A program made the translations under genes and the position numbers. 64,000 nt of DNA from Rikenellaceae bacterium. GTDB lineage: Bacteria > Bacteroidota > Bacteroidia > Bacteroidales > Rikenellaceae. Shown one piece after another: positions 1 through 64,000 of this stretch (position 1 is its first letter; each line of letters begins with the position of its first letter). The notes under the pieces were generated by a model. That model worked only from the letters and a program-made list of their open reading frames with translations, was not told the DNA's origin and made no database searches. The DNA is taken from NCBI GenBank assembly GCA_021201795.1, contig JAJQEF010000003.1:62001-126000 (forward strand), in the 5' to 3' direction.

Positions 1-501
1 GATTATACCCATATTGTAAAAGATATTGAACGGGAAATGTCACGCAGAGATAGTTCGGAATTACCTATTGTAGTTTCCTATTTTGCGAAAAACGTTTCTG
101 AATATTCAAGAGAAGATATTATAGCTTATCTTAAAAGTAAAGGTTTATATGAGAAGTCTCCTATCGAACAGGTATGTTCACTCAGACCTTTATTGGATTA
201 TTATTCGTTTAAAAAATACGATCAGTCTTACTCCATGTTTGAGTTTTTAAGACCTAAAGTACTGAATGGAGAGCTGGGACGGGAGGCTGCACTGGAGTAC
301 CTTAATGAGTTCAGGATGTTGATTGTAAAAATGGTAGAGGAAGCGGAAATGAAAAATAATCTGGAGAATTCGAAAGAAAAATTTAATGAACTGTTCAGCC
401 GTGTCGGACTGACGTTAGATCAAGCCGAATATCTTACGGAAAAATATTTAGATCTGATCAAATATCATGAAATATTAAACATTAATCCTGAAAACATATA
501 A
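1..501 (+). CDS. Hypothetical protein, C-terminal part (frame open to the window edge)
   Basis: Frame 1 is open from base 1 (DYTHIVKDIEREM...) to a stop at 501; no family recognised; sits 24 bp upstream of the NRPS frame. Confidence 0.5.
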   Translation, partial: DYTHIVKDIEREMSRRDSSELPIVVSYFAKNVSEYSREDIIAYLKSKGLYEKSPIEQVCSLRPLLDYYSFKKYDQSYSMFEFLRPKVLNGELGREAALEYLNEFRMLIVKMVEEAEMKNNLENSKEKFNELFSRVGLTLDQAEYLTEKYLDLIKYHEILNINPENI

Positions 502-524
502 TAGTTGTTAACAGTTATAATCGA

Positions 525-3500
525 TTGCCCATGACAAGCGTTAAAATCAAAAAACAAGATATAGAAGATATTTTTCCTTTATTGCCAATGCAGGAAGCTA
601 TGCTGGCTGTATATGTAAATGATCACAGTGCTGAGGAAAACTGCGAGCAGATTTTAATAGAGATCACTGGACACATCGATAAAAAGATTTTCGGACAAGC
701 CTGGAAGTTTGTCGTTAATTCAAATCAGATGCTCAGGACTACGTACCGATGGAAGGGGCTGAAAAAAATTGTACAAATTGTTTTAAAAGAACATTCTCCT
801 GAAATTCGATATTTAGAAGTTTCCGGTAAAAATGAAGCAATAATAGCAGATATTTTATATAGAGACCGACAGGATAAATTCGATCTGGAGAAAGTTCCTT
901 TTCGAATAACACTGATAAAAGAAAACCAAAGATATATTCTTGTAATCAGTAACCATCACATTATAATGGATGGTTGGAGTACAAGTCTCGTAATCAATGA
1001 GTTTCTGAATGCCTATAATTATATCGCATGTGGTAATATACCGGAGAAAACAGCCAAATTAAGTATTAAGGGTTGGTTTAAAAATTATTCGGTAGAAAAA
1101 TCCGGCTTTTGGGATAACTACCTAAGGGGTTTAACTTTAGGTTATAAATTATTTCCTAAGGGAATCAATCATGCAAAATCTGGTTATACTACTAAGGCAG
1201 TTAGAATCTCGGAATGGAATAATGAAATTGCAAAGGCTTCCCGACAAGCAAAGGTTTCACCCGCAAGTTACTATTACGCGGCTTGGGCATTGTGCCTGCA
1301 AAAACATTTTAATTCTTTTGATGTTCTTTTTTATGTGACTCATTCGTTAAGGGAAAAAGAATGGGAAAATACTGTGGGATTATTCATAAATACCCTGCCT
1401 ATCCGGGTTAAAACAGAAGGCTATTCACCTCTCCAAGAGGTGGTAAAGTTAGTATATAACGATTTGGTAAACCAAATTCCTTACAGGACTGAAATGCCGG
1501 AGAGCCAACCACTTTACGGAGATTTCAATTCTCTCTTGGTTTTTAATAATTACCCCGTGAATCTTCATCGAGAGGAAGATACCAATATATATATCCAGAA
1601 TATCGAATATACTGAAAAGACTAACAATGGCATAACTTTGATCATATCTGATTTAAATGAACCGGAACTTAAAGTTATTTACAAAAATGAGTTGTTCTCC
1701 GATCCGGAGATCGATTATCTGCTTAATGAATATCTGGAAATTCTAATTGGTTTGGACGGAACTCAAAAAGAGGAAATTCTGACTCTTGAATACGAGGACA
1801 TTATTTTACCTCCCGTAATTAAAAATATCATTCCTAAAGATTTATGCTATAAATTAGTAAACAAGTTCGGGTCCGGTAATCAATATTGCCGGAACTATGC
1901 GTTGTATATTGAAGATAATAAGTGCTTTCACGATACTGGATTTTCAGTCTATCTCAATCAGATGAATGAGCTTCAGTTGATCGGATATGGAAACCGCATT
2001 TATATAGATGGCGTTTTTATCGACCTATAGCATCTTAGAGATGTTCTTAGAAACAAGTATGATTATTTCGAAGAAATTAGAATTTCTTCGGATAATTCAA
2101 GAATAAGTTTTACCATATATACTAAAACTGAAAATAATAATACTGAAATTGAGGAATTTTTCCAAAAATTTACCGGAATTGGACATGAACGGGCTAATCT
2201 TTTTTTTGAGTATGTTTCTGAGGAAGATGACATAATAAACACCATACGTAGTATATGGGAAGATATTTTCGAACTTCCCCGCTTTTCTATAAATGTCAAT
2301 GACCGGATAACCTATTATGACCATTCCTCATTGAAACTGGTAATCGGACTGGCCAGAATGAATAATAAATTCGGAAAAAATTTCAACATTGATTTTTTAA
2401 GATCTCATTCGACCATACGATTACATGCCGAAGTGATTAAAAGCGGGAAAGACACGGTCGAAGATCGTTTCGTTATAGAAAAATCCTTCATTGACAATAT
2501 GGAACCAGAAGTTTCCGCTTTGCAAAAGTCCTTTTACCTGATGCATCACAGCCGGACTGACACGACCGCTTACAACGTTCCGCATGTTCTCTCTTTTTCC
2601 AACAGTCTCAACCATGAAAAACTGGAAAGAAGCTTAAATACGATTATAGAGAGACATGAAATATTACGAACTACTTTTCATCTGGACAATAACCGCATTT
2701 ATCAGAATATACACAGCCATAATAGAATCACTTTAGATTATTTTGAGTCTCATAATGAAGGCGAAACCCGGAATTTGGTGGAGAATCTTATACGACCATT
2801 CGAGTTAGACAAGCTTTCATTATTCCGAGCAGCCATTATTTTCCAGCGATACATAAACAGGTATTTATTGGTTCTGGATGCACATCATATTATTATAGAC
2901 GGTTTTTCCTACGATATAATTCTAAAGGAGGTAATTCTTCTGTACAATGATATAAAAATCGGACTTCCAGAATTGCAATATAAGGATTATGTTCAAAGTT
3001 TCTTGAATGCAAAACATGGAGATGCCGCCGGATTCTGGGAAAATGAATTGAAGAATTCTTTTGCGGTTTCTAAATTTGGTAAGCACAAAATCTCCAAAGG
3101 CGAGCGTTCTGTATTCACTATGGATAGTACCACATATGACAATATTACAGGCTATATTACAGAGAAAAACTACCTCTCCGTTTTTACGTTGTTGACTGCT
3201 GCTTACAAATTGTTTTTGAGTGGACTCACAAATGATAAAGATGTACTTTTCGGAGCTACCTTCGCAGGACGGAACATCCCCCGGTCGGACGAAGTAGTTG
3301 GGCTGTTTATGAACTCATTACCGGTAAACCTGGTTATGGATGAATTTCTGTCGAATAAGGAATTCTTGGAGTACACCCAGAAAAAATAAATGAAATCCTG
3401 TTTCATCAACATTATCCTTATCAGCAAATACTGGAAGAATTAAGGGTGAGTTCCAAGAACGATTCAGGCGATTTTATTGATTTTGGCATTAATGTCCAAG

Positions 3501-6500
3501 ATTTCAGAGGGATTTACAGAAATTTGAATTCATTATTTCATTCTCCGTGTTTTGTCAGCGAGGAATATATTCTCAATCGGGAAGCCAGATTAAATCTGGC
3601 TTTCGAAATTGAAATTCTGGACCAACAGATTATATGTAAAATAGATTATTCGCCGGAATTGTACAGCCGTGAAAATGTTGAAGATTTTTTTGCCGGATAC
3701 GAGAAATTGTTAAATTCATTGTTGTTCCAAGACCATTATGTTTGTAAAGATGTTCTTTCTCAGATAAACAATTACCGTGTATATAAAGATAAAATAATCC
3801 AAAATCATTATTCCATAATAAACGGTTTATTCTGTCGTGTGGAAAAATTTAAAGGTGCTCGATATGTTTATTCAAACCACAGTATGGATATTTTTTGGAA
3901 TCATTTTTATTTTTCAACTCAAAACTACGGAATAAAACCGGTCGGATCTTCAAATCGTAAAAATATCGTATGCTACGATGAACCCGGCGGAATGCATCTT
4001 TTTCTATCCGATTATAAAAATTACGTACTTCTAGGGAGTGAAACATGGATGAAAAAAGATTTAGCTTCTGAAATTACCATACCCGATGATCCGGACTTGA
4101 AATTTGTAAAGGTAGAAGACGAAAAGGCTTTAAATGATTTTATTCGTTTATATGAACTGATATTCAATATAAGGACCCCTTTTTTTGGTTACCAGATCAG
4201 GAAGGATTTCTATGGAAAGTTACCAAAGTTATTTCATTACATCATTTATATTGGAAACCGGCCGGTTTCCATCGGTTCGACATCTGTTATTCAAACATCA
4301 GCTTATATTTATAATTTAGGAACAGATAAGTCCTGCCGGCAGAAGGGATACGGTAGATGCTTCGTAGGGAAATTACTGGTGGAATTAAAAACACAAGGAG
4401 TTACGGAGGTATATTTACAGGTAGATGATCAAAGTGCTGCAGAGGCCCTTTATCGGAAAAGTGGTTTTAAAGAATTGTTTACCAGATTTTATTATTTAAT
4501 AGAAGAAGAGACTGAAACGGAAATCTCATGGAACACAACCGCACAGAACTTCTGGAACAGACGTTTTGTCGATGTCGATTTACCTGGGCTCGATATTTAC
4601 AAAAAACAGATTCATAAAACTCAGGAATTGCAGACCGAAGGAACTGGTTTTGACGTCTTGCCGGAAGAAGAAAAACGAATCTATGCTATCGCGGCCTTTT
4701 CTCTTTTAATGATTAATTATTTGAATCAACATAATGTAATTATCGGATGGAAAGAAGCTTCGGTTTTTTCTTTTAACCATGAGGAAATTCTTCCCCTTAA
4801 AATAGAATGGGATGGTGCGATGTCCGCCTCCGACTGGTTAGATCGTATAAGAAAAGAAATCTGTGAGGTTAAGGATCATAAGGAATTATCGGATATTGAT
4901 ATAGCTAATTTGGCTTTCCCGACGGATTGTACGGTGAATTATTCTTTTGTTTGAGATTTTTCCGGTAACGCAAATAAATGTGTTTACGATACGACGCTGT
5001 TATTGAACGATAATTGTCTTGAGATCAGTTCACTGCATAGTTTTATAAATCATGAATTCGCAGAAAGATGCACGGATATAATCCATGAAATGATCCATAA
5101 ACCGTCGTTGGAAATTGGAAGTATTGAAATTATTTCCAGAAAAGAATTAGATGCGATAAAAGAAAATATAAATAATACTTTCAAGGATTATTCGTCCGAG
5201 AAAACAATTCTTGATTTATTTAAAACGATAGTATATAAAAAGACTGGAAATACGGCCTTAATTTATAAAGATGAAAAGTTAACGTACGGACAACTAGATA
5301 CATTAAGCAATAAAATAGCTAATTTTCTTCAGGGAGATTTGTACAGACATCAATCATATGTCACTGTAATGATCAATCATTGCTTCGAGTTATTCATATC
5401 TTACTTAGGAGTTGTAAAAGTGGGTAAAGCGTTTGTACCTATTGACGTTAAATGGCCTGAAAAAAGAGTGCTGCAGGTTGTGGAGCAGCTTGGTTCCAGG
5501 CTTGTACTGACTGTCGACAATAATAGAGAAATGGGAAATAGTTATCAGGGAATCGATTTTTTTGATGTAAAAGACTTATTATCTGGCGAAGGTAATGAAG
5601 AATTTTGCTCTTCTCAAATTAAAAAAACGATAAAATATATGCCATATTTACTTCGGGTACCACGGGCATCCCCAAAGCTGCGATTAACACCCATAAAGGT
5701 TTGCTGAACAGGCTACTTTGGATGAACGATTTTTTTTGGCAAACAGACTTCACAAAGAGTTTATCGAAGTACGCGCTATATATACGACAGCAGTGTATGG
5801 CAGTTTTTCTGGCCTCTGATAAATGGTAATGTATGCGTTATACAGAATCCTGATTATGATCTGGCCGGCAATTCTATTTTTGAATTAATTGAAAAATATA
5901 ACATCACTATTGTTGATTTTGTTCCTTCGGTATTTTATTATCTTAACCAAAACAGTGTTGAGGCTGACAACATCGTAGATAAACTCAAAACGTTGGATTC
6001 GATTATTCTGGGAGGGGCAGCTATAGACCTTCGTTCGACATTGGAATTTAAAAAAAGTTTTCCGCGAATCAGGATATTTAATTTATACGGTCCAACCGAG
6101 ACTTGCATTGGTGTTACGGCCTATGAAGTCACAGGCAATGAATCCAGGATTCCTTTGGGAAAACCGATTTCGAATACAGAGATATTAATTCTGAACGACA
6201 ATGGAAAGATATTGCCCCGAGGATTACGTGGCCGTCTCCACATCGGAGGGGTCCCCGTTGGTCTCGGTTATGTTAACGATAGCGAACGGACAGGAAAAAC
6301 GTTCGTTAGTAATCCATACAATAAGAAGCAAATAATCTACGATACCGGTGACCTTGGAGCCTATGGACACGATAATAACATAGAATTTCATGGGAGGGAC
6401 GATAACCAGGTTAAAATTAACGGGCATCGCATAGAATTGTCTGAAATAGATAATTGTATAGTTAAGCACCAAAATATAACCCGGGCTTTATCTATCGTTC

Positions 6501-9500
6501 ATAAAATAAATAATTCTCCAAAAATATGTTGCTACCTAATAATAAAAAATAAAATTACGGACGAAGAAATAACAGGCTACTTAAAAGCGATTCTTCCGGA
6601 ATATATGGTTCCGACTTTCTTTATCCGCGTGGATGAATTTCCGGTTCAGCCTTCAGGTAAAATCAATAATGCTTTACTGCCGCTGCCGACTATAAACCAA
6701 CACGAGTTAACAATTCCGGAAACGGTTGTTCAGATAAAGTTAGCCCGAATCTGGCAAAAGGTTCTGAAAATTGATTATGAACAAATCTACCAGGAATCTG
6801 ATTTTTTTGAATCGGGTGGAGATTCCATAAAGGCTGTCATTTTAAATACATATATCCGACAGCAATTTAACGTTAAACTTCACATCGGAGAAATATTCGA
6901 TCAATCACGTTTTAATGAATTGGCCGGATCCATAGAGAATAAGATCGTAAAGGTTTTGACTAAAATCGATAAAGCTTATCCCCGGCAGTATTATAATTTA
7001 ACCTCGACTCAAACGCGACTGTATTTTTTGAATCAACTTTATCCGGAATCATCTGTATACAATATTTCAAAGGTTTTTCTTTTGAAAGGAATTGTGGATA
7101 AAGATAGGATTGAGTCTGTTTTCGATTTTCTGGTGCAAAGGCACGAAAGCTTCCGTACTTTTTTTATAGATAAAGAAGAAAAGCCGGTACAAGTAATCGA
7201 TGAAGATGTTACATTTAAGTTGGATTTTCAAAAAAGTACATGGAAGGATGTTGAGAACGTTATCCGGGAATATATTAAACCTTTCGATCTGGCTAAATCT
7301 CCTTTATTAAGAGTGGGTATGATCGAATTGTCTGACGATGAATCTATGCTTATTGTCGATACTCATCATATTGTTACCGATGGGGTATCGCAAGATATCT
7401 TAGTAAAAGAATTTATTTCGGTATACAACGGTGAAAACCTTCCCGTTTTGCCATTAAATTATAAAGACTATGCCGAGTGGCAAAAAGGAGAAGATTGGGC
7501 CGATTCGATTTCGTCGCAAAAAGAATTCTGGATTAATGAATTTTCAGGGAAATATATCCCTTTGGATTTACCTACCGATTTCCGCAGACCCGGGTTTATG
7601 AGTTATGAGGGTGGCAGCAGGGAATTTTATATTTCCCCGGAGCAATTTGAAGACCTTAAGAAACTTGCACTCCAGGAAAAATCGACGGTCTTTATGATTT
7701 TATTCAGTGTATTTAATATTTTTCTTCATAAAATAAGCCATGCTGAAACTATTACCGTGGGAACCCCTGTCGCCGGACGAAATCATCCGGATATAGATAA
7801 TATTATTGGGTTATTCGTAAATACGTTGCCTATAACTACCCGTATAAAAAAGAACGAAAAATTCACGGATCTTTTATGTGAAGTCAAGAACAAGGTTGTT
7901 AATTGCATTGAGAATCAAAATTATCCATTAGATGAACTGATAGAAGATCTTAAATTGAGCGGAAACACCGGTTACAATCCATTATTCGATGTGGTATTTG
8001 TTTATCAAAATTACGAACATACCGAAATGAAGCTGCCTGGATTGGAAGTTATACCCTACCCGTTTTCAGGAAATACTTCAAAATTCGACCTAACATTTAC
8101 GGTGAAAGAAACATCGGGAGGACTACTTTTACAAATAGAATATTCAAAAGATTTATATACGCCGCAGTCTATAGGATGTTTTGCGAACATATTCAAAAAA
8201 TTACTGAGTTCGGTGATAGAAAAACCTGAATCCTCGATTTTTGAACTAGAGATTCTTCCAGAGGAGGATAGTATAAAAATACTAAATGAATTCAATGGTT
8301 CCGAAACTTCTTACCCTTCGAGTCTATCCATAATCGATCTTTTTGAAGTACAGACAGAGTGTAATGGAAACCGAAAAGCTGTAAGCGATAAAAGAAAATA
8401 TCTGGATTATACTGAATTAAATCGAAGAGCGAATAAAATAGGTCGTTACCTCATAGAAAACAATTTAAATAAAAGAGATGTAGTCGGGTTGGTCGGCGAA
8501 AAAAATATAGATACGGTAGCGGCAATGATCGGCATATTGAAAGCCGGATGTACTTATCTCCCTATTAATCCAGATTTACCGTATGACAGAATTTCTTATA
8601 TGTTGGAAGATTGTGGTGCGAGAATATTATTAACTCATGGAGGTGTGAAGAAATTAAATTTTCAGGTTAAGCAATGTGATTTAAATGAAATGAATTTAAT
8701 CGATTTTCCTGAGAATAATCCAACAGTTGAAATTTCACCCGATGACGGGGCATATATCATATATACTTCCGGAACCACAGGAAAACCTAAAGGAGCCTTA
8801 GTGTCACATGGAAATGTGGTACGACTGCTTTTCAATGATAAATTCCAGTTTGATTTTGACGAAAATGACAAATGGAGTTTATTCCATTCTTTTGGGTTTG
8901 ATTTTTCAGTATGGGAAATGTATGGGGCATTGTTGAGGGGAGGAGAAGCTGTTGTTATTTCGAAAGAAGATTCGCAGGATATGAGTCGTTTCGCCCGCAC
9001 TCTGAAGGAAAATGGAATTACGGTGTTGAACCAGACACCTTCTGCCTTTTATAAATTGAGCGAAGAGGTCCAGGATACAGGAATGGATTTGTCTTTTCTT
9101 AAATATTTGATCTTTGGTGGTGAAGAATTAAGATTTGATAAAATTGCATATTGGAAATCAAGATTTCCACGCACACGAATGATCAATATGTACGGAATTA
9201 CGGAAACTACCGTTCATGTCACCTATAAAGAAATTGAGAACGAGGACTTACAGGCAAATCTCAGTAACGTTGGAAGAGCAATACCAACCACGACGTTATA
9301 CATCTTCGATGAGAATATGCGAATACAACCTTTCGGAATACCCGGTGAAATATATGTAGGAGGGAAGGAAGTATGCAAAGGATATATAAAAAGAGACAAA
9401 TTAAATAAAGAAAAATTTTTACCGAACCCATATCGCCCTGTAGAAATTCTCTATAAATCGGGGGATAATGGGAAAATGTTACCTAGCGGGGAGGTAATTT

Positions 9501-10164
9501 ATCTTGGGAGAAAAGACAAACAAGTTCAAATTAGGGGTTTCAGAATTGAAAAAGGAGAAATAGAGTCAGTAGTACGTAAATTGGAAGGGATCAGGGATGT
9601 TCATATTTCAGATAAAAAACTAAAGGATGACCAGTTATATCTCATCGCTTATATAAAAAGTGATATGGAAATTCAGCAGCAAGAGATAAAGAATATGTTG
9701 AAAAAATCACTTCCTGATTATATGATCCCTTCTTATATTATTCGGCTTGATCAATTTCCACTCACGGTGAACGGTAAATTGGATGAAAATAAACTTCCTC
9801 TTCCTTCGATTAACGACGTTCCACGAAAAATTAATGTGGTAAAACCGGTGAGCAAAACTGAAATATTGCTGTACGAAATATGGGAAGATATTTTACCTGT
9901 TTCAGAATTTGGAATAACGGAGAACTTTTTTGACTTGGGGGGGGGAATTCATTGTTGTTGCTGACTATGAATAAACGCATTAACAATAAGTTTGATATCC
10001 ATGTTTCTCTGGTTAGTCTGTTTAAATATACCACTATCTCTTCGATTGCAAATAATTTAATAGACTATAAAACAGGCGGATCGGAAATTAATTTGGAAGA
10101 GGTAAATGATATGGTCAAATCGACAATGGAGATTTTTAATAAAATAAATAATAACCTGGAATAG
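525..10164 (+). pseudogene. Non-ribosomal peptide synthetase, multi-modular, interrupted by several in-frame stops and frameshifts. Reconstructed order: C - (A C-terminal subdomain only) - PCP - C - GNAT - partial C - A - PCP - C - A - PCP
   Basis: Three HHxxxDG condensation motifs (NHHIIMDG, AHHIIIDG, THHIVTDG). A-domain motifs FTSGTTGIPK, YTSGTTGKPKG, LYGPTET, MYGITETT. PCP motifs DHSSLK, ESGGDSIKA, DLGG(N)SLLL. Continuous homology across ORFs 525-2030, 2331-3389, 3446-4954, 5003-5707, 5993-9964 and 9952-10164 when stops/frameshifts are bridged. Confidence 0.9.
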
Positions 10165-10306
10165 TCTGGAACCGGAACCATTAATATATAATTTTTTAAA
10201 GATTAACTAACTGAATGAAAGATATAATTTAAGTGTTTGAGTTTTCGTGTCCGGAGATTCGGAGCGGTAAACAATGCGAGATTCTTGTTTCCGGATCTGG
10301 AGTAAT

Positions 10307-10336
10307 AAAAAAAGCAACCTTATGGTTGCTTTTTTT
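10307..10336. terminator. Rho-independent terminator after the NRPS
   Basis: AAAAAAAGCAACC-TTAT-GGTTGCTTTTTTT hairpin with T tract. Confidence 0.75.
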
Positions 10337-10877
10337 ATTGGAAATTGCGGTACCGGTACACCAGAGCTAATGTCCACAGGTTTTTCTTATATCTATTACT
10401 CAAGTTTTTTATTATTTTATCCCTGTATTTATAGGAGAGAGTCCTGTTTGCTGCTTAGATAGTTGCTGAAAAAGAATGGCTCGGGAAATTCAGGTCGTCC
10501 GTAATTTGTTAAATACCATATACTTATAATTGACAGAAACTTTTATACTTTGGCATACGCCAATTAGAAATGCGTCTATTCTCAAGGAAAACTCATACAT
10601 CGATTATATTCCGTTAGCCGTGAAGTAACAATGAAGCTGCTGTTGAGTGTTATTCTACCCTCTGTACATTTCGATTAACTGCGGAATAGAGACGCTGAAA
10701 ATATTCTACTTGTTCTCATGGTAGTTGGTTTTTAAATACAAAAAAAGCATAAAAGTTTGACTTTAAAGGCAAAATAAGTCCTTTAGAAAAGAAATTGCGT
10801 CTTATGGGTATTTGTAACCGCTGTAGGTTTTACCAATTTTAAATTGAAATCGGAAGGTTAAATTAAAACTGACAACT

Positions 10878-11903
10878 ATGTTAAAAACATGATTTTATAT
10901 ATCGGTTGTTTTAGCATTTACTGTTATATACGGATGCTTTAACACAGAAAATAGCAATTCACGAGATACCGAAATTACGGTGAAAACGATATCTGTGGAA
11001 TATGTCCGGGAAAATGTGAGCAATGAATATATCTGTATAGCAGAAGAAATGATGTCTTCAGCTATCAGTTTCCCGGTAAACGGTGCTATTGAAAAAGTAT
11101 ATGTGAACGAGGGGCAGAAGGTAAGTAAAGGAACGCTTCTGGCCGAGTTAAATACCCACAGTTTATCCAATGCTTATGCAGCAGCGAAGGCCCAGCTAGA
11201 CCAGGCAGAGGATGCGATGGAAAGGCTGCAGATGCTCTATGACAATGAGAGTCTTGCGGAGATAAAGTATATCGAGATAAAAACCGATCTGGAGAAGGCG
11301 CGCTCGATAGAGGCCATTGCTAAAAAAAATCTGGATGACAGTCGCTTAACAGCTCCGTTCAGCGGTATAATAGGTAAGAAAGCAGCTGAAGCAGGTGAAA
11401 ATGTTTTGCCGAACCAGACTGTATTTACGCTATTGAAGATTGACCAGATCAATGTAAGGATACCGGTGCCTGAAAAAGAGATCAATTGGATACATTCTTC
11501 ACAAACAGTTACGCTATTTGTTTCCGCTTTGGGTGATGAAATATTCGATGGAACCGTTATCGAGAAGGGCGTGGTCGCCGACAGGATTTCCCATACTTAT
11601 GATATAGTGATTAAGGTCAATGAGCCTGAACAGAAAATACTTCCCGGTATGGTTGTCAAGGTGCTGATTAACGATAACTCGAAAGAGATTATTTCAGTTC
11701 CTGTCAACTGTCTTCAGGTAGCTGCCAACGGTAGTAAATATGTATGGAAAGTTATCGACTCAAGGGCGTACAGACAGACTGTCCGTGTAGGTGAATTTGC
11801 AACAGGCGGTGTGGAAATAATTTCCGGATTAAACATAGGGGAATCCATAATTACCGAAAACTACCACAACCTGCACCAGGGAATGAAAATTAAAATAGAA
11901 TAA
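10878..11903 (+). pseudogene. RND/HlyD-family periplasmic adaptor lipoprotein; in-frame TGA at codon 5 (or initiates downstream)
   Basis: ATG TTA AAA ACA TGA TTT TAT ATA TCG... reads M-L-K-T-*-F-Y-I-S-V-V-L-A-F-T-V-I-Y-G-C, a lipoprotein signal peptide in frame with the 10980-11903 ORF; biotinyl-lipoyl-like region VNGAIEKVYVNEGQKVSKGTLLAEL; followed by RND pump and TolC. Confidence 0.8.
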
Positions 11904-11908
11904 TCGCT

Positions 11909-14900
11909 ATGAAGAAAAATAATGGCTTTATCGAGTCTGCTATGAGAAATCATGGCGTAACTCTCTTTATTATACTTCTCCTTATTATAGTAGGTATTTG
12001 GGGACTTATCAAAATGCCGAAACAGGAGTTTCCGTTTTTTACTATAAGACAAGGGGTTATCGTGGGATTATATCCCGGAGCAACTTCGTCGCAAGTTGAG
12101 GAACAGCTGGCAAAACCTCTCGAACAGTTTCTGTTCACATACAAAGAGGTAAAGAAAAGCAAGACATATACGATGTCCCGAAACGGCGTAGTATATGCTA
12201 TGGTGGAACTTGAGGACGATGTGAACAACAAGGATGAAGTGTGGTCCAAGATAAAACATGGACTTACGAATTTTAAAAACCAGCTGCCGACAGGAGTTCT
12301 TGCCGTGATAGCTAATGACGATTTCGGAGATACGTCCGCTCTTATGATATCCCTGCAATCCGACAGCCGTTCTTACCGTGAGTTGGAGAATTATCTTGAA
12401 ACACTCGAAGGAAAACTCCGCAGGATCGAATCGGTATCGAATCTCAGGCGATTCGGGATACAGAAGGAACAGATAAGCGTTTATCTCGACAGAAATCTTC
12501 TCTCTGCTTACGGTATAGATTATAAAACTTTGGGAACCAACCTGTTTGCACAGGGATTCACTACGATAACCGGTACTATCGAAACGGAGACGCAGAATCT
12601 GCCCGTTTACATCGCTCCTGTATTTGATTCTGAGAAAGAAGTAGGGGAGTATACAGCGACCCCTATGGAAAAATAGTAAGACTTAAAGATGTAAGCACTA
12701 TTGTCCGCGAATACGATAAACCGGATAAATATATTCTGCATAACGGTAAAAAATCGATCATACTCTCGCTCGAGATGCGTGAAGGGTACAATATAGTGGA
12801 ATATGGAAGGGATGTAGAGCAGATTTTGCAGTGCTTCATAGCCACGCTTCCGGAAGATGTATCCGTTGAACGAATAGTGGACCAGCCTAAGGTAGTGTAT
12901 GGTTCGGTGACATCGTTTCTGAGGAACCTTGTCATTGCGATAATTATCGTGATAATCGTGATGGTGGTGCTGTTTCCCCTGCGTTCCGCTCTGGTTTCAG
13001 CTACTACGATACCTATAACTATTTTTATATCGATAGGAGTTATGTTCCTTGCCGGTATACCGCTGAATACGGTTACACTTGCTGCTCTCATAGTGGTACT
13101 GGGAATGGTCGTCGATAACTCCATCGTAGTTATCGATGGGTATCAGGAATATCTGGATAAAGGAATTTCACGCTGGCATGCAGCGATCCTCAGCGCTAAA
13201 AACTATGCCGGTTCCATCTTTCTCGCTACGTTGTCTATCTGTATTATATTTTTTCCCCTTCTGCTCATCCTTACCGGAATGTGGTATGATTTCGTAAGGG
13301 ACTTCCCGTGGGCGTTCACGATATGCCTTATGGTATCCTTCATTATGGCTATGATATATGTTCCTTTTATGGAGTATATAGCTATTAAAAGAAGTAAGCC
13401 GTCCGGAGATGGGAAAAAGAAAAAAAAGGATAGTTGATTATGTACAGGGCGGTTATAATTTTATTCTTGATCGGACGTTCAGATTTCCATACCTTACGAT
13501 AGCATTGGTGCTTGGCATTCTCGCTATTTCAGTATTCTATTTCTTTCAACTCGATATCCGTATGTTCTCGAACGCCGACCGAGACCAGTTTGCCGTCGAG
13601 ATATATCTTCCGCAGGGAAGTTCGTTGGAGAGGACGGAAGAAATCGCAGACAGCATGTATAATATACTTATCGGGGATGAGCGTATAAATTCCATTACGG
13701 CGTTCATAGGAACTTATTCTCCGCGCTTCCAGGCAGCTTACGCACCTAATGTTTCTGCAGGGAAAAATTATGCACAGTTTATAGTGAATACTGCATCCAA
13801 TGAGGCTACTATATCGATACTTGATGATTATACGACAAAATACCAGTACCATTTCCCAAATGCCTTCGTACGGTTCAAGCAGATGGATTACCGGCAGTCC
13901 GAAGTTCCGGTTGAGGTACGGTTGTACGGAAACGATATCAATGAACTTACCGCGTATGCGGATTCGGTAATGACGATTCTCAGCAAAGAGGTAAAAGATC
14001 TGGTATGGATCCACACAAACTACGAAGAATTTGTCCCGTCGGTAGAAATACGGATTAATACGGTCGAAGCCTCGAGGCTGGGAATAACGAGGGGAATGGC
14101 TTCTGCGGAGATCGCATCGGTATTCAGCGATGTGTCCGTAGGGGATTTATGGGAAGAGGATTATTCCATTCCTGTGGTATTAAAAACGGATAAAGGATCG
14201 GATTACGACCGTCTCGATAATATAGGCGATCATTATATAGGTACCCTGATCCCCGGGGTATCCGTTCCCATAAGGCAGTTTGAGGGAATAGAGCCTGTCT
14301 GGAACCATGGAAAAATCGTAAGAAGGAACGGTGTGCGTTCGATAAGTATAATGGCCGATGTAAGACGCGGGAGCAGCGAATCGGAGACGTTTACTGAAGT
14401 GAGAAATATTGTAGACAACCGGATCGCCCCAATACTGCCTCCGACAGTGGGCTATGAGTACGGAGGTATATATGAAACCGACCAGGAAGTTATACCGCTT
14501 ATCATTCAGGTTATCCTTTCAGGTGTATTCCTGATCTTCCTGTCATTGATCTACAGTTATAAGAAAGTGAGTGTCTCGTTAGCCGCATTATTAGCTTTGT
14601 TCCTATGCCTCCCCGGAACGGTATGGGGATTATGGCTCACTCGAACACAATTCGGGATTACCTGTATTCTCGGAATAATCAGCCTTATGGGTATAATCAT
14701 AAGAAATGCCATAATGATCTTCGATCATGCCGAGAATCTCCGCAAGAACCATCGGTACAGTGCCCGTCAGGCAGCATATGAAGCAGGTAAAAGGCGTATG
14801 GTTCCGATCTTCCTTACGTCCGCGACCACAGCCATAGGGATACTTCCGATGATATTCAGCAAATCGATGCTTTGGACTCCTATGGGAATTGTGATTTTTT

Positions 14901-14989
14901 CAGGAACATTCGTATCCATGATACTTGTAGTTACGGTTCTGCCTGTAACTTGCTGGAAGATATTTGATAAAGCTAAAATACAAAAGTGA
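11909..14989 (+). pseudogene. RND-family inner-membrane efflux transporter, split by two frameshifts
   Basis: ORFs 11909-12676, 12775-13437 and 13409-14989 form one AcrB/MexB-like protein; frame breaks near 12645 (VYSDPYGKIVRLKDV restored in another frame) and in the A-rich run near 13412-13430. Confidence 0.85.
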
Positions 14990-16281
14990 TGAAAATTAGA
15001 TTTGTGATAACTATATTGCATATCGGTTTTATTTCTATCAGTCTCAGGGCCGGTGAATATACCTTAACCGATTGCGAACAGCTGGCTGTCGATAACAATT
15101 ATGAAATTAAAAACAGCCGGCTCGAAATGGATGATGCCATTCAATCCCGTAAAGAAGCATTTACCAATTATTTCCCGACTGTCGAAGGTGTTGGAACATA
15201 TTTTAATTCGGACAAAAAACTGCTAAAAACTAATTTAGGCCTTCCCGGTCTCCTGCCGCAGCCTATACCGTTCTCGTTGGTGAAATCTGGGACTATGGGA
15301 GGTGTCATGGCGTTCCAACCGATTTTTGTCGGAGGACGGATTGTTAACAGTAACAGACTGGCCAAAGTGGGTGAAGATGTATCGAAACTGCAGTTACAGC
15401 TTACGGAAGACGAAGTGGTTTACCAGACGAATGTATATTTCTGGCAGATCGTTAATCTTACCGAGAAGCTGGAGACCATATCGGTCATTGAAAATATGCT
15501 TCAGAATCTCAAAAAAGATGTCGATATGGCGGTTCAGGCAGGCGTTAAGACCCGAAATGAACTTCTGCGTGTCGAACTAAAGATCCATGAGACCGAGAGT
15601 AACCGGTTAACTGTGGGAAATAGCCTTGAGGTAAGTAAAATGTTGCTTGCTCAATTTATAGGTGTGGATACAGAGAACTTTAATATAGACTACACATTCG
15701 ATGGGGAACTTTTTCATCCGCAGAATTTATTCCGGGATCCGGATGATGCCGTTATGAACCGCTATGAAACGAAATTGCTTGAAGAAAGTGTTAATGCAGC
15801 AAGGTTGAAAACAAAATTTTATTCCGGTGAACGCCTACCCTCCGTTTGTATCGGAGGAGGCTATATTCATAACGGGTTGATGAACAAGCCGGTTAATGCA
15901 GGTGTCATTTATGCTTCGGTTTCAGTTCCTGTTTCAGGATGGTGGAGCGGTGCTCATGCGCGTAAACGTGGTAAAATTTCGGAGTTGAAAGCTGAAAATG
16001 AGATGGTCAATTCAATCGAACTTATGACAGTGGAAATCAATAATGTATGGAACGAGGTCGTAGAGTCTTATGAACAAATACTTATTGCTGAGAAATCGAT
16101 CCTATCGTCTCAGGAAAATCTAAGGATAGTGAATAATTCATACAACGCGGTAACCGTTCCATTGTCTGAACTGCTGGATGCACAGGTTTTATACCAGCAA
16201 AGCAGGAACCAATACAGTAATGCTTTTAGCGAGTATAAAATGCGAATTTTGAAATATATTCAAATAACCAAGGAAAATTAA
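14986..16281 (+). CDS. TolC-family outer membrane efflux protein
   Basis: 431 aa, signal peptide, long helical pattern, start overlaps RND stop (ATGA-type coupling). Confidence 0.85.
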   Translation: MMKIRFVITILHIGFISISLRAGEYTLTDCEQLAVDNNYEIKNSRLEMDDAIQSRKEAFTNYFPTVEGVGTYFNSDKKLLKTNLGLPGLLPQPIPFSLVKSGTMGGVMAFQPIFVGGRIVNSNRLAKVGEDVSKLQLQLTEDEVVYQTNVYFWQIVNLTEKLETISVIENMLQNLKKDVDMAVQAGVKTRNELLRVELKIHETESNRLTVGNSLEVSKMLLAQFIGVDTENFNIDYTFDGELFHPQNLFRDPDDAVMNRYETKLLEESVNAARLKTKFYSGERLPSVCIGGGYIHNGLMNKPVNAGVIYASVSVPVSGWWSGAHARKRGKISELKAENEMVNSIELMTVEINNVWNEVVESYEQILIAEKSILSSQENLRIVNNSYNAVTVPLSELLDAQVLYQQSRNQYSNAFSEYKMRILKYIQITKEN

Positions 16282-16402
16282 AACAGTACAAATATTTTCA
16301 AAAAAATATTTTTAAATTTTTTCAAGTAATATCGGAGAAATACATTTAAATGGCAGGTTATCCTCGCTGTAATTGTTTTTATGTTAATAAAAAATTGATA
16401 TA

Positions 16403-17717
16403 TTGCAGTGTGAGAAATTTAAAATTTTAATTGTGAGAAAATTTTATCTGCTGTTTATTGCAATTATTTTATTCGGATGTACGAAGGAGGATCCGGATGA
16501 TATTGAAGATCGTTTTGAGATTATCCCTTCTTATCAGGATCGGTTGTTGACGGAACTTAATGTTTTTTTAGAGAATTTCTATCCCGGAACTAAAAGTTCG
16601 GATCTTGGCATAAAGGATTTTTATACGCTGACTTCACAGAAAACAAAAACAGACTACCGTGAAAATATACCGGACACCATAATGCATATAATTAATTTCC
16701 GCGACGGATATGCCGTAATGGGCCATAATCTTCCGTCCAATATGCTTGCTTTTGTGGAGAAGGGAGATCTCGATATTTCCTTTTTTGAAAATGTGGATAT
16801 CGATAAATATCTTGTGAGATCGGAAGCTAACGATATCATTTTTTCTGATGAAGAGGAATATATCCGTGATATGACCGATGCGGAAACCATGAATTTCATT
16901 TCTGAAATGTTGCTTATATCGTCTGTGAAATTCCAACACTTGCAATCTCAAGAAGTATTGGAAAGTAAATCTGATTTTGTTTTTAATGTTGGACTATTGT
17001 TGAATATAAAGTGGCCCCAAACCTCTCCTTTTAACACGTGGATATCATTTGTTAGGCTACACTGTTGTCGCCGGATGTTCTAATATAGCTGTAGGCCAAA
17101 TGTGCGCATATCATAAATTTCCTAATTATTTTCCTGAAACTGGTTTACCGATTTCGGAATCCGAATGGAATCTTATCAGAACAGTTGAAAGCTATAATAA
17201 TGGTGTGTATAACGCAGGCTCAAATAACGCGAAGAACTTGGTTTGTTTGGTGATTAGCGATCTGGGTAAAGGAAATAAATCATCGTGGGGAATAAAGCAA
17301 ACAAGTACCAGCCGGGCCAATGTCTGCCGTTACTTGTTAAGATTAGGGTATTCTAATGTCTCGACTTTTAATTATAGTCACGGAGGTATTTCAACTATGT
17401 TGGCGAGTGGCTATCCTGTATTGGTAAGAGGGGATAAAATTGTGAGCAGCAATGACGATATGGATGGAGAATTGGCAGACCATATGTGGGTAATAGACGG
17501 ATATGGTTCAGTCGCTTCATTGACAGGTTCGTCACGTATAAGTTTGGTGCACTGTAATTTCGGATGGGGAGGAATAGCTGATGGCTGGTATACTTCCGGT
17601 ATATTCGAGTTATATGGTTCGAGATGGATGCATGACCAGAATGTCGGAGATAATATTGGAGTTCAGAATGATTATTATCAATACAATTTAAAATATATAT
17701 TCTATGTATTACCATAA
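16403..17717 (+). pseudogene. Peptidase family C10 (streptopain-like) with propeptide, lipoprotein-like N-terminus; one frameshift near 17047
   Basis: Catalytic-region motif VVAGCSNIAVGQMCAYHKFP, His region DHMWVIDGYG, HCNFGWGGIADGWYTSGIF; N-terminal half in 16403-17083, catalytic half in 17049-17717 in a different frame. Confidence 0.75.
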
Positions 17718-18495
17718 ATTAAAATACCTTATCCCTGTGATTATGCTGTTCTGTTCCTGTAGTTCCGGTGACGATAATCAAGGAGGTGAAGAACTGGTGC
17801 TTCTGGAGTCGTTCGTAACATATTATTATGAACTCGAATCCGTAAAATTATCTTCCGAGAACAATTATATCCGGATTTATGAGAGTCTCTCCGGAGAATA
17901 TTACTGCTACGATGAAAGAAACAACCGGTCGCCCGAGAATTATTTGAAATACAAGGAACTGAGAAACCATTATAATGACACCGGTTATCATGCCGAGATC
18001 AATCTTATGGTGAATCCCATTCCCAATCGTTTTCTTGCTGATATTTTTGAAAGCGTGGAAATTGTCAGCGATACTGATTTCGATACGGATCATCCCGCAG
18101 GAACTTCTTTAGCTGATATAAGTTTATTCTATACACTTACTCCATTTTATTTTATTGAGAATGGCTACAGATATTTCGATTGGGACAATTATTCGGAAAG
18201 CAGGGAAGTATTGTATCATTTCCCGAGGACGGGAAATAATTACGGTAGTTATTTAGTCGAGGGCATAAATACACTTTATCCGGTTAAAGCCTTGGCAAGC
18301 GAATTAACGGTAGAAGATCTTTCATTGCTGGGGCGTGGTAAAGCAGGTGTGGCCAATCCGACCAATGACGATCCCATCGCAATTATCGATTTTGTGAAAC
18401 TGCCGGAACAGAAAGGTACGCATATATTTACCGTTACTTTAAAAAATACGGACGGAAAAGAATTTTCAGGTAAAGTATCGATGCTATTCGATTAA
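17704..18495 (+). CDS. Lipoprotein of unknown function, translationally overlapping the C10 peptidase gene
   Basis: Signal peptide and lipobox LIPVIMLFCSCSS; start lies 14 nt inside the upstream gene. Confidence 0.7.
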   Translation: MYYHKLKYLIPVIMLFCSCSSGDDNQGGEELVLLESFVTYYYELESVKLSSENNYIRIYESLSGEYYCYDERNNRSPENYLKYKELRNHYNDTGYHAEINLMVNPIPNRFLADIFESVEIVSDTDFDTDHPAGTSLADISLFYTLTPFYFIENGYRYFDWDNYSESREVLYHFPRTGNNYGSYLVEGINTLYPVKALASELTVEDLSLLGRGKAGVANPTNDDPIAIIDFVKLPEQKGTHIFTVTLKNTDGKEFSGKVSMLFD

Positions 18496-18526
18496 TTCCA
18501 TTGATCTGAGGTTAGTTAAAACCATA

Positions 18527-18560
18527 AAAACCACCCTGCTTGATTTAAGCAGGGTGGTTT
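18527..18560. terminator. Bidirectional terminator between convergent genes
   Basis: AACCACCCTGCTT-GATTT-AAGCAGGGTGGTT hairpin flanked by A and T runs. Confidence 0.85.
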
Positions 18561-18572
18561 AAGTATTTTATC

Positions 18573-20618
18573 TTACTGGAAACAACCTAATGTAGTTCCG
18601 GTATAATCTTCTCCGATCACATCTCCTACTCCGATCAACCGAGTTGTTTTAGGTCTCAGGAAGTTTATTACAGGCAGACTTCCATCAGCCTGGCGCGGAC
18701 GCGTAAGTTCGTTTTCATCCAGACTAATAAAATCTGCATCAGAGAGAGACATCGCTGTGGGCAGGAATGAATTCATACCTATCTCGCACCTGTCGTGGTT
18801 TACGTTGATTATATCAAGTCCTGAAGTACGCGGACTGTAAGACAGGTTGTTTTTAATTATGTGTCCATAACCGCCGTCCGGATCGTCCTGTGCAGGTAAT
18901 TCAGGTGATAAACGGTTCAGCATGTTAAAGTTGGATGGATTCCGGTATCCGGTATTGTTATAGAAATTAATTCCACCGAGATGATGGTTGGCATAGAATC
19001 CCTGATTTTTGTTGTAATAGGCAAGACATCCTCTTACGGTGTGTCGCGGTACGTTATTAAAATCAATATCTACAGCGCTCTCCATTCCGTATCCGCCAGA
19101 TTTAAACCCGGAACCGTCCCCCGCACTGGTCGTGGAATTAGGTTTGTATCCATTGTAGAATGCCCAGCAGTTTTCAATCGTAACAGGCGCGAATGCATTT
19201 ATAAGGTCGAATCCGTCATCGCTGTTCCACCATGCACGGCAGCCACGGAAAACATTACCTGTGTGGCCCGAGTTAGGAACATGAGCACCGAATCCGTCGA
19301 CGTTTCCGCCTGAACCGTTCTCGGAAACAGGGTCGTAGTTATTGTAAGCATCGCAGTTAAGTACGAGATTGTTCATTCCCCTGGTTAGATAAAAACCTAT
19401 TGCCATACCGTCGTGCATAGAAAGATTTTCGTATATATTATTATTTCCTCCATCGTTACGGAAGCATTCCGATTGAGTATGGTCAGTTATGGTTACTTGA
19501 GTGCTAACTACTTCAAAGTTTTTGAAATGATGGTAATGTTTTGATACGTAGAATACGGCAACTCTTTGGTTTGCTGGTTTTACCTGTGAAAGGTCAAATA
19601 CCGGACGTTCGTCCCTGAATCCCCAGACGCATATACGTTTGCTCGAGGTTCCTGATTTCTCTGAAAAATCGAAAACACAAGCATATAAACCGCTGTTGGA
19701 TGAACCCATTATCTGATCCTCCGTAATGACGTAGGTTCCCTCCCGTATAAAGATGGTATCTCCCGGTTCCATAGCCTGATAAGCCCTCGGCAGGGTCGCG
19801 AAGGGACGTCTGAATGTTCCTGGATTGGAGTCGTCTCCGTCTGTCGCTATGAAATAAGCATTCTCGTAAATTATCTCTGTACCCCATAAAGCATACAGTG
19901 TAATATCTTCCGTAACCACGTCGGAATCAAAATCCCACGGATTTTCACATTCCGCTTCTTTGAACCATCCGTCGAAGTAGAAATCGTCTTTTTCAGGATC
20001 TTGCGGTTTGGTAACTTTCTGTCCTTCGATAACGGTAACATCGCTTATCTCGCTACCGCCCTGAGTGTCAAAAGTAACTGTATAAGTTGCCGAAGCCACC
20101 CAATATGCATAAAGTGTAAGATCCGAATTTACCACATCATTGTCGAAATCCCATGCGTTTTCGCAAGCTGCTTCTTTATACCATCCGCTGAAAATATATC
20201 CGTCTTTGGTTGGAGCATTCGGCTCGGCGATCTTCTGACCTTCAGCGACAATTCTGGGACTTATGGTACTACCTCCTTGGGTGTTGAAAGTTACTGTATA
20301 AGAAACTACGTCCTCAGCAATCCAATAAGCGTGGAGTGTAAGATTCGACATTACTACATCCGTATCGAAATCCCATTCGTTAGCATAGGTTCCCTCCTTG
20401 AACCATCCGCTAAAAATATATCCGTATCTGACAGGATCCGTAGGTTTGGAAACTTTCTGGCCTTCGGAAAGTGTTTGTGCTTCCACTTCCGTACCACCAT
20501 GGGAATTAAACGTGACCGAATAGATCGGCACTTCCGTCTCCTTGTCGGAGTCGCTGCACCCCACAGTGCCAAGCAGTACCCCAAGTATTGCCAATAAAAA
20601 AGTAAAAAATCGTTTCAT
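18573..20618 (-). CDS. Right-handed beta-helix pectate lyase-like lipoprotein (PL9-like) with three N-terminal Listeria-Bacteroides (InlB) repeats
   Basis: Lipobox LLGTVGCSDSDK; three repeats of VTF(N/D)xxGGxxxxxxxxxEGQKxxxPxxPxxxxYxFxGWxKExxxxxxWDFDxDVVxxxxTLxAxW; catalytic region starts YFIATDGDDSNPGTFRRPFATLPRAYQAMEPGDTIFIREGTY. Confidence 0.8.
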   Translation of the reverse strand: MKRFFTFLLAILGVLLGTVGCSDSDKETEVPIYSVTFNSHGGTEVEAQTLSEGQKVSKPTDPVRYGYIFSGWFKEGTYANEWDFDTDVVMSNLTLHAYWIAEDVVSYTVTFNTQGGSTISPRIVAEGQKIAEPNAPTKDGYIFSGWYKEAACENAWDFDNDVVNSDLTLYAYWVASATYTVTFDTQGGSEISDVTVIEGQKVTKPQDPEKDDFYFDGWFKEAECENPWDFDSDVVTEDITLYALWGTEIIYENAYFIATDGDDSNPGTFRRPFATLPRAYQAMEPGDTIFIREGTYVITEDQIMGSSNSGLYACVFDFSEKSGTSSKRICVWGFRDERPVFDLSQVKPANQRVAVFYVSKHYHHFKNFEVVSTQVTITDHTQSECFRNDGGNNNIYENLSMHDGMAIGFYLTRGMNNLVLNCDAYNNYDPVSENGSGGNVDGFGAHVPNSGHTGNVFRGCRAWWNSDDGFDLINAFAPVTIENCWAFYNGYKPNSTTSAGDGSGFKSGGYGMESAVDIDFNNVPRHTVRGCLAYYNKNQGFYANHHLGGINFYNNTGYRNPSNFNMLNRLSPELPAQDDPDGGYGHIIKNNLSYSPRTSGLDIINVNHDRCEIGMNSFLPTAMSLSDADFISLDENELTRPRQADGSLPVINFLRPKTTRLIGVGDVIGEDYTGTTLGCFQ

Positions 20619-21092
20619 AATAGTTAGTTTATAAGTTTTAATAATGTTTTATTAAGAGAAGTGTCAAATAAGGGAACTAAACTCTTTGAATGTTATCGAA
20701 TTCTATATATTCGAACGTTAAATATTAGTTTTTTAATCTGAGACAAATATAATAAAAATATGGAGTATTAAAAAATACGGATTTATTTTTGTCTATCTTA
20801 GTTTAAATTGTTACAAAGAGTTGTTTAAAGTGATACTCCAGGTAATTTTTTTACATTAGGGAGTTCTGATATCTCTCCAATATTTTAGATGGGTTTGGCA
20901 AGCATTACGGTTTACAGTGCCTTCGATATCGTCCGGTCACAAAGGTTCACTGCGCCTGTTATTTTAATCACGGATATTCCTTATATTTCGTCCATTGCTT
21001 TTCTAAAGAGGTAAAGGGTTGGAATGACCCGACTCTTTTTATTGCCAAGATTTAGTATTTTTGGCACTTACGAACAAAATAAAAACAGAATA

Positions 21093-21575
21093 ATGAGTAA
21101 AGCATTAGTAGTAATTGATATTCAAAACGATATAACAAAGAATTACAAAGAGATAATCGACAATATAAATAAATCAATAGATTGGGCTGTTGAAAATGAT
21201 ATTCATGTCGTTTATATCAGGCATGAAAACCTGTCAGCCGGCACGAGAACATTTAAACCTAATACTCGTGGTGCTGAATTAGCACCGGACCTGAAAATAG
21301 TTTCTCAAAATATTTTTATCAAGTCCAAAGGGAACGCCTTAACCAGCGGTGAATTCACAGGTTTCATTAATAAAAAAGGCATAGATGAATTCTACATAAC
21401 AGGTGCAGATGCTATCGCCTGTATCAAATCGACATGCTTCAATATGCGCAAAGCAGAATATATTGTTAATGTTCTTTCGGATTGCATTACAAGCTATGAT
21501 AAAAGAAAAATCGAAGACATGCTATACTATTATAAAAGTAAAGGCTGTCAATTAATGAGCCTCAATGACCTTTAA
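21093..21575 (+). CDS. Isochorismatase-family cysteine hydrolase
   Basis: MSKALVVIDIQND..., central ITGADAIACIKSTCFNM cysteine motif; start at ATG 21093 preferred over the longer ORF. Confidence 0.75.
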   Translation: MSKALVVIDIQNDITKNYKEIIDNINKSIDWAVENDIHVVYIRHENLSAGTRTFKPNTRGAELAPDLKIVSQNIFIKSKGNALTSGEFTGFINKKGIDEFYITGADAIACIKSTCFNMRKAEYIVNVLSDCITSYDKRKIEDMLYYYKSKGCQLMSLNDL

Positions 21576-21756
21576 TGATATTGAGGATAATATCTAATAC
21601 GGTATATATGTATTTTTATTACTACATTTACTCTAAAAGATGCACATTGATAAGAATAGCACGGGATAGATCGACCAAATGTTGATGTCCACGTATGGCG
21701 TGTTCAATCAATCAAAAATTTAGATTAATACGGGATGCTTTTAAGTAATAGGTGAA

Positions 21757-22242
21757 TTACCCATAAATCGTATTCCACGGCGAGTCAAGGTATTCATCGT
21801 CCATCCACGGTTTAACTATTTCAATGAATTTGCGCACACCGCCGTCTTTCACAAAACGTTTCCATATTTTATTCCCATCGGGTACGTTTTCGCGTTCATA
21901 ATTTCGAGTGAGAAGATCCTTCAGGTATGCTTCAATAGCCTTATCAATTTTTTTAAACCGTTCTTTTTCGTAGTTGATCTCTACCACGTATTTTTTTCCT
22001 TCTCTTTTTAATTCGAGACAGGTAGCCGTTACCATATTTAAATATTTATCGGAATACTGAAAACCGATACATTGAAAATCACTATAGGTTCGTCTTAATG
22101 TCATTTTTATGTCTCCATCAAGAACAGAGAATTGAACCTCTTCCGCAAATGTTTCCCGTCCCACTGAATTAGGGTTGTCGGCAAATATCTGGATATTAAA
22201 AGCTAATAGGAGAATTGTGAACAGTAGTGTCTTTATTTTCAT
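21757..22242 (-). CDS. Hypothetical secreted protein
   Basis: 161 aa with N-terminal signal peptide MKIKTLLFTILLLAFNIQIFA. Confidence 0.55.
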   Translation of the reverse strand: MKIKTLLFTILLLAFNIQIFADNPNSVGRETFAEEVQFSVLDGDIKMTLRRTYSDFQCIGFQYSDKYLNMVTATCLELKREGKKYVVEINYEKERFKKIDKAIEAYLKDLLTRNYERENVPDGNKIWKRFVKDGGVRKFIEIVKPWMDDEYLDSPWNTIYG

Positions 22243-22668
22243 TGTTTAGTGTTTAATAAATTTTATAAAACGCTTTACGTTTTCAATGAGTCTGTTTAAA
22301 CAAGCATCGCGTTCGATAAAGGGTCGATTCTGAATTAAGAATGGATTACCCATTAATCAATCATGAATTTTGCATAAATATACATAAAGTATTGTATGTA
22401 TTATTCATCAATGTCGAATAATAAATTTACCACAGCAATTTGACAGTAGTTTTTACCAACTATTCTCCGGAGGTCGAAAAGCTCTTCCAGTGGTCCGTCC
22501 GTTGGTAGATGACGGTGATAACTGATCCTGATAACGAACCGTACAGACCAACTTCTTGCTGAAGCAGGGTAGTGTTTGAACAAAAGAACGATCGGGAAAT
22601 AAGTCCGAAAACCGTTTGTGGACTGGGAGAAGGTTAAGATAATATTAACCCAAGTAAATCTATATAAA

Positions 22669-22688
22669 AAGCAGGCTTACGCCTGCTT
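22669..22688. terminator. Terminator downstream of hsp20
   Basis: AAGCAGGC-TTAC-GCCTGCTT hairpin with flanking A/T runs. Confidence 0.7.
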
Positions 22689-22703
22689 ATTTTTATGACC
22701 GAA

Positions 22704-23168
22704 TTATTTTATGTCGATAAGTTTTGTCGTTTCCGGCTCAACCTTCGCCTGTTTTTTAGGAATCTCAATGTTAAGAATTCCATTATCTACCTTCGCCTCT
22801 ATCCGTTCTATATCCGCATTCTCCGGAAGGATCATACTTTGGCGGAATGACGAAAAAGAGAACTCACGTCGGAGATACCTGCCGTTGTTGTGTTTTTCAT
22901 TGGCTTCGTTTTTTTTCTCTGTGATAACCACAAGCTGATTACCTTCCTTCAATTCAATCCGGCAGTCTTCTTTGGTTAATCCGGGAGCCGCTACTTCCAT
23001 TTTGTAGGCCTTGTCATTCTCAATAATATTGACGGCAGGTGCGGTTGAATTCGGTCTTTCAAGCCATTCATTTCCGAAAAAATCGTTAAAAATACTCGGA
23101 ATTGAAAGCCAGTTTGCTCTTCTTACTGGTAACATAACTTTATCCTCCTTTATTTTTAAGTTTGACAT
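22704..23168 (-). CDS. Hsp20/alpha-crystallin small heat shock protein
   Basis: alpha-crystallin domain: YKMEVAAPGLTKEDCRIELKEGNQLVV...YLRREFSFSSFRQSMILPENADIERIEAKVDNGILNIEIPK; ATG at 23168 or 23129. Confidence 0.9.
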   Translation of the reverse strand: MSNLKIKEDKVMLPVRRANWLSIPSIFNDFFGNEWLERPNSTAPAVNIIENDKAYKMEVAAPGLTKEDCRIELKEGNQLVVITEKKNEANEKHNNGRYLRREFSFSSFRQSMILPENADIERIEAKVDNGILNIEIPKKQAKVEPETTKLIDIK

Positions 23169-23725
23169 TTTCGTTTGCGGTAAATAACCGCTTGTATCCT
23201 TAGAAATACAAACAAAATGCCATCTGTAATTTTACTTAAAAGACTGACAACTTGACATTATTTTCAGTTTATGGTGTCACAAAATGACAATTTTTCAGAT
23301 TAAGGCTCTCGCGACACGTTACGGTCATAAATCCTTCGTGTGGAGAATGATCTCCATATAATGGACGAACGGCAGTGTGGTCGCGAGTTCTGACTAGTAA
23401 TTATCGGATAACTGCATGGAATAATCCATTATGTTCGGTTATTACCGCCGATCCGGAAATTCAATTCGCCTCATTGGGGCTACTCCCATTCTGGTTACGT
23501 CCTATCCGATGAAACCATACTAATGGTTCCTATTGTATGCGCTTTGTCAGAAATGAAGAACGGAGTAGAAGCTGAATATTAGGAAGTATGGAAGATGGAA
23601 ATTGTTTTACGGGAAATAAACTTATTAAATAATCTATGTGGATCTACGCACGGACCTACTTTAACATTAACAAAAATGCAACTCACTTAATTATAGTGAA
23701 TTGCATTTTCTTTTTAATCATCTCG

Positions 23726-23798
23726 TGGTCCCTCAGGGGCTCGAACCCTGGACCCCAACATTAAGAGTGTCGTGCTCTACCAGCTGAGCTAAAGGACC
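23726..23798 (-). tRNA. tRNA-Lys (anticodon CTT)
   Basis: Reverse strand GGTCCTTTAGCTCAGCTGGTAGAGCACGACACTCTTAATGTTGGGGTCCAGGGTTCGAGCCCCTGAGGGACCA folds into a cloverleaf; anticodon loop CTCTTAA; T loop TTCGAGC. Confidence 0.95.
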
Positions 23799-23851
23799 GA
23801 CATAATAAGGTTTAGAGTTGCAAATGTATCAATCTTTAGCATAAAAACAAA

Positions 23852-25033
23852 TTATTTTTCGTTCTCTTGCATGGATTTGCTGATACCCATTTCCAATCCA
23901 CGTAGCTCTGCCAACCCGCGAAGTCTTCCTATACAGGAATATCCGGGATTTGTTTTTTTATGTAGGTCATCTATCATCTGGTGGCCGTGATCGGGCCTCA
24001 TAGGAATAGATACGTTCCTTTTCTGCTGAAGTTTAAGTAGGGATTTCATTACGCCGTACATATCGACATCTCCTTCGAGATGATTATCTTCAAAGAAGTT
24101 TCCTTCTTCATCGCGTTTAGTACTTCGGAAGTGGACGAAATTGACTCTCTCTCCGAACTCGTCCATCATATTTGCAAGTTGGTTGTCCGATCTTACTCCT
24201 AATGATCCTGTACACAGACAAAGTCCGTTCGAACAGTTCGGTACAGCGTTGATAATCTTACGGAAGTCATTAGCGGTACTCATAATACGGGGCAGGCCCA
24301 ATATTGAATAAGGAGGATCGTCAGGGTGGATTACAAGTGATATTTCTTCTTCGTCAGCAACCGGAGCTATTTCTTTAAGAAATAAAATGAGGTTATCACG
24401 TAATTTATCTTCATCTATTCCTTTGTATTTGTCCAGTGCCTGCTGAAATTGTTCTACCGTAAAACTTTCTTCCAATCCCGGTAATCCGGCAATGATATTA
24501 CGGGTAAGTTTCTCTTTCTCCGCATCACTCATATTTTGGAAACGAATTTTCGCTTTCTCAATCTCTTCAGGAAGATAACTGTCTTCTGCACCTGGTCTTT
24601 TAAGAATAAAAAGATCGAACGCTACAAACGCTGCTTTTTCAAAACGCAGGGCTTTGGAGCCGTCAGGCATTTCGTATTCCAGATCAGTACGGGTCCAGTC
24701 GAGTACGGGCATAAAATTATAGGTTACGATTTTAATTCCGCAGGCAGATAGATTCCTTAACGATTGTTTGTAGTTTTCAATATGCTGTTCGTAATTACCC
24801 GTACGCGTTTTAATTTCTTCATGAACAGGTACGCTTTCTACTACGCTCCAAATCAAGCCTTTGTCGGATATAATCTTTTTTCGTTTTTCAATTTCTTCTA
24901 CACTCCATACTTCACCGTTAGGAATATGGTGTAAAGCGGTGACAATATCTGTGGCTCCCGCTTGTAAAATATCGGAAAGAGAGACCAGATCATCAGGACC
25001 GTACCATCTCCATGACTGCTTACATAAATACAT
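23852..25033 (-). CDS. uxuA: Mannonate dehydratase
   Basis: [43 protein letters not shown] and [19 protein letters not shown] are characteristic of UxuA. Confidence 0.92.
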
Positions 25034-25097
25034 AGCTTCTTTTTTATTACTTTTTGCAAATATTGTAAAAATAGATCAAATAGCAAAAATTAATTTT

Positions 25098-25856
25098 CTA
25101 TTTGCTGCTGAATGAAACGGGCAAAACATATCTTACTTTTACCGGTCTACCGTTATTCGCTCCGGGCTTCCATTTAGGAGAGATTCCTAGAACTCTGAGA
25201 ACCTCTTCTTCGAGTTGTTCATTGTTGCTTTCAATTACCTCAATTTCATTAAGATTACCTTTGGTATCGATCTCAAATGCTACCACTACATTACCGTACT
25301 GATATTTATTTCTGACCATCGTTCTGTGTAAATTTATATTTTTCGATACCCAGTTCCTGAATTTTATGAAATCGCTGCTCTTTTTGAATTCCGGCATTAC
25401 TTCCGCATATGTATATGCACCTCCGTTAGCTTTGGCAAGCGAATCGAAAACGTGTAGTGAAAAATTCACAGGTATTACCATGGACGTTCTGACCGGTGAG
25501 TTATCAATCATTCCCGGTATCCATTCAGAGGAAAGGATCGCTTCACTAACTTCTTTACTTATAGTTTCATGAGGAGACGATGCAATTTTAACATCCCTGA
25601 CTTTCCCATCTTTCTCGACGATGAAATTAGCAGTTACACTTCCTTGTGCTTTATTTATAATAGCTTCGTACGGATAGTCCACATTGCTTGATATCCATGT
25701 AGAGAAACTGGCGGAACTGTTATCCGGATTTTTAAATTCAGGTTTGGTTTGCGGATCGGTATACAATTTATCGTCTGCATTGATGGTATTTTCCGCAAAA
25801 CTGTTTCCGCTCAAAAATAGCGACAAAACTAACAAAGGGTAAAAAAGAGCTTTCAT
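25098..25856 (-). CDS. Secreted protein with two TonB C-terminal-like domains
   Basis: Signal peptide; WISSNVDYPYEAIINKAQGSVTANFIVEKDGKVRDVKI... and WVSKNINLHRTMVRNKYQYGNVVVAFEIDTKGNLNEIEVIES...SPKWKPGANNGRPVKVRYVLPVSF. Confidence 0.8.
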   Translation of the reverse strand: MKALFYPLLVLSLFLSGNSFAENTINADDKLYTDPQTKPEFKNPDNSSASFSTWISSNVDYPYEAIINKAQGSVTANFIVEKDGKVRDVKIASSPHETISKEVSEAILSSEWIPGMIDNSPVRTSMVIPVNFSLHVFDSLAKANGGAYTYAEVMPEFKKSSDFIKFRNWVSKNINLHRTMVRNKYQYGNVVVAFEIDTKGNLNEIEVIESNNEQLEEEVLRVLGISPKWKPGANNGRPVKVRYVLPVSFSSK

Positions 25857-25866
25857 ATATAAATTT

Positions 25867-26130
25867 TTAAATTTGAATTTGCAGTAGGTATTTGGCCGTC
25901 TGATCTTTAGTGTTTTCCCATTTCCACTTGGGAGATTTTTTTATCAACTTTCTTAATTTCTCCGAAAGTTCCTTATTATTTTCGTTTATTACAACAATAT
26001 TGTCCGGTTTTCCATTTTTTCCGATTTCAAATTCGAGAGTCAGGTTTCCAGATTTAGGGTAAGCGTCGTCTTCTATAAATTTTGTTGTCAGCCACTCTTC
26101 AAATGAATTATAATTTTTCTGGATGAACAC
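25867..26130 (-). CDS. Short TonB C-terminal-like domain protein (possible fragment)
   Basis: FEEWLTTKFIEDDAYPKSGNLTLEFEIGKNGKPDNIVVINENNKELSEKLRKLIKKSPKWKWENTK; no signal peptide. Confidence 0.55.
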   Translation of the reverse strand: MFIQKNYNSFEEWLTTKFIEDDAYPKSGNLTLEFEIGKNGKPDNIVVINENNKELSEKLRKLIKKSPKWKWENTKDQTAKYLLQIQI

Positions 26131-26205
26131 AAGTTCTTTACTTAAATTATTTATTTGCTATAAACTGAACTCTGAAAATTTAAACGAATTCGAACGTAAT
26201 TTTAT

Positions 26206-26604
26206 TCATTTGGACCGCATTTTAATATTCGGATTGTAAAATAAAAATGGTACTGTGTAATGGAAATTCACAGGCTTACCGTTTTTATATGCAGGTTCCC
26301 ATTTAGGACTCGCGGCAAGACTATTGACTATTTCATCTGCAAGTATTTTTTCAGTGTATTCCAATATTTTCACATCGGTCAATTCTCCATCCGTGTTTAT
26401 TGTAAAACTCGCCAATACACCTCCGGGTATTCCCCTGTTATACATCTCCCATGGGTATTTCGCATGACCCACGATCCATGTCATAAAACTCTCGATATTC
26501 CCGTTCATAAACTTGGGAAGAACATCTGGTCCTTCGCTACTGTCTGAATAAGTTTTCATTGGCAGCAGACACAATAAAGATAATAAAATCCGGTAAATTT
26601 TCAT
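26206..26604 (-). CDS. Secreted TonB C-terminal-like domain protein
   Basis: Signal peptide; WIVGHAKYPWEMYNRGIPGGVLASFTINTDGELTDVKILEYTE...SPKWEPAYKNGKPVNFHYTVPFLF. Confidence 0.75.
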   Translation of the reverse strand: MKIYRILLSLLCLLPMKTYSDSSEGPDVLPKFMNGNIESFMTWIVGHAKYPWEMYNRGIPGGVLASFTINTDGELTDVKILEYTEKILADEIVNSLAASPKWEPAYKNGKPVNFHYTVPFLFYNPNIKMRSK

Positions 26605-26651
26605 AATATAGGGTTTAAAAATTATATGAGTCAGTTAGTTAAGGCTTGCGA

Positions 26652-27415
26652 TTAATCGATATATTTAATTTCAAGCCTGTACCTTACTGGTGACTCTATG
26701 TCGTTTTTATCGTCCCATTTCCACTTGGGGCATTTTGATAATATCTTTCTGATTATTTTTGAAAACCCGGGATCATTATCTTCGATAAACTCTATATTTT
26801 GTAACCTCCCTTTCTTATCTATTTCGAATTCACAAATAGCAAAACAGACTCTGTATACAGTATCACTCGCAAAAGAATACTCGGCGGATATCCATTTCTC
26901 AAAAGAATCGACATGCTTATGTTTAAATGAAGGTTGTTTTTGCGTCTGAGTGAGAAGCTTTAAATCTACTTGTGAAAATTTATTTAATCCGGATAAAAAT
27001 CTATACATTTTGGGATCTTTTCTCCCTGCGTAATGATTGAACATGACAGGTATCGACATAGAAACATTCACTGCCTTACCGTGCTCATATCCCGGTTCCC
27101 ATAAGGGAGAGAGCTCTAAAACTTTTACAACTGTGTTGGCGAATTTTACTTCGGTATATTCTTTTATTTGAATATCGGTTAATTCTCCTTTCGTGTTTAT
27201 AACAAAATTTACCCTTGCAGCTACGTATTCATTACCGGTATATCCGTCCAAACAGTAATTGTCCCAGTTACTAAAATGATACAGATCTTTTCCCAGGAAA
27301 GTAGGATGTATTTTTCCTGTTTTTTTTTATTCCCGTATCTTCTGAAAAGCCGGAATTTAAAGTGCTTCCAATTAATATTAAAAAAATAAATAATACACGA
27401 AAGGAGAATTTCATA
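26652..27415 (-). pseudogene. Secreted protein with two TonB C-terminal-like domains, frameshifted at a 9-nt homopolymer
   Basis: ORF 26652-27251 continues upstream in another frame to a signal peptide MKFSFRVLFIFLILIGSTLNSGFS; the T9 run at 27320-27328 (A9 on coding strand) separates frames, and removing one base gives GIKKTGKIHPTFLGKDLYHFSNWDNYCLDGYTGNEYVAARVNF. Confidence 0.7.
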
Positions 27416-27424
27416 AATTAAAAA

Positions 27425-28237
27425 TTACAGACAGAAAGCGTCGAAACCGCCATCCACTACTGTCAAGGTTCCGGATACGAATTTCGAAGCGTCGCTGGCA
27501 AGCCATTGCAGCGTTCCTACGAGTTCTTCAGGTGCCCCGAATCTTTTGAACGGTGTGTGTTCGATGATTAATCTGGCACGGTCTGTATAACTTCCGTCAG
27601 GGTTAGTTAATAATGTTCTATTCTGCTCCGTAAGGAAAAATCCCGGAGCTATTGCGTTTACACGGATTCCGTCTCCATATTTAAGAGCCATTTCACCGCA
27701 CATGTATTTTGTAAAGTTAGTAATCGCAGCCTTCGCGGTTCCGTATCCGGCTACGCGCGTAAGCGGCCTTATAGCAGATTCGGATGAAATATTGATTATC
27801 GAACCTGTTTTCTGCAGTGTCATTGCTTTAGCGAATACCATGGTAGGTATGATCGATCCGAAAAGATTCAGGTCGACTACGGTACGGAAATCATCTAAGT
27901 TGAGATCGAAAATAGTTTTGTCAGGAGGGATTGTCGCTCCAGGCATGTTTCCTCCGGCACAGTTTATAAGCACGTCTATCCTGCCGTATTTTTCCATGAT
28001 CTGTTCGTAATTTTTTTCAAGGATCTCCCTGTCCATTACATACGATTGAAGAAATATTGCTTCCCCTCCTGATTTGCGTATTTTTTCGGCAAGATTTTCG
28101 CCGGCTTCATTTTTCCTTGCAAGAAGGACTACTTTAGCTCCCTGTTCCCCAAAGTGCTCTGACATGGCAGTTCCGAGGACTCCGGTTGCACCTGTAATAA
28201 TTACGACTTTGTCCTTTACGCAAAATAGATTTTTCAT
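27425..28237 (-). CDS. SDR-family oxidoreductase, probable D-mannonate oxidoreductase (fructuronate reductase, SDR type)
   Basis: Rossmann TGATGVLG, catalytic SxxxYGTAK, C-terminal VSGTLTVVDGGFDAF; near uxuA. Confidence 0.8.
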   Translation of the reverse strand: MKNLFCVKDKVVIITGATGVLGTAMSEHFGEQGAKVVLLARKNEAGENLAEKIRKSGGEAIFLQSYVMDREILEKNYEQIMEKYGRIDVLINCAGGNMPGATIPPDKTIFDLNLDDFRTVVDLNLFGSIIPTMVFAKAMTLQKTGSIINISSESAIRPLTRVAGYGTAKAAITNFTKYMCGEMALKYGDGIRVNAIAPGFFLTEQNRTLLTNPDGSYTDRARLIIEHTPFKRFGAPEELVGTLQWLASDASKFVSGTLTVVDGGFDAFCL

Positions 28238-28376
28238 GTTAAAATTATCTTTAATTTCGAAATTAGTGAAAATACGTTAATAATTTTCAAAAGTATTGAT
28301 TTTTTTATAAAATTATATCACTATGTATTGCGGATATAATAAAATAAATATTGGAACAATAAATTATTGAATATTT

Positions 28377-28820
28377 ATGGACTCCGGAAGGCAGAAAATA
28401 GCGGTGCAAAGGAAAATACTTATATCCTCTGCGATTATAATGATCGGATACATATTCTTCCATTAGGTTTGGTTGCAGGTGTGCTGTTATTGTATTTTCC
28501 GGAATAGGATGGATAGACAGTGCGATCGCGCTTGTATTCGGATCAATAATTATAATCACCGGATTGTCCATACTCAGGAAGAGGATTTCTAATCTTATGG
28601 ATGGTTCGGATCGCAGGACGCGCGAGACGGTTCTTAATACGATTGAAAAAAGAGACCACACTGACTGGATAGATCTCTATAATATGCCTTGCCCATTGCG
28701 GAATACGGTAGCGTCTTCCATATCGACTGCGACATAACCTTACCTTATTATTTCAGGAAACTCGAATTTATAGCCGTAATAAAACTTACGTTTTCGAATC
28801 TGGCACATAACGACGAGTAA
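28377..28820 (+). pseudogene. Cation diffusion facilitator (CDF) transporter remnant
   Basis: N-terminus MDSGRQKIAVQRKILISSAIIMIG, then LGLVAGVLLLY, WIDSAIALVFGSIIIITGLSILRKRISNLMDGSDRRTRETVLNTIEKRDHTDWIDLYNM, FRKLEFIAV; multiple frame breaks and a missing middle. Confidence 0.7.
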
Positions 28821-28825
28821 ATTTG

Positions 28826-28854
28826 TTTGTTTTTAAAAAAATTTATTAATTTTG
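28826..28854 (+). promoter_or_regulatory. Putative Bacteroidetes-type promoter for the GH43-GH51 genes
   Basis: TAATTTTG (28847-28854) matches the TAnnTTTG -7 consensus; TTTG elements lie 17 and 21 nt upstream; GH43 ATG at 28879. Confidence 0.5.
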
Positions 28855-28878
28855 AAAAAATCATTACAGACCTGAACG

Positions 28879-29859
28879 ATGTACCGTAAAATTCTTTTGA
28901 TAAATCTATTTGCACTCATTGGATTATTGTCCGCGAGTGCTGTCGAAATGCCTTATGTGCATGATCCTGTAGTCGCAGAGTATAACGGAGTGTACTATCT
29001 CTTCTGTACGGGACGTGGTATAACTGTTATGTCCTCTACGGATCTAAAGGATTGGAAGAGGGAGAGACCGGTATTCGACGAACCTCCCGTGTGGGCTATG
29101 GAAGCTGTTCCCGGGTTCAGGGGACATATATGGGCGCCGGATATAATTTATAAAAATGGTCTTTATTATTTATATTATTCCGTTTCTTCTTTTGGAAAAA
29201 ATACTTCTTGTATAGGTGTTGCCGTTAATAAAACACTGTATCCTTCATCTCCCGACTTCAGATGGAATGATATGGGCAAGGTTTTACAATCTGTACCCAA
29301 TAGGGATATGTGGAACGCTATCGATCCTAATATAATTATTGATCGAAATGGAGAGGCATGGATGAACTTCGGTTCTTTCTGGGAGGGCATCAAACTGGTT
29401 AAGCTCGATAATGAAATGGTTTCTCTGGCTCAACCGGAAGAATGGTATTTGCTCTCACGAAGACCGCGCGAACCGGAGGAAGCTGACGATAATCCCGGCA
29501 GCGGAGCGGTGGAAGCTCCATTTATATTTGAACGTGGAGATTATTATTATCTTTTCGTATCTTTCGATTATTGCTGTAGGGGAGAGGACAGCGACTATAA
29601 AGTGGTTGTGGGAAGATCTAAAGATGTGACCGGGCCTTATTATGATCGTGATGGGGTAGATATGCTTGAAGGAGGAGCGGAAGTAGTTATATCCGGAAAT
29701 AAACGTTTCCCGGGAGTAGGGCATAATTCCGTATATACATTCGACGGTAAGGATTATATGTTTTTCCATGCATACGATATGGAAGAGAACGGACGGTCTC
29801 GTTTATTGGTGAGAGAGCTCAGATGGGATAATGACGGATGGCCGACCGCAGAATTGTAG
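28879..29859 (+). CDS. GH43 arabinan endo-1,5-alpha-L-arabinosidase-like
   Basis: HDPVVAEYNGVYYLFCTGRGI, GHIWAPDIIYKNGLYYLYYSVSSFGKN, NAIDPNIIIDRNGEAWMNFGSFWEGI, GHNSVYTFDGKDYMFFHAYD. Confidence 0.9.
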   Translation: MYRKILLINLFALIGLLSASAVEMPYVHDPVVAEYNGVYYLFCTGRGITVMSSTDLKDWKRERPVFDEPPVWAMEAVPGFRGHIWAPDIIYKNGLYYLYYSVSSFGKNTSCIGVAVNKTLYPSSPDFRWNDMGKVLQSVPNRDMWNAIDPNIIIDRNGEAWMNFGSFWEGIKLVKLDNEMVSLAQPEEWYLLSRRPREPEEADDNPGSGAVEAPFIFERGDYYYLFVSFDYCCRGEDSDYKVVVGRSKDVTGPYYDRDGVDMLEGGAEVVISGNKRFPGVGHNSVYTFDGKDYMFFHAYDMEENGRSRLLVRELRWDNDGWPTAEL

Positions 29860-29882
29860 TAACTAACTAACACCAAATATTC

Positions 29883-31847
29883 ATGAACAAATTTAAAATT
29901 TTATCTCTATGTGCCGCAGTATGTGTTCTTTGCGGAGAAGGAAAGGCTTCAGCACAAGATAAGACGACTATAAACGTCGACGCTTCTCAGGTAGGGGCCC
30001 CAATTCAGTCTACGATGTACGGTGTCTTTTTCGAAGATATCAATTTCGGAGCGGATGGAGGTCTTTATGCCGAACTCATTAAAAACAGGTCTTTCGAATT
30101 TAAAAATCATCTCGTAGGATGGCTTCCGTTCGGAGATGTCGAGATACGTAAAGATAAACCTGCTTTCGATCAGAATCCGCATTATGCGCGTCTGACTTTC
30201 AAAACCCGTAATCTTACAAGCTCGGGACTTGAGAATGAAGGTTTCCGTGGAATCGGTTTTAAACAGGGTGAGAAATATAAGTTCTCGATGTATGCGCGCA
30301 ATCAGGAGAAAGAGCCTGTGAAAGTTAAAATCGAACTTATCAGCAGTGATAATGTAGTAGCCAGTGCTGAATTAGTCGTTGAAAGTAATAAATGGACGAA
30401 ATTATCCGCGGATCTGGTTCCGAGACGTACCGATAAAAAAGGTAAGATACGCATCACAATGGCAGGACGCGGTGTTATAGATCTGGATCATATATCGCTG
30501 TTCCCTGAAAATACATGGAAGGGAAGAGAAGGCGGACTAAGAGCCGATCTTGTACAGGCGCTTTACGACCTTAACCCAGGGTTGTTCCGTTTCCCCGGCG
30601 GATGTATCGTGGAGGGAACGACGCTCGATACCCGTTACGAATGGAAAAAATCCGTGGGACCGGTAGAGAATCGTCCTACGAACATCAACCGTTGGAACTA
30701 TACTTTCAATCAGATCAGGGCTTACGATTACTTCCAGTCTCTCGGTCTCGGTTTTTATGAATACTTCCTCTTATCGGAAGATCTCGGAGCTGAGCCGCTG
30801 CCGGTTCTTAGCTGCGGTCTTGCTTGCCAGTATGAAAATTCGAATGATCCTCATGATAAGGAATACTGTCCGGTAGAACACTTACAGCCTTTTATAGATG
30901 ACGCACTGGATCTTATAGAATTCGCTAACGGAGCTGTTACGACTAAATGGGGTAAGTTGCGTGCTGAAATGGGACATCCCGAACCGTTCAATATGAAATA
31001 TATCGGTATAGGTAACGAACAGTGGGGAGAACTTTATCCTGAAAGACTCGAGAAATTCATCGTCGCTATCAAGGCTAAATATCCTGATATGCAGATCGTG
31101 GGAAGTTCAGGTCCGAGTGCTGCCGGCGAAAGATTCGATTACGGTTGGGAGCAAATGAACCGTCTTAATGTGGATCTTGTAGACGAACATTACTATGAAC
31201 CGCCTACATTCTTCTACAACGGTGCGACACGTTACGATAACTACGACAGAAACGGACCTAAAGTATTTGCCGGAGAGTATGCTGCTCACCATTCTTCGAA
31301 AACCAACAACTTCGATACTGCATTATCGGAAGCTGCATTCATGACAGGACTCGAAAGAAATGCGGACGTGGTATATATGGCTACTTATGCTCCTTTGTTT
31401 GCTCATCTTGATGCATGGCAGTGGAGGCCCGACCTTATCTGGTTCGATAATTTCGAAGTTGTGCTGACGCCTAATTATTATGTTCAGCAGTTGTACGGCC
31501 AGAATCCGGGAACGAACGTGGTACCCCTTACAGTAGACGGAAGTCCGCTTACCGGACAGAATAACCTTTACGGAAGTGCCGTAATAGATAAGAATACGAA
31601 TGAACTTATAATAAAAGTAGTGAACAGCAGCAACCAGGACAGGAATACTACTATAAAACTGGATTCATCTGTGAAAGGTGAAAATGCACAGGTCACTACT
31701 TTGCGTGCAGCTGATCTTTCGATGGAAAATTCGCTTGAAAATCCGAAAAATGTGGTACCTGTAAATTCTACTGCTAAAATCAGCAACGGCGAACTTAATT
31801 TCAATGTGAGATCGCAGTCGTTCAGCGTTATAAAAATTAAAATGTAA
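29883..31847 (+). CDS. GH51 alpha-L-arabinofuranosidase
   Basis: YGVFFEDINFGADGGLYAELIKNRSFEF, FRFPGGCIVEG, IGIGNEQWGE (acid/base) and AGEYAAH (nucleophile) motifs. Confidence 0.93.
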   Translation: MNKFKILSLCAAVCVLCGEGKASAQDKTTINVDASQVGAPIQSTMYGVFFEDINFGADGGLYAELIKNRSFEFKNHLVGWLPFGDVEIRKDKPAFDQNPHYARLTFKTRNLTSSGLENEGFRGIGFKQGEKYKFSMYARNQEKEPVKVKIELISSDNVVASAELVVESNKWTKLSADLVPRRTDKKGKIRITMAGRGVIDLDHISLFPENTWKGREGGLRADLVQALYDLNPGLFRFPGGCIVEGTTLDTRYEWKKSVGPVENRPTNINRWNYTFNQIRAYDYFQSLGLGFYEYFLLSEDLGAEPLPVLSCGLACQYENSNDPHDKEYCPVEHLQPFIDDALDLIEFANGAVTTKWGKLRAEMGHPEPFNMKYIGIGNEQWGELYPERLEKFIVAIKAKYPDMQIVGSSGPSAAGERFDYGWEQMNRLNVDLVDEHYYEPPTFFYNGATRYDNYDRNGPKVFAGEYAAHHSSKTNNFDTALSEAAFMTGLERNADVVYMATYAPLFAHLDAWQWRPDLIWFDNFEVVLTPNYYVQQLYGQNPGTNVVPLTVDGSPLTGQNNLYGSAVIDKNTNELIIKVVNSSNQDRNTTIKLDSSVKGENAQVTTLRAADLSMENSLENPKNVVPVNSTAKISNGELNFNVRSQSFSVIKIKM

Positions 31848-31863
31848 TTAATTATTTAAGGTT

Positions 31864-31893
31864 AAAAAGAGAGGTTTAATGCCTCTCTTTTTT
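31864..31893 (+). terminator. Rho-independent terminator after GH51
   Basis: AAAAGAGAGG-TTTAAT-GCCTCTCTTTT followed by T-rich sequence. Confidence 0.8.
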
Positions 31894-32006
31894 GTTTTTA
31901 CGGGGGTTATGTTTTTTATCTACTCATTCATGTATTTCGTCTATTTTATTCGTTGGCCACAATTTATTGGAATACTTTTGGCAATATAATTATGAAAATA
32001 TTTTAA

Positions 32007-34889
32007 GTGATGAAAAAAATACTTCTGTTAAGTTTATTATTTGTTTTTACATTTCATTTCATTTACGCACAGGAAGCGAGGCGGGGAGTGGCCACCGGAA
32101 CCGTGCTCGATGCGGATGACGGAAGTCCATTAATCGGAGCTGTCGTTGTAATCGACAGTACGAGGCAGACTTCTACCGACGTCAGGGGTGAATTCAGTTT
32201 AAACAGTATCCGGATGGATAAAGACGTGGAGCTGGAAGTATCTTTTATCGGATACGAAACTTTGTTCCGTAACATCAGGGTAGATACATTAACGAATCTG
32301 GGTAACATACAACTTCGGAAAAGTACGATCCTTATCGATGCTGCTGAAGTTACGGCAGAAGCTCCGATGATGGTGCAGAAAGGAGACACTCTCCAATTCA
32401 ATGCAGGGCAATTCAAAACAAATCCGGATGCGGACGGAAGCGATCTTGTAAATAAAATGCCGGGAATGGAAGTCTCGGACGGAAGTGTTAAGGCACAAGG
32501 TGAAACAGTGACACGGGTTTATGTCGATGGAAAACTTACTTTCGGAGATGAGCCGATGACAGCATTACAAACGCTGCCTGCCGATCTTATCGAAAGTATC
32601 CAGATGTTCGACGAACTCAGCGATGAATCCAAATTCCTCGGTATAAACGATGGAAGGACCAACCGTGCCCTTAACGTAGTTACCAAAACAGGTAATGTTA
32701 AAACCGCTGTTACGGCACGTATAGAAGCCGGTTATGGTGCCGAACTGGAGAAAAATATGAACGGCAACTATCAGAGTAGGTATACTGTGAACGGTGAGAC
32801 GAATATCTTTACAGAAAAGAACAGGTGGACCATAGGTTTCAATACCAATAATGTTAACTCTTCCGGTGGACGAGGCGGTTACAGAGGCTTCGGCGGCGGT
32901 GGCGGCGGTAATACGACCGCTCACATGGCAAATGTAAATTATTCGCGCGACTGGGGCGAAAAGGTGAAGCTAAATGCAAGTTATACCCTTAACCACAGAA
33001 AACAGGAGTCCATAAGCAGCACTCTACAGAATTATTTCCCTACGGACCAATTCGATGAAAGGATTATCTCGGACTCCTCACGGAATGACAGGAATTCCTA
33101 TACACATAACGGTAACGTAAGACTGGAATACACGATGAACGAGAATAACCGTTTTATGTTTATGCCTAATGTCTCATTCACCACCACGGATTCATGGAGC
33201 CAGACGCACACCATTACGAATACGGTTTCTAACGGAGAATATCTTTATAATGAAACACATACCACGAATGATTCGGACAACAAGAATTATAATGTAGGGG
33301 GTAATCTTATGTGGTTGAGAAGACTTGGAAATAACGGACGTTCGATATCGACGAGCTTCTCGGGACGTATCAATGAAAACGATGCGAACAGGTTCCAGCT
33401 GGATACGACGGAAATAAGTACCAATCCGATGAATAAATACATCGACTCATGGAATCGCAGCAGGCAGATAGGTGTGCGCCTGAACTATTCAGAACCGTTA
33501 AGTACATCTTCCCGTTTAAATGTAAATTATAACATACGATACGAAAAAAGCAAGGCGTATAAAATGGTTTATGACTGGCTCACCGGAGAGGAGGTAATAG
33601 ACGAACAGGTATCGAATATCTATACGCGTAACTACACCACAAATAACGCCGGAATAGGGTATACTTATAATAAAGACGATCTTACGGTTAATGCCAATCT
33701 GAACTACGAGCATTCTAAACTTAACAGAGATCAGGAGTTTCCGGACGTTCCGATGAACTATCGCCCGAGTTATACGTTCGACAATGTACTTCCCACTGTT
33801 AACGTAAGGTATTCGGCAGGGAGGAGTAAAAATCTGGGATTTACGTATAATACCCGTGTAAGTCTGCCGTCCGTGGAACAATTACAGGGCGTTGTGGATG
33901 ATTCTAATCCGTTGCAGCTTACCGCAGGTAATCCCGAACTTAAAGAGAGTTATACCCATAACGTACGTTTGATGTACAGGACCTCTAACCCGGAGAAATC
34001 GAGTACGTTCTATATTAACCTGAACGCTAATGCAGTACAGAATAATATTTCGACTAAGACCGAGTTCTTTAGTGAAGATACGGATCTTGGTAATCGGTAC
34101 GGATATTATGAAGCTCCTGCCGGATCACAGTTGAGAACTCCTGTCAATCTTAACGGTTATTATACCCTTAATTCAAGTATAGGTTATGGTTTCCCGTTTA
34201 CATCGTTGAAGACTAACATCGACCTGGGAGGTGGATATACCTTCACAAGATCCCCGTCTTATACAGGCGATGTGCTTAACCATTCGAATGCCAACTCCAT
34301 GAATTTCAGACTTAAGCTTGCCAGCAATATATCAGAGAACATTGATTTCACTATTTCATCCGATTCCCAATACAGTTATGCAACGAACAGTGCAAAAGCT
34401 AACACCAAATATTTCACACAGACCGTGGCTGGTACCGTAAGCATAATTTTTCTCGGAGGATTTACATTTAATTCCGATATTTCTTACAGGTATAACCACA
34501 GTATGTCCACGACAGGATTTACACAGAGATATACTCTGTGGAACGCAGGTATAGGCCGGAAGTTCCTTAAACGAAATAATGCTGAAATTCGTCTTACGCT
34601 CTATGACATTCTTAAGCAAAACACCAGTTTGTCCCACTCTATGAACGACAACTACATTTCTGACTCATGGACGAATACGATAGGACGCTATGCGATGCTT
34701 ACGTTTAGCTACAGATTTAACAGTCTCAGCCAACAACAGCAGGACAGAACTAATAGGAACAGGTTCCGTGAAGGAGGAGGTCCTGAGCGCGGAGAAAGAG
34801 TTCCTGGTGGTCCTGGCGGTAGCGGAAGGATGCCTTCGGGTGGAGGTTTTGGCGGAGGAATGCCTGGTGGTGGCTTCGGAGGAATGTAA
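32007..34889 (+). CDS. TonB-dependent receptor-like outer membrane beta-barrel protein with N-terminal carboxypeptidase-regulatory-like domain and Gly/Arg-rich C-terminal tail
   Basis: VATGTVLDADDGSPLIGAVVVIDSTRQTSTDVRGEFSL; plug-like KMPGMEVSDGSVKAQGETVTRVYVDGKLTFGDEPMTALQTLPADLIESIQMFDE; tail REGGGPERGERVPGGPGGSGRMPSGGGFGGGMPGGGFGGM. Confidence 0.85.
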   Translation: MMKKILLLSLLFVFTFHFIYAQEARRGVATGTVLDADDGSPLIGAVVVIDSTRQTSTDVRGEFSLNSIRMDKDVELEVSFIGYETLFRNIRVDTLTNLGNIQLRKSTILIDAAEVTAEAPMMVQKGDTLQFNAGQFKTNPDADGSDLVNKMPGMEVSDGSVKAQGETVTRVYVDGKLTFGDEPMTALQTLPADLIESIQMFDELSDESKFLGINDGRTNRALNVVTKTGNVKTAVTARIEAGYGAELEKNMNGNYQSRYTVNGETNIFTEKNRWTIGFNTNNVNSSGGRGGYRGFGGGGGGNTTAHMANVNYSRDWGEKVKLNASYTLNHRKQESISSTLQNYFPTDQFDERIISDSSRNDRNSYTHNGNVRLEYTMNENNRFMFMPNVSFTTTDSWSQTHTITNTVSNGEYLYNETHTTNDSDNKNYNVGGNLMWLRRLGNNGRSISTSFSGRINENDANRFQLDTTEISTNPMNKYIDSWNRSRQIGVRLNYSEPLSTSSRLNVNYNIRYEKSKAYKMVYDWLTGEEVIDEQVSNIYTRNYTTNNAGIGYTYNKDDLTVNANLNYEHSKLNRDQEFPDVPMNYRPSYTFDNVLPTVNVRYSAGRSKNLGFTYNTRVSLPSVEQLQGVVDDSNPLQLTAGNPELKESYTHNVRLMYRTSNPEKSSTFYINLNANAVQNNISTKTEFFSEDTDLGNRYGYYEAPAGSQLRTPVNLNGYYTLNSSIGYGFPFTSLKTNIDLGGGYTFTRSPSYTGDVLNHSNANSMNFRLKLASNISENIDFTISSDSQYSYATNSAKANTKYFTQTVAGTVSIIFLGGFTFNSDISYRYNHSMSTTGFTQRYTLWNAGIGRKFLKRNNAEIRLTLYDILKQNTSLSHSMNDNYISDSWTNTIGRYAMLTFSYRFNSLSQQQQDRTNRNRFREGGGPERGERVPGGPGGSGRMPSGGGFGGGMPGGGFGGM

Positions 34890-34925
34890 AATAAATTTGT
34901 TATATTTATGATATAATTTCAGCCA

Positions 34926-36254
34926 ATGAAGAACCATAAATATCCGATCCATACTCTGACATGGATCGCCGTTATAGCAATAAATTACTTTGTATTGAAA
35001 AGTTCCGGATATACCGGCTACGGGTTCCGACTGTTTGTGACCACTTTATTATGGCTGGTATTCTTCTATGTAAATTATTCACTGCTTATACCTAAACTGC
35101 TGTTGCGGAAAAAAGTAGTTATATATGTTCTGTCTTCGATAATATTTTTCACAGGCACTTATTTTCTTTCCAAGTATACGGATATTCAGCTGATTAAAAG
35201 AGAACTGAAGAAGCAATACGTAAGTCTGGAGAGTTTTGACGATGTGAAGGAATCCTGGGAAATTAAAACGGAAGAATACCGCCGGAGCAGGGATAGGGAG
35301 CGTAAAGAACATACGGGTTCTTCCAGAATTCCCGGTGTAGGAAGCGGTAGAAGGCAGTTGGGCTCCGGAAACCGTATGGAACATGTTCCGCCCCCGTACG
35401 ATGAAGAAAGGGAGCGCACGGGATTTACCGACAGGGAAGCTGAATACGATAGGGCGCTACGCGACTATGAAAGGTCGTACAGGCGTTATAACTGGTTCGT
35501 AAAAACCAATTATAATCCGTTGGAAGGTTATAATTTATCTTATTTTTTCATCCTTATATTTTTTTATCTCGCGGGACTTGCTTTATCCTTTATGGATAAA
35601 TATAGTAAGGAAACAAAAAGAAGAACGGAACTCGAGAATGAAAAGGTGGCTGCAGAGCTGGCTTATCTTAAACAACAAATAAATCCTCACTTCCTTTTCA
35701 ATACGCTTAATGCGATATATTCTTATACTATTTCAGTGTCTGACGAAGCATCTGACGCGGTTTTGAAACTATCCGCAATACTAAGGTACATGCTCTATGA
35801 AACCGATAAAAAAAAGGTTCCCCTTTCAGATGAGATTTCCATCTTATATGATTATATAGAGCTTCAAAAGCTGCGTATAACAGATAAAACCGATATGAGA
35901 TTTGAAATCACAGGAGATCCGTCCGAGCATCTGATCGAACCGATGTTACTGATACCGATTATCGAGAATGCATTTAAATACGGTGTGGACAGCCTGAAAG
36001 ATTCTTTTATCCATATACGGCTGGCAATTGAGAAAAAAAGGATAGAATTCGAGGTTACCAACAGGATCATTAAACGTAACAATGAACCTGAAGGAAATTC
36101 CGGAATAGGCATCAAAAATATAAAAAGAAGACTCAAACTGATATACGGTAATAATTATTCACTGGTTACAGAGGAAAAAAACGGAATATTTAACGTAGCT
36201 TTACAACTAAATACTGAAAATCGCTTGACAGATGAAATGTATAGCAGTCGATGA
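34926..36254 (+). CDS. LytS/YehU-type sensor histidine kinase with a long charged loop between transmembrane segments
   Basis: LKQQINPHFLFNTLNAIYSY (His kinase), LIPIIENAFKYG, GNSGIGIKNIKRRLKLIYG; loop about 35190-35530 rich in R/E/G. Confidence 0.92.
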   Translation: MKNHKYPIHTLTWIAVIAINYFVLKSSGYTGYGFRLFVTTLLWLVFFYVNYSLLIPKLLLRKKVVIYVLSSIIFFTGTYFLSKYTDIQLIKRELKKQYVSLESFDDVKESWEIKTEEYRRSRDRERKEHTGSSRIPGVGSGRRQLGSGNRMEHVPPPYDEERERTGFTDREAEYDRALRDYERSYRRYNWFVKTNYNPLEGYNLSYFFILIFFYLAGLALSFMDKYSKETKRRTELENEKVAAELAYLKQQINPHFLFNTLNAIYSYTISVSDEASDAVLKLSAILRYMLYETDKKKVPLSDEISILYDYIELQKLRITDKTDMRFEITGDPSEHLIEPMLLIPIIENAFKYGVDSLKDSFIHIRLAIEKKRIEFEVTNRIIKRNNEPEGNSGIGIKNIKRRLKLIYGNNYSLVTEEKNGIFNVALQLNTENRLTDEMYSSR

Positions 36255-36948
36255 CGAACCTCTTGCTCTCTCGATAATAGAAGGGTTTTGTAATAAAGTT
36301 AATTTTCTCGATCTTATCGGCAAATGCTCTAATGCGATAGAAGCTACAGAGATACTCAGAACGCATGATGTGGATCTCCTGTTTCTGGATATCAATATGC
36401 CGCACCTGACCGGGGTCGACTTCGTGAAAATAACCAAGGAACTTCCTATGGTCATTTTTACGACTGCGTATGCGGATTACGCACTTACCGGATATGATCT
36501 CAATGCAGTGGATTATCTTCTCAAACCGTTCTCTTTCGACCGTTTTTTAAAAGCGGTTTCAAAGGCTTACGAACTTTACCAACTCAAAAATTCTTCGAAA
36601 AAAAATCAGGAAACAATTCCTGATGTCTCCAGCGATTACATGATGATACGTGTCGAATATTCTACAGTAAGGGTAAATATATCGGACATTCTTTTTATAG
36701 AGGGACTGAAAGATTACGTTAAGATTTCTACGGTAAACAAAAATTACGTTACTAAAAGCTCCCTTAAAAACGTCGAGGAAAAACTTCCGTCCGATATTTT
36801 TGTCCGTATACATAAATCGTTTATCGTGAATCTCGATAAAGTCGACGCCTTCGAGAATAACCATTTAATAATAGGAAAAAATCAAATACCGTTAGGTAGT
36901 AATTACCGCGATATTTTTATGGAATTTCTCGATAAGAATAGGTTGTAA
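36232..36948 (+). CDS. LytTR-family response regulator
   Basis: Receiver CIAVDDEPLALSIIE...LLFLDINMPHLTGVDF...; LytTR ILFIEGLKDYVKI...FVRIHKSFIVNLDKV; overlaps the kinase gene by 23 nt. Confidence 0.95.
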   Translation: MKCIAVDDEPLALSIIEGFCNKVNFLDLIGKCSNAIEATEILRTHDVDLLFLDINMPHLTGVDFVKITKELPMVIFTTAYADYALTGYDLNAVDYLLKPFSFDRFLKAVSKAYELYQLKNSSKKNQETIPDVSSDYMMIRVEYSTVRVNISDILFIEGLKDYVKISTVNKNYVTKSSLKNVEEKLPSDIFVRIHKSFIVNLDKVDAFENNHLIIGKNQIPLGSNYRDIFMEFLDKNRL

Positions 36949-37180
36949 ATGAATTTCTCTTTTCACGAGATTTTCCATACTACAATATTTTTATAAAAAA
37001 TCAAATACTTAAACAATTTATTAGCTGTAGAATCAAAATGTGGTAGGTTTTCACGCAGATAATCTTTATTTACTTGCAAATCGTCCCGATAGTTCTAATT
37101 ATAAATTGATTAACAATATTTTCCGATATAGGTTATTTATAAGGATTTTATTACTTTTGCCGAAATAAAAATCATTTTAT

Positions 37181-38191
37181 ATGTTAAATGGCAAATCCGT
37201 ATTAATAACGGGAGGGACCGGTTCTTTCGGGAAAAAGATCGTTGAAACGATTTTTAATACCTATCCCGGTGTAAAACTAGTCGTGATTTATTCGCGGGAT
37301 GAACTGAAACAGTTCGAAATGGCTCAATATTATCCTGCAAATAAATTTCCTGCAGTCAGATTTTTCATAGGTGATGTAAGAGACAGGGAGAGATTGATAC
37401 GTGCATGCGAAGGAATAGATATCATCATTCATGCCGCTGCGCTGAAGCAGGTTCCGGCAGCTGAATATAATCCGGATGAATGTATTAAAACCAATGTGAA
37501 CGGAGCACAGAATGTTATAGATGCTTCACTGGCAACAGGAGTAAAGATCGTAATAGCGCTTTCAACTGATAAGGCAGCTGCACCGATTAATCTGTATGGT
37601 GCTACAAAACTTGTATCCGACAAATTGTTCGTAGCGGCAAATAATATTAAAGGCCATCGTGACCTTAGATTTTCAATAGTGAGATACGGTAATGTCATGG
37701 GATCGAGAGGATCGGTAATTCCATTTTTCTTGGAAAAAGCCAAAACCGGCATAATTCCGATTACCCATAAGGACATGACCCGGTTTAATATTTCTTTGGA
37801 AGAAGGAGTTGAAATGGTATTATGGGCTATTGAAAATGCCATCGGAGGAGAAATTTTCGTTCCTAAAATACCGTCATACATGATTGAAACAGTGGCAAAA
37901 GCAATTGCACCTGATGCCTGTCTGGAGTATGTAGGTATACGCCCCGGGGAAAAACTTCACGAAGAAATGATTACGGAAAGCGATTCGTATAACACGATCG
38001 AATTTGATAAGTATTACGCAATACTTCCGACCGATGCCGATAAACAAAAATTTATAAAAAAATTTGGGGCCTGGGATGTTGAAGAAGGATTTAAATATAA
38101 TTCAGGAACAAATTCGCAGTGGGAAACTGTAGATTCAATGCGTGAAAAAATAAAAAAATACGTAGATACGGACTTTAAGCCAATTTTATGA
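37181..38191 (+). CDS. pseB: UDP-N-acetylglucosamine 4,6-dehydratase (inverting)
   Basis: GKSVLITGGTGSFGKKIVETI, RDELKQFEMAQ, HAAALKQVPAAEYNPDECIKTNVNGAQNV, MTRFNISLEEGVEMVLWAIENAIGGEIFVPKIPSY. Confidence 0.9.
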   Translation: MLNGKSVLITGGTGSFGKKIVETIFNTYPGVKLVVIYSRDELKQFEMAQYYPANKFPAVRFFIGDVRDRERLIRACEGIDIIIHAAALKQVPAAEYNPDECIKTNVNGAQNVIDASLATGVKIVIALSTDKAAAPINLYGATKLVSDKLFVAANNIKGHRDLRFSIVRYGNVMGSRGSVIPFFLEKAKTGIIPITHKDMTRFNISLEEGVEMVLWAIENAIGGEIFVPKIPSYMIETVAKAIAPDACLEYVGIRPGEKLHEEMITESDSYNTIEFDKYYAILPTDADKQKFIKKFGAWDVEEGFKYNSGTNSQWETVDSMREKIKKYVDTDFKPIL

Positions 38192-39339
38192 AACCGATAC
38201 CTTACGGTAAGCATACTATAACAGAAGAAGATATAGACTCCGTCGTAGAAGTTCTACGATCCGATTTTCTTACCCAGGGCCCTAAAATCCCTGAGTTTGA
38301 GAATTCTTTTGCAGAGTTTTGTGGGGCTCGATATGCAGCAGCAGTTAGTAACGGCACGGCCGCATTGCATTTATGTGCTCTTGCGTTGGATGTAAAGCCC
38401 GGGGATGTTGTAGTGACTACTCCGATAACTTTTGTTGCAAGCGCCAACGGATTCCGGTATTGCGGTGCTGAAATAAAATTCTGTGACATCGATCCTGTGA
38501 CAAAACTGATGGATCTGGATAAACTGGAAGAGATTCTGTCTGAAGACCAAACCGGTAGGATAAAAGGAGTTGTCGTAGTCGATTTTGCAGGTTATCCTGT
38601 TAATACGGAAAAATTAAGGTCCATAGCTGACCGGTATGGATTGTGGATCGTAGAGGATGCATGTCATGCCCCCGGAGCTTATTTTATAGATAGCAAGGGC
38701 GAAAAAATTAAATGTGGGAATGGTAAATATGCAGATCTTACCGTGTTCTCTTTTCATCCTGTTAAACATATAGCAGCAGGTGAGGGCGGTATGATAACGA
38801 CTAATAATGCTGGTCTGTACGAAAAAATAACGCGACTTCGAACTCATGGTATAACAAAAAATAATGAATTGTTGTCGAAGAACGATGGCGGCTGGTATTA
38901 TGAGATGGTAGATCTCGGATATAATTACAGAATAACCGATATTCAGGCTGCGTTAGGGCTATCGCAGTTGGGCAGGATAAAAGCTAATCTCGATCGCCGG
39001 AATGCCGTAGCACAGATTTATAACGATGGGTTCAAAGAAAATGAAAATATCACTATAGGTAATATTTCTAAGGATATTTTTCATGCTTATCATTTGTATA
39101 TTATCGAAGTAAAAGAACGCAAAGAACTTTACGATTATTTACATGCAAATGGTGTCTTGGCGCAGATACATTATATTCCCGCTCATTTGATGCCCTATTA
39201 TCGTAGGTTAGGGTGGTCAGAAGGAGACTTTCCAAATGCGGAAAGATATTATCAGCAGTGCCTTAGTTTACCCATGTTTCCGAGTTTGACAGAAGAGGAA
39301 CTTAAGTACGTGATTAAAAAAGTATTGAAATTCTATTAA
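38188..39339 (+). CDS. pseC: UDP-4-amino-4,6-dideoxy-N-acetyl-beta-L-altrosamine transaminase
   Basis: DegT/DnrJ/EryC1 family; IPYGKHTITEEDIDSVVEVLRSDFLTQGPKIPEFE, FSFHPVKHIAAGEGGMI PLP-lysine motif; overlaps pseB stop. Confidence 0.9.
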   Translation: MKPIPYGKHTITEEDIDSVVEVLRSDFLTQGPKIPEFENSFAEFCGARYAAAVSNGTAALHLCALALDVKPGDVVVTTPITFVASANGFRYCGAEIKFCDIDPVTKLMDLDKLEEILSEDQTGRIKGVVVVDFAGYPVNTEKLRSIADRYGLWIVEDACHAPGAYFIDSKGEKIKCGNGKYADLTVFSFHPVKHIAAGEGGMITTNNAGLYEKITRLRTHGITKNNELLSKNDGGWYYEMVDLGYNYRITDIQAALGLSQLGRIKANLDRRNAVAQIYNDGFKENENITIGNISKDIFHAYHLYIIEVKERKELYDYLHANGVLAQIHYIPAHLMPYYRRLGWSEGDFPNAERYYQQCLSLPMFPSLTEEELKYVIKKVLKFY

Positions 39340-39416
39340 AGTGGCTTTTATTATTTGAAATAATTGCTTATTTTTACGAATAAACTATAAGATTTAAATT
39401 TTTTATTGCTCCACAT

Positions 39417-40484
39417 ATGGAAAACGAAAGAAAAGAAGATAAAGAGATCGATTTACTGGATTTATCTAAAAAGATTTGGGAAAAGAGACGATTCGTTATA
39501 AAAATTGTTTTGATAGCTTTGGTCGTCGGAGTTGTAATAATTTTAAGTAAACCAGGGGAATATACCAGTTATGTAAAAATGGCCCATGAAGGCGGTGGAG
39601 TTTCTTCTGGTGTATCGGATCTTATTTCGTTGACAGGACTATCTAAAAATAACAACACGGAAGGTGTTAATTTTTCAGTTTATCCGGATATAATTTCAAG
39701 CACTCCTTTTGTGGTAGAGATGAGTCGTATTCCTGTAAAGGGCAGGAAAATGGATCAGTACATTACTCTTTACGACTATGTTGAAAATGATTTGAAGGAA
39801 GCATGGTGGACAAAAATAATGGCCTGGCCTGGGAAAATAATAGGAGGGATAATTTCTATTTTTAAGGGTGCAGAAGAAGAGGATCACACCGAACTCAACC
39901 CTTACAGTCTGACAAAAAAACAAAGTGGTATCTTAAAGGGCATAGGATCTCGTATAAATGTTTCTCTCGATAGTAAAACCGGTTTGATCACTGCATCCGC
40001 CCAAATGCAGGATCCCCAAATTGCAGCACAGGTAGTCGATTCCTTAACTGTGAAACTTGAGAATTATGTTGTACAATATAAAACAAATAAAGCAGTTAAA
40101 GATTTGCAGTTTACAACAGAACTATATGAGGATTCTAAAGCTAAGTATTTAAATTCGCATACTGAATACGCTATGTTTATTGACGGCAACCAACATCTTA
40201 CACGTGTAGTTTCCAAAATTGAAGAATATATATTAGCTCAAGAAAAGGATATTTCATTAGGTCTTTACCGTAGCATAGCACAACAGCTGGATTTGGCTAA
40301 AATAAAAGTACAGGAACAAACTCCTGTGGTCACTATAATTGAACCGGCGAGTGTTCCTGTAAATAAATCAGGTATGAGTAAGATTGTAATGCTGGGTTTG
40401 TTTGGTTTTTTGGGATTGACGATAGCTATAGGAGTGATTTTAATAAAAGAAATGATTAAGCAGCCTGCTAATTCTGTTGATTAA
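39417..40484 (+). CDS. Wzz-type polysaccharide chain-length determinant
   Basis: N-terminal IDLLDLSKKIWEKRRFVIKIVLIALVVGVVIILSKPGEYTS; C-terminal IEPASVPVNKSGMSKIVMLGLFGFLGLTIAIGVILIKE. Confidence 0.8.
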   Translation: MENERKEDKEIDLLDLSKKIWEKRRFVIKIVLIALVVGVVIILSKPGEYTSYVKMAHEGGGVSSGVSDLISLTGLSKNNNTEGVNFSVYPDIISSTPFVVEMSRIPVKGRKMDQYITLYDYVENDLKEAWWTKIMAWPGKIIGGIISIFKGAEEEDHTELNPYSLTKKQSGILKGIGSRINVSLDSKTGLITASAQMQDPQIAAQVVDSLTVKLENYVVQYKTNKAVKDLQFTTELYEDSKAKYLNSHTEYAMFIDGNQHLTRVVSKIEEYILAQEKDISLGLYRSIAQQLDLAKIKVQEQTPVVTIIEPASVPVNKSGMSKIVMLGLFGFLGLTIAIGVILIKEMIKQPANSVD

Positions 40485-40956
40485 TTAAATATACGATCAA
40501 TCCGGTACAGGCATCTTCCAGAATATCAAGTACATTGTTAAATCCGTTGATACCGCCATAATAGGGGTCAGGTACATGGGTCGCATCGGTATTACTGCAA
40601 AAATCTGTCATTCGGCGGATTTTTTTCATTGAATCCACATCCGGAGCTATTTCTTGGAGGTCATAATAATTGTTATCGTCCATGGCGAGGATAATATCGA
40701 ATTCATTAAAATCATCAGATTGGATTTTTCGAGAACGGCTTGATAGATTATAACCTCTTTCTTCGGCAGTTTTTCTCATACGGCTATCGGCTTTTTCTCC
40801 AGCATGTCCGCCATAAGTCCCTGCGGAGTCAGTTACGAAAGAATTTTTTACTCCGCGCTCTTCAATAATTTTATTCATTATTCCTTCTGCAGCCGGAGAG
40901 CGGCAAATGTTTCCGAGGCAGACGAAGAGGATTTTATATTTTTTTGTCGTGTTCAT
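40468..40956 (-). CDS. Low-molecular-weight protein-tyrosine-phosphatase
   Basis: KILFVCLGNICRSPAAEGIM and VPDPYYGG motifs. Confidence 0.95.
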   Translation of the reverse strand: MNTTKKYKILFVCLGNICRSPAAEGIMNKIIEERGVKNSFVTDSAGTYGGHAGEKADSRMRKTAEERGYNLSSRSRKIQSDDFNEFDIILAMDDNNYYDLQEIAPDVDSMKKIRRMTDFCSNTDATHVPDPYYGGINGFNNVLDILEDACTGLIVYLINQQN

Positions 40957-41251
40957 TATGGAAATTATTTAAGTTTATGTTATTTGATTATATAAAAATA
41001 TATTAACGCTTATGTGTGAATTAAAACTTTAGATTTATTTTGTAAATATCTGATTATATTGCTTTTAACTTTAGTGTATTTATATTTGCGAGGTGGGTGC
41101 GGAGTGTGTATTTACTTCGATAATAAACATCTTGGAGTTACTTTTACACGGATAACAAGAAAATAATACCTTAGTAAACTGGTTTTTGAAGTGCTGCTTT
41201 ATATTGAATCGGTAATTCATTGAGAATATGTAGATTAACTGTTTTTATGTC

Positions 41252-41566
41252 TTACACATAGTCTTTCTCTCTTTTTGGATTTTTGGGGAACCACCCTTTT
41301 TGAACTCGCTTCTTTTGATCGAAAAGTTCCTTAATAGTCCATAGTGACGAAAATGCAAATACTCCTGCTATTGCCGATATAATTATGTTTGCGGATATTA
41401 TTGAAATGGCTAAACCTGTTAATGCTATAATTAAAAAAATCCACCAACATCTGGTTCCCCAGTAATACTCAGCCTTAATAACGATAGAATGAAAAAGTCC
41501 TATTATTAAAAACGCTGATACACCGATAATTATGCCGAAGTAATTAAAGTTTGAAATTAATTCCAT
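41252..41566 (-). CDS. Small membrane protein of unknown function (DUF4491-like)
   Basis: 104 aa; hydrophobic segments NYFGIIIGVSAFLIIGLFHSIVIKAEYYWGTRCWWIFLIIALTGLAISI. Confidence 0.65.
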   Translation of the reverse strand: MELISNFNYFGIIIGVSAFLIIGLFHSIVIKAEYYWGTRCWWIFLIIALTGLAISIISANIIISAIAGVFAFSSLWTIKELFDQKKRVQKGWFPKNPKREKDYV

Positions 41567-41665
41567 TTCTCTTAATTGTTTTTTACAAAAATAAGAAATT
41601 TAGTTGTCTTAACGTTTATGAATTAGATAAAGTAATGACTATATTTGCATTTTGATTATTAAACT

Positions 41666-42895
41666 ATGGATATACAGACAGTAAAACAGAGATTCGGAAT
41701 AATCGGCAGCAATGCAGAGATGAATCGTGCGCTTGAAGTCGCCCTCCGTGTCGCTGCTACTGATCTTTCAGTGCTGATTACGGGTGAAAGTGGTGTCGGT
41801 AAAGAATTTTTTCCACAAATTATCCATGCGTACAGTCCCCGTAAACACGGAAATTATATAGCTGTAAATTGCGGTGCTATTCCGGAAGGCACTATTGATT
41901 CCGAACTTTTCGGACACGAAAAAGGTGCATTCACCGGAGCGACTGAAAACCGTAAGGGTTATTTCGAAGTTGCAGACGGAGGTACTATATTCCTTGATGA
42001 AGTTGCGGAGCTACCGCTTACCACGCAGGTAAGGCTTCTGAGGATATTGCAGACCGGAGAGTTTATGAAAGTCGGATCATCCAAGATCCAAAAGACCAAT
42101 GTCCGAGTAGTAGCGGCTACTAATATTAATCTTAATCAGGCTATTTCCGAAAGTAAATTCAGGGAGGATCTTTATTACAGATTAAATACAGTTCCGATAG
42201 TGGTACCTCCGTTGAGGGAACGCAAGAAAGATATAAATATTTTGTTCCGGAAATTTGCATCGGATATAGCGCATCAGTACCGGATGCCTTCTATCAGCTT
42301 AAATGACGAAGCGAAGAAATTGCTTGAGAATTATTCGTGGAAAGGGAATATACGACAATTAAAGAATGTTGCGGAACAAATATCGGCAATCGAAGAAACG
42401 CGAGACATTACTGCTGAAGTGTTAAAAAAATATCTGCCGGATTACGATATGCCCCATCTACCGATGATCGTAAAGGAAAATAATTCCCATAGTGAAACGG
42501 ACCGGGATTTACTATACAAGATACTTTTCGACATGAAAGGCGACATTAATGATCTTAAGAAAATGGTGTTGGAACTTTCATCCAGAAATGATGCGGCTTC
42601 TTTTAACAGTAACAGCGATATTCCGCATTTTACATCATCCTCAGGATTATCCCTTCCTGCTGCGTCAACTCCTTATTTGGTTTCGGAGAATAATTATCAC
42701 GATGAATTTGCTGATTCCGAAGTGGTGGACGATATACCGCCGGAGGAAATGACTAAAGAGAAAATGCTGAGAGATCAGATATTGCGCGCTCTTCGCAAAC
42801 ACGGAGGCAAAAGAAAAGAGGCCGCAAAAGATTTATTTATATCGGAAAGAACATTATATAGAAAAATAAAAGAATTGGGAATTGATGAATATTAG
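41666..42895 (+). CDS. Sigma54-interacting transcriptional activator (AAA+, Fis-type HTH, no receiver domain)
   Basis: GESGVGKE Walker A, GAFTGA loop, GGTIFLDEVAELP Walker B, C-terminal HGGKRKEAAKDLFISERTLYRKIKELGI. Confidence 0.93.
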   Translation: MDIQTVKQRFGIIGSNAEMNRALEVALRVAATDLSVLITGESGVGKEFFPQIIHAYSPRKHGNYIAVNCGAIPEGTIDSELFGHEKGAFTGATENRKGYFEVADGGTIFLDEVAELPLTTQVRLLRILQTGEFMKVGSSKIQKTNVRVVAATNINLNQAISESKFREDLYYRLNTVPIVVPPLRERKKDINILFRKFASDIAHQYRMPSISLNDEAKKLLENYSWKGNIRQLKNVAEQISAIEETRDITAEVLKKYLPDYDMPHLPMIVKENNSHSETDRDLLYKILFDMKGDINDLKKMVLELSSRNDAASFNSNSDIPHFTSSSGLSLPAASTPYLVSENNYHDEFADSEVVDDIPPEEMTKEKMLRDQILRALRKHGGKRKEAAKDLFISERTLYRKIKELGIDEY

Positions 42896-43394
42896 GAAAA
42901 TATTGCTTTTAGTGATCGGAGGTTTATTTATTATCACGGGTTGTAAGGTGTCATATTCGTTAAGCGGTGCTTCAATTTCACCGGATGTCAAAACTGTAAG
43001 TGTAGCATACTTTCCGAATAGTGCAACAATGGTTTCCCCGATCCTTAGTTCGACATTTACGGATGAACTACAGTCTAAATTTGCCCGGCAGACAAAACTT
43101 ATTCAGGTGAGAGAGGAGGGGGACCTTGCATTCGAGGGTGAGATAATCGGTTATACTTCCACTCCGACAGCGGTGACAGCGGAAGAATATGCTACTAAAA
43201 ACAGGCTTACCATTACAGTCAGGGTGCGTTTCGCTAACCGAATTGAGCCGGAATACAGTTTTGAGCGAAATTTTTCCGCTTACGAAGAATATGACAGTAA
43301 CAGGATGCTGTCCGATGCGGAATCGGAACTAATCCCTGCAATTGTAGAACAGCTGGTAGACGATATTTTTAATGCGGCGGTTTCGAATTGGTAA
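42882..43394 (+). CDS. lptE: LptE family LPS-assembly lipoprotein
   Basis: Lipobox IITGCKVSYSLSGASISPDVKTVSVAYFPN; downstream of sigma54 activator and upstream of secG, a common Bacteroidetes order. Confidence 0.8.
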   Translation: MMNIRKILLLVIGGLFIITGCKVSYSLSGASISPDVKTVSVAYFPNSATMVSPILSSTFTDELQSKFARQTKLIQVREEGDLAFEGEIIGYTSTPTAVTAEEYATKNRLTITVRVRFANRIEPEYSFERNFSAYEEYDSNRMLSDAESELIPAIVEQLVDDIFNAAVSNW

Positions 43395-43921
43395 TAACAA
43401 TGAAATTTAATGAAATTATAGAAAAGGAAAATCTCACGGAACAAGATGTACTATATCTTGAGTATTTAACGGAAAGATTTCCTTACTTCACAGCGGCTAA
43501 GAATCTGTTGCTGGTATATTACAGGAATAACGGACAAACGGATAGATTTATCCGTTTACGAGATTCTATGGGACTGCGGTACAGCTTAATGGGTTTACCT
43601 GATTATGAGTCGGGAAAGTATGATTTTTCGCAATTAACTGCTCCGGATACGATGGATGTAATTTCAGAATTTTTAACCCGGGAGAATCTGCGCATAGTAC
43701 CGGATGAAAAACTTCCCGCATCGGAACATGAAATGTCCAGGCGCTCTTCCCGTGATTCGGACGATGACATGGTAAGCGAGCAATTGGCATTAATATATAG
43801 ACAACAGGGATTGATAGAAAAGTCCATTGAAATTTATAACAAATTAAATTTGAAATATCCGGAAAAAAGTATTTACTTTGCCGAGATTATTGAAGAATTG
43901 AAAAAAGAAAAATTAAAATAA
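43388..43921 (+). CDS. Hypothetical protein, possible TPR-like C-terminus
   Basis: 177 aa; VSEQLALIYRQQGLIEKSIEIYNKLNLKYPEKSIYFAEIIEELKKE. Confidence 0.65.
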   Translation: MVITMKFNEIIEKENLTEQDVLYLEYLTERFPYFTAAKNLLLVYYRNNGQTDRFIRLRDSMGLRYSLMGLPDYESGKYDFSQLTAPDTMDVISEFLTRENLRIVPDEKLPASEHEMSRRSSRDSDDDMVSEQLALIYRQQGLIEKSIEIYNKLNLKYPEKSIYFAEIIEELKKEKLK

Positions 43922-43942
43922 CTAACGTAAAAACCGACCGAA

Positions 43943-44305
43943 ATGCATATTTTTTGTATTGTTCTCATTATAATCGCAAGTTTTCTGATAATATTGTCCG
44001 TGTTGGCTCAAAACCCCAAAGGAGGGATGGCTGCTAATTTCGGAGTATCGAATCAGGTAATGGGTGTTCGCCAAACTTCTGATTTTCTTGAAAAATTTAC
44101 ATGGGGTCTTGCGATCGCTATCGTAGTTCTCAGTCTTGTGGCTACTATGACGATGCCCTCGGAAAATATATCTTCCAGTAAATCCGAACTTGAAAGAAGC
44201 ATCGAGCAGACGATAGATCCGGATCAGACTTTCTCTCCTTTCCAGATACCTGTGGACGCTGAAGAATTAATCCCGGCACAGGAAGGTGAACCTGCAGAAG
44301 AATAG
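43943..44305 (+). CDS. secG: Preprotein translocase subunit SecG
   Basis: VLIIIASFLIILSVLAQNPKGGMAANFGVSNQVMGVRQTSDFLEKFTWGLAIAIVVLSL. Confidence 0.92.
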   Translation: MHIFCIVLIIIASFLIILSVLAQNPKGGMAANFGVSNQVMGVRQTSDFLEKFTWGLAIAIVVLSLVATMTMPSENISSSKSELERSIEQTIDPDQTFSPFQIPVDAEELIPAQEGEPAEE

Positions 44306-44327
44306 AAATTAATTTCTCATTATAATG

Positions 44328-44360
44328 GAGTATGGTATTATAATTACCATACTCTTTTTT
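44328..44360 (+). terminator. Rho-independent terminator after secG
   Basis: GAGTATGGTA-loop-TACCATACTC followed by T7. Confidence 0.85.
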
Positions 44361-44391
44361 TATTTTTGCTTAAACCGTTTAAAACAGTCAT

Positions 44392-47013
44392 ATGAAAAAA
44401 CTGACGTTCTTTTTATTAACAGTATCTTTTTTATATACTGCAAGCGCTGCGGAGCGACAATTCGGCAGAAATTTTCCTGATAAAATAAATGTTCCGGTAT
44501 CCGGTACAAATTATGCGGAAGGGCTAATCAAGGAAAAACTTAACCGTGGGCTCGTTGCCATACATCAGGGTAACGGAGATGTGTCCATCGCATGGCGGAT
44601 ATTTAGAGAAGATCCGACGAGCATCGCGTTTGATATTTATAAATCAGTCAATGGAGCGGTACCTGTAAAGATCAACAAAGGTCCATTGATAACTTCCACG
44701 TATTTTGTTGAGCGCGGAGTTGATACTTCTGTAGATAACAAGTATTTTCTGCATTTATCGGGAAGCGATGTACAAATAGGAACATACGAGCTTACGGCTG
44801 ATCGTGCCAAAGTTCCGTATATTTCCATTCCTATAGAACCTCTGGATTTTGATACGCTTAATCTTTATCATCCTAACGATATATCCGTAGGGGATCTTGA
44901 CGGAAATGGTGAACTGGAGATCGTAGTGAAGCGCATAGGTGCGAATTATGCTTGTTCGCAGGCAGGATTATGCCCGGGAGGCGTCATTCTTGAAGCATAT
45001 AAACTCGATGGAACGAGGCTGTGGCAGATCGATCTTGGTCCTAATATAAGGTCTGGAGCACAGTATCTTCAATTCCTTGTCTATGATTTCGACGGAGACG
45101 GACGTGCTGAAGTTGCGATGAAGACGTCGGAAGGAACCATTTTTGGAGACGGACAGATTATTGGAGACACTGACGGCGACGGAATAACCGATTACAGAAT
45201 TATGGATCCGACTTTGAGAACATACGGAAAAATACTAAGCGGTCCGGAATTTTTCTCGGTAGTCGATGGGGAAACCGGAGCAGAACTTGCTCGTGGCCCG
45301 TGGATCGAACGTGGAAAATCGGAAGATTGGGGTGATAATTACGGCAACCGTGTAGATCGCCAGCTTGGAGCAGTCGGATATTTCGATGGTAAGAATCCCG
45401 GGATCTTCTGGGGGCGCGGGTATAACGGTAGATCTGTTATGCACGCTTGGAACTTTGTCGATGGTAAACTTGAACAGCTTTGGACGCTGGATACCAATAA
45501 CGAACCTTATCACGATTATGCTAATCAGGGTAACCATAACATAAGTATAGGGGATGTCGACGGAGACGGAAAAGATGAAATAATGTATGGAGCATGTGCT
45601 ATAGACCATGACGGTTCGCCTCTTGATTCAACTAAATTGGGACACGGCGATGCCATGCATATGACGAATATAGATCCTTCACGGCCAGGTCTGGAAGTTT
45701 GGCAGGGGCATGAATACGGCCCGAACGGTTCTTCTCTTCGGGATGCCCGTACAGGTGAACTTCTTGTTCATATTTCTCATGCTGACGATGTGGGGCGCGC
45801 TATGTCTTCGGATATAGATCCGCGTTATCCGGGTAATGAAATATGGTCGTCGCGATCAGGCGGACTGCTCTCGTCGAAAGGGGAACTGATATATGAAAGA
45901 ACTCCTTCGATCAATATGGCGGTTTGGTGGGACGGCGATCTTACACGTGAACTTCTCGATGGCGTAAGGATAGAAAAATGGCACGGTTTCGGTACGACGA
46001 CTATTTTTGACGGTCGGGAACTGGGAATTGCATCGAACAATGGAACTAAAGCTAATCCATGCCTTATAGCCGATATATTTGGAGACTGGAGAGAAGAGGT
46101 TATATGGCGTAATGCTGATAATAGTGAAATAAGGATCTATATGACGCCTCATCCGACAGCTTACCGTTTCCCTACATTCATGCAGGATGTTATATATAGG
46201 CTGACTGTCGCTCAGCAGAATGTGGGATATAACCAACCGACTCATTACGGTAATTATTTTGGAACCGATTATGATCCTGTTATGACGGAACGATTTGCTG
46301 AAATGGACGATGTTAACTGGAAAGTGAAGTTCCATGACGACGGCAAATCGAGGTGGGAAAAGAAATGGTTCCTTGACGGAGATAAAGCGACTGTGGTAAA
46401 TACCGAAGAAGGCATCGAGTTTCATGCCGGTCCGGATTTAGCTTCAGATGCGGATCATTCGGTACTTTGGACGAAGGATAGTTTCGACGGAGATATAAAG
46501 ATTGAATATGAATTTACAAGGTTGGATGATCTCGACCGTTTTGTAAATATAATTTATATACAGGCGGAAGGCAGCGGAGAACCCGGATATGACCGTGATA
46601 TTTATAAATGGAGGGATAAACGCGCAGTTCCTGCCATGAGTAAGTATTTCAACCACATGAATACCCTGCATATAAGTTATGCCGCTTATGAAAATGATCC
46701 GGATGTACGTAATACCGATTATATCCGGGGAAGACGTTATATGCCGGATAATAAAAAAGGATTGCGTGATACCGAACTCACTCCGGAATATTTGTTCCCG
46801 TTATTGTTCAAACCTATGGAAACCTATCGCATGACGTTTATCAAAAGAGGTACGGAGATAATAATGAAAGTCAGCGGAGACGGAAACGACAGATATTTCT
46901 ATTTCAGTGCGGAAGATTATCCTCCTATTGAGTCCGGACGCGTCGGATTACGACAGATGAGCGGACGGAAATCGGTCTATTCGAATGTAAAAATATCGAC
47001 GTATAACAAATAG
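44392..47013 (+). CDS. Rhamnogalacturonan lyase (PL11)
   Basis: LNRGLVAIHQGNGDVSIAWRIFREDPTSIAFDIYKSVNG; repeated DGDG metal-binding-like motifs; EKWHGFGTTTIFDGRELGIASNNGTKANPCLIADIFGDWREEVIWR. Confidence 0.92.
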   Translation: MKKLTFFLLTVSFLYTASAAERQFGRNFPDKINVPVSGTNYAEGLIKEKLNRGLVAIHQGNGDVSIAWRIFREDPTSIAFDIYKSVNGAVPVKINKGPLITSTYFVERGVDTSVDNKYFLHLSGSDVQIGTYELTADRAKVPYISIPIEPLDFDTLNLYHPNDISVGDLDGNGELEIVVKRIGANYACSQAGLCPGGVILEAYKLDGTRLWQIDLGPNIRSGAQYLQFLVYDFDGDGRAEVAMKTSEGTIFGDGQIIGDTDGDGITDYRIMDPTLRTYGKILSGPEFFSVVDGETGAELARGPWIERGKSEDWGDNYGNRVDRQLGAVGYFDGKNPGIFWGRGYNGRSVMHAWNFVDGKLEQLWTLDTNNEPYHDYANQGNHNISIGDVDGDGKDEIMYGACAIDHDGSPLDSTKLGHGDAMHMTNIDPSRPGLEVWQGHEYGPNGSSLRDARTGELLVHISHADDVGRAMSSDIDPRYPGNEIWSSRSGGLLSSKGELIYERTPSINMAVWWDGDLTRELLDGVRIEKWHGFGTTTIFDGRELGIASNNGTKANPCLIADIFGDWREEVIWRNADNSEIRIYMTPHPTAYRFPTFMQDVIYRLTVAQQNVGYNQPTHYGNYFGTDYDPVMTERFAEMDDVNWKVKFHDDGKSRWEKKWFLDGDKATVVNTEEGIEFHAGPDLASDADHSVLWTKDSFDGDIKIEYEFTRLDDLDRFVNIIYIQAEGSGEPGYDRDIYKWRDKRAVPAMSKYFNHMNTLHISYAAYENDPDVRNTDYIRGRRYMPDNKKGLRDTELTPEYLFPLLFKPMETYRMTFIKRGTEIIMKVSGDGNDRYFYFSAEDYPPIESGRVGLRQMSGRKSVYSNVKISTYNK

Positions 47014-47074
47014 AAATGTAATATAAATATTAGGCGATCCGTACTTTTTGCAGGTGCGGATCGTTGTTTTAAAT

Positions 47075-48145
47075 ATGCCTCAAAGGAAGATAATACATAT
47101 AGATATGGATGCCTTCTATGCGTCCATAGAACAAAGGGATGATGTGTCCCTTAGAGGTAAACCTGTTGCCGTTGGATATTCAGGAGACAGGGGCGTAGTA
47201 GCTGCCGCAAGCTACGAGGCACGTAAGTTTGGCATACGTTCCGCCATGCCGTCGGTTACAGCCAAAAAGAAATGTACTTCGCTTATATTCGTTCCTGCCC
47301 GATTCGATGTGTATAGGGCTGTTTCCGCCCAGATAATGGATGTTTTCAGGGAATATACGGATATAGTCGAGCCTTTATCGCTCGATGAGGCATTCCTTGA
47401 CGTTACGGACAATAAAAAGAATAATCCATCAGCTACATTGATAGCCAGGGAAATTAAATTGAAGATAAAGGAACGTACTGGGTTGACTGCTTCCGCCGGA
47501 GTATCTGTAAATAAATTCCTTGCAAAGGTAGCCTCCGACATGGGTAAACCGGACGGTCTGTTCGTTATCAAACCGGAGGATGTAGATGTGTTCGTGAGGA
47601 ATCTTAGAATAGAGGATTTTTACGGGGTGGGGCGGGTTACTGCTGTCAAAATGCATGAACTCGGGATTGCTACGGGAAGCGATCTCCGGAATATTTCCGA
47701 AGAAGGACTTACGCGGCACTTCGGTAAAGCAGGCCATAGTTATTATAATTTCGCACGCGGCATAGATAACCGAGAAGTTTGCCCGGACAGGATACGAAAA
47801 TCTGTTGGGAAAGAGAATACCTTCCTAAAGGATCTGGTTGACCGTGAAGAAATAATGAGTGAACTGGACGTTGTGGCAGGAGTAGTGTGGGACAGGGTGT
47901 CCACTAAAAATTTTCGCGGGCGCACGGTGACGCTTAAAATAAAATATTCCGATTTCGATATTATGACTCGCAGTCTGACGTTCCCGGATTTTATAAGAGA
48001 CTACCATGTATTTTACGATACTTCGGTGAATCTCATGAACAGCGTTAATCTGAACGGAAGAAAAATAAGGCTTATAGGGTTGACAGTTAGTAATGTCGAA
48101 CTTCCTAAAAAGCTGGATGCCCGACAACTACGATTCGATTTTTAA
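47075..48145 (+). CDS. dinB: DNA polymerase IV
   Basis: IIHIDMDAFYASIEQRD, RGVVAAASYEARKFGIRSAMPS, PLSLDEAFLDVT; ATG at 47075 preferred. Confidence 0.95.
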   Translation: MPQRKIIHIDMDAFYASIEQRDDVSLRGKPVAVGYSGDRGVVAAASYEARKFGIRSAMPSVTAKKKCTSLIFVPARFDVYRAVSAQIMDVFREYTDIVEPLSLDEAFLDVTDNKKNNPSATLIAREIKLKIKERTGLTASAGVSVNKFLAKVASDMGKPDGLFVIKPEDVDVFVRNLRIEDFYGVGRVTAVKMHELGIATGSDLRNISEEGLTRHFGKAGHSYYNFARGIDNREVCPDRIRKSVGKENTFLKDLVDREEIMSELDVVAGVVWDRVSTKNFRGRTVTLKIKYSDFDIMTRSLTFPDFIRDYHVFYDTSVNLMNSVNLNGRKIRLIGLTVSNVELPKKLDARQLRFDF

Positions 48146-48154
48146 GAATTACTT

Positions 48155-50176
48155 CTATTTTTCTTTTACACACCTTACGTTCATTCCGTAACTTTGACGT
48201 GTTCTTCCCGAAAAAGTCTGTGTTCCTGCCAATGCTGTATTCATATTAATGAAAATCCCTCCGAGGTTATACAGTGTATTTGCATCTCTTGTAGAATTAG
48301 CGTGCCATATCCGTATAAAATAATCTATCTGCGTAAATGCTCCGGTAGTTCCGCCTGTTCCGCTATCCATCATTCCGTTGGCCGGGAAATAAACTACTGA
48401 TCCGTCTGGATAAGACAGATTTAAGCCGTTAGTTGTGATCGATAAATATTGTTTTATGTCCTGCGTGCCTATAGCCCAAGGTGAATAATTAGTAACATAG
48501 GGTACCCTCCACCCTCGGGGGCACGGATCGTAAATCCCTTTTTTTCCGGAAATAGTATACCATAGATATTGGTAATTCTGCATGATATCACCCGAATACC
48601 ACTCCATAGTTCCGTAATTACTGTATTGCCCTACGCTGTAAAATGTATAGGGATGTTTTACCGAATTCGCCATGTTTGGTGAAGCTGGCTGATCGTCGTA
48701 TATTACATATAGCCGCTGTCCGTTTTTATCGTAAAGTGGCATATGGTCGTAGGTATTGCTCGAACTTAAAGATGCGGGACGAGGGAACGGGTCCTTCCTG
48801 CCATGCTGGTAATACATCCCGAAGCTTTGCAGATCTCCCGGGGTTTTGGAGAGAGCGCCGAGATTCCGGTCCATTATAGTGTTATCTTCCATTCCGTTAT
48901 TGCGAAACAGGTTCTCCGTTTCCGGATCGTAATTTGTAACCCATATATGCCAGCTCCAGCGCAAGGTTCCGCCGATGTATACGCCGACAAGTGCGTTGCC
49001 TTCGCCCTTACTTCCTTCTGTGTATACCGTGATTAGGGATTGCCTGTCTTTGCCTTCTACTTCGATTCTTTTTATGAGTCCCGGAATTTCCTCCCATATT
49101 ACTTCGGAGGTGACTTTGCCGGAGAGGTCAACGTTTTTCGGATCTAACGGTACTTGTGTAGCCCATACCGTATACGCTTTGAGTACGGGAATCTCCTGAT
49201 ACATTCCCGGTTTTACTATATAGCAGTTGGGGCTGGTCAGGGATTCTTCCGGATAACTATCGATATATTCCGGAATCTCGATCCAGTCCGACAATTCATA
49301 TTCGACGGATATAGTATCCCTGTCCACCCGTACATTGATATTATAACGCGTGCCGCTTTCGAAAATGTAATTAGCAACAATTTGTGCAGTACGGTATTTT
49401 TTATAATTTATATTCGGTATTTGAAGTGAAAAATACCTGTTGCTCTCAGGTGTCGGAGGAGTAGGAAGGACCATAGCTTCCGCATAAGAACTGTTGTGGT
49501 GCAGCGGAGCGATATCCCTTATCGATCCCGATTCATAAGTGAATGATCCGTTATCCATAAACATTCCTCCTTCGGTGTACATTCCGTGCACGGTAACTTT
49601 AATATCCTCGAGTTCTTCGATAGAAACATCCCCTGCCGGCAGGAAATTAAAAACCAGATGCGACATCATATGTTCGAACTTAAGCGGAACCACAGGATCG
49701 AGCAGGTTCATTCCTGTAACATTATTACTATACACTAAATCCAATGCAGGTATATTCGACTGATCGTTTATATTTATCGGATACAAATATCTGTTACCGA
49801 TGATCTGTATATTTTCGGATTCTGTAAACGGATGATAGGCGACGAAATCCACAAGAGATGTATCCGACGGGAAATAAACTGTTTCTGTTATAATGTACGG
49901 CACAAACTCTCCATCGCCGTCTTCTGTGATATATTTCCTGTTAAAGGCATTATTGGAAATGTTTTCATATGCAAGGACAGTCCCGTTATCGATCATAAAA
50001 ATTCCCATCATATCGCCGTTGTGCCATGTGTTATCCGAAGCGCGCGACGCGGCTTCTCCTTGTTCCCCGTAAGTTGCGAATTGTACGGCGATCTTACTGA
50101 TTACTTTAATATCGGGATCTTTGGTACAGGAAGCGAACAAGAAAACCGAGAAACAAATTATGGTTAAATTTTTCAT
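48155..50176 (-). CDS. Fimbrillin-like (Mfa-like) lipoprotein with C-terminal FISUMP-like domain
   Basis: Lipobox VFLFASCTKD; GDMMGIFMI..., YPFTESENIQI; C-terminal MDRNLGALSKTPGDLQSFGMYYQHGRKDPFPRP...DPCPRGWRVPY...VRCVKEK. Confidence 0.75.
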   Translation of the reverse strand: MKNLTIICFSVFLFASCTKDPDIKVISKIAVQFATYGEQGEAASRASDNTWHNGDMMGIFMIDNGTVLAYENISNNAFNRKYITEDGDGEFVPYIITETVYFPSDTSLVDFVAYHPFTESENIQIIGNRYLYPININDQSNIPALDLVYSNNVTGMNLLDPVVPLKFEHMMSHLVFNFLPAGDVSIEELEDIKVTVHGMYTEGGMFMDNGSFTYESGSIRDIAPLHHNSSYAEAMVLPTPPTPESNRYFSLQIPNINYKKYRTAQIVANYIFESGTRYNINVRVDRDTISVEYELSDWIEIPEYIDSYPEESLTSPNCYIVKPGMYQEIPVLKAYTVWATQVPLDPKNVDLSGKVTSEVIWEEIPGLIKRIEVEGKDRQSLITVYTEGSKGEGNALVGVYIGGTLRWSWHIWVTNYDPETENLFRNNGMEDNTIMDRNLGALSKTPGDLQSFGMYYQHGRKDPFPRPASLSSSNTYDHMPLYDKNGQRLYVIYDDQPASPNMANSVKHPYTFYSVGQYSNYGTMEWYSGDIMQNYQYLWYTISGKKGIYDPCPRGWRVPYVTNYSPWAIGTQDIKQYLSITTNGLNLSYPDGSVVYFPANGMMDSGTGGTTGAFTQIDYFIRIWHANSTRDANTLYNLGGIFINMNTALAGTQTFSGRTRQSYGMNVRCVKEK

Positions 50177-50188
50177 TTACCTGAGGTT

Positions 50189-52135
50189 TTATTCGTTAGC
50201 AAGGTCGCGTACACATCTTACGGGAAGTCCGTATGCTCGGGGATGGAATGCCCTTGAAATATTACCGCCAAATGAGAACCAGCCCGCGCCCGGTGCACCG
50301 TTCTGTTCGACGGACGTTGCATCTGCGGTTGCCGACCAGTAATATCCGGCGGGGCCAGTGTTGTAAAAATCACCGGTCATGCTAAAATGCCGTACACCTG
50401 CCGCGGGCCAGTAATCGACCCCGTCCCTTAAAATGCCGTATGACGTACTTTGAGTATTAGATGTGTTGAAATCTTCCCATGGACTTCGGTTACCCCTGTA
50501 AGGCGGAACCTTCCATCCCCTCGGACGCGGATCGAAAACTGTTTTCGATCCGTCGACATTCTCCCATAAGTATGCATTTTGTAGCGCTTTGTCGTTGGTA
50601 TACCAATCGTTTGTACTGCTGTTGTATTCAGGCTCGTTCGTCGAGTAAGTGTAATAAAACGTAGTGGGATTATTTATGCTGTTTGCCAGGTTGTATTGAT
50701 TTGAAACACGGGCAAAAAGAGTCGAGTTGTAGTCTCCATACACTGTAGTATGATTTTGCGTTGTTCCGCTGATTGTCGCAGGACCCGGGAATGGATATTT
50801 TCTTCCCCATTGGTAAAATAATCCATAAGATGAGATATTGCCCGGAGTTTTGCTCATGGCTCCGAGATTGCGATCCATAAAAATGTATTCCGCACTTCCG
50901 TTATTATAAATATAGTGTGATAGTTTAGGGTCGTAATTTGTAACCCATATATGCCAGCTCCATCTTAACTGTCCGTCTATAAATGCCCCTATCACTGCAT
51001 TGCCCTCCCTTCCGCTTCCGGAAACAGTGGCGACCGCTGTTGTCTGGGAGCCTAAGGTGCTGAATGTGATCAGATTCTCCGTGTCTGACCATAGGACTTT
51101 AAGCGTAATTTCGTCGGTTAAATTCGGGTTAGTGGCATAAAGTTCCGGATTTTCGAGCCATATGGTATATGCTCGTGCCAAAGGTATGGTCACAGACCCG
51201 TTCGGACGTACGATGTAACAATTGGCCATCTCGTCGTCGATCTTATATAAGGTCGTATTGAAATTATAAGCATAGCCTCCTTCGAATGTGCGTGTTTCAG
51301 GGTTGGATATATAATATAGGTCGTTGTCCTCCTCGACTACTATTAATGGAGTATTCGCGATAGAAGTTTGTTCAGGGACGTAAATTCTGTAGATACCGTC
51401 GTAACTTTTGATCATGGGAAGATTTGAATAGGCATTTGATGGGACAAGCTCATTCGCTTGATTCGGGGCTGAAAGGTTAAGAGGGCCATAATAAAGGGCA
51501 TTTAGCAGGGTAACCGTTATATTTTCATACAGCATATCATCCGGTATGGTAGCTTGTATAAGGGCGAGTTTGTGCTTGAAATTGAAAACAACTTGTTTAT
51601 TATTCTTCGATTTATTTATACTACGCGATGTTAATATCTCATGACTTTTTGACTTGGCATTGTAATAAAGGACCTGGGCTGCGGTAGTCACTGTTGCATT
51701 ATATGGGTAATATGCGTAAAAATCGACCGGAGTACCGTCGCTCGGAAAAATATATGGGCTGTGGGTGGTTGTCCAACTGTCGGTGGAGGAGTTATACGTA
51801 TATTTTACGTTATACATAATATAGTTACCTGCAGCTGCAGTCGTAGGGTAAACCTGAATTCCAGGGGCAGACGGAGAGCGTTGTACAGCGAAAACCCCTA
51901 TTGCGTCCCCGTCGTCAAAATGGGATTTTAAATTAGACTCGGGAGTAAACTTAGATTCTGCAAGTTCTTCGATTTCGACATAAATGATTATGTTTTCAGA
52001 GTCACCAACTATCTCAAGATCCGATCTATCCGTGCATGAAACGCAGATGAAAATGCAAATTAACCATATATAATACTTCTTGAATGACATAATAGCGTTG
52101 TGATCTTGTCGCATAAGTAAACGATGATAATACAA
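50189..52135 (-). CDS. Fimbrillin-like (Mfa-like) lipoprotein with C-terminal FISUMP-like domain, paralog of the adjacent gene
   Basis: Lipobox IFICVSCTDR (N-terminal extension uncertain, ATG at 52090 likely); MDRNLGAMSKTPGNISSYGLFYQWGRKYPFPGP...DPRPRGWKVPP...GYYWSATAD...GLPVRCVRD. Confidence 0.75.
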   Translation of the reverse strand: MYYHRLLMRQDHNAIMSFKKYYIWLICIFICVSCTDRSDLEIVGDSENIIIYVEIEELAESKFTPESNLKSHFDDGDAIGVFAVQRSPSAPGIQVYPTTAAAGNYIMYNVKYTYNSSTDSWTTTHSPYIFPSDGTPVDFYAYYPYNATVTTAAQVLYYNAKSKSHEILTSRSINKSKNNKQVVFNFKHKLALIQATIPDDMLYENITVTLLNALYYGPLNLSAPNQANELVPSNAYSNLPMIKSYDGIYRIYVPEQTSIANTPLIVVEEDNDLYYISNPETRTFEGGYAYNFNTTLYKIDDEMANCYIVRPNGSVTIPLARAYTIWLENPELYATNPNLTDEITLKVLWSDTENLITFSTLGSQTTAVATVSGSGREGNAVIGAFIDGQLRWSWHIWVTNYDPKLSHYIYNNGSAEYIFMDRNLGAMSKTPGNISSYGLFYQWGRKYPFPGPATISGTTQNHTTVYGDYNSTLFARVSNQYNLANSINNPTTFYYTYSTNEPEYNSSTNDWYTNDKALQNAYLWENVDGSKTVFDPRPRGWKVPPYRGNRSPWEDFNTSNTQSTSYGILRDGVDYWPAAGVRHFSMTGDFYNTGPAGYYWSATADATSVEQNGAPGAGWFSFGGNISRAFHPRAYGLPVRCVRDLANE

Positions 52136-52384
52136 ATGTATTATATAACGTAATAAATTATCCTGAAGTTGCGGAAATAGAAACGAATCGATAGTGTAAT
52201 ATATAAAAATGTTTTGGATATGATAACTGATTTGATATGTAAAAAATTATCCGCAGTGTTAAATAATATTACCGTAAAGAGAATAAATGGGTATGTAAAT
52301 TGCATTTAAGGACATAGAGGTTAATGAATATGGTCGGATTGACGCATCGACATTACTATCTATTAATTTATAAATTATACAATT

Positions 52385-53362
52385 ATGTTTTATCACGTTA
52401 AAGAATTACAGTTCAATGCGCGTGTACCCCAGCCGGATCCGCGTTTTGCTCGTCTTCTTCTGGAACAATTCGGAGGAGGTAACGGAGAATTGAAAGCGGC
52501 TATGCAGTATTTCGTACAGGCATTCGCCTGCAAGCAAGCATATCCTGACAAATATGATATGCTCATGAATATAGCTTCTGAAGAATTCAGTCATCTGGAG
52601 ATTGTAGGAGCAACAATTACTATGTTGCTGGCAGGTGTTAACGGAGAAATGAAAGATGCCGCTGAATCATCATGGATCAGTGATATAATGAATGGCAGTG
52701 CAGCAAAGGAAAATATTATTAACGAGGCATTGTACAATCCACAGTTTTGTGTATTGACCGCAGGTGGACCAACAGTTACGGATAGTAACGGTATACCATG
52801 GAGCGGAGCATATGTAAATGCTAACGGAGATCTTACTGTAGACCTCAGATCGAATATTGCTGCAGAATCAAGGGCGAAGATTGTTTACGAATACCTGCTT
52901 AAATTCACGGACGACCCTTATGTAAAAGAAACATTAAAGTTTTTAATGACAAGGGAGATCACCCACTATCAACAATTCGAGGCGGCATTGGAAACAATTA
53001 AGCCTAATTTCCCTCCAGGGGTTCGTCAGGAAGATCCGAGGTATGGAAATAAATATTTCAACATGTCACAAGGAGAAGATTTTGCAGGTCCGTGGAATGA
53101 GGGTAAAAGCACTCAGACTAAGGAACAGTGGAATAGGATCGACAATCCGCAGGAATATGTAGAACAAACCAACGGATTGCTAGATGTCGAAGTAGATGAG
53201 GGTATAGATGCTGAAAAAATGGAAGAATTGACCCAGCAGCTCAGTAAAGAAAGAAGCTGTGAAATAAGTTCCTCAATGCCTCAGTCCGATCTGCAATGGA
53301 GCGATTATGGGAAGGATCAACCCCAACAACACAAGTCGAGAAAGAAAAAAGTTATGGCATAA
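52385..53362 (+). CDS. Manganese catalase
   Basis: AMQYFVQAFACKQAYPDKYDMLMNIASEEFSHLEIVGATITML and MTREITHYQQFEAALE dinuclear Mn ligand motifs. Confidence 0.93.
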   Translation: MFYHVKELQFNARVPQPDPRFARLLLEQFGGGNGELKAAMQYFVQAFACKQAYPDKYDMLMNIASEEFSHLEIVGATITMLLAGVNGEMKDAAESSWISDIMNGSAAKENIINEALYNPQFCVLTAGGPTVTDSNGIPWSGAYVNANGDLTVDLRSNIAAESRAKIVYEYLLKFTDDPYVKETLKFLMTREITHYQQFEAALETIKPNFPPGVRQEDPRYGNKYFNMSQGEDFAGPWNEGKSTQTKEQWNRIDNPQEYVEQTNGLLDVEVDEGIDAEKMEELTQQLSKERSCEISSSMPQSDLQWSDYGKDQPQQHKSRKKKVMA

Positions 53363-53367
53363 ATATA

Positions 53368-53396
53368 AATACCGGTCCATACGGACCGGTATTATT
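53368..53396 (+). terminator. Hairpin/terminator after Mn-catalase
   Basis: AATACCGGTCC-ATAC-GGACCGGTATT, A/T flanks. Confidence 0.65.
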
Positions 53397-53406
53397 AATC
53401 TAAATT

Positions 53407-54282
53407 ATGGATCTGTATTCCGGTTCACCATATTGGATAGTTAAAAATCCTTTATATCAGTATTTTAATCCATTGCGTGCCAATCACCGTACAGAGGTGG
53501 CAGTTATAGGAGGAGGGATTCCCGGCGCATTGGTCGCGAATGAATTATGTCGTGCGGGTATAGGTTGTACGGTTATCGATAAAAGGAGTATTGCGACAGG
53601 GAGTTCATGTGCCAGTACGGCACTTTTACAGTACGAGATAGATACTCCATTAGTCGATCTGATAGAAAAAGTGGGAGAGGATAATGCCGTAAAGGCTTAC
53701 CATTCATGTCTGGATTCTATTACGGATATTGAAAATGTTTTCAAACAGATTTCATATGATCCCTCTTTCCTTAGAGTCCCGAGTTTATATCTTGGCAGTA
53801 ATGAAAATGGCTATTCCCTTATTCAGAAAGAATACGCGGTGCGTAAAAAATACGGTCTCCCGGTGGAATTTCTCAATAGTGGTGAAGTGAAAAATTTAAA
53901 CCCGGGAACCTTATCTCTATATAAGAACCGACGGCAGCCGGATAATTGTCGGAGGAGAAGATGAACAGTTTAATGATTCGCTCAGACGAAGATTTCTCCT
54001 GCGGAAAAAAAGTCAGATACTGGAGAAAAAATTCCGCCGGATGTTTCCCATATTCCGTTTACTGCTGAATTTGTATGGAGCGGAACTTTCAGTTCAACAA
54101 AAGACGGATTGACTTATATAGGTGCCCAATATGACACGAAGATTTTGTTTGCCCTGGGATATGGAGGTAATGGGATAACTTTCAGTATGATAGCTTCCCA
54201 AATACTTGCAAATAAAATCCGGAATATCCGTGATGACAGGGAAACTGTTTTCGGATTCGGAAGGCACGGAAAAAATAAATAG
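53407..54282 (+). pseudogene. FAD-dependent (DAO family) oxidoreductase, internally deleted and frameshifted
   Basis: N-terminus TEVAVIGGGIPGALVANELCRAGIGCTVIDKRSIATGSSCASTALLQYEID; C-terminal homologous pieces in other frames (TDGSRIIVGGEDEQFNDS, FTAEFVWSGTFSSTKDGLTYIG, ALGYGGNGITFSMIASQIL); middle is missing. Confidence 0.8.
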
Positions 54283-54290
54283 AAAAAAAT

Positions 54291-55184
54291 ATGAAAGAAA
54301 AAAAAATACTTATTAATCCTCTCGATATGTATTATACGGGAGGTTTTGAAGCGCAGTCCCAAAAACCACCGGGGATACAGGGACGTATGAATCCTGTTCC
54401 GGATTCCGGAGAAGAAAGTTATATCGGACACGGTAGGCTTGAGGGCAGAAAGGCGTTGATCACTGGAGGAGATTCCGGTATAGGACGCGCTGTAGCGATT
54501 GCTTACTGCCGCGAGGAAGCGGATATAGCGATCAATTATCTTCCGGATGAACAGCCGGATGCCGAATCATTGGCTGAGCTTCTTAAAAAAGAAGGACGTA
54601 AGGTCGTTCTGCTTCCTGGTGATGTCAGCGACGAGAATGTTTGTAATGAAATAGTTAAAAAAGCACATCAGGAACTCGGCGGATTGGATATAATGGCGCT
54701 TAACGCGGGGATGCAGATAGCATTGGAAGATATTTCCAATCTAAGTACGCACCAATTGAGAAAAGTTTTTGAAACGAATGTGTTCTCAATGTACTGGATC
54801 GTTAAGGCTGCCCTGCCGTTGATGCCGGCAGGTTCCAGCATTATTACCACTTCTTCTATCCAGGCATTCCAACCGAGTAAAGATCTTGTGGATTATGCTG
54901 CGACTAAAAGTGCGATAGTAGCATTTACCAGGGCTCTTGCAAAACAGGTTGCGGATAAAGGAATAAGAGTTAATTCTGTTGCTCCCGGACCTGTATGGAC
55001 CGCTTTGGAAGTCTCCGGCGGTCAATTCCCTGATAAATTGCCGGAATTCGGACAGCACGTTCCTCTTAAAAGAGCAGGGCAGCCGGCCGAACTGGCAGGG
55101 GTCTATGTATTTCTTGCCTCCAATGAGTCGAGCTTCGTTACAGCCGAAGTGTATGGCGTGACCGGAGGAGACCATACTTCATAG
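54291..55184 (+). CDS. SDR oxidoreductase of the general-stress/YhdG-GSP39-like group
   Basis: [92 protein letters not shown]. Confidence 0.9.
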
Positions 55185-55204
55185 TTAAACATTTATTTAT
55201 GGGA

Positions 55205-55230
55205 AGCGCCGGATTATCCGGCGCTTTTTG
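55205..55230 (+). terminator. Rho-independent terminator
   Basis: AGCGCCGGA-TTA-TCCGGCGCTTTTT. Confidence 0.9.
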
Positions 55231-55282
55231 CTTTATCTCAAAACGGTACTTTTATTGCTTTCTTAGGTAGAAAATAAAGTTT

Positions 55283-57061
55283 ATGACCCTTGTACAACTT
55301 TTCAAAAAGATAAGCAGTTATATAAAACCCTATAAATGGCTGCTGGTTTTGGCTCTTATATTAACCTTTATAGGATCCCTTGCAGCTCAGGTAAATGCCT
55401 GGGTATTGAGGTATACGGTCGATAAGGTAAATGATCTTACGGTAAGTGAAAGAGCTTTTAACGAGGGATTATCCATACTGGGAACGATCTCGGCAATACT
55501 TATCGGAAAAGAAATTATAAATTCTTTCATTCAGTTCGGACAGAAATACTATGGAGAGAGACTCCGAATTCTTGTAGCAAGGGATCTTGCACAGGATATT
55601 ATAGACAGAATCTTAACTTATAGGTTGGCATTTTTTAGTTCAGGCGGTAATAAATCAGGAAAACTACAGACCCGTATAGACCGGGGAATAGAGAGTCTTA
55701 CCCGGTTGATACAGAATTTTTTCATAGATATACTTCCCCTGTTTGCAAATTCCGCAGTAGCGCTTATAGTAATGTTCAATGCGAATTTTTATGTAGGTCT
55801 CGTAGGGTCGAGTATAATACCTATTTATTTCTATGTCAGTTGGTTGCAGGCGAAAAAACTACGCGGCGCACGTAGAAAAATAAAAGATCTGAGGGAAAAC
55901 AAGAGTCAGGGGATAATAACTATTCTGGACTCCATTACGGTCATAAAATTTTTTATTCGTGAGGATATGGAAGGAGCCCGGCAGTTGGCACTGCAAAACA
56001 GCCTCACAGAAACACAGCTTAAAACGAGGAGAATAAGTTTTCTTTTCGATGGAATAAAAAGTTTTATAGAGCAGATAGGGGTGGTTATAATTATAATCCT
56101 CACGGTATTTTTTGTTTTGAGAGGGGAAATGACAATAGGTGCCATAATGTTTCATATTTTACTTTTTAATAATGTTTCTGCACCGATTCGACAGCTTCAC
56201 AGGATTTATGATGAGATGAACGATGCTCTTATTTATTCTGAAAGTTTCTTTCAAATCATGGAAGCTGGGCATCAGGTGGAATCCTCGGGAAGTTATAAGC
56301 CGAATAAAATATCCGGTAAATTTGAAATAAAGGATATGAATTTTACTTATCCGGATAACGATCTTCGCACTCTCGAAGATATAAATATGGTGATAGAACC
56401 CAATAAGATTACTGCACTGGTAGGATTGTCCGGGGCCGGAAAAAGTACTTTGATAAATCTTCTGGATAAATTTTATCTTCCGGACTCAGGAGAAATCACA
56501 TTGGACGGTAGATCACTGGACGATTATGATACGGCTTATTTGCGTGATAATATAGGTCTTGTATTACAGAAGAATCATATTTTCAATGGTACAATACTTG
56601 AAAATATTCGTTATGGTAATCCGGATGCCTCCATGGAAGAAGTGATAGAGGCATCGGTGAAGGCTTATCTTCATGGACAGATTGAGAAAATGCCTGATGG
56701 CTACGATACTCCCGCAACCTCTCTATCAGGCGGTCAACAGCAAAAAATTGCTATTGCAAGAATGTTTAGTAAGAATCCTCCTATAATTTTTCTCGATGAA
56801 CCTACCGCAAGTCTCGATGCCATATCTACACAACAGATCAAGGAGGGATTGGATGCAATAAAAAAAGATCGTACTGTGATAATTATTTCACACAGTATAT
56901 CTCAGATAGTAGATTCCGATGTTATTTATGTCATGAAAGATGGCAGGGTCGTGGAATCTGGCACACATGATGAATTGTATGTAAAGGAGGTCACTTACAG
57001 GGAGATATTCGATTCTATGGCAAAAAGTATGAATTTGGATAAAATATCCGGATATGTTTAA
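55283..57061 (+). CDS. ABC transporter, fused permease and ATPase (exporter type)
   Basis: TMD followed by VGLSGAGKSTLINLLDKFY Walker A, LSGGQQQKIAIARMF signature, IIFLDEPTASLD Walker B. Confidence 0.93.
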   Translation: MTLVQLFKKISSYIKPYKWLLVLALILTFIGSLAAQVNAWVLRYTVDKVNDLTVSERAFNEGLSILGTISAILIGKEIINSFIQFGQKYYGERLRILVARDLAQDIIDRILTYRLAFFSSGGNKSGKLQTRIDRGIESLTRLIQNFFIDILPLFANSAVALIVMFNANFYVGLVGSSIIPIYFYVSWLQAKKLRGARRKIKDLRENKSQGIITILDSITVIKFFIREDMEGARQLALQNSLTETQLKTRRISFLFDGIKSFIEQIGVVIIIILTVFFVLRGEMTIGAIMFHILLFNNVSAPIRQLHRIYDEMNDALIYSESFFQIMEAGHQVESSGSYKPNKISGKFEIKDMNFTYPDNDLRTLEDINMVIEPNKITALVGLSGAGKSTLINLLDKFYLPDSGEITLDGRSLDDYDTAYLRDNIGLVLQKNHIFNGTILENIRYGNPDASMEEVIEASVKAYLHGQIEKMPDGYDTPATSLSGGQQQKIAIARMFSKNPPIIFLDEPTASLDAISTQQIKEGLDAIKKDRTVIIISHSISQIVDSDVIYVMKDGRVVESGTHDELYVKEVTYREIFDSMAKSMNLDKISGYV

Positions 57062-57084
57062 AAGAAGGGCCGCCGGGAGTGCAT

Positions 57085-57410
57085 TCATTAACCCTCAAAT
57101 ATGAAAAAATATATTTCCCGACGACCCCGGAAGTGTAACTTCCCGTTTTAAAGTCAAATTACATTTGCCAGAGCCTCGGGGCGAAATTATATTATGCCCA
57201 TCAATAAAAGCATGAAACTCCAGCCTGCGTATCAAGGCCTGCAACAGCCCGAGTAGGACAGGCGGAGTTCATGCCGAATGATGAGACATGAACTCTTCCA
57301 CCTTGCCTATAAACCTACTCACAGTACAAATGTTGCAGTTTTGACACTTAATAGGTTTCAGTGAAGTTGACCGGATTTCCGGTACTTCATCACAAAGATA
57401 ATCCAAATAA
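57085..57410. ncRNA. Candidate structured non-coding RNA (family not identified; strand uncertain)
   Basis: No ORF; GC-richer than flanks; hairpin GGAAGT-GTA-ACTTCC (57129-57143); extended stem GCATGAAACTCCAGCCTG/CAGGCGGAGTTCATGC (57210-57274); competing hairpin AGTTCATG/CATGAACT (57266-57294). Confidence 0.4.
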
Positions 57411-57504
57411 ATGAATTTACAAAAAAATATTTATTAATATTTTTTTTAAGAATCATAAGCAAAATGAAAGAATTAGGTGTGTTTTCGCTATTGTAAAACT
57501 TGGT

Positions 57505-57888
57505 TTAGTTTCTAATTTCTTCTACAGTGTTGTGAAGATCCTTTCTCATATCTTGTCTTTGTTCGAAATTATCTTCCCTTCTTTCCTGTCTTTGCTCGAA
57601 ATTCTCCTTCCGTTCCTGTTGATTTTCTTTGAAATCTTCGATTTTCTCCTTGCGTTCTTCTGAGGTATTGGAAGTATTCTGAAGTCTGTTTTCGAAATTA
57701 CGCTCCCTGTCTTCCTGTCTGTCTTTAAATCTTTCTTCTTTGTTTTCTTGTCTTTGCTCGAAGTTTTCTTTACGTTCCTGTTGGTTTTCTTTAAAATCCA
57801 CCTGTCTTTCTGCGGTAGTTTCTGCACTTACGTTTACTGCTGCCAGTAATCCGAAAAGAAACATAGCAGATACAATAGTCTTTTTCAT
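57505..57888 (-). CDS. Secreted, highly charged coiled-coil protein with 11-residue (hendecad) repeats
   Basis: Signal peptide MKKTIVSAMFLFGLLAAVNVSAET; F at 11-residue spacing: F-KENQQERKEN-F-EQRQENKEER-F-KDRQEDRERN-F. Confidence 0.75.
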   Translation of the reverse strand: MKKTIVSAMFLFGLLAAVNVSAETTAERQVDFKENQQERKENFEQRQENKEERFKDRQEDRERNFENRLQNTSNTSEERKEKIEDFKENQQERKENFEQRQERREDNFEQRQDMRKDLHNTVEEIRN

Positions 57889-58014
57889 AATAATAAGTAT
57901 TAGCTGTGATTATAATTTATGCTATTTTTTTAGCATAAATGCAAAACACAGACCAAATGGATGTGAAAATTAAGGTGAAATTGAATATCCGGTTGTTATC
58001 GGGAAGAAATTAAA

Positions 58015-59061
58015 TTAATAGAGATAAATCTCCCGAAGTCTCTCGATATCAGTATCCAGAATATCCGTTATAAAATAATTCAGGGATCCGTATTCCTGCT
58101 CTATTTTATCGAATGCCGCATCGAGATATGGCCCTCGTACTTCGAATACTGGTTTCAATACGGGGAATTGTTCTATATACGCAGCATATTTTACACTTAC
58201 ATATTTGTTCGAAAGAAGATAGTCTTCCGTTACGGTTTCCCTGTCGACTCCAAGAGCGGAAAGTAATAAGGCAGAGGCGATTCCTGTACGGACTTTACCG
58301 GCGGTACAATGATAAAGCAGGGGAAGATTTCCTTCGTTTTTCAAAAGATTGAAAAATTCCCGGAACTGCTTTACGCAATCATTGTCGGTTACCATGAGTT
58401 TATACATATCCGTCATAGCCGTTTCGAGATTATCCTGGGTTATATCCCCTCTCATTATTATATCCTGGAGATTTCCCGGGCTTATCGAAAGTTCATATCT
58501 CTCTTGTACCGAGACAGGCATTTTATCCGGAGCAGAGTTAATTTCCGAAGCTGCGCGAAAATCAACGATCGTTTTTATCGGAATACTTGCAAGATATTCC
58601 AAATCTTCTTCGGTTAAACCCTTGAGTTCGTCGGAACGAATGACTTTCCCTCATTTTACGTATTTACCATCCTTTGTCCTGTATCCGCCCATATCCCTGA
58701 AATTATATCCGCATGTCAATGGAAGGTGTCTCTCCGCGATAATGGAAGTCCCTTTGCCGGTTTCGAAAAGAAAGTAGCTGCGGATGGAATCCGGAACATC
58801 TATGCTGTATGTACCGGAACCGTTTCCGGATAATACCGCTTCATTGAAATCGATGCTGTTTATATTCTTTCCGGCATATAGTTTCCATTCGCTTCCGGTA
58901 TTTACCTCCGAAATGGCCTGTCGGGTTTCATTATCCCTATAAACGGTTGCGTCATGGCTCATATCTTCACCGCTGTATGTTGCTTTTTTCATTTCTTGAG
59001 GATTGTTCTTGCAAGATACGAAGAATGCCGAAATTGCAAAAAGAATATAGTAAAATTTCAT
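58015..59061 (-). pseudogene. Tyrosine-protein phosphatase (Y_phosphatase3-like) lipoprotein, interrupted by one in-frame TGA
   Basis: Lipobox ISAFFVSCKNN; CGYNFRDMGGYRTKDGKYVK-*-GKVIRSDELKGLTEEDLEYLASIPIKTIVDFR in one frame; catalytic HCTAGKVRTGIA. Confidence 0.85.
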
Positions 59062-59156
59062 AACCCATTTTTTACGGTTAGTACAAATTAAATGCCCTGA
59101 CCGGATAACTAATGTTAAATTTATCGATAATTTTGTATCGAACCAAATTTTATAAA

Positions 59157-59816
59157 ATGCCCAGACTTCTATTTTACTTGTCGCTATGTTCGGTATTGTT
59201 ATCATCATGTACTGTTTCAAGGGATCTGCCGAGGGAGTTCTCGGCACAGTCTTATGAATTTAACGGACCCGTCAAAACTGACAATCAGCGAGAATATATA
59301 ATTCTTAATCCTGATTTTTATGAAAGAACTAAAATCGACTCTTTTGAGTGGAATTTCGATACTTTGGGTATGATCCGGACCATGAAAGGAGAGGATGAGA
59401 AGGAATTTCGTTATGAGCATTCGGGAAATAAAACTTTTATGATGGATTCGGAAAGTGACCAGATTCTGGTTGAATTCGAAGTTTTCGATGGAAATGAAAA
59501 AAACAGGGTAATAAAAAATAGTACCAATATAGATGGAAATGTATATGTAGTTTATTCTCATTTTTTTTATAAAAATGGATATATGGTCGGTTCTGAATAT
59601 ATTGCACCTAATGACGCGACCGTCTCTATTAATATGAAAAGAAAAAAAGTACTTGTAACAAAATATTCCATTTCTACGGAAGGAATGGAATTTACTTCCT
59701 ATTATGACTATAAAAAATTCGACTCATATGGTAACTGGATCTCCAGAGTATCTACTATTAATTCCTATGATGAGATTTCGTACAGGCTCGAAGAGCGGGA
59801 ATTCGAATATTATTAA
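59157..59816 (+). CDS. Lipoprotein of unknown function
   Basis: MPRLLFYLSLCSVLLSSCTVSRDLP lipobox; 219 aa. Confidence 0.6.
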   Translation: MPRLLFYLSLCSVLLSSCTVSRDLPREFSAQSYEFNGPVKTDNQREYIILNPDFYERTKIDSFEWNFDTLGMIRTMKGEDEKEFRYEHSGNKTFMMDSESDQILVEFEVFDGNEKNRVIKNSTNIDGNVYVVYSHFFYKNGYMVGSEYIAPNDATVSINMKRKKVLVTKYSISTEGMEFTSYYDYKKFDSYGNWISRVSTINSYDEISYRLEEREFEYY

Positions 59817-59864
59817 ATTTCCGTATTTTTATAAGGGCATATAATTTGAAACAGTGGAACTAAA

Positions 59865-60483
59865 ATGTTTGGTTCCATGGCTCGCGAACTCACTTTCAGA
59901 ATTAAAAAAAAGAATTTAAAGTATCTCCCGTACGTGTAGACCGTAAGAAACTCTACGGCTGGACTGAAGTCGTCGCGCAGGATGCAAACGGCGATCCATG
60001 CCGTATTGCCGGGACTGATGATTCGGGTACTGTTATTATTCCCAAAGGAGGCACCGGGCTGGGGATTGTTTCCGAAGATGGCGAATGGGTGGACAGGGAC
60101 GAACTCGTTGCAGTCGATGAGAACGGCGATCCCGCGAAGCTGCATGGTTCGAGTTTCGCATCGGTAATCGACCTGACTAAAAAAATTTCTGCAAATGAAT
60201 TTCTCGATTATAGTATCAATGTATTTTATCAGCTTACCGATTCCGATAAGAATTTTGTAGAAACAATAGGCCGGGATATTTATTTTTTGAATACTGTTAC
60301 TTCGATGGATGCGAAGGCTATCCTGCTTTTATTATGATTTCAAATGATGGTTCGACAGTTTTTATGCTTGTCGGAGTAAAAAATGTTTTTGAAATGCTTA
60401 GCCTCGAGCAGCCCGGATGGATCGACGAAGACGATGAGGGTATAGTTGAAATTGACGAAGACATTGATTTTTCATTATTATGA
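59865..60483 (+). pseudogene. Uncharacterised protein, frameshifted at two homopolymer runs
   Basis: MARELTFRIKKK|EFKVSPVRVDRKKLYGWTEVVAQDANGDPCRIAGTDDSGTVIIPKGGTGLGIVSEDGEWVDRDELVAVDENGDPAKLHGS...GRDIYF|FEYCYFDGCEGYPAFIMISNDGSTVFMLVG...; breaks at A8 (59904-59911) and the T run near 60281-60287; stop overlaps next start (ATGA). Confidence 0.65.
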
Positions 60484-61184
60484 GACCAATACACATATCA
60501 GATTCCAGAAGACGTGATGCGGAAGTGGTTTTTCATGTAAATTACCTGAAGAAAAGCGTAAAAATGGTTTTGCCGAATGGGAGGACGAAAGAAAATATTA
60601 AGTTTATCAAGTCCACGATAGACATTGAACGGTCGTTGAAACATTATGACGATCTGCGACTTTTAGCGGACGATATAATGGCAGGAGATCCGGAGATCGA
60701 TATGGAGATGATAGGTAAAATGCTGAACCATACACACAAATTATACGTCGACAAAAACGATGATATCGCATACCGTGTCAATCTCTTTCAGCGTGTAATC
60801 AATCCCGACGGTACGGAAAAAGAAAGGCGGGATATCAATAAAGTTCCTTCGAATGTAAATTCGGAAATTCCCCTTAAATGGACAGGTAAGAGGTTTAAAA
60901 AAGACGAAGCTATCCGGAAATTCATATTTACGAGAAAATACCAGATAAGGCATATTAACGGTGTTACTTACGATTTTTTGTATAATATGGCTAAAGAACT
61001 TCATGATACCGACTCCCTTATGCTGGTGGGAGGAGGAAAAAAAGGAACCGATCCTATAATGCTCTCCCGCGGTGGTGCGGCATATAGAGGGTTTCTGGAG
61101 GGCAGGGTCGATGGCGATAGATATTGTCTCATTCTTCATCTTTCGAATGTTGAAATGAAACCGCTGAGCTTCGGAAAAGGTTAA
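60480..61184 (+). CDS. Uncharacterised protein
   Basis: 234 aa, ATGA overlap with the upstream gene; no family recognised. Confidence 0.65.
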   Translation: MRPIHISDSRRRDAEVVFHVNYLKKSVKMVLPNGRTKENIKFIKSTIDIERSLKHYDDLRLLADDIMAGDPEIDMEMIGKMLNHTHKLYVDKNDDIAYRVNLFQRVINPDGTEKERRDINKVPSNVNSEIPLKWTGKRFKKDEAIRKFIFTRKYQIRHINGVTYDFLYNMAKELHDTDSLMLVGGGKKGTDPIMLSRGGAAYRGFLEGRVDGDRYCLILHLSNVEMKPLSFGKG

Positions 61185-61244
61185 TCTTACCTCATATTTA
61201 CATTTTATTAGTTTATTTCCCTGATCGAATATATTAAAAATAAT

Positions 61245-62767
61245 TTATGTTTTTATTACGACCTTTTTTTTATTTTTCTGTTTTGAAGATGATTTTTCCT
61301 GTATTTCTTTTTCCGGATACTTATCGGATGATACCATGTACCAGCCTTTTTTTATATTCGTTTCCAATAGTTTTTCCATAAGTTCGAATATCTGTCTGCG
61401 GCTGTCGGAAATTCTTACTTCCCTCTGGAGCGGCTCTTTTCTGTCGGTGCTGAAATTTGTTATATGCAGTACGTAAGCAGGATAATCGATGCGGTTGTCC
61501 TTGTTGGTCTTCCATATCATATATTTCTGAACCATTGTTTTAGTGCCGGATGTTTTTTTATATACTTCACGTATTAATAGTTTGCTTTTGGGTGATTCCG
61601 TATTTTCCGGTTTCTTTGGGACGGTTTCGGTTTCCCTGTTCCATAAATCTTCTACCTGTGATATTCTTACATCGTCCGCGTCCGCCTTCTTGTCATCCCG
61701 TACTCTTTCGAAAACAGGAGCAAGAAATTTAAATCCGTCAACATACGAATGAAGTTTAAATTCACCGTTCTCTATGTATAATACGGCGTTTTGTTTTGGA
61801 CCGGACACGGTGTCGAAAAGAAGATCGTTAACCGAGACTTCGATAACCATTTCAGGCTCGACCATTCGGAATGCGACGTAATTGGTGTCTGTTTCTATAA
61901 AGTCGGATTTCAGCGTTTTTTTATGAATTTTTTATACATATCTTTTCTTAAGGTCTCGTAGAGGCCGCTGCCGACCCGTCCGATGATCTGATATTTGCCA
62001 TTCTCCGGTATCATGGCGGTAAGCAGTGAACGTGCTTGGCCTGCCTCTATTCCAGTTCCTTCAGAGAAGCCCACTACGACGACATCTATGTTATGCCGTG
62101 GTTTAATTTTATAGGTTACAGGGAGCTCGGTTCGTACGACTAATCCCTCGGAACCTTCTTCGTCTACCCATTTGCGAAACAAAAAACTGACTTTTTCACC
62201 CGAATTTACAATTTCCATATCCACCACGGAACATAAAATACCGTTCCCGAATATCGATAACAGCCGGTCATGGATATCTTTATAAGAGGTATAGTTAAAG
62301 TTTTTATGATCTACTTCGAGAATGTCGAAAACAGCCAGCTTCAATGAGGAAATTTTATTTTTATCCGCGAGTGCTGAAATGAGATCGTTGACCCGGGTTT
62401 TTCTTTCCGTATCATGAACGTATATCTCTGCCGGTATAATTGCCTGCTGGATTCCTGCCTCAGAGATTAATTTACCTGCTTCTTCAATGCACGGTATTCC
62501 TTCCCTTACCCTTCCGGATCTGTTTACGGTGACGGTGGTGCCTCTGTCATAAAATATTATCGCATATTCACCGTCATATTTGCGTGTGACAAAAAATTTA
62601 CCGCTCGACAGTCTGGATTCGATCTGTGTCTGGTTTATTGAGATAAAATTTTTAAGAAAATTCTTTTTATAAGCCAGTGCTTTATCGAGCGATTCCGGAT
62701 CGATGGAATCACTCTTTCCCTCTTCATAGCCGTGTATTTTCTTTAATTTATTTCGGGACAGTTCCAT
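61245..62767 (-). pseudogene. ATP-dependent DNA ligase with extra C-terminal region, split by one frameshift
   Basis: Motif I KYDGEY, motif III LAVFDILEVD, motif IV EGLVVRT, motif V YKIKPRHNIDVVVVGF in 61910-62767; OB-fold VEPEMVIEVSVNDLL...FLAPVFERVRDDKKADADDVRISQVEDLW in 61245-61865. One extra A in the A7 run (coding strand) gives continuous MYKKFIKKTLKSDFIETDTNYVAFRMVEPEMV. Confidence 0.85.
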
Positions 62768-62795
62768 ATGCGGTAATATTTACCGCATATGGAAC
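62761..62795. repeat. 16-bp perfect inverted repeat with 3-nt spacer, overlapping the ligase start codon
   Basis: GTTCCATATGCGGTAA-TAT-TTACCGCATATGGAAC. Confidence 0.95.
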
Positions 62796-62812
62796 AAAAT
62801 ATATGCCTCCGA

Positions 62813-63685
62813 TTAAATTTCACTCTTTTTAAACTCCAGAGGAGTCATGCCGGAATATTGCTTGAAGAACCGTCCGAAAAAAGAAGGATTGGAAAAATTC
62901 ATTTCTTCGGATATCTGCAGTACCGTCATATCCGTTGTTTTAAGCAGGCTTTTGGAATGAAGTATAACCAGCTCGTTGATCCATTCCTGTACGGAATGTC
63001 CGGTAGTTTTCTTAATTATTGTAGATAAATATTTAGGAGTGAAACACAATTTCTCTGCATAGAACTTAACGCTACGCTCGGTTTTGAAATTTGTAACGAG
63101 CAGTTTGAAAAAATCCTCAGCAATTTTTTCCTGACGGCTCGATATATGATTCAATGAATTGGGTCTGTTTATTCTGAACAGGCATGAAACCTCCAGAATA
63201 AATGCCCTTATAAGTGCCGATACAGCCTCTGTACTGTAAGGAGCTCTTAGTTTTTTATATCTTTTTAAGATAAGGTGATGAAATTCCATTAGTTCATCGA
63301 TCTGTTCCTTGGAAAACGTAGCAATAGGGTATTTACTAAAATGGAACGCATTCACCAGGTTAAACGAGTGGACCATATTCGACATGAAGTCGTTGCCCAG
63401 AAAAAGCGCAGCTATACTGAAATCGTCGCTTTGCCACACTTTTTTTACTATATGATAGGGTAAAATGACCATAACCTGATTCTCTGTCAGAGTAATTTCG
63501 CGGTAATTTATTTTCAGTTTTCCACTTCCTTTTAAACATATTAAAAAAATTATTCCGTCGAAAACTATATTTTTGCTGAAATTTATTCTTTCAGGTACTT
63601 TAATTTTCTTCGTGATAATGAAGTTGTTAACAGAGATAGTGTCAGTATTCGTGTAAAAATTGTCAGATTTTGATACAATTCTCAT
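62813..63685 (-). CDS. AraC-family transcriptional regulator
   Basis: C-terminal HTH: FYAEKLCFTPKYLSTIIKKTTGHSVQEWINELVILHSKSLLKTTDMTVLQISEEMNFSNPSFFGRFFKQYSGMTPLEFKKSE. Confidence 0.93.
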   Translation of the reverse strand: MRIVSKSDNFYTNTDTISVNNFIITKKIKVPERINFSKNIVFDGIIFLICLKGSGKLKINYREITLTENQVMVILPYHIVKKVWQSDDFSIAALFLGNDFMSNMVHSFNLVNAFHFSKYPIATFSKEQIDELMEFHHLILKRYKKLRAPYSTEAVSALIRAFILEVSCLFRINRPNSLNHISSRQEKIAEDFFKLLVTNFKTERSVKFYAEKLCFTPKYLSTIIKKTTGHSVQEWINELVILHSKSLLKTTDMTVLQISEEMNFSNPSFFGRFFKQYSGMTPLEFKKSEI

Positions 63686-63843
63686 CTTCTTTTAATATTT
63701 GTTTGTACTAATTTATCTAAAAAAGAAAAATCGGACATTTAAGTTCTCATTTATGTTGCCTTTTTATGATACTTATAATTGATATTTGCACTATCAAATG
63801 TAAAGGAAAATATTTAAAACCACTAACACTAAATTTAGATTGT

Positions 63844-64000
63844 TATGAAAAAGTTGATTCTAGGTGCATTTTTATTGTGTGGAATCGTTCTTGGCGCACA
63901 GGCACAGGAAAAAGGAAGTTTTTGGATAGGAGGTAACGGTGTTCTTTCCGGTCAAAAAACAACAGGTCAGGAAAGCCTTATAAACTTTAAGATTCTTCCT
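63844..64000 (+). CDS. Secreted/outer membrane protein, N-terminus only (runs off window)
   Basis: MKKLILGAFLLCGIVLGAQAQEKGSFWIGGNGVLSGQKTTGQESLINFKILP, signal peptide plus beta-barrel-like start. Confidence 0.6.

Follow-up and report, generated by a model that had tools for sequence, protein, structure and literature searches.

The DNA examined here (the window) is a 64,000-nucleotide stretch of contig JAJQEF010000003.1 from a Rikenellaceae bacterium, and the segment of interest, positions 57085-57410 of it, has no ORF that reaches 50 aa. It is bordered on one side by a convergent ABC exporter gene and on the other by a minus-strand gene (57505-57888) for a 127-aa secreted coiled-coil repeat protein, which lies directly upstream of the RNA described below and keeps that position in the only other species of the genus compared (the genus relative, G001). 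The coiled-coil protein has no Pfam match, and a protein search with it found nothing. Also on the minus strand is a Y_phosphatase3 lipoprotein gene (58015-59247) that is seemingly split into two ORFs, by a frameshift or an assembly error; the genus relative has it as a single ORF of 348 aa (L028:9578-10624).

The functional strand of the segment is the minus strand. Its predicted fold reaches -114.8 kcal/mol, compared with -89.2 +/- 5.1 kcal/mol for shuffled sequences (z -5.0, better than 100 of 100 shuffles); the plus strand also beats 100 of 100 shuffles, with a weaker z of only -3.4. Two short ORFs with TTG starts (49 and 45 aa) can be read on the minus strand, and the genus relative has gaps across both whose lengths are not multiples of three. 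Promoter and terminator signals point to transcription of the locus, with an RNA that would start near 57392. Table 1 lists the elements.

A preliminary description of this DNA had proposed a structured RNA with mutually exclusive stems, and that much stands. The elements it named are all present, as is the freedom from ORFs: the hairpin GGAAGT-GTA-ACTTCC (within 57129-57144), an interrupted stem in which GCATGAAACTCCAGCCTG (57210-57227) faces CAGGCGGAGTTCATGC (57259-57274), and the partner for a competing stem, CATGAACT (57287-57294). It overlooked the minus strand, the full extent of the rod, the U-rich run after the competing stem and the promoter, and it merged the GGAAGT/ACTTCC hairpin, which is part of a separate 3' module, with the rest.

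Table 1. Elements of the minus-strand RNA, in window coordinates
Feature	Position	Strand	Details
Bacteroidota-type promoter	57393-57427	-	TTTG at 57420-57423, 19 nt, TATCTTTG at 57393-57400; from the sequence
Short 5' hairpin	57360-57390	-	GAAGUACCGG-AAAU-CCGGUCAACUUC; from the fold; retained with altered sequence in the genus relative
Rod (conformer A, proposed antiterminator)	57224-57358	-	helices H1 to H5 and apical hairpin; about 130 nt
Rod strands	5' strand 57285-57358; 3' strand 57224-57275	-	covariance model score 138.6 bits
Hairpin T (conformer B)	57314-57358	-	AAACCUA...UAGGUUU; predicted lowest-energy fold of the growing RNA before c' is made; complementarity retained in most relatives
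Segment c	57331-57338	-	CUGCAACA; pairs with c' (helix 3, 93% paired); predicted to lie open in the hairpin T loop while the RNA is nascent
f (5' arm of apical hairpin)	57285-57295	-	GAGUUCAUGUC; from covariation
f' (shared strand)	57264-57275	-	GGCAUGAACUCC; partner either f or f''
Segment c'	57239-57246	-	UGUUGCAG; flanks GGGC (57247-57250) and GCCU (57235-57238) able to close a small hairpin
f'' (3' arm of competing terminator-like stem)	57210-57221	-	GGAGUUUCAUGC
U-rich run after f''	57203-57209	-	UUUUAUU; weak and short in the window copy
Variable spacer between f''/U-run and 3' module		-	42% identical in the genus relative
3' module	57060-57146	-	hairpin GGGAAGUUACACUUCC, then terminator GGGGUCGUCGGG...CUCCCGGCGGCCC with conserved loop UUUUUUCAUAUUUGAGGGUUAAUGAAUG and U-run

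Spread and genomic setting of the RNA family

The genus relative keeps the gene order of the locus, with 85% identity in the rod and 81% in the 3' module. Beyond the genus, a DNA similarity search at the level of BLAST returns promoter-like fragments only, and a search of a phage collection gives no match. A covariance model of the rod was built from just two sequences and then iterated. The two-sequence model detects one more copy in the window's genome and further copies in a second genus, two-sided changes being evident by then at 21 of 45 pairs; the second model adds tandem and additional copies; and the third (E<=0.01) finds the RNA in 60 of 268 Rikenellaceae genomes, representing 12 of 22 genera, at one to six copies per genome. 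The window's own genome has six. The second of these also stands alone, on the plus strand at C43:126810-126980 (about 64810-64980 in window numbering, L015), roughly 800 bases past the window end and 7.5 kb from the window copy; the other four lie elsewhere in the genome.

Among 393 genomes sampled from the order Bacteroidales, 22 match, including members of 15 families besides Rikenellaceae, while a sample of the phylum (396 genomes) adds just three other genomes, all from one other family. In all, 103 relatives (nearly all Rikenellaceae) were aligned, and 24 more come from Bacteroidales and that one other family. Three IMG/VR contigs carry the RNA, and so do at least three named plasmids, from Bacteroides ovatus, Parabacteroides distasonis and Phocaeicola massiliensis. 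Some loci (L090, L114, L018, L019, L021, L036) have two or three copies close together, some of them in tandem.

None of the Rfam 15 covariance models, those for tmRNA, RNase P RNA, SRP RNA and 6S RNA included, matches the core in the window or in the 46 loci examined. (The RNase P RNA of this genome sits on a different contig.) No description of this RNA class turned up in the literature searched. It would appear that these are undescribed, multi-copy two-state attenuator RNAs of Bacteroidales; a partial sampling of Bacteroidota genomes has yielded some 130 members, either aligned or confirmed.

In most relatives a gene on the same strand starts 8-170 nt downstream of the RNA; a minority have no downstream gene. 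Where the nearest downstream gene is within 200 nt, it is on the same strand in 60 cases and on the opposite strand in 13. A promoter box, TAnnTTTG, occurs no more than 120 nt upstream in 85 of the 103 relatives, compared with 7.4 expected from shuffled sequence. Both features are external to the covariance model, and they favor action in cis by most members. The genes that follow encode YpsA/SLOG proteins, lipoproteins and other secreted proteins, and PEGA, TM2, Sel1-repeat and DUF1896 proteins, along with many proteins that have no Pfam match; among them no common function or obvious pathway could be seen. Immediately after the leader, the gene family encountered most often is YpsA/SLOG, which occurs there in several genera (L017, L052, L075, L077, L123, L124, L125). 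In the annotated plasmids of B. ovatus and P. distasonis, the RNA lies in unannotated sequence just ahead of a CDS of the dihydrofolate reductase family.

One subgroup has a minimal ORF that begins at the ATG of GCCTATG, 45-97 nt upstream of the core (e.g. L042, L048, L053, L099, L133, L140). All 24 of these are 1-5 codons long, compared with 39% of other upstream ATGs giving six codons or fewer, hinting at input from the ribosome in that subgroup. Ribosome-mediated control was rejected as a general mechanism, the mini-ORF being found in only 24 of 127 leaders and absent from the window copy.

The rod and the competing stem

In the 103 aligned sequences, 91.5% of rod pair cells are standard pairs, compared with 60.7% when partners are shuffled and 38-43% when the partner strand is slid, percentages that lean upward because the rod structure guided the alignment, which so carries some selection bias. 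Compensatory, two-sided changes are seen at 43 of the 44 rod pairs. On this comparative evidence the rod is genuine despite the bias, since two sequences were all that went into its first model and the pairing exceeds the controls by a very wide margin. The preliminary description had offered conservation and covariation in relatives as a check on its structure; the genus relative and the 103 aligned relatives decide that check firmly in its favor. Within the rod, near-invariant segments, (G/C)AAA / UUU and GGGY / RCCU, are unpaired and flank the freely varying helix c-c'. Small stems around c and c' (s1 and s2), which would make up a kissing-loop state, were considered for these bases; their covariation exceeds that of shuffles weakly, because the bases are nearly invariant, and we do not count them among the elements supported by covariation.

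The covariance model contains no f'-f'' pairs, but f'' does lie in unpaired columns of it, so that some selection bias attaches to the competing stem as well. Cognate f'-f'' pairing has a mean of -18.9 kcal/mol over the 103 relatives, versus -12.3 for non-cognate and -8.4 for shuffled partners, and the cognate pairing is stronger than the mean non-cognate one in 99 of the 103 (Wilcoxon p 3e-18). The cores change together: f' with GCGUG, GCAUG, GCACG or GCGCG is accompanied by f'' with the matching CACGC, CAUGC, CGUGC or CGCGC, and the same five f' bases are matched by both f and f'' in 79 of 127 members. This is therefore one strand with two conserved partners. At least four U follow f'' within the next 8 nt in 95 of the 103 relatives, and the f'-f'' stem with its U-run looks like an intrinsic terminator. 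Compensatory change thus preserves, in about 100 relatives, both of the pairings first described as mutually exclusive, and for that reason the conformational switch suggested with them is, as a property of the RNA, well supported by comparison.

At the window locus itself there is no same-strand gene downstream; its place is taken by a conserved 3' RNA module that has a terminator of its own (to about 57060) and whose loop, UUGAGGGUUA, recurs after the stand-alone copies Wc and G1c of the same genus. We therefore read the window copy as probably a stand-alone, attenuator-controlled small RNA, which is the weakest step of the interpretation.

A proposed switch and its alternatives

Folding of the window copy at nascent lengths places hairpin T in the minimum at 90-150 nt and the rod from 165 nt. 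As full conformers, the rod (-53.0 kcal/mol) is better than the terminator (-48.6 kcal/mol) by 4.4 kcal/mol; in other copies this gap runs from 0.2 to about 12 kcal/mol, some of the constrained terminator solutions in the comparison being false terminators. For all 16 sequences examined, the lowest predicted energy belongs to the rod, which frequently beats conformer B by 5-12 kcal/mol, and termination would for that reason have to be kinetic or aided.

The mechanism we propose begins with hairpin T, which would fold first during transcription and show c in its loop. Once c' and b' emerge, a c-c' contact could form, from which the 3' half would invade T and zip up the rod; the zipped rod would hold f' apart from f'', and RNA polymerase would read on. 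Should T persist, either stabilised or converted too slowly, f'' would capture f', and the resulting terminator would stop transcription at the U-run. In most relatives the switch would govern the gene that starts 8-170 nt downstream. For the window copy, read-through would append the 3' module, turning a short RNA of about 190 nt into a long one of about 330 nt. Candidate signals for the switch include a ligand, a protein, temperature, or a ribosome on a minimal upstream ORF, and the near-invariant bases beside c and c' may be a binding site or may form small stems that hold the loops open.

Our best reading, in which we have reasonable though far from complete confidence, is that the segment encodes, on its minus strand, a member of a new class of terminator/antiterminator leader RNAs, the window copy being most likely an attenuator-controlled small RNA. 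The folds and the breadth of the family rest on comparison; transcription, termination, switching and kinetics we infer.

A special case of this reading is a metabolite or second-messenger riboswitch, in which the invariant segments around c-c' would be a ligand pocket that chooses between rod and terminator. Near-invariant, rod-unpaired nucleotides beside a freely varying helix fit such a pocket, and several copies per genome before unrelated genes are also the pattern of second-messenger riboswitches. Against this, the invariant nucleotides can pair with one another (as s1 and s2), which may itself account for their conservation, and the functions of the genes give no hint of a ligand, which leaves the riboswitch a possibility we hold only tentatively. 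The fullest form of the idea, a new and widespread riboswitch-like Bacteroidota class in which two half-hairpins touching through their loops convert to one extended rod with the near-invariant bases as sensor, most copies switching genes for small secreted, SLOG-family or DHFR-like proteins and some (including the window copy) a non-coding RNA, is similarly speculative.

It is rather unlikely, though still worth weighing, that the family consists of unregulated, stand-alone, trans-acting sRNAs, f'-f'' being an ordinary terminator and the rod a refolding of the finished RNA. The members do carry a promoter and a terminator of their own, no same-strand gene lies downstream of the window copy, Wc, G1c or the g4 copies, and one to six paralogs per genome resemble sibling sRNA families. 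However, an ordinary terminator needs neither exclusivity with a conserved 130-nt rod nor a copy of f in f'', and this explanation does not fit the strong same-strand bias toward genes 8-170 nt downstream or the conservation of a 3' module past the first terminator.

Action as DNA (an integron attC-like site, a transposon end or a miniature inverted-repeat element) might be suspected from a long imperfect palindrome in several copies per genome, with diverse neighbor genes and some copies on plasmids and viral contigs, but is very improbable given the upstream promoter, the downstream U-run, the fixed orientation toward the start of the next gene, the frequent G-U pairs of the rod, copies too divergent for recent mobility, and neighborhoods (those of the largest clusters, judged by sequence and partly by Pfam) that show no recurring transposase, integrase or recombinase. 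Least probable of all is a 6S-type RNA that binds RNA polymerase, a resemblance raised in the preliminary description and suggested by the long rod with its asymmetric internal loop, low sequence conservation and own promoter, but contradicted by the absence of a 6S (RF00013) match at the locus or anywhere in the genome (E<=10), by up to six divergent copies mostly in leader position directly upstream of genes, and by a conserved competing 3' flank, which 6S RNA is not known to have.

Known systems and significance

Like this RNA, terminator/antiterminator attenuators and transcriptional riboswitches are leaders placed between a promoter and a gene, with two folds that exclude each other, one of them an intrinsic terminator. 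They differ in that two half-hairpins here combine into a complete rod as the antiterminator, f'' in the terminator repeats the sequence of a strand inside the rod, and some copies have no downstream gene. Rli55 and EutX are small RNAs controlled by an AdoCbl riboswitch, and there a switch determines whether a short or a long non-coding RNA is made, which is also what we propose for the window copy; structure and lineage are different, and no ANTAR hairpins or B12 element were identified here. The RNA shares with 6S RNA a rod with internal bulges and differs in context, copy number and the lack of a model match. DUF805b RNA (RF02914) is also a Bacteroidota cis-regulatory motif, but a separate one of 35 nt, distinct from the rod. 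One sub-threshold DUF805b match (L138:1419-1454, minus strand, 33.4 bits versus a cut-off of 35.6) falls between rod and start codon, and none was seen in other members.

The sibling sRNAs FopS and GibS of Bacteroides (FopS being 65-70 nt and trans-acting; PMC11697453) are likewise small structured RNAs in multiple copies with canonical Bacteroidota promoters, whereas the class described here has a predicted length of 190-330 nt, outside the size of FopS, a covarying rod, and a position mostly as leaders. HMP2_4205 is a 132-bp palindromic Bacteroidetes candidate of Fremin and Bhatt with a predicted terminator, near TPR genes (PMC8040213). Some members here likewise precede Sel1/TPR-like genes, and HMP2_4205, compared by description only, may overlap with this class. 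For B. thetaiotaomicron, a separate 6S RNA has been reported (PMC7366714).

The class is large and its covariation exceptionally strong, yet it is outside Rfam 15. Its existence suggests that gut Bacteroidales, and with them plasmids of Bacteroides and Parabacteroides, have a layer of regulation that would act mostly on uncharacterized small secreted proteins. As two conserved, competing folds share one RNA, the proposed mechanism should be directly testable by simple compensatory mutants.
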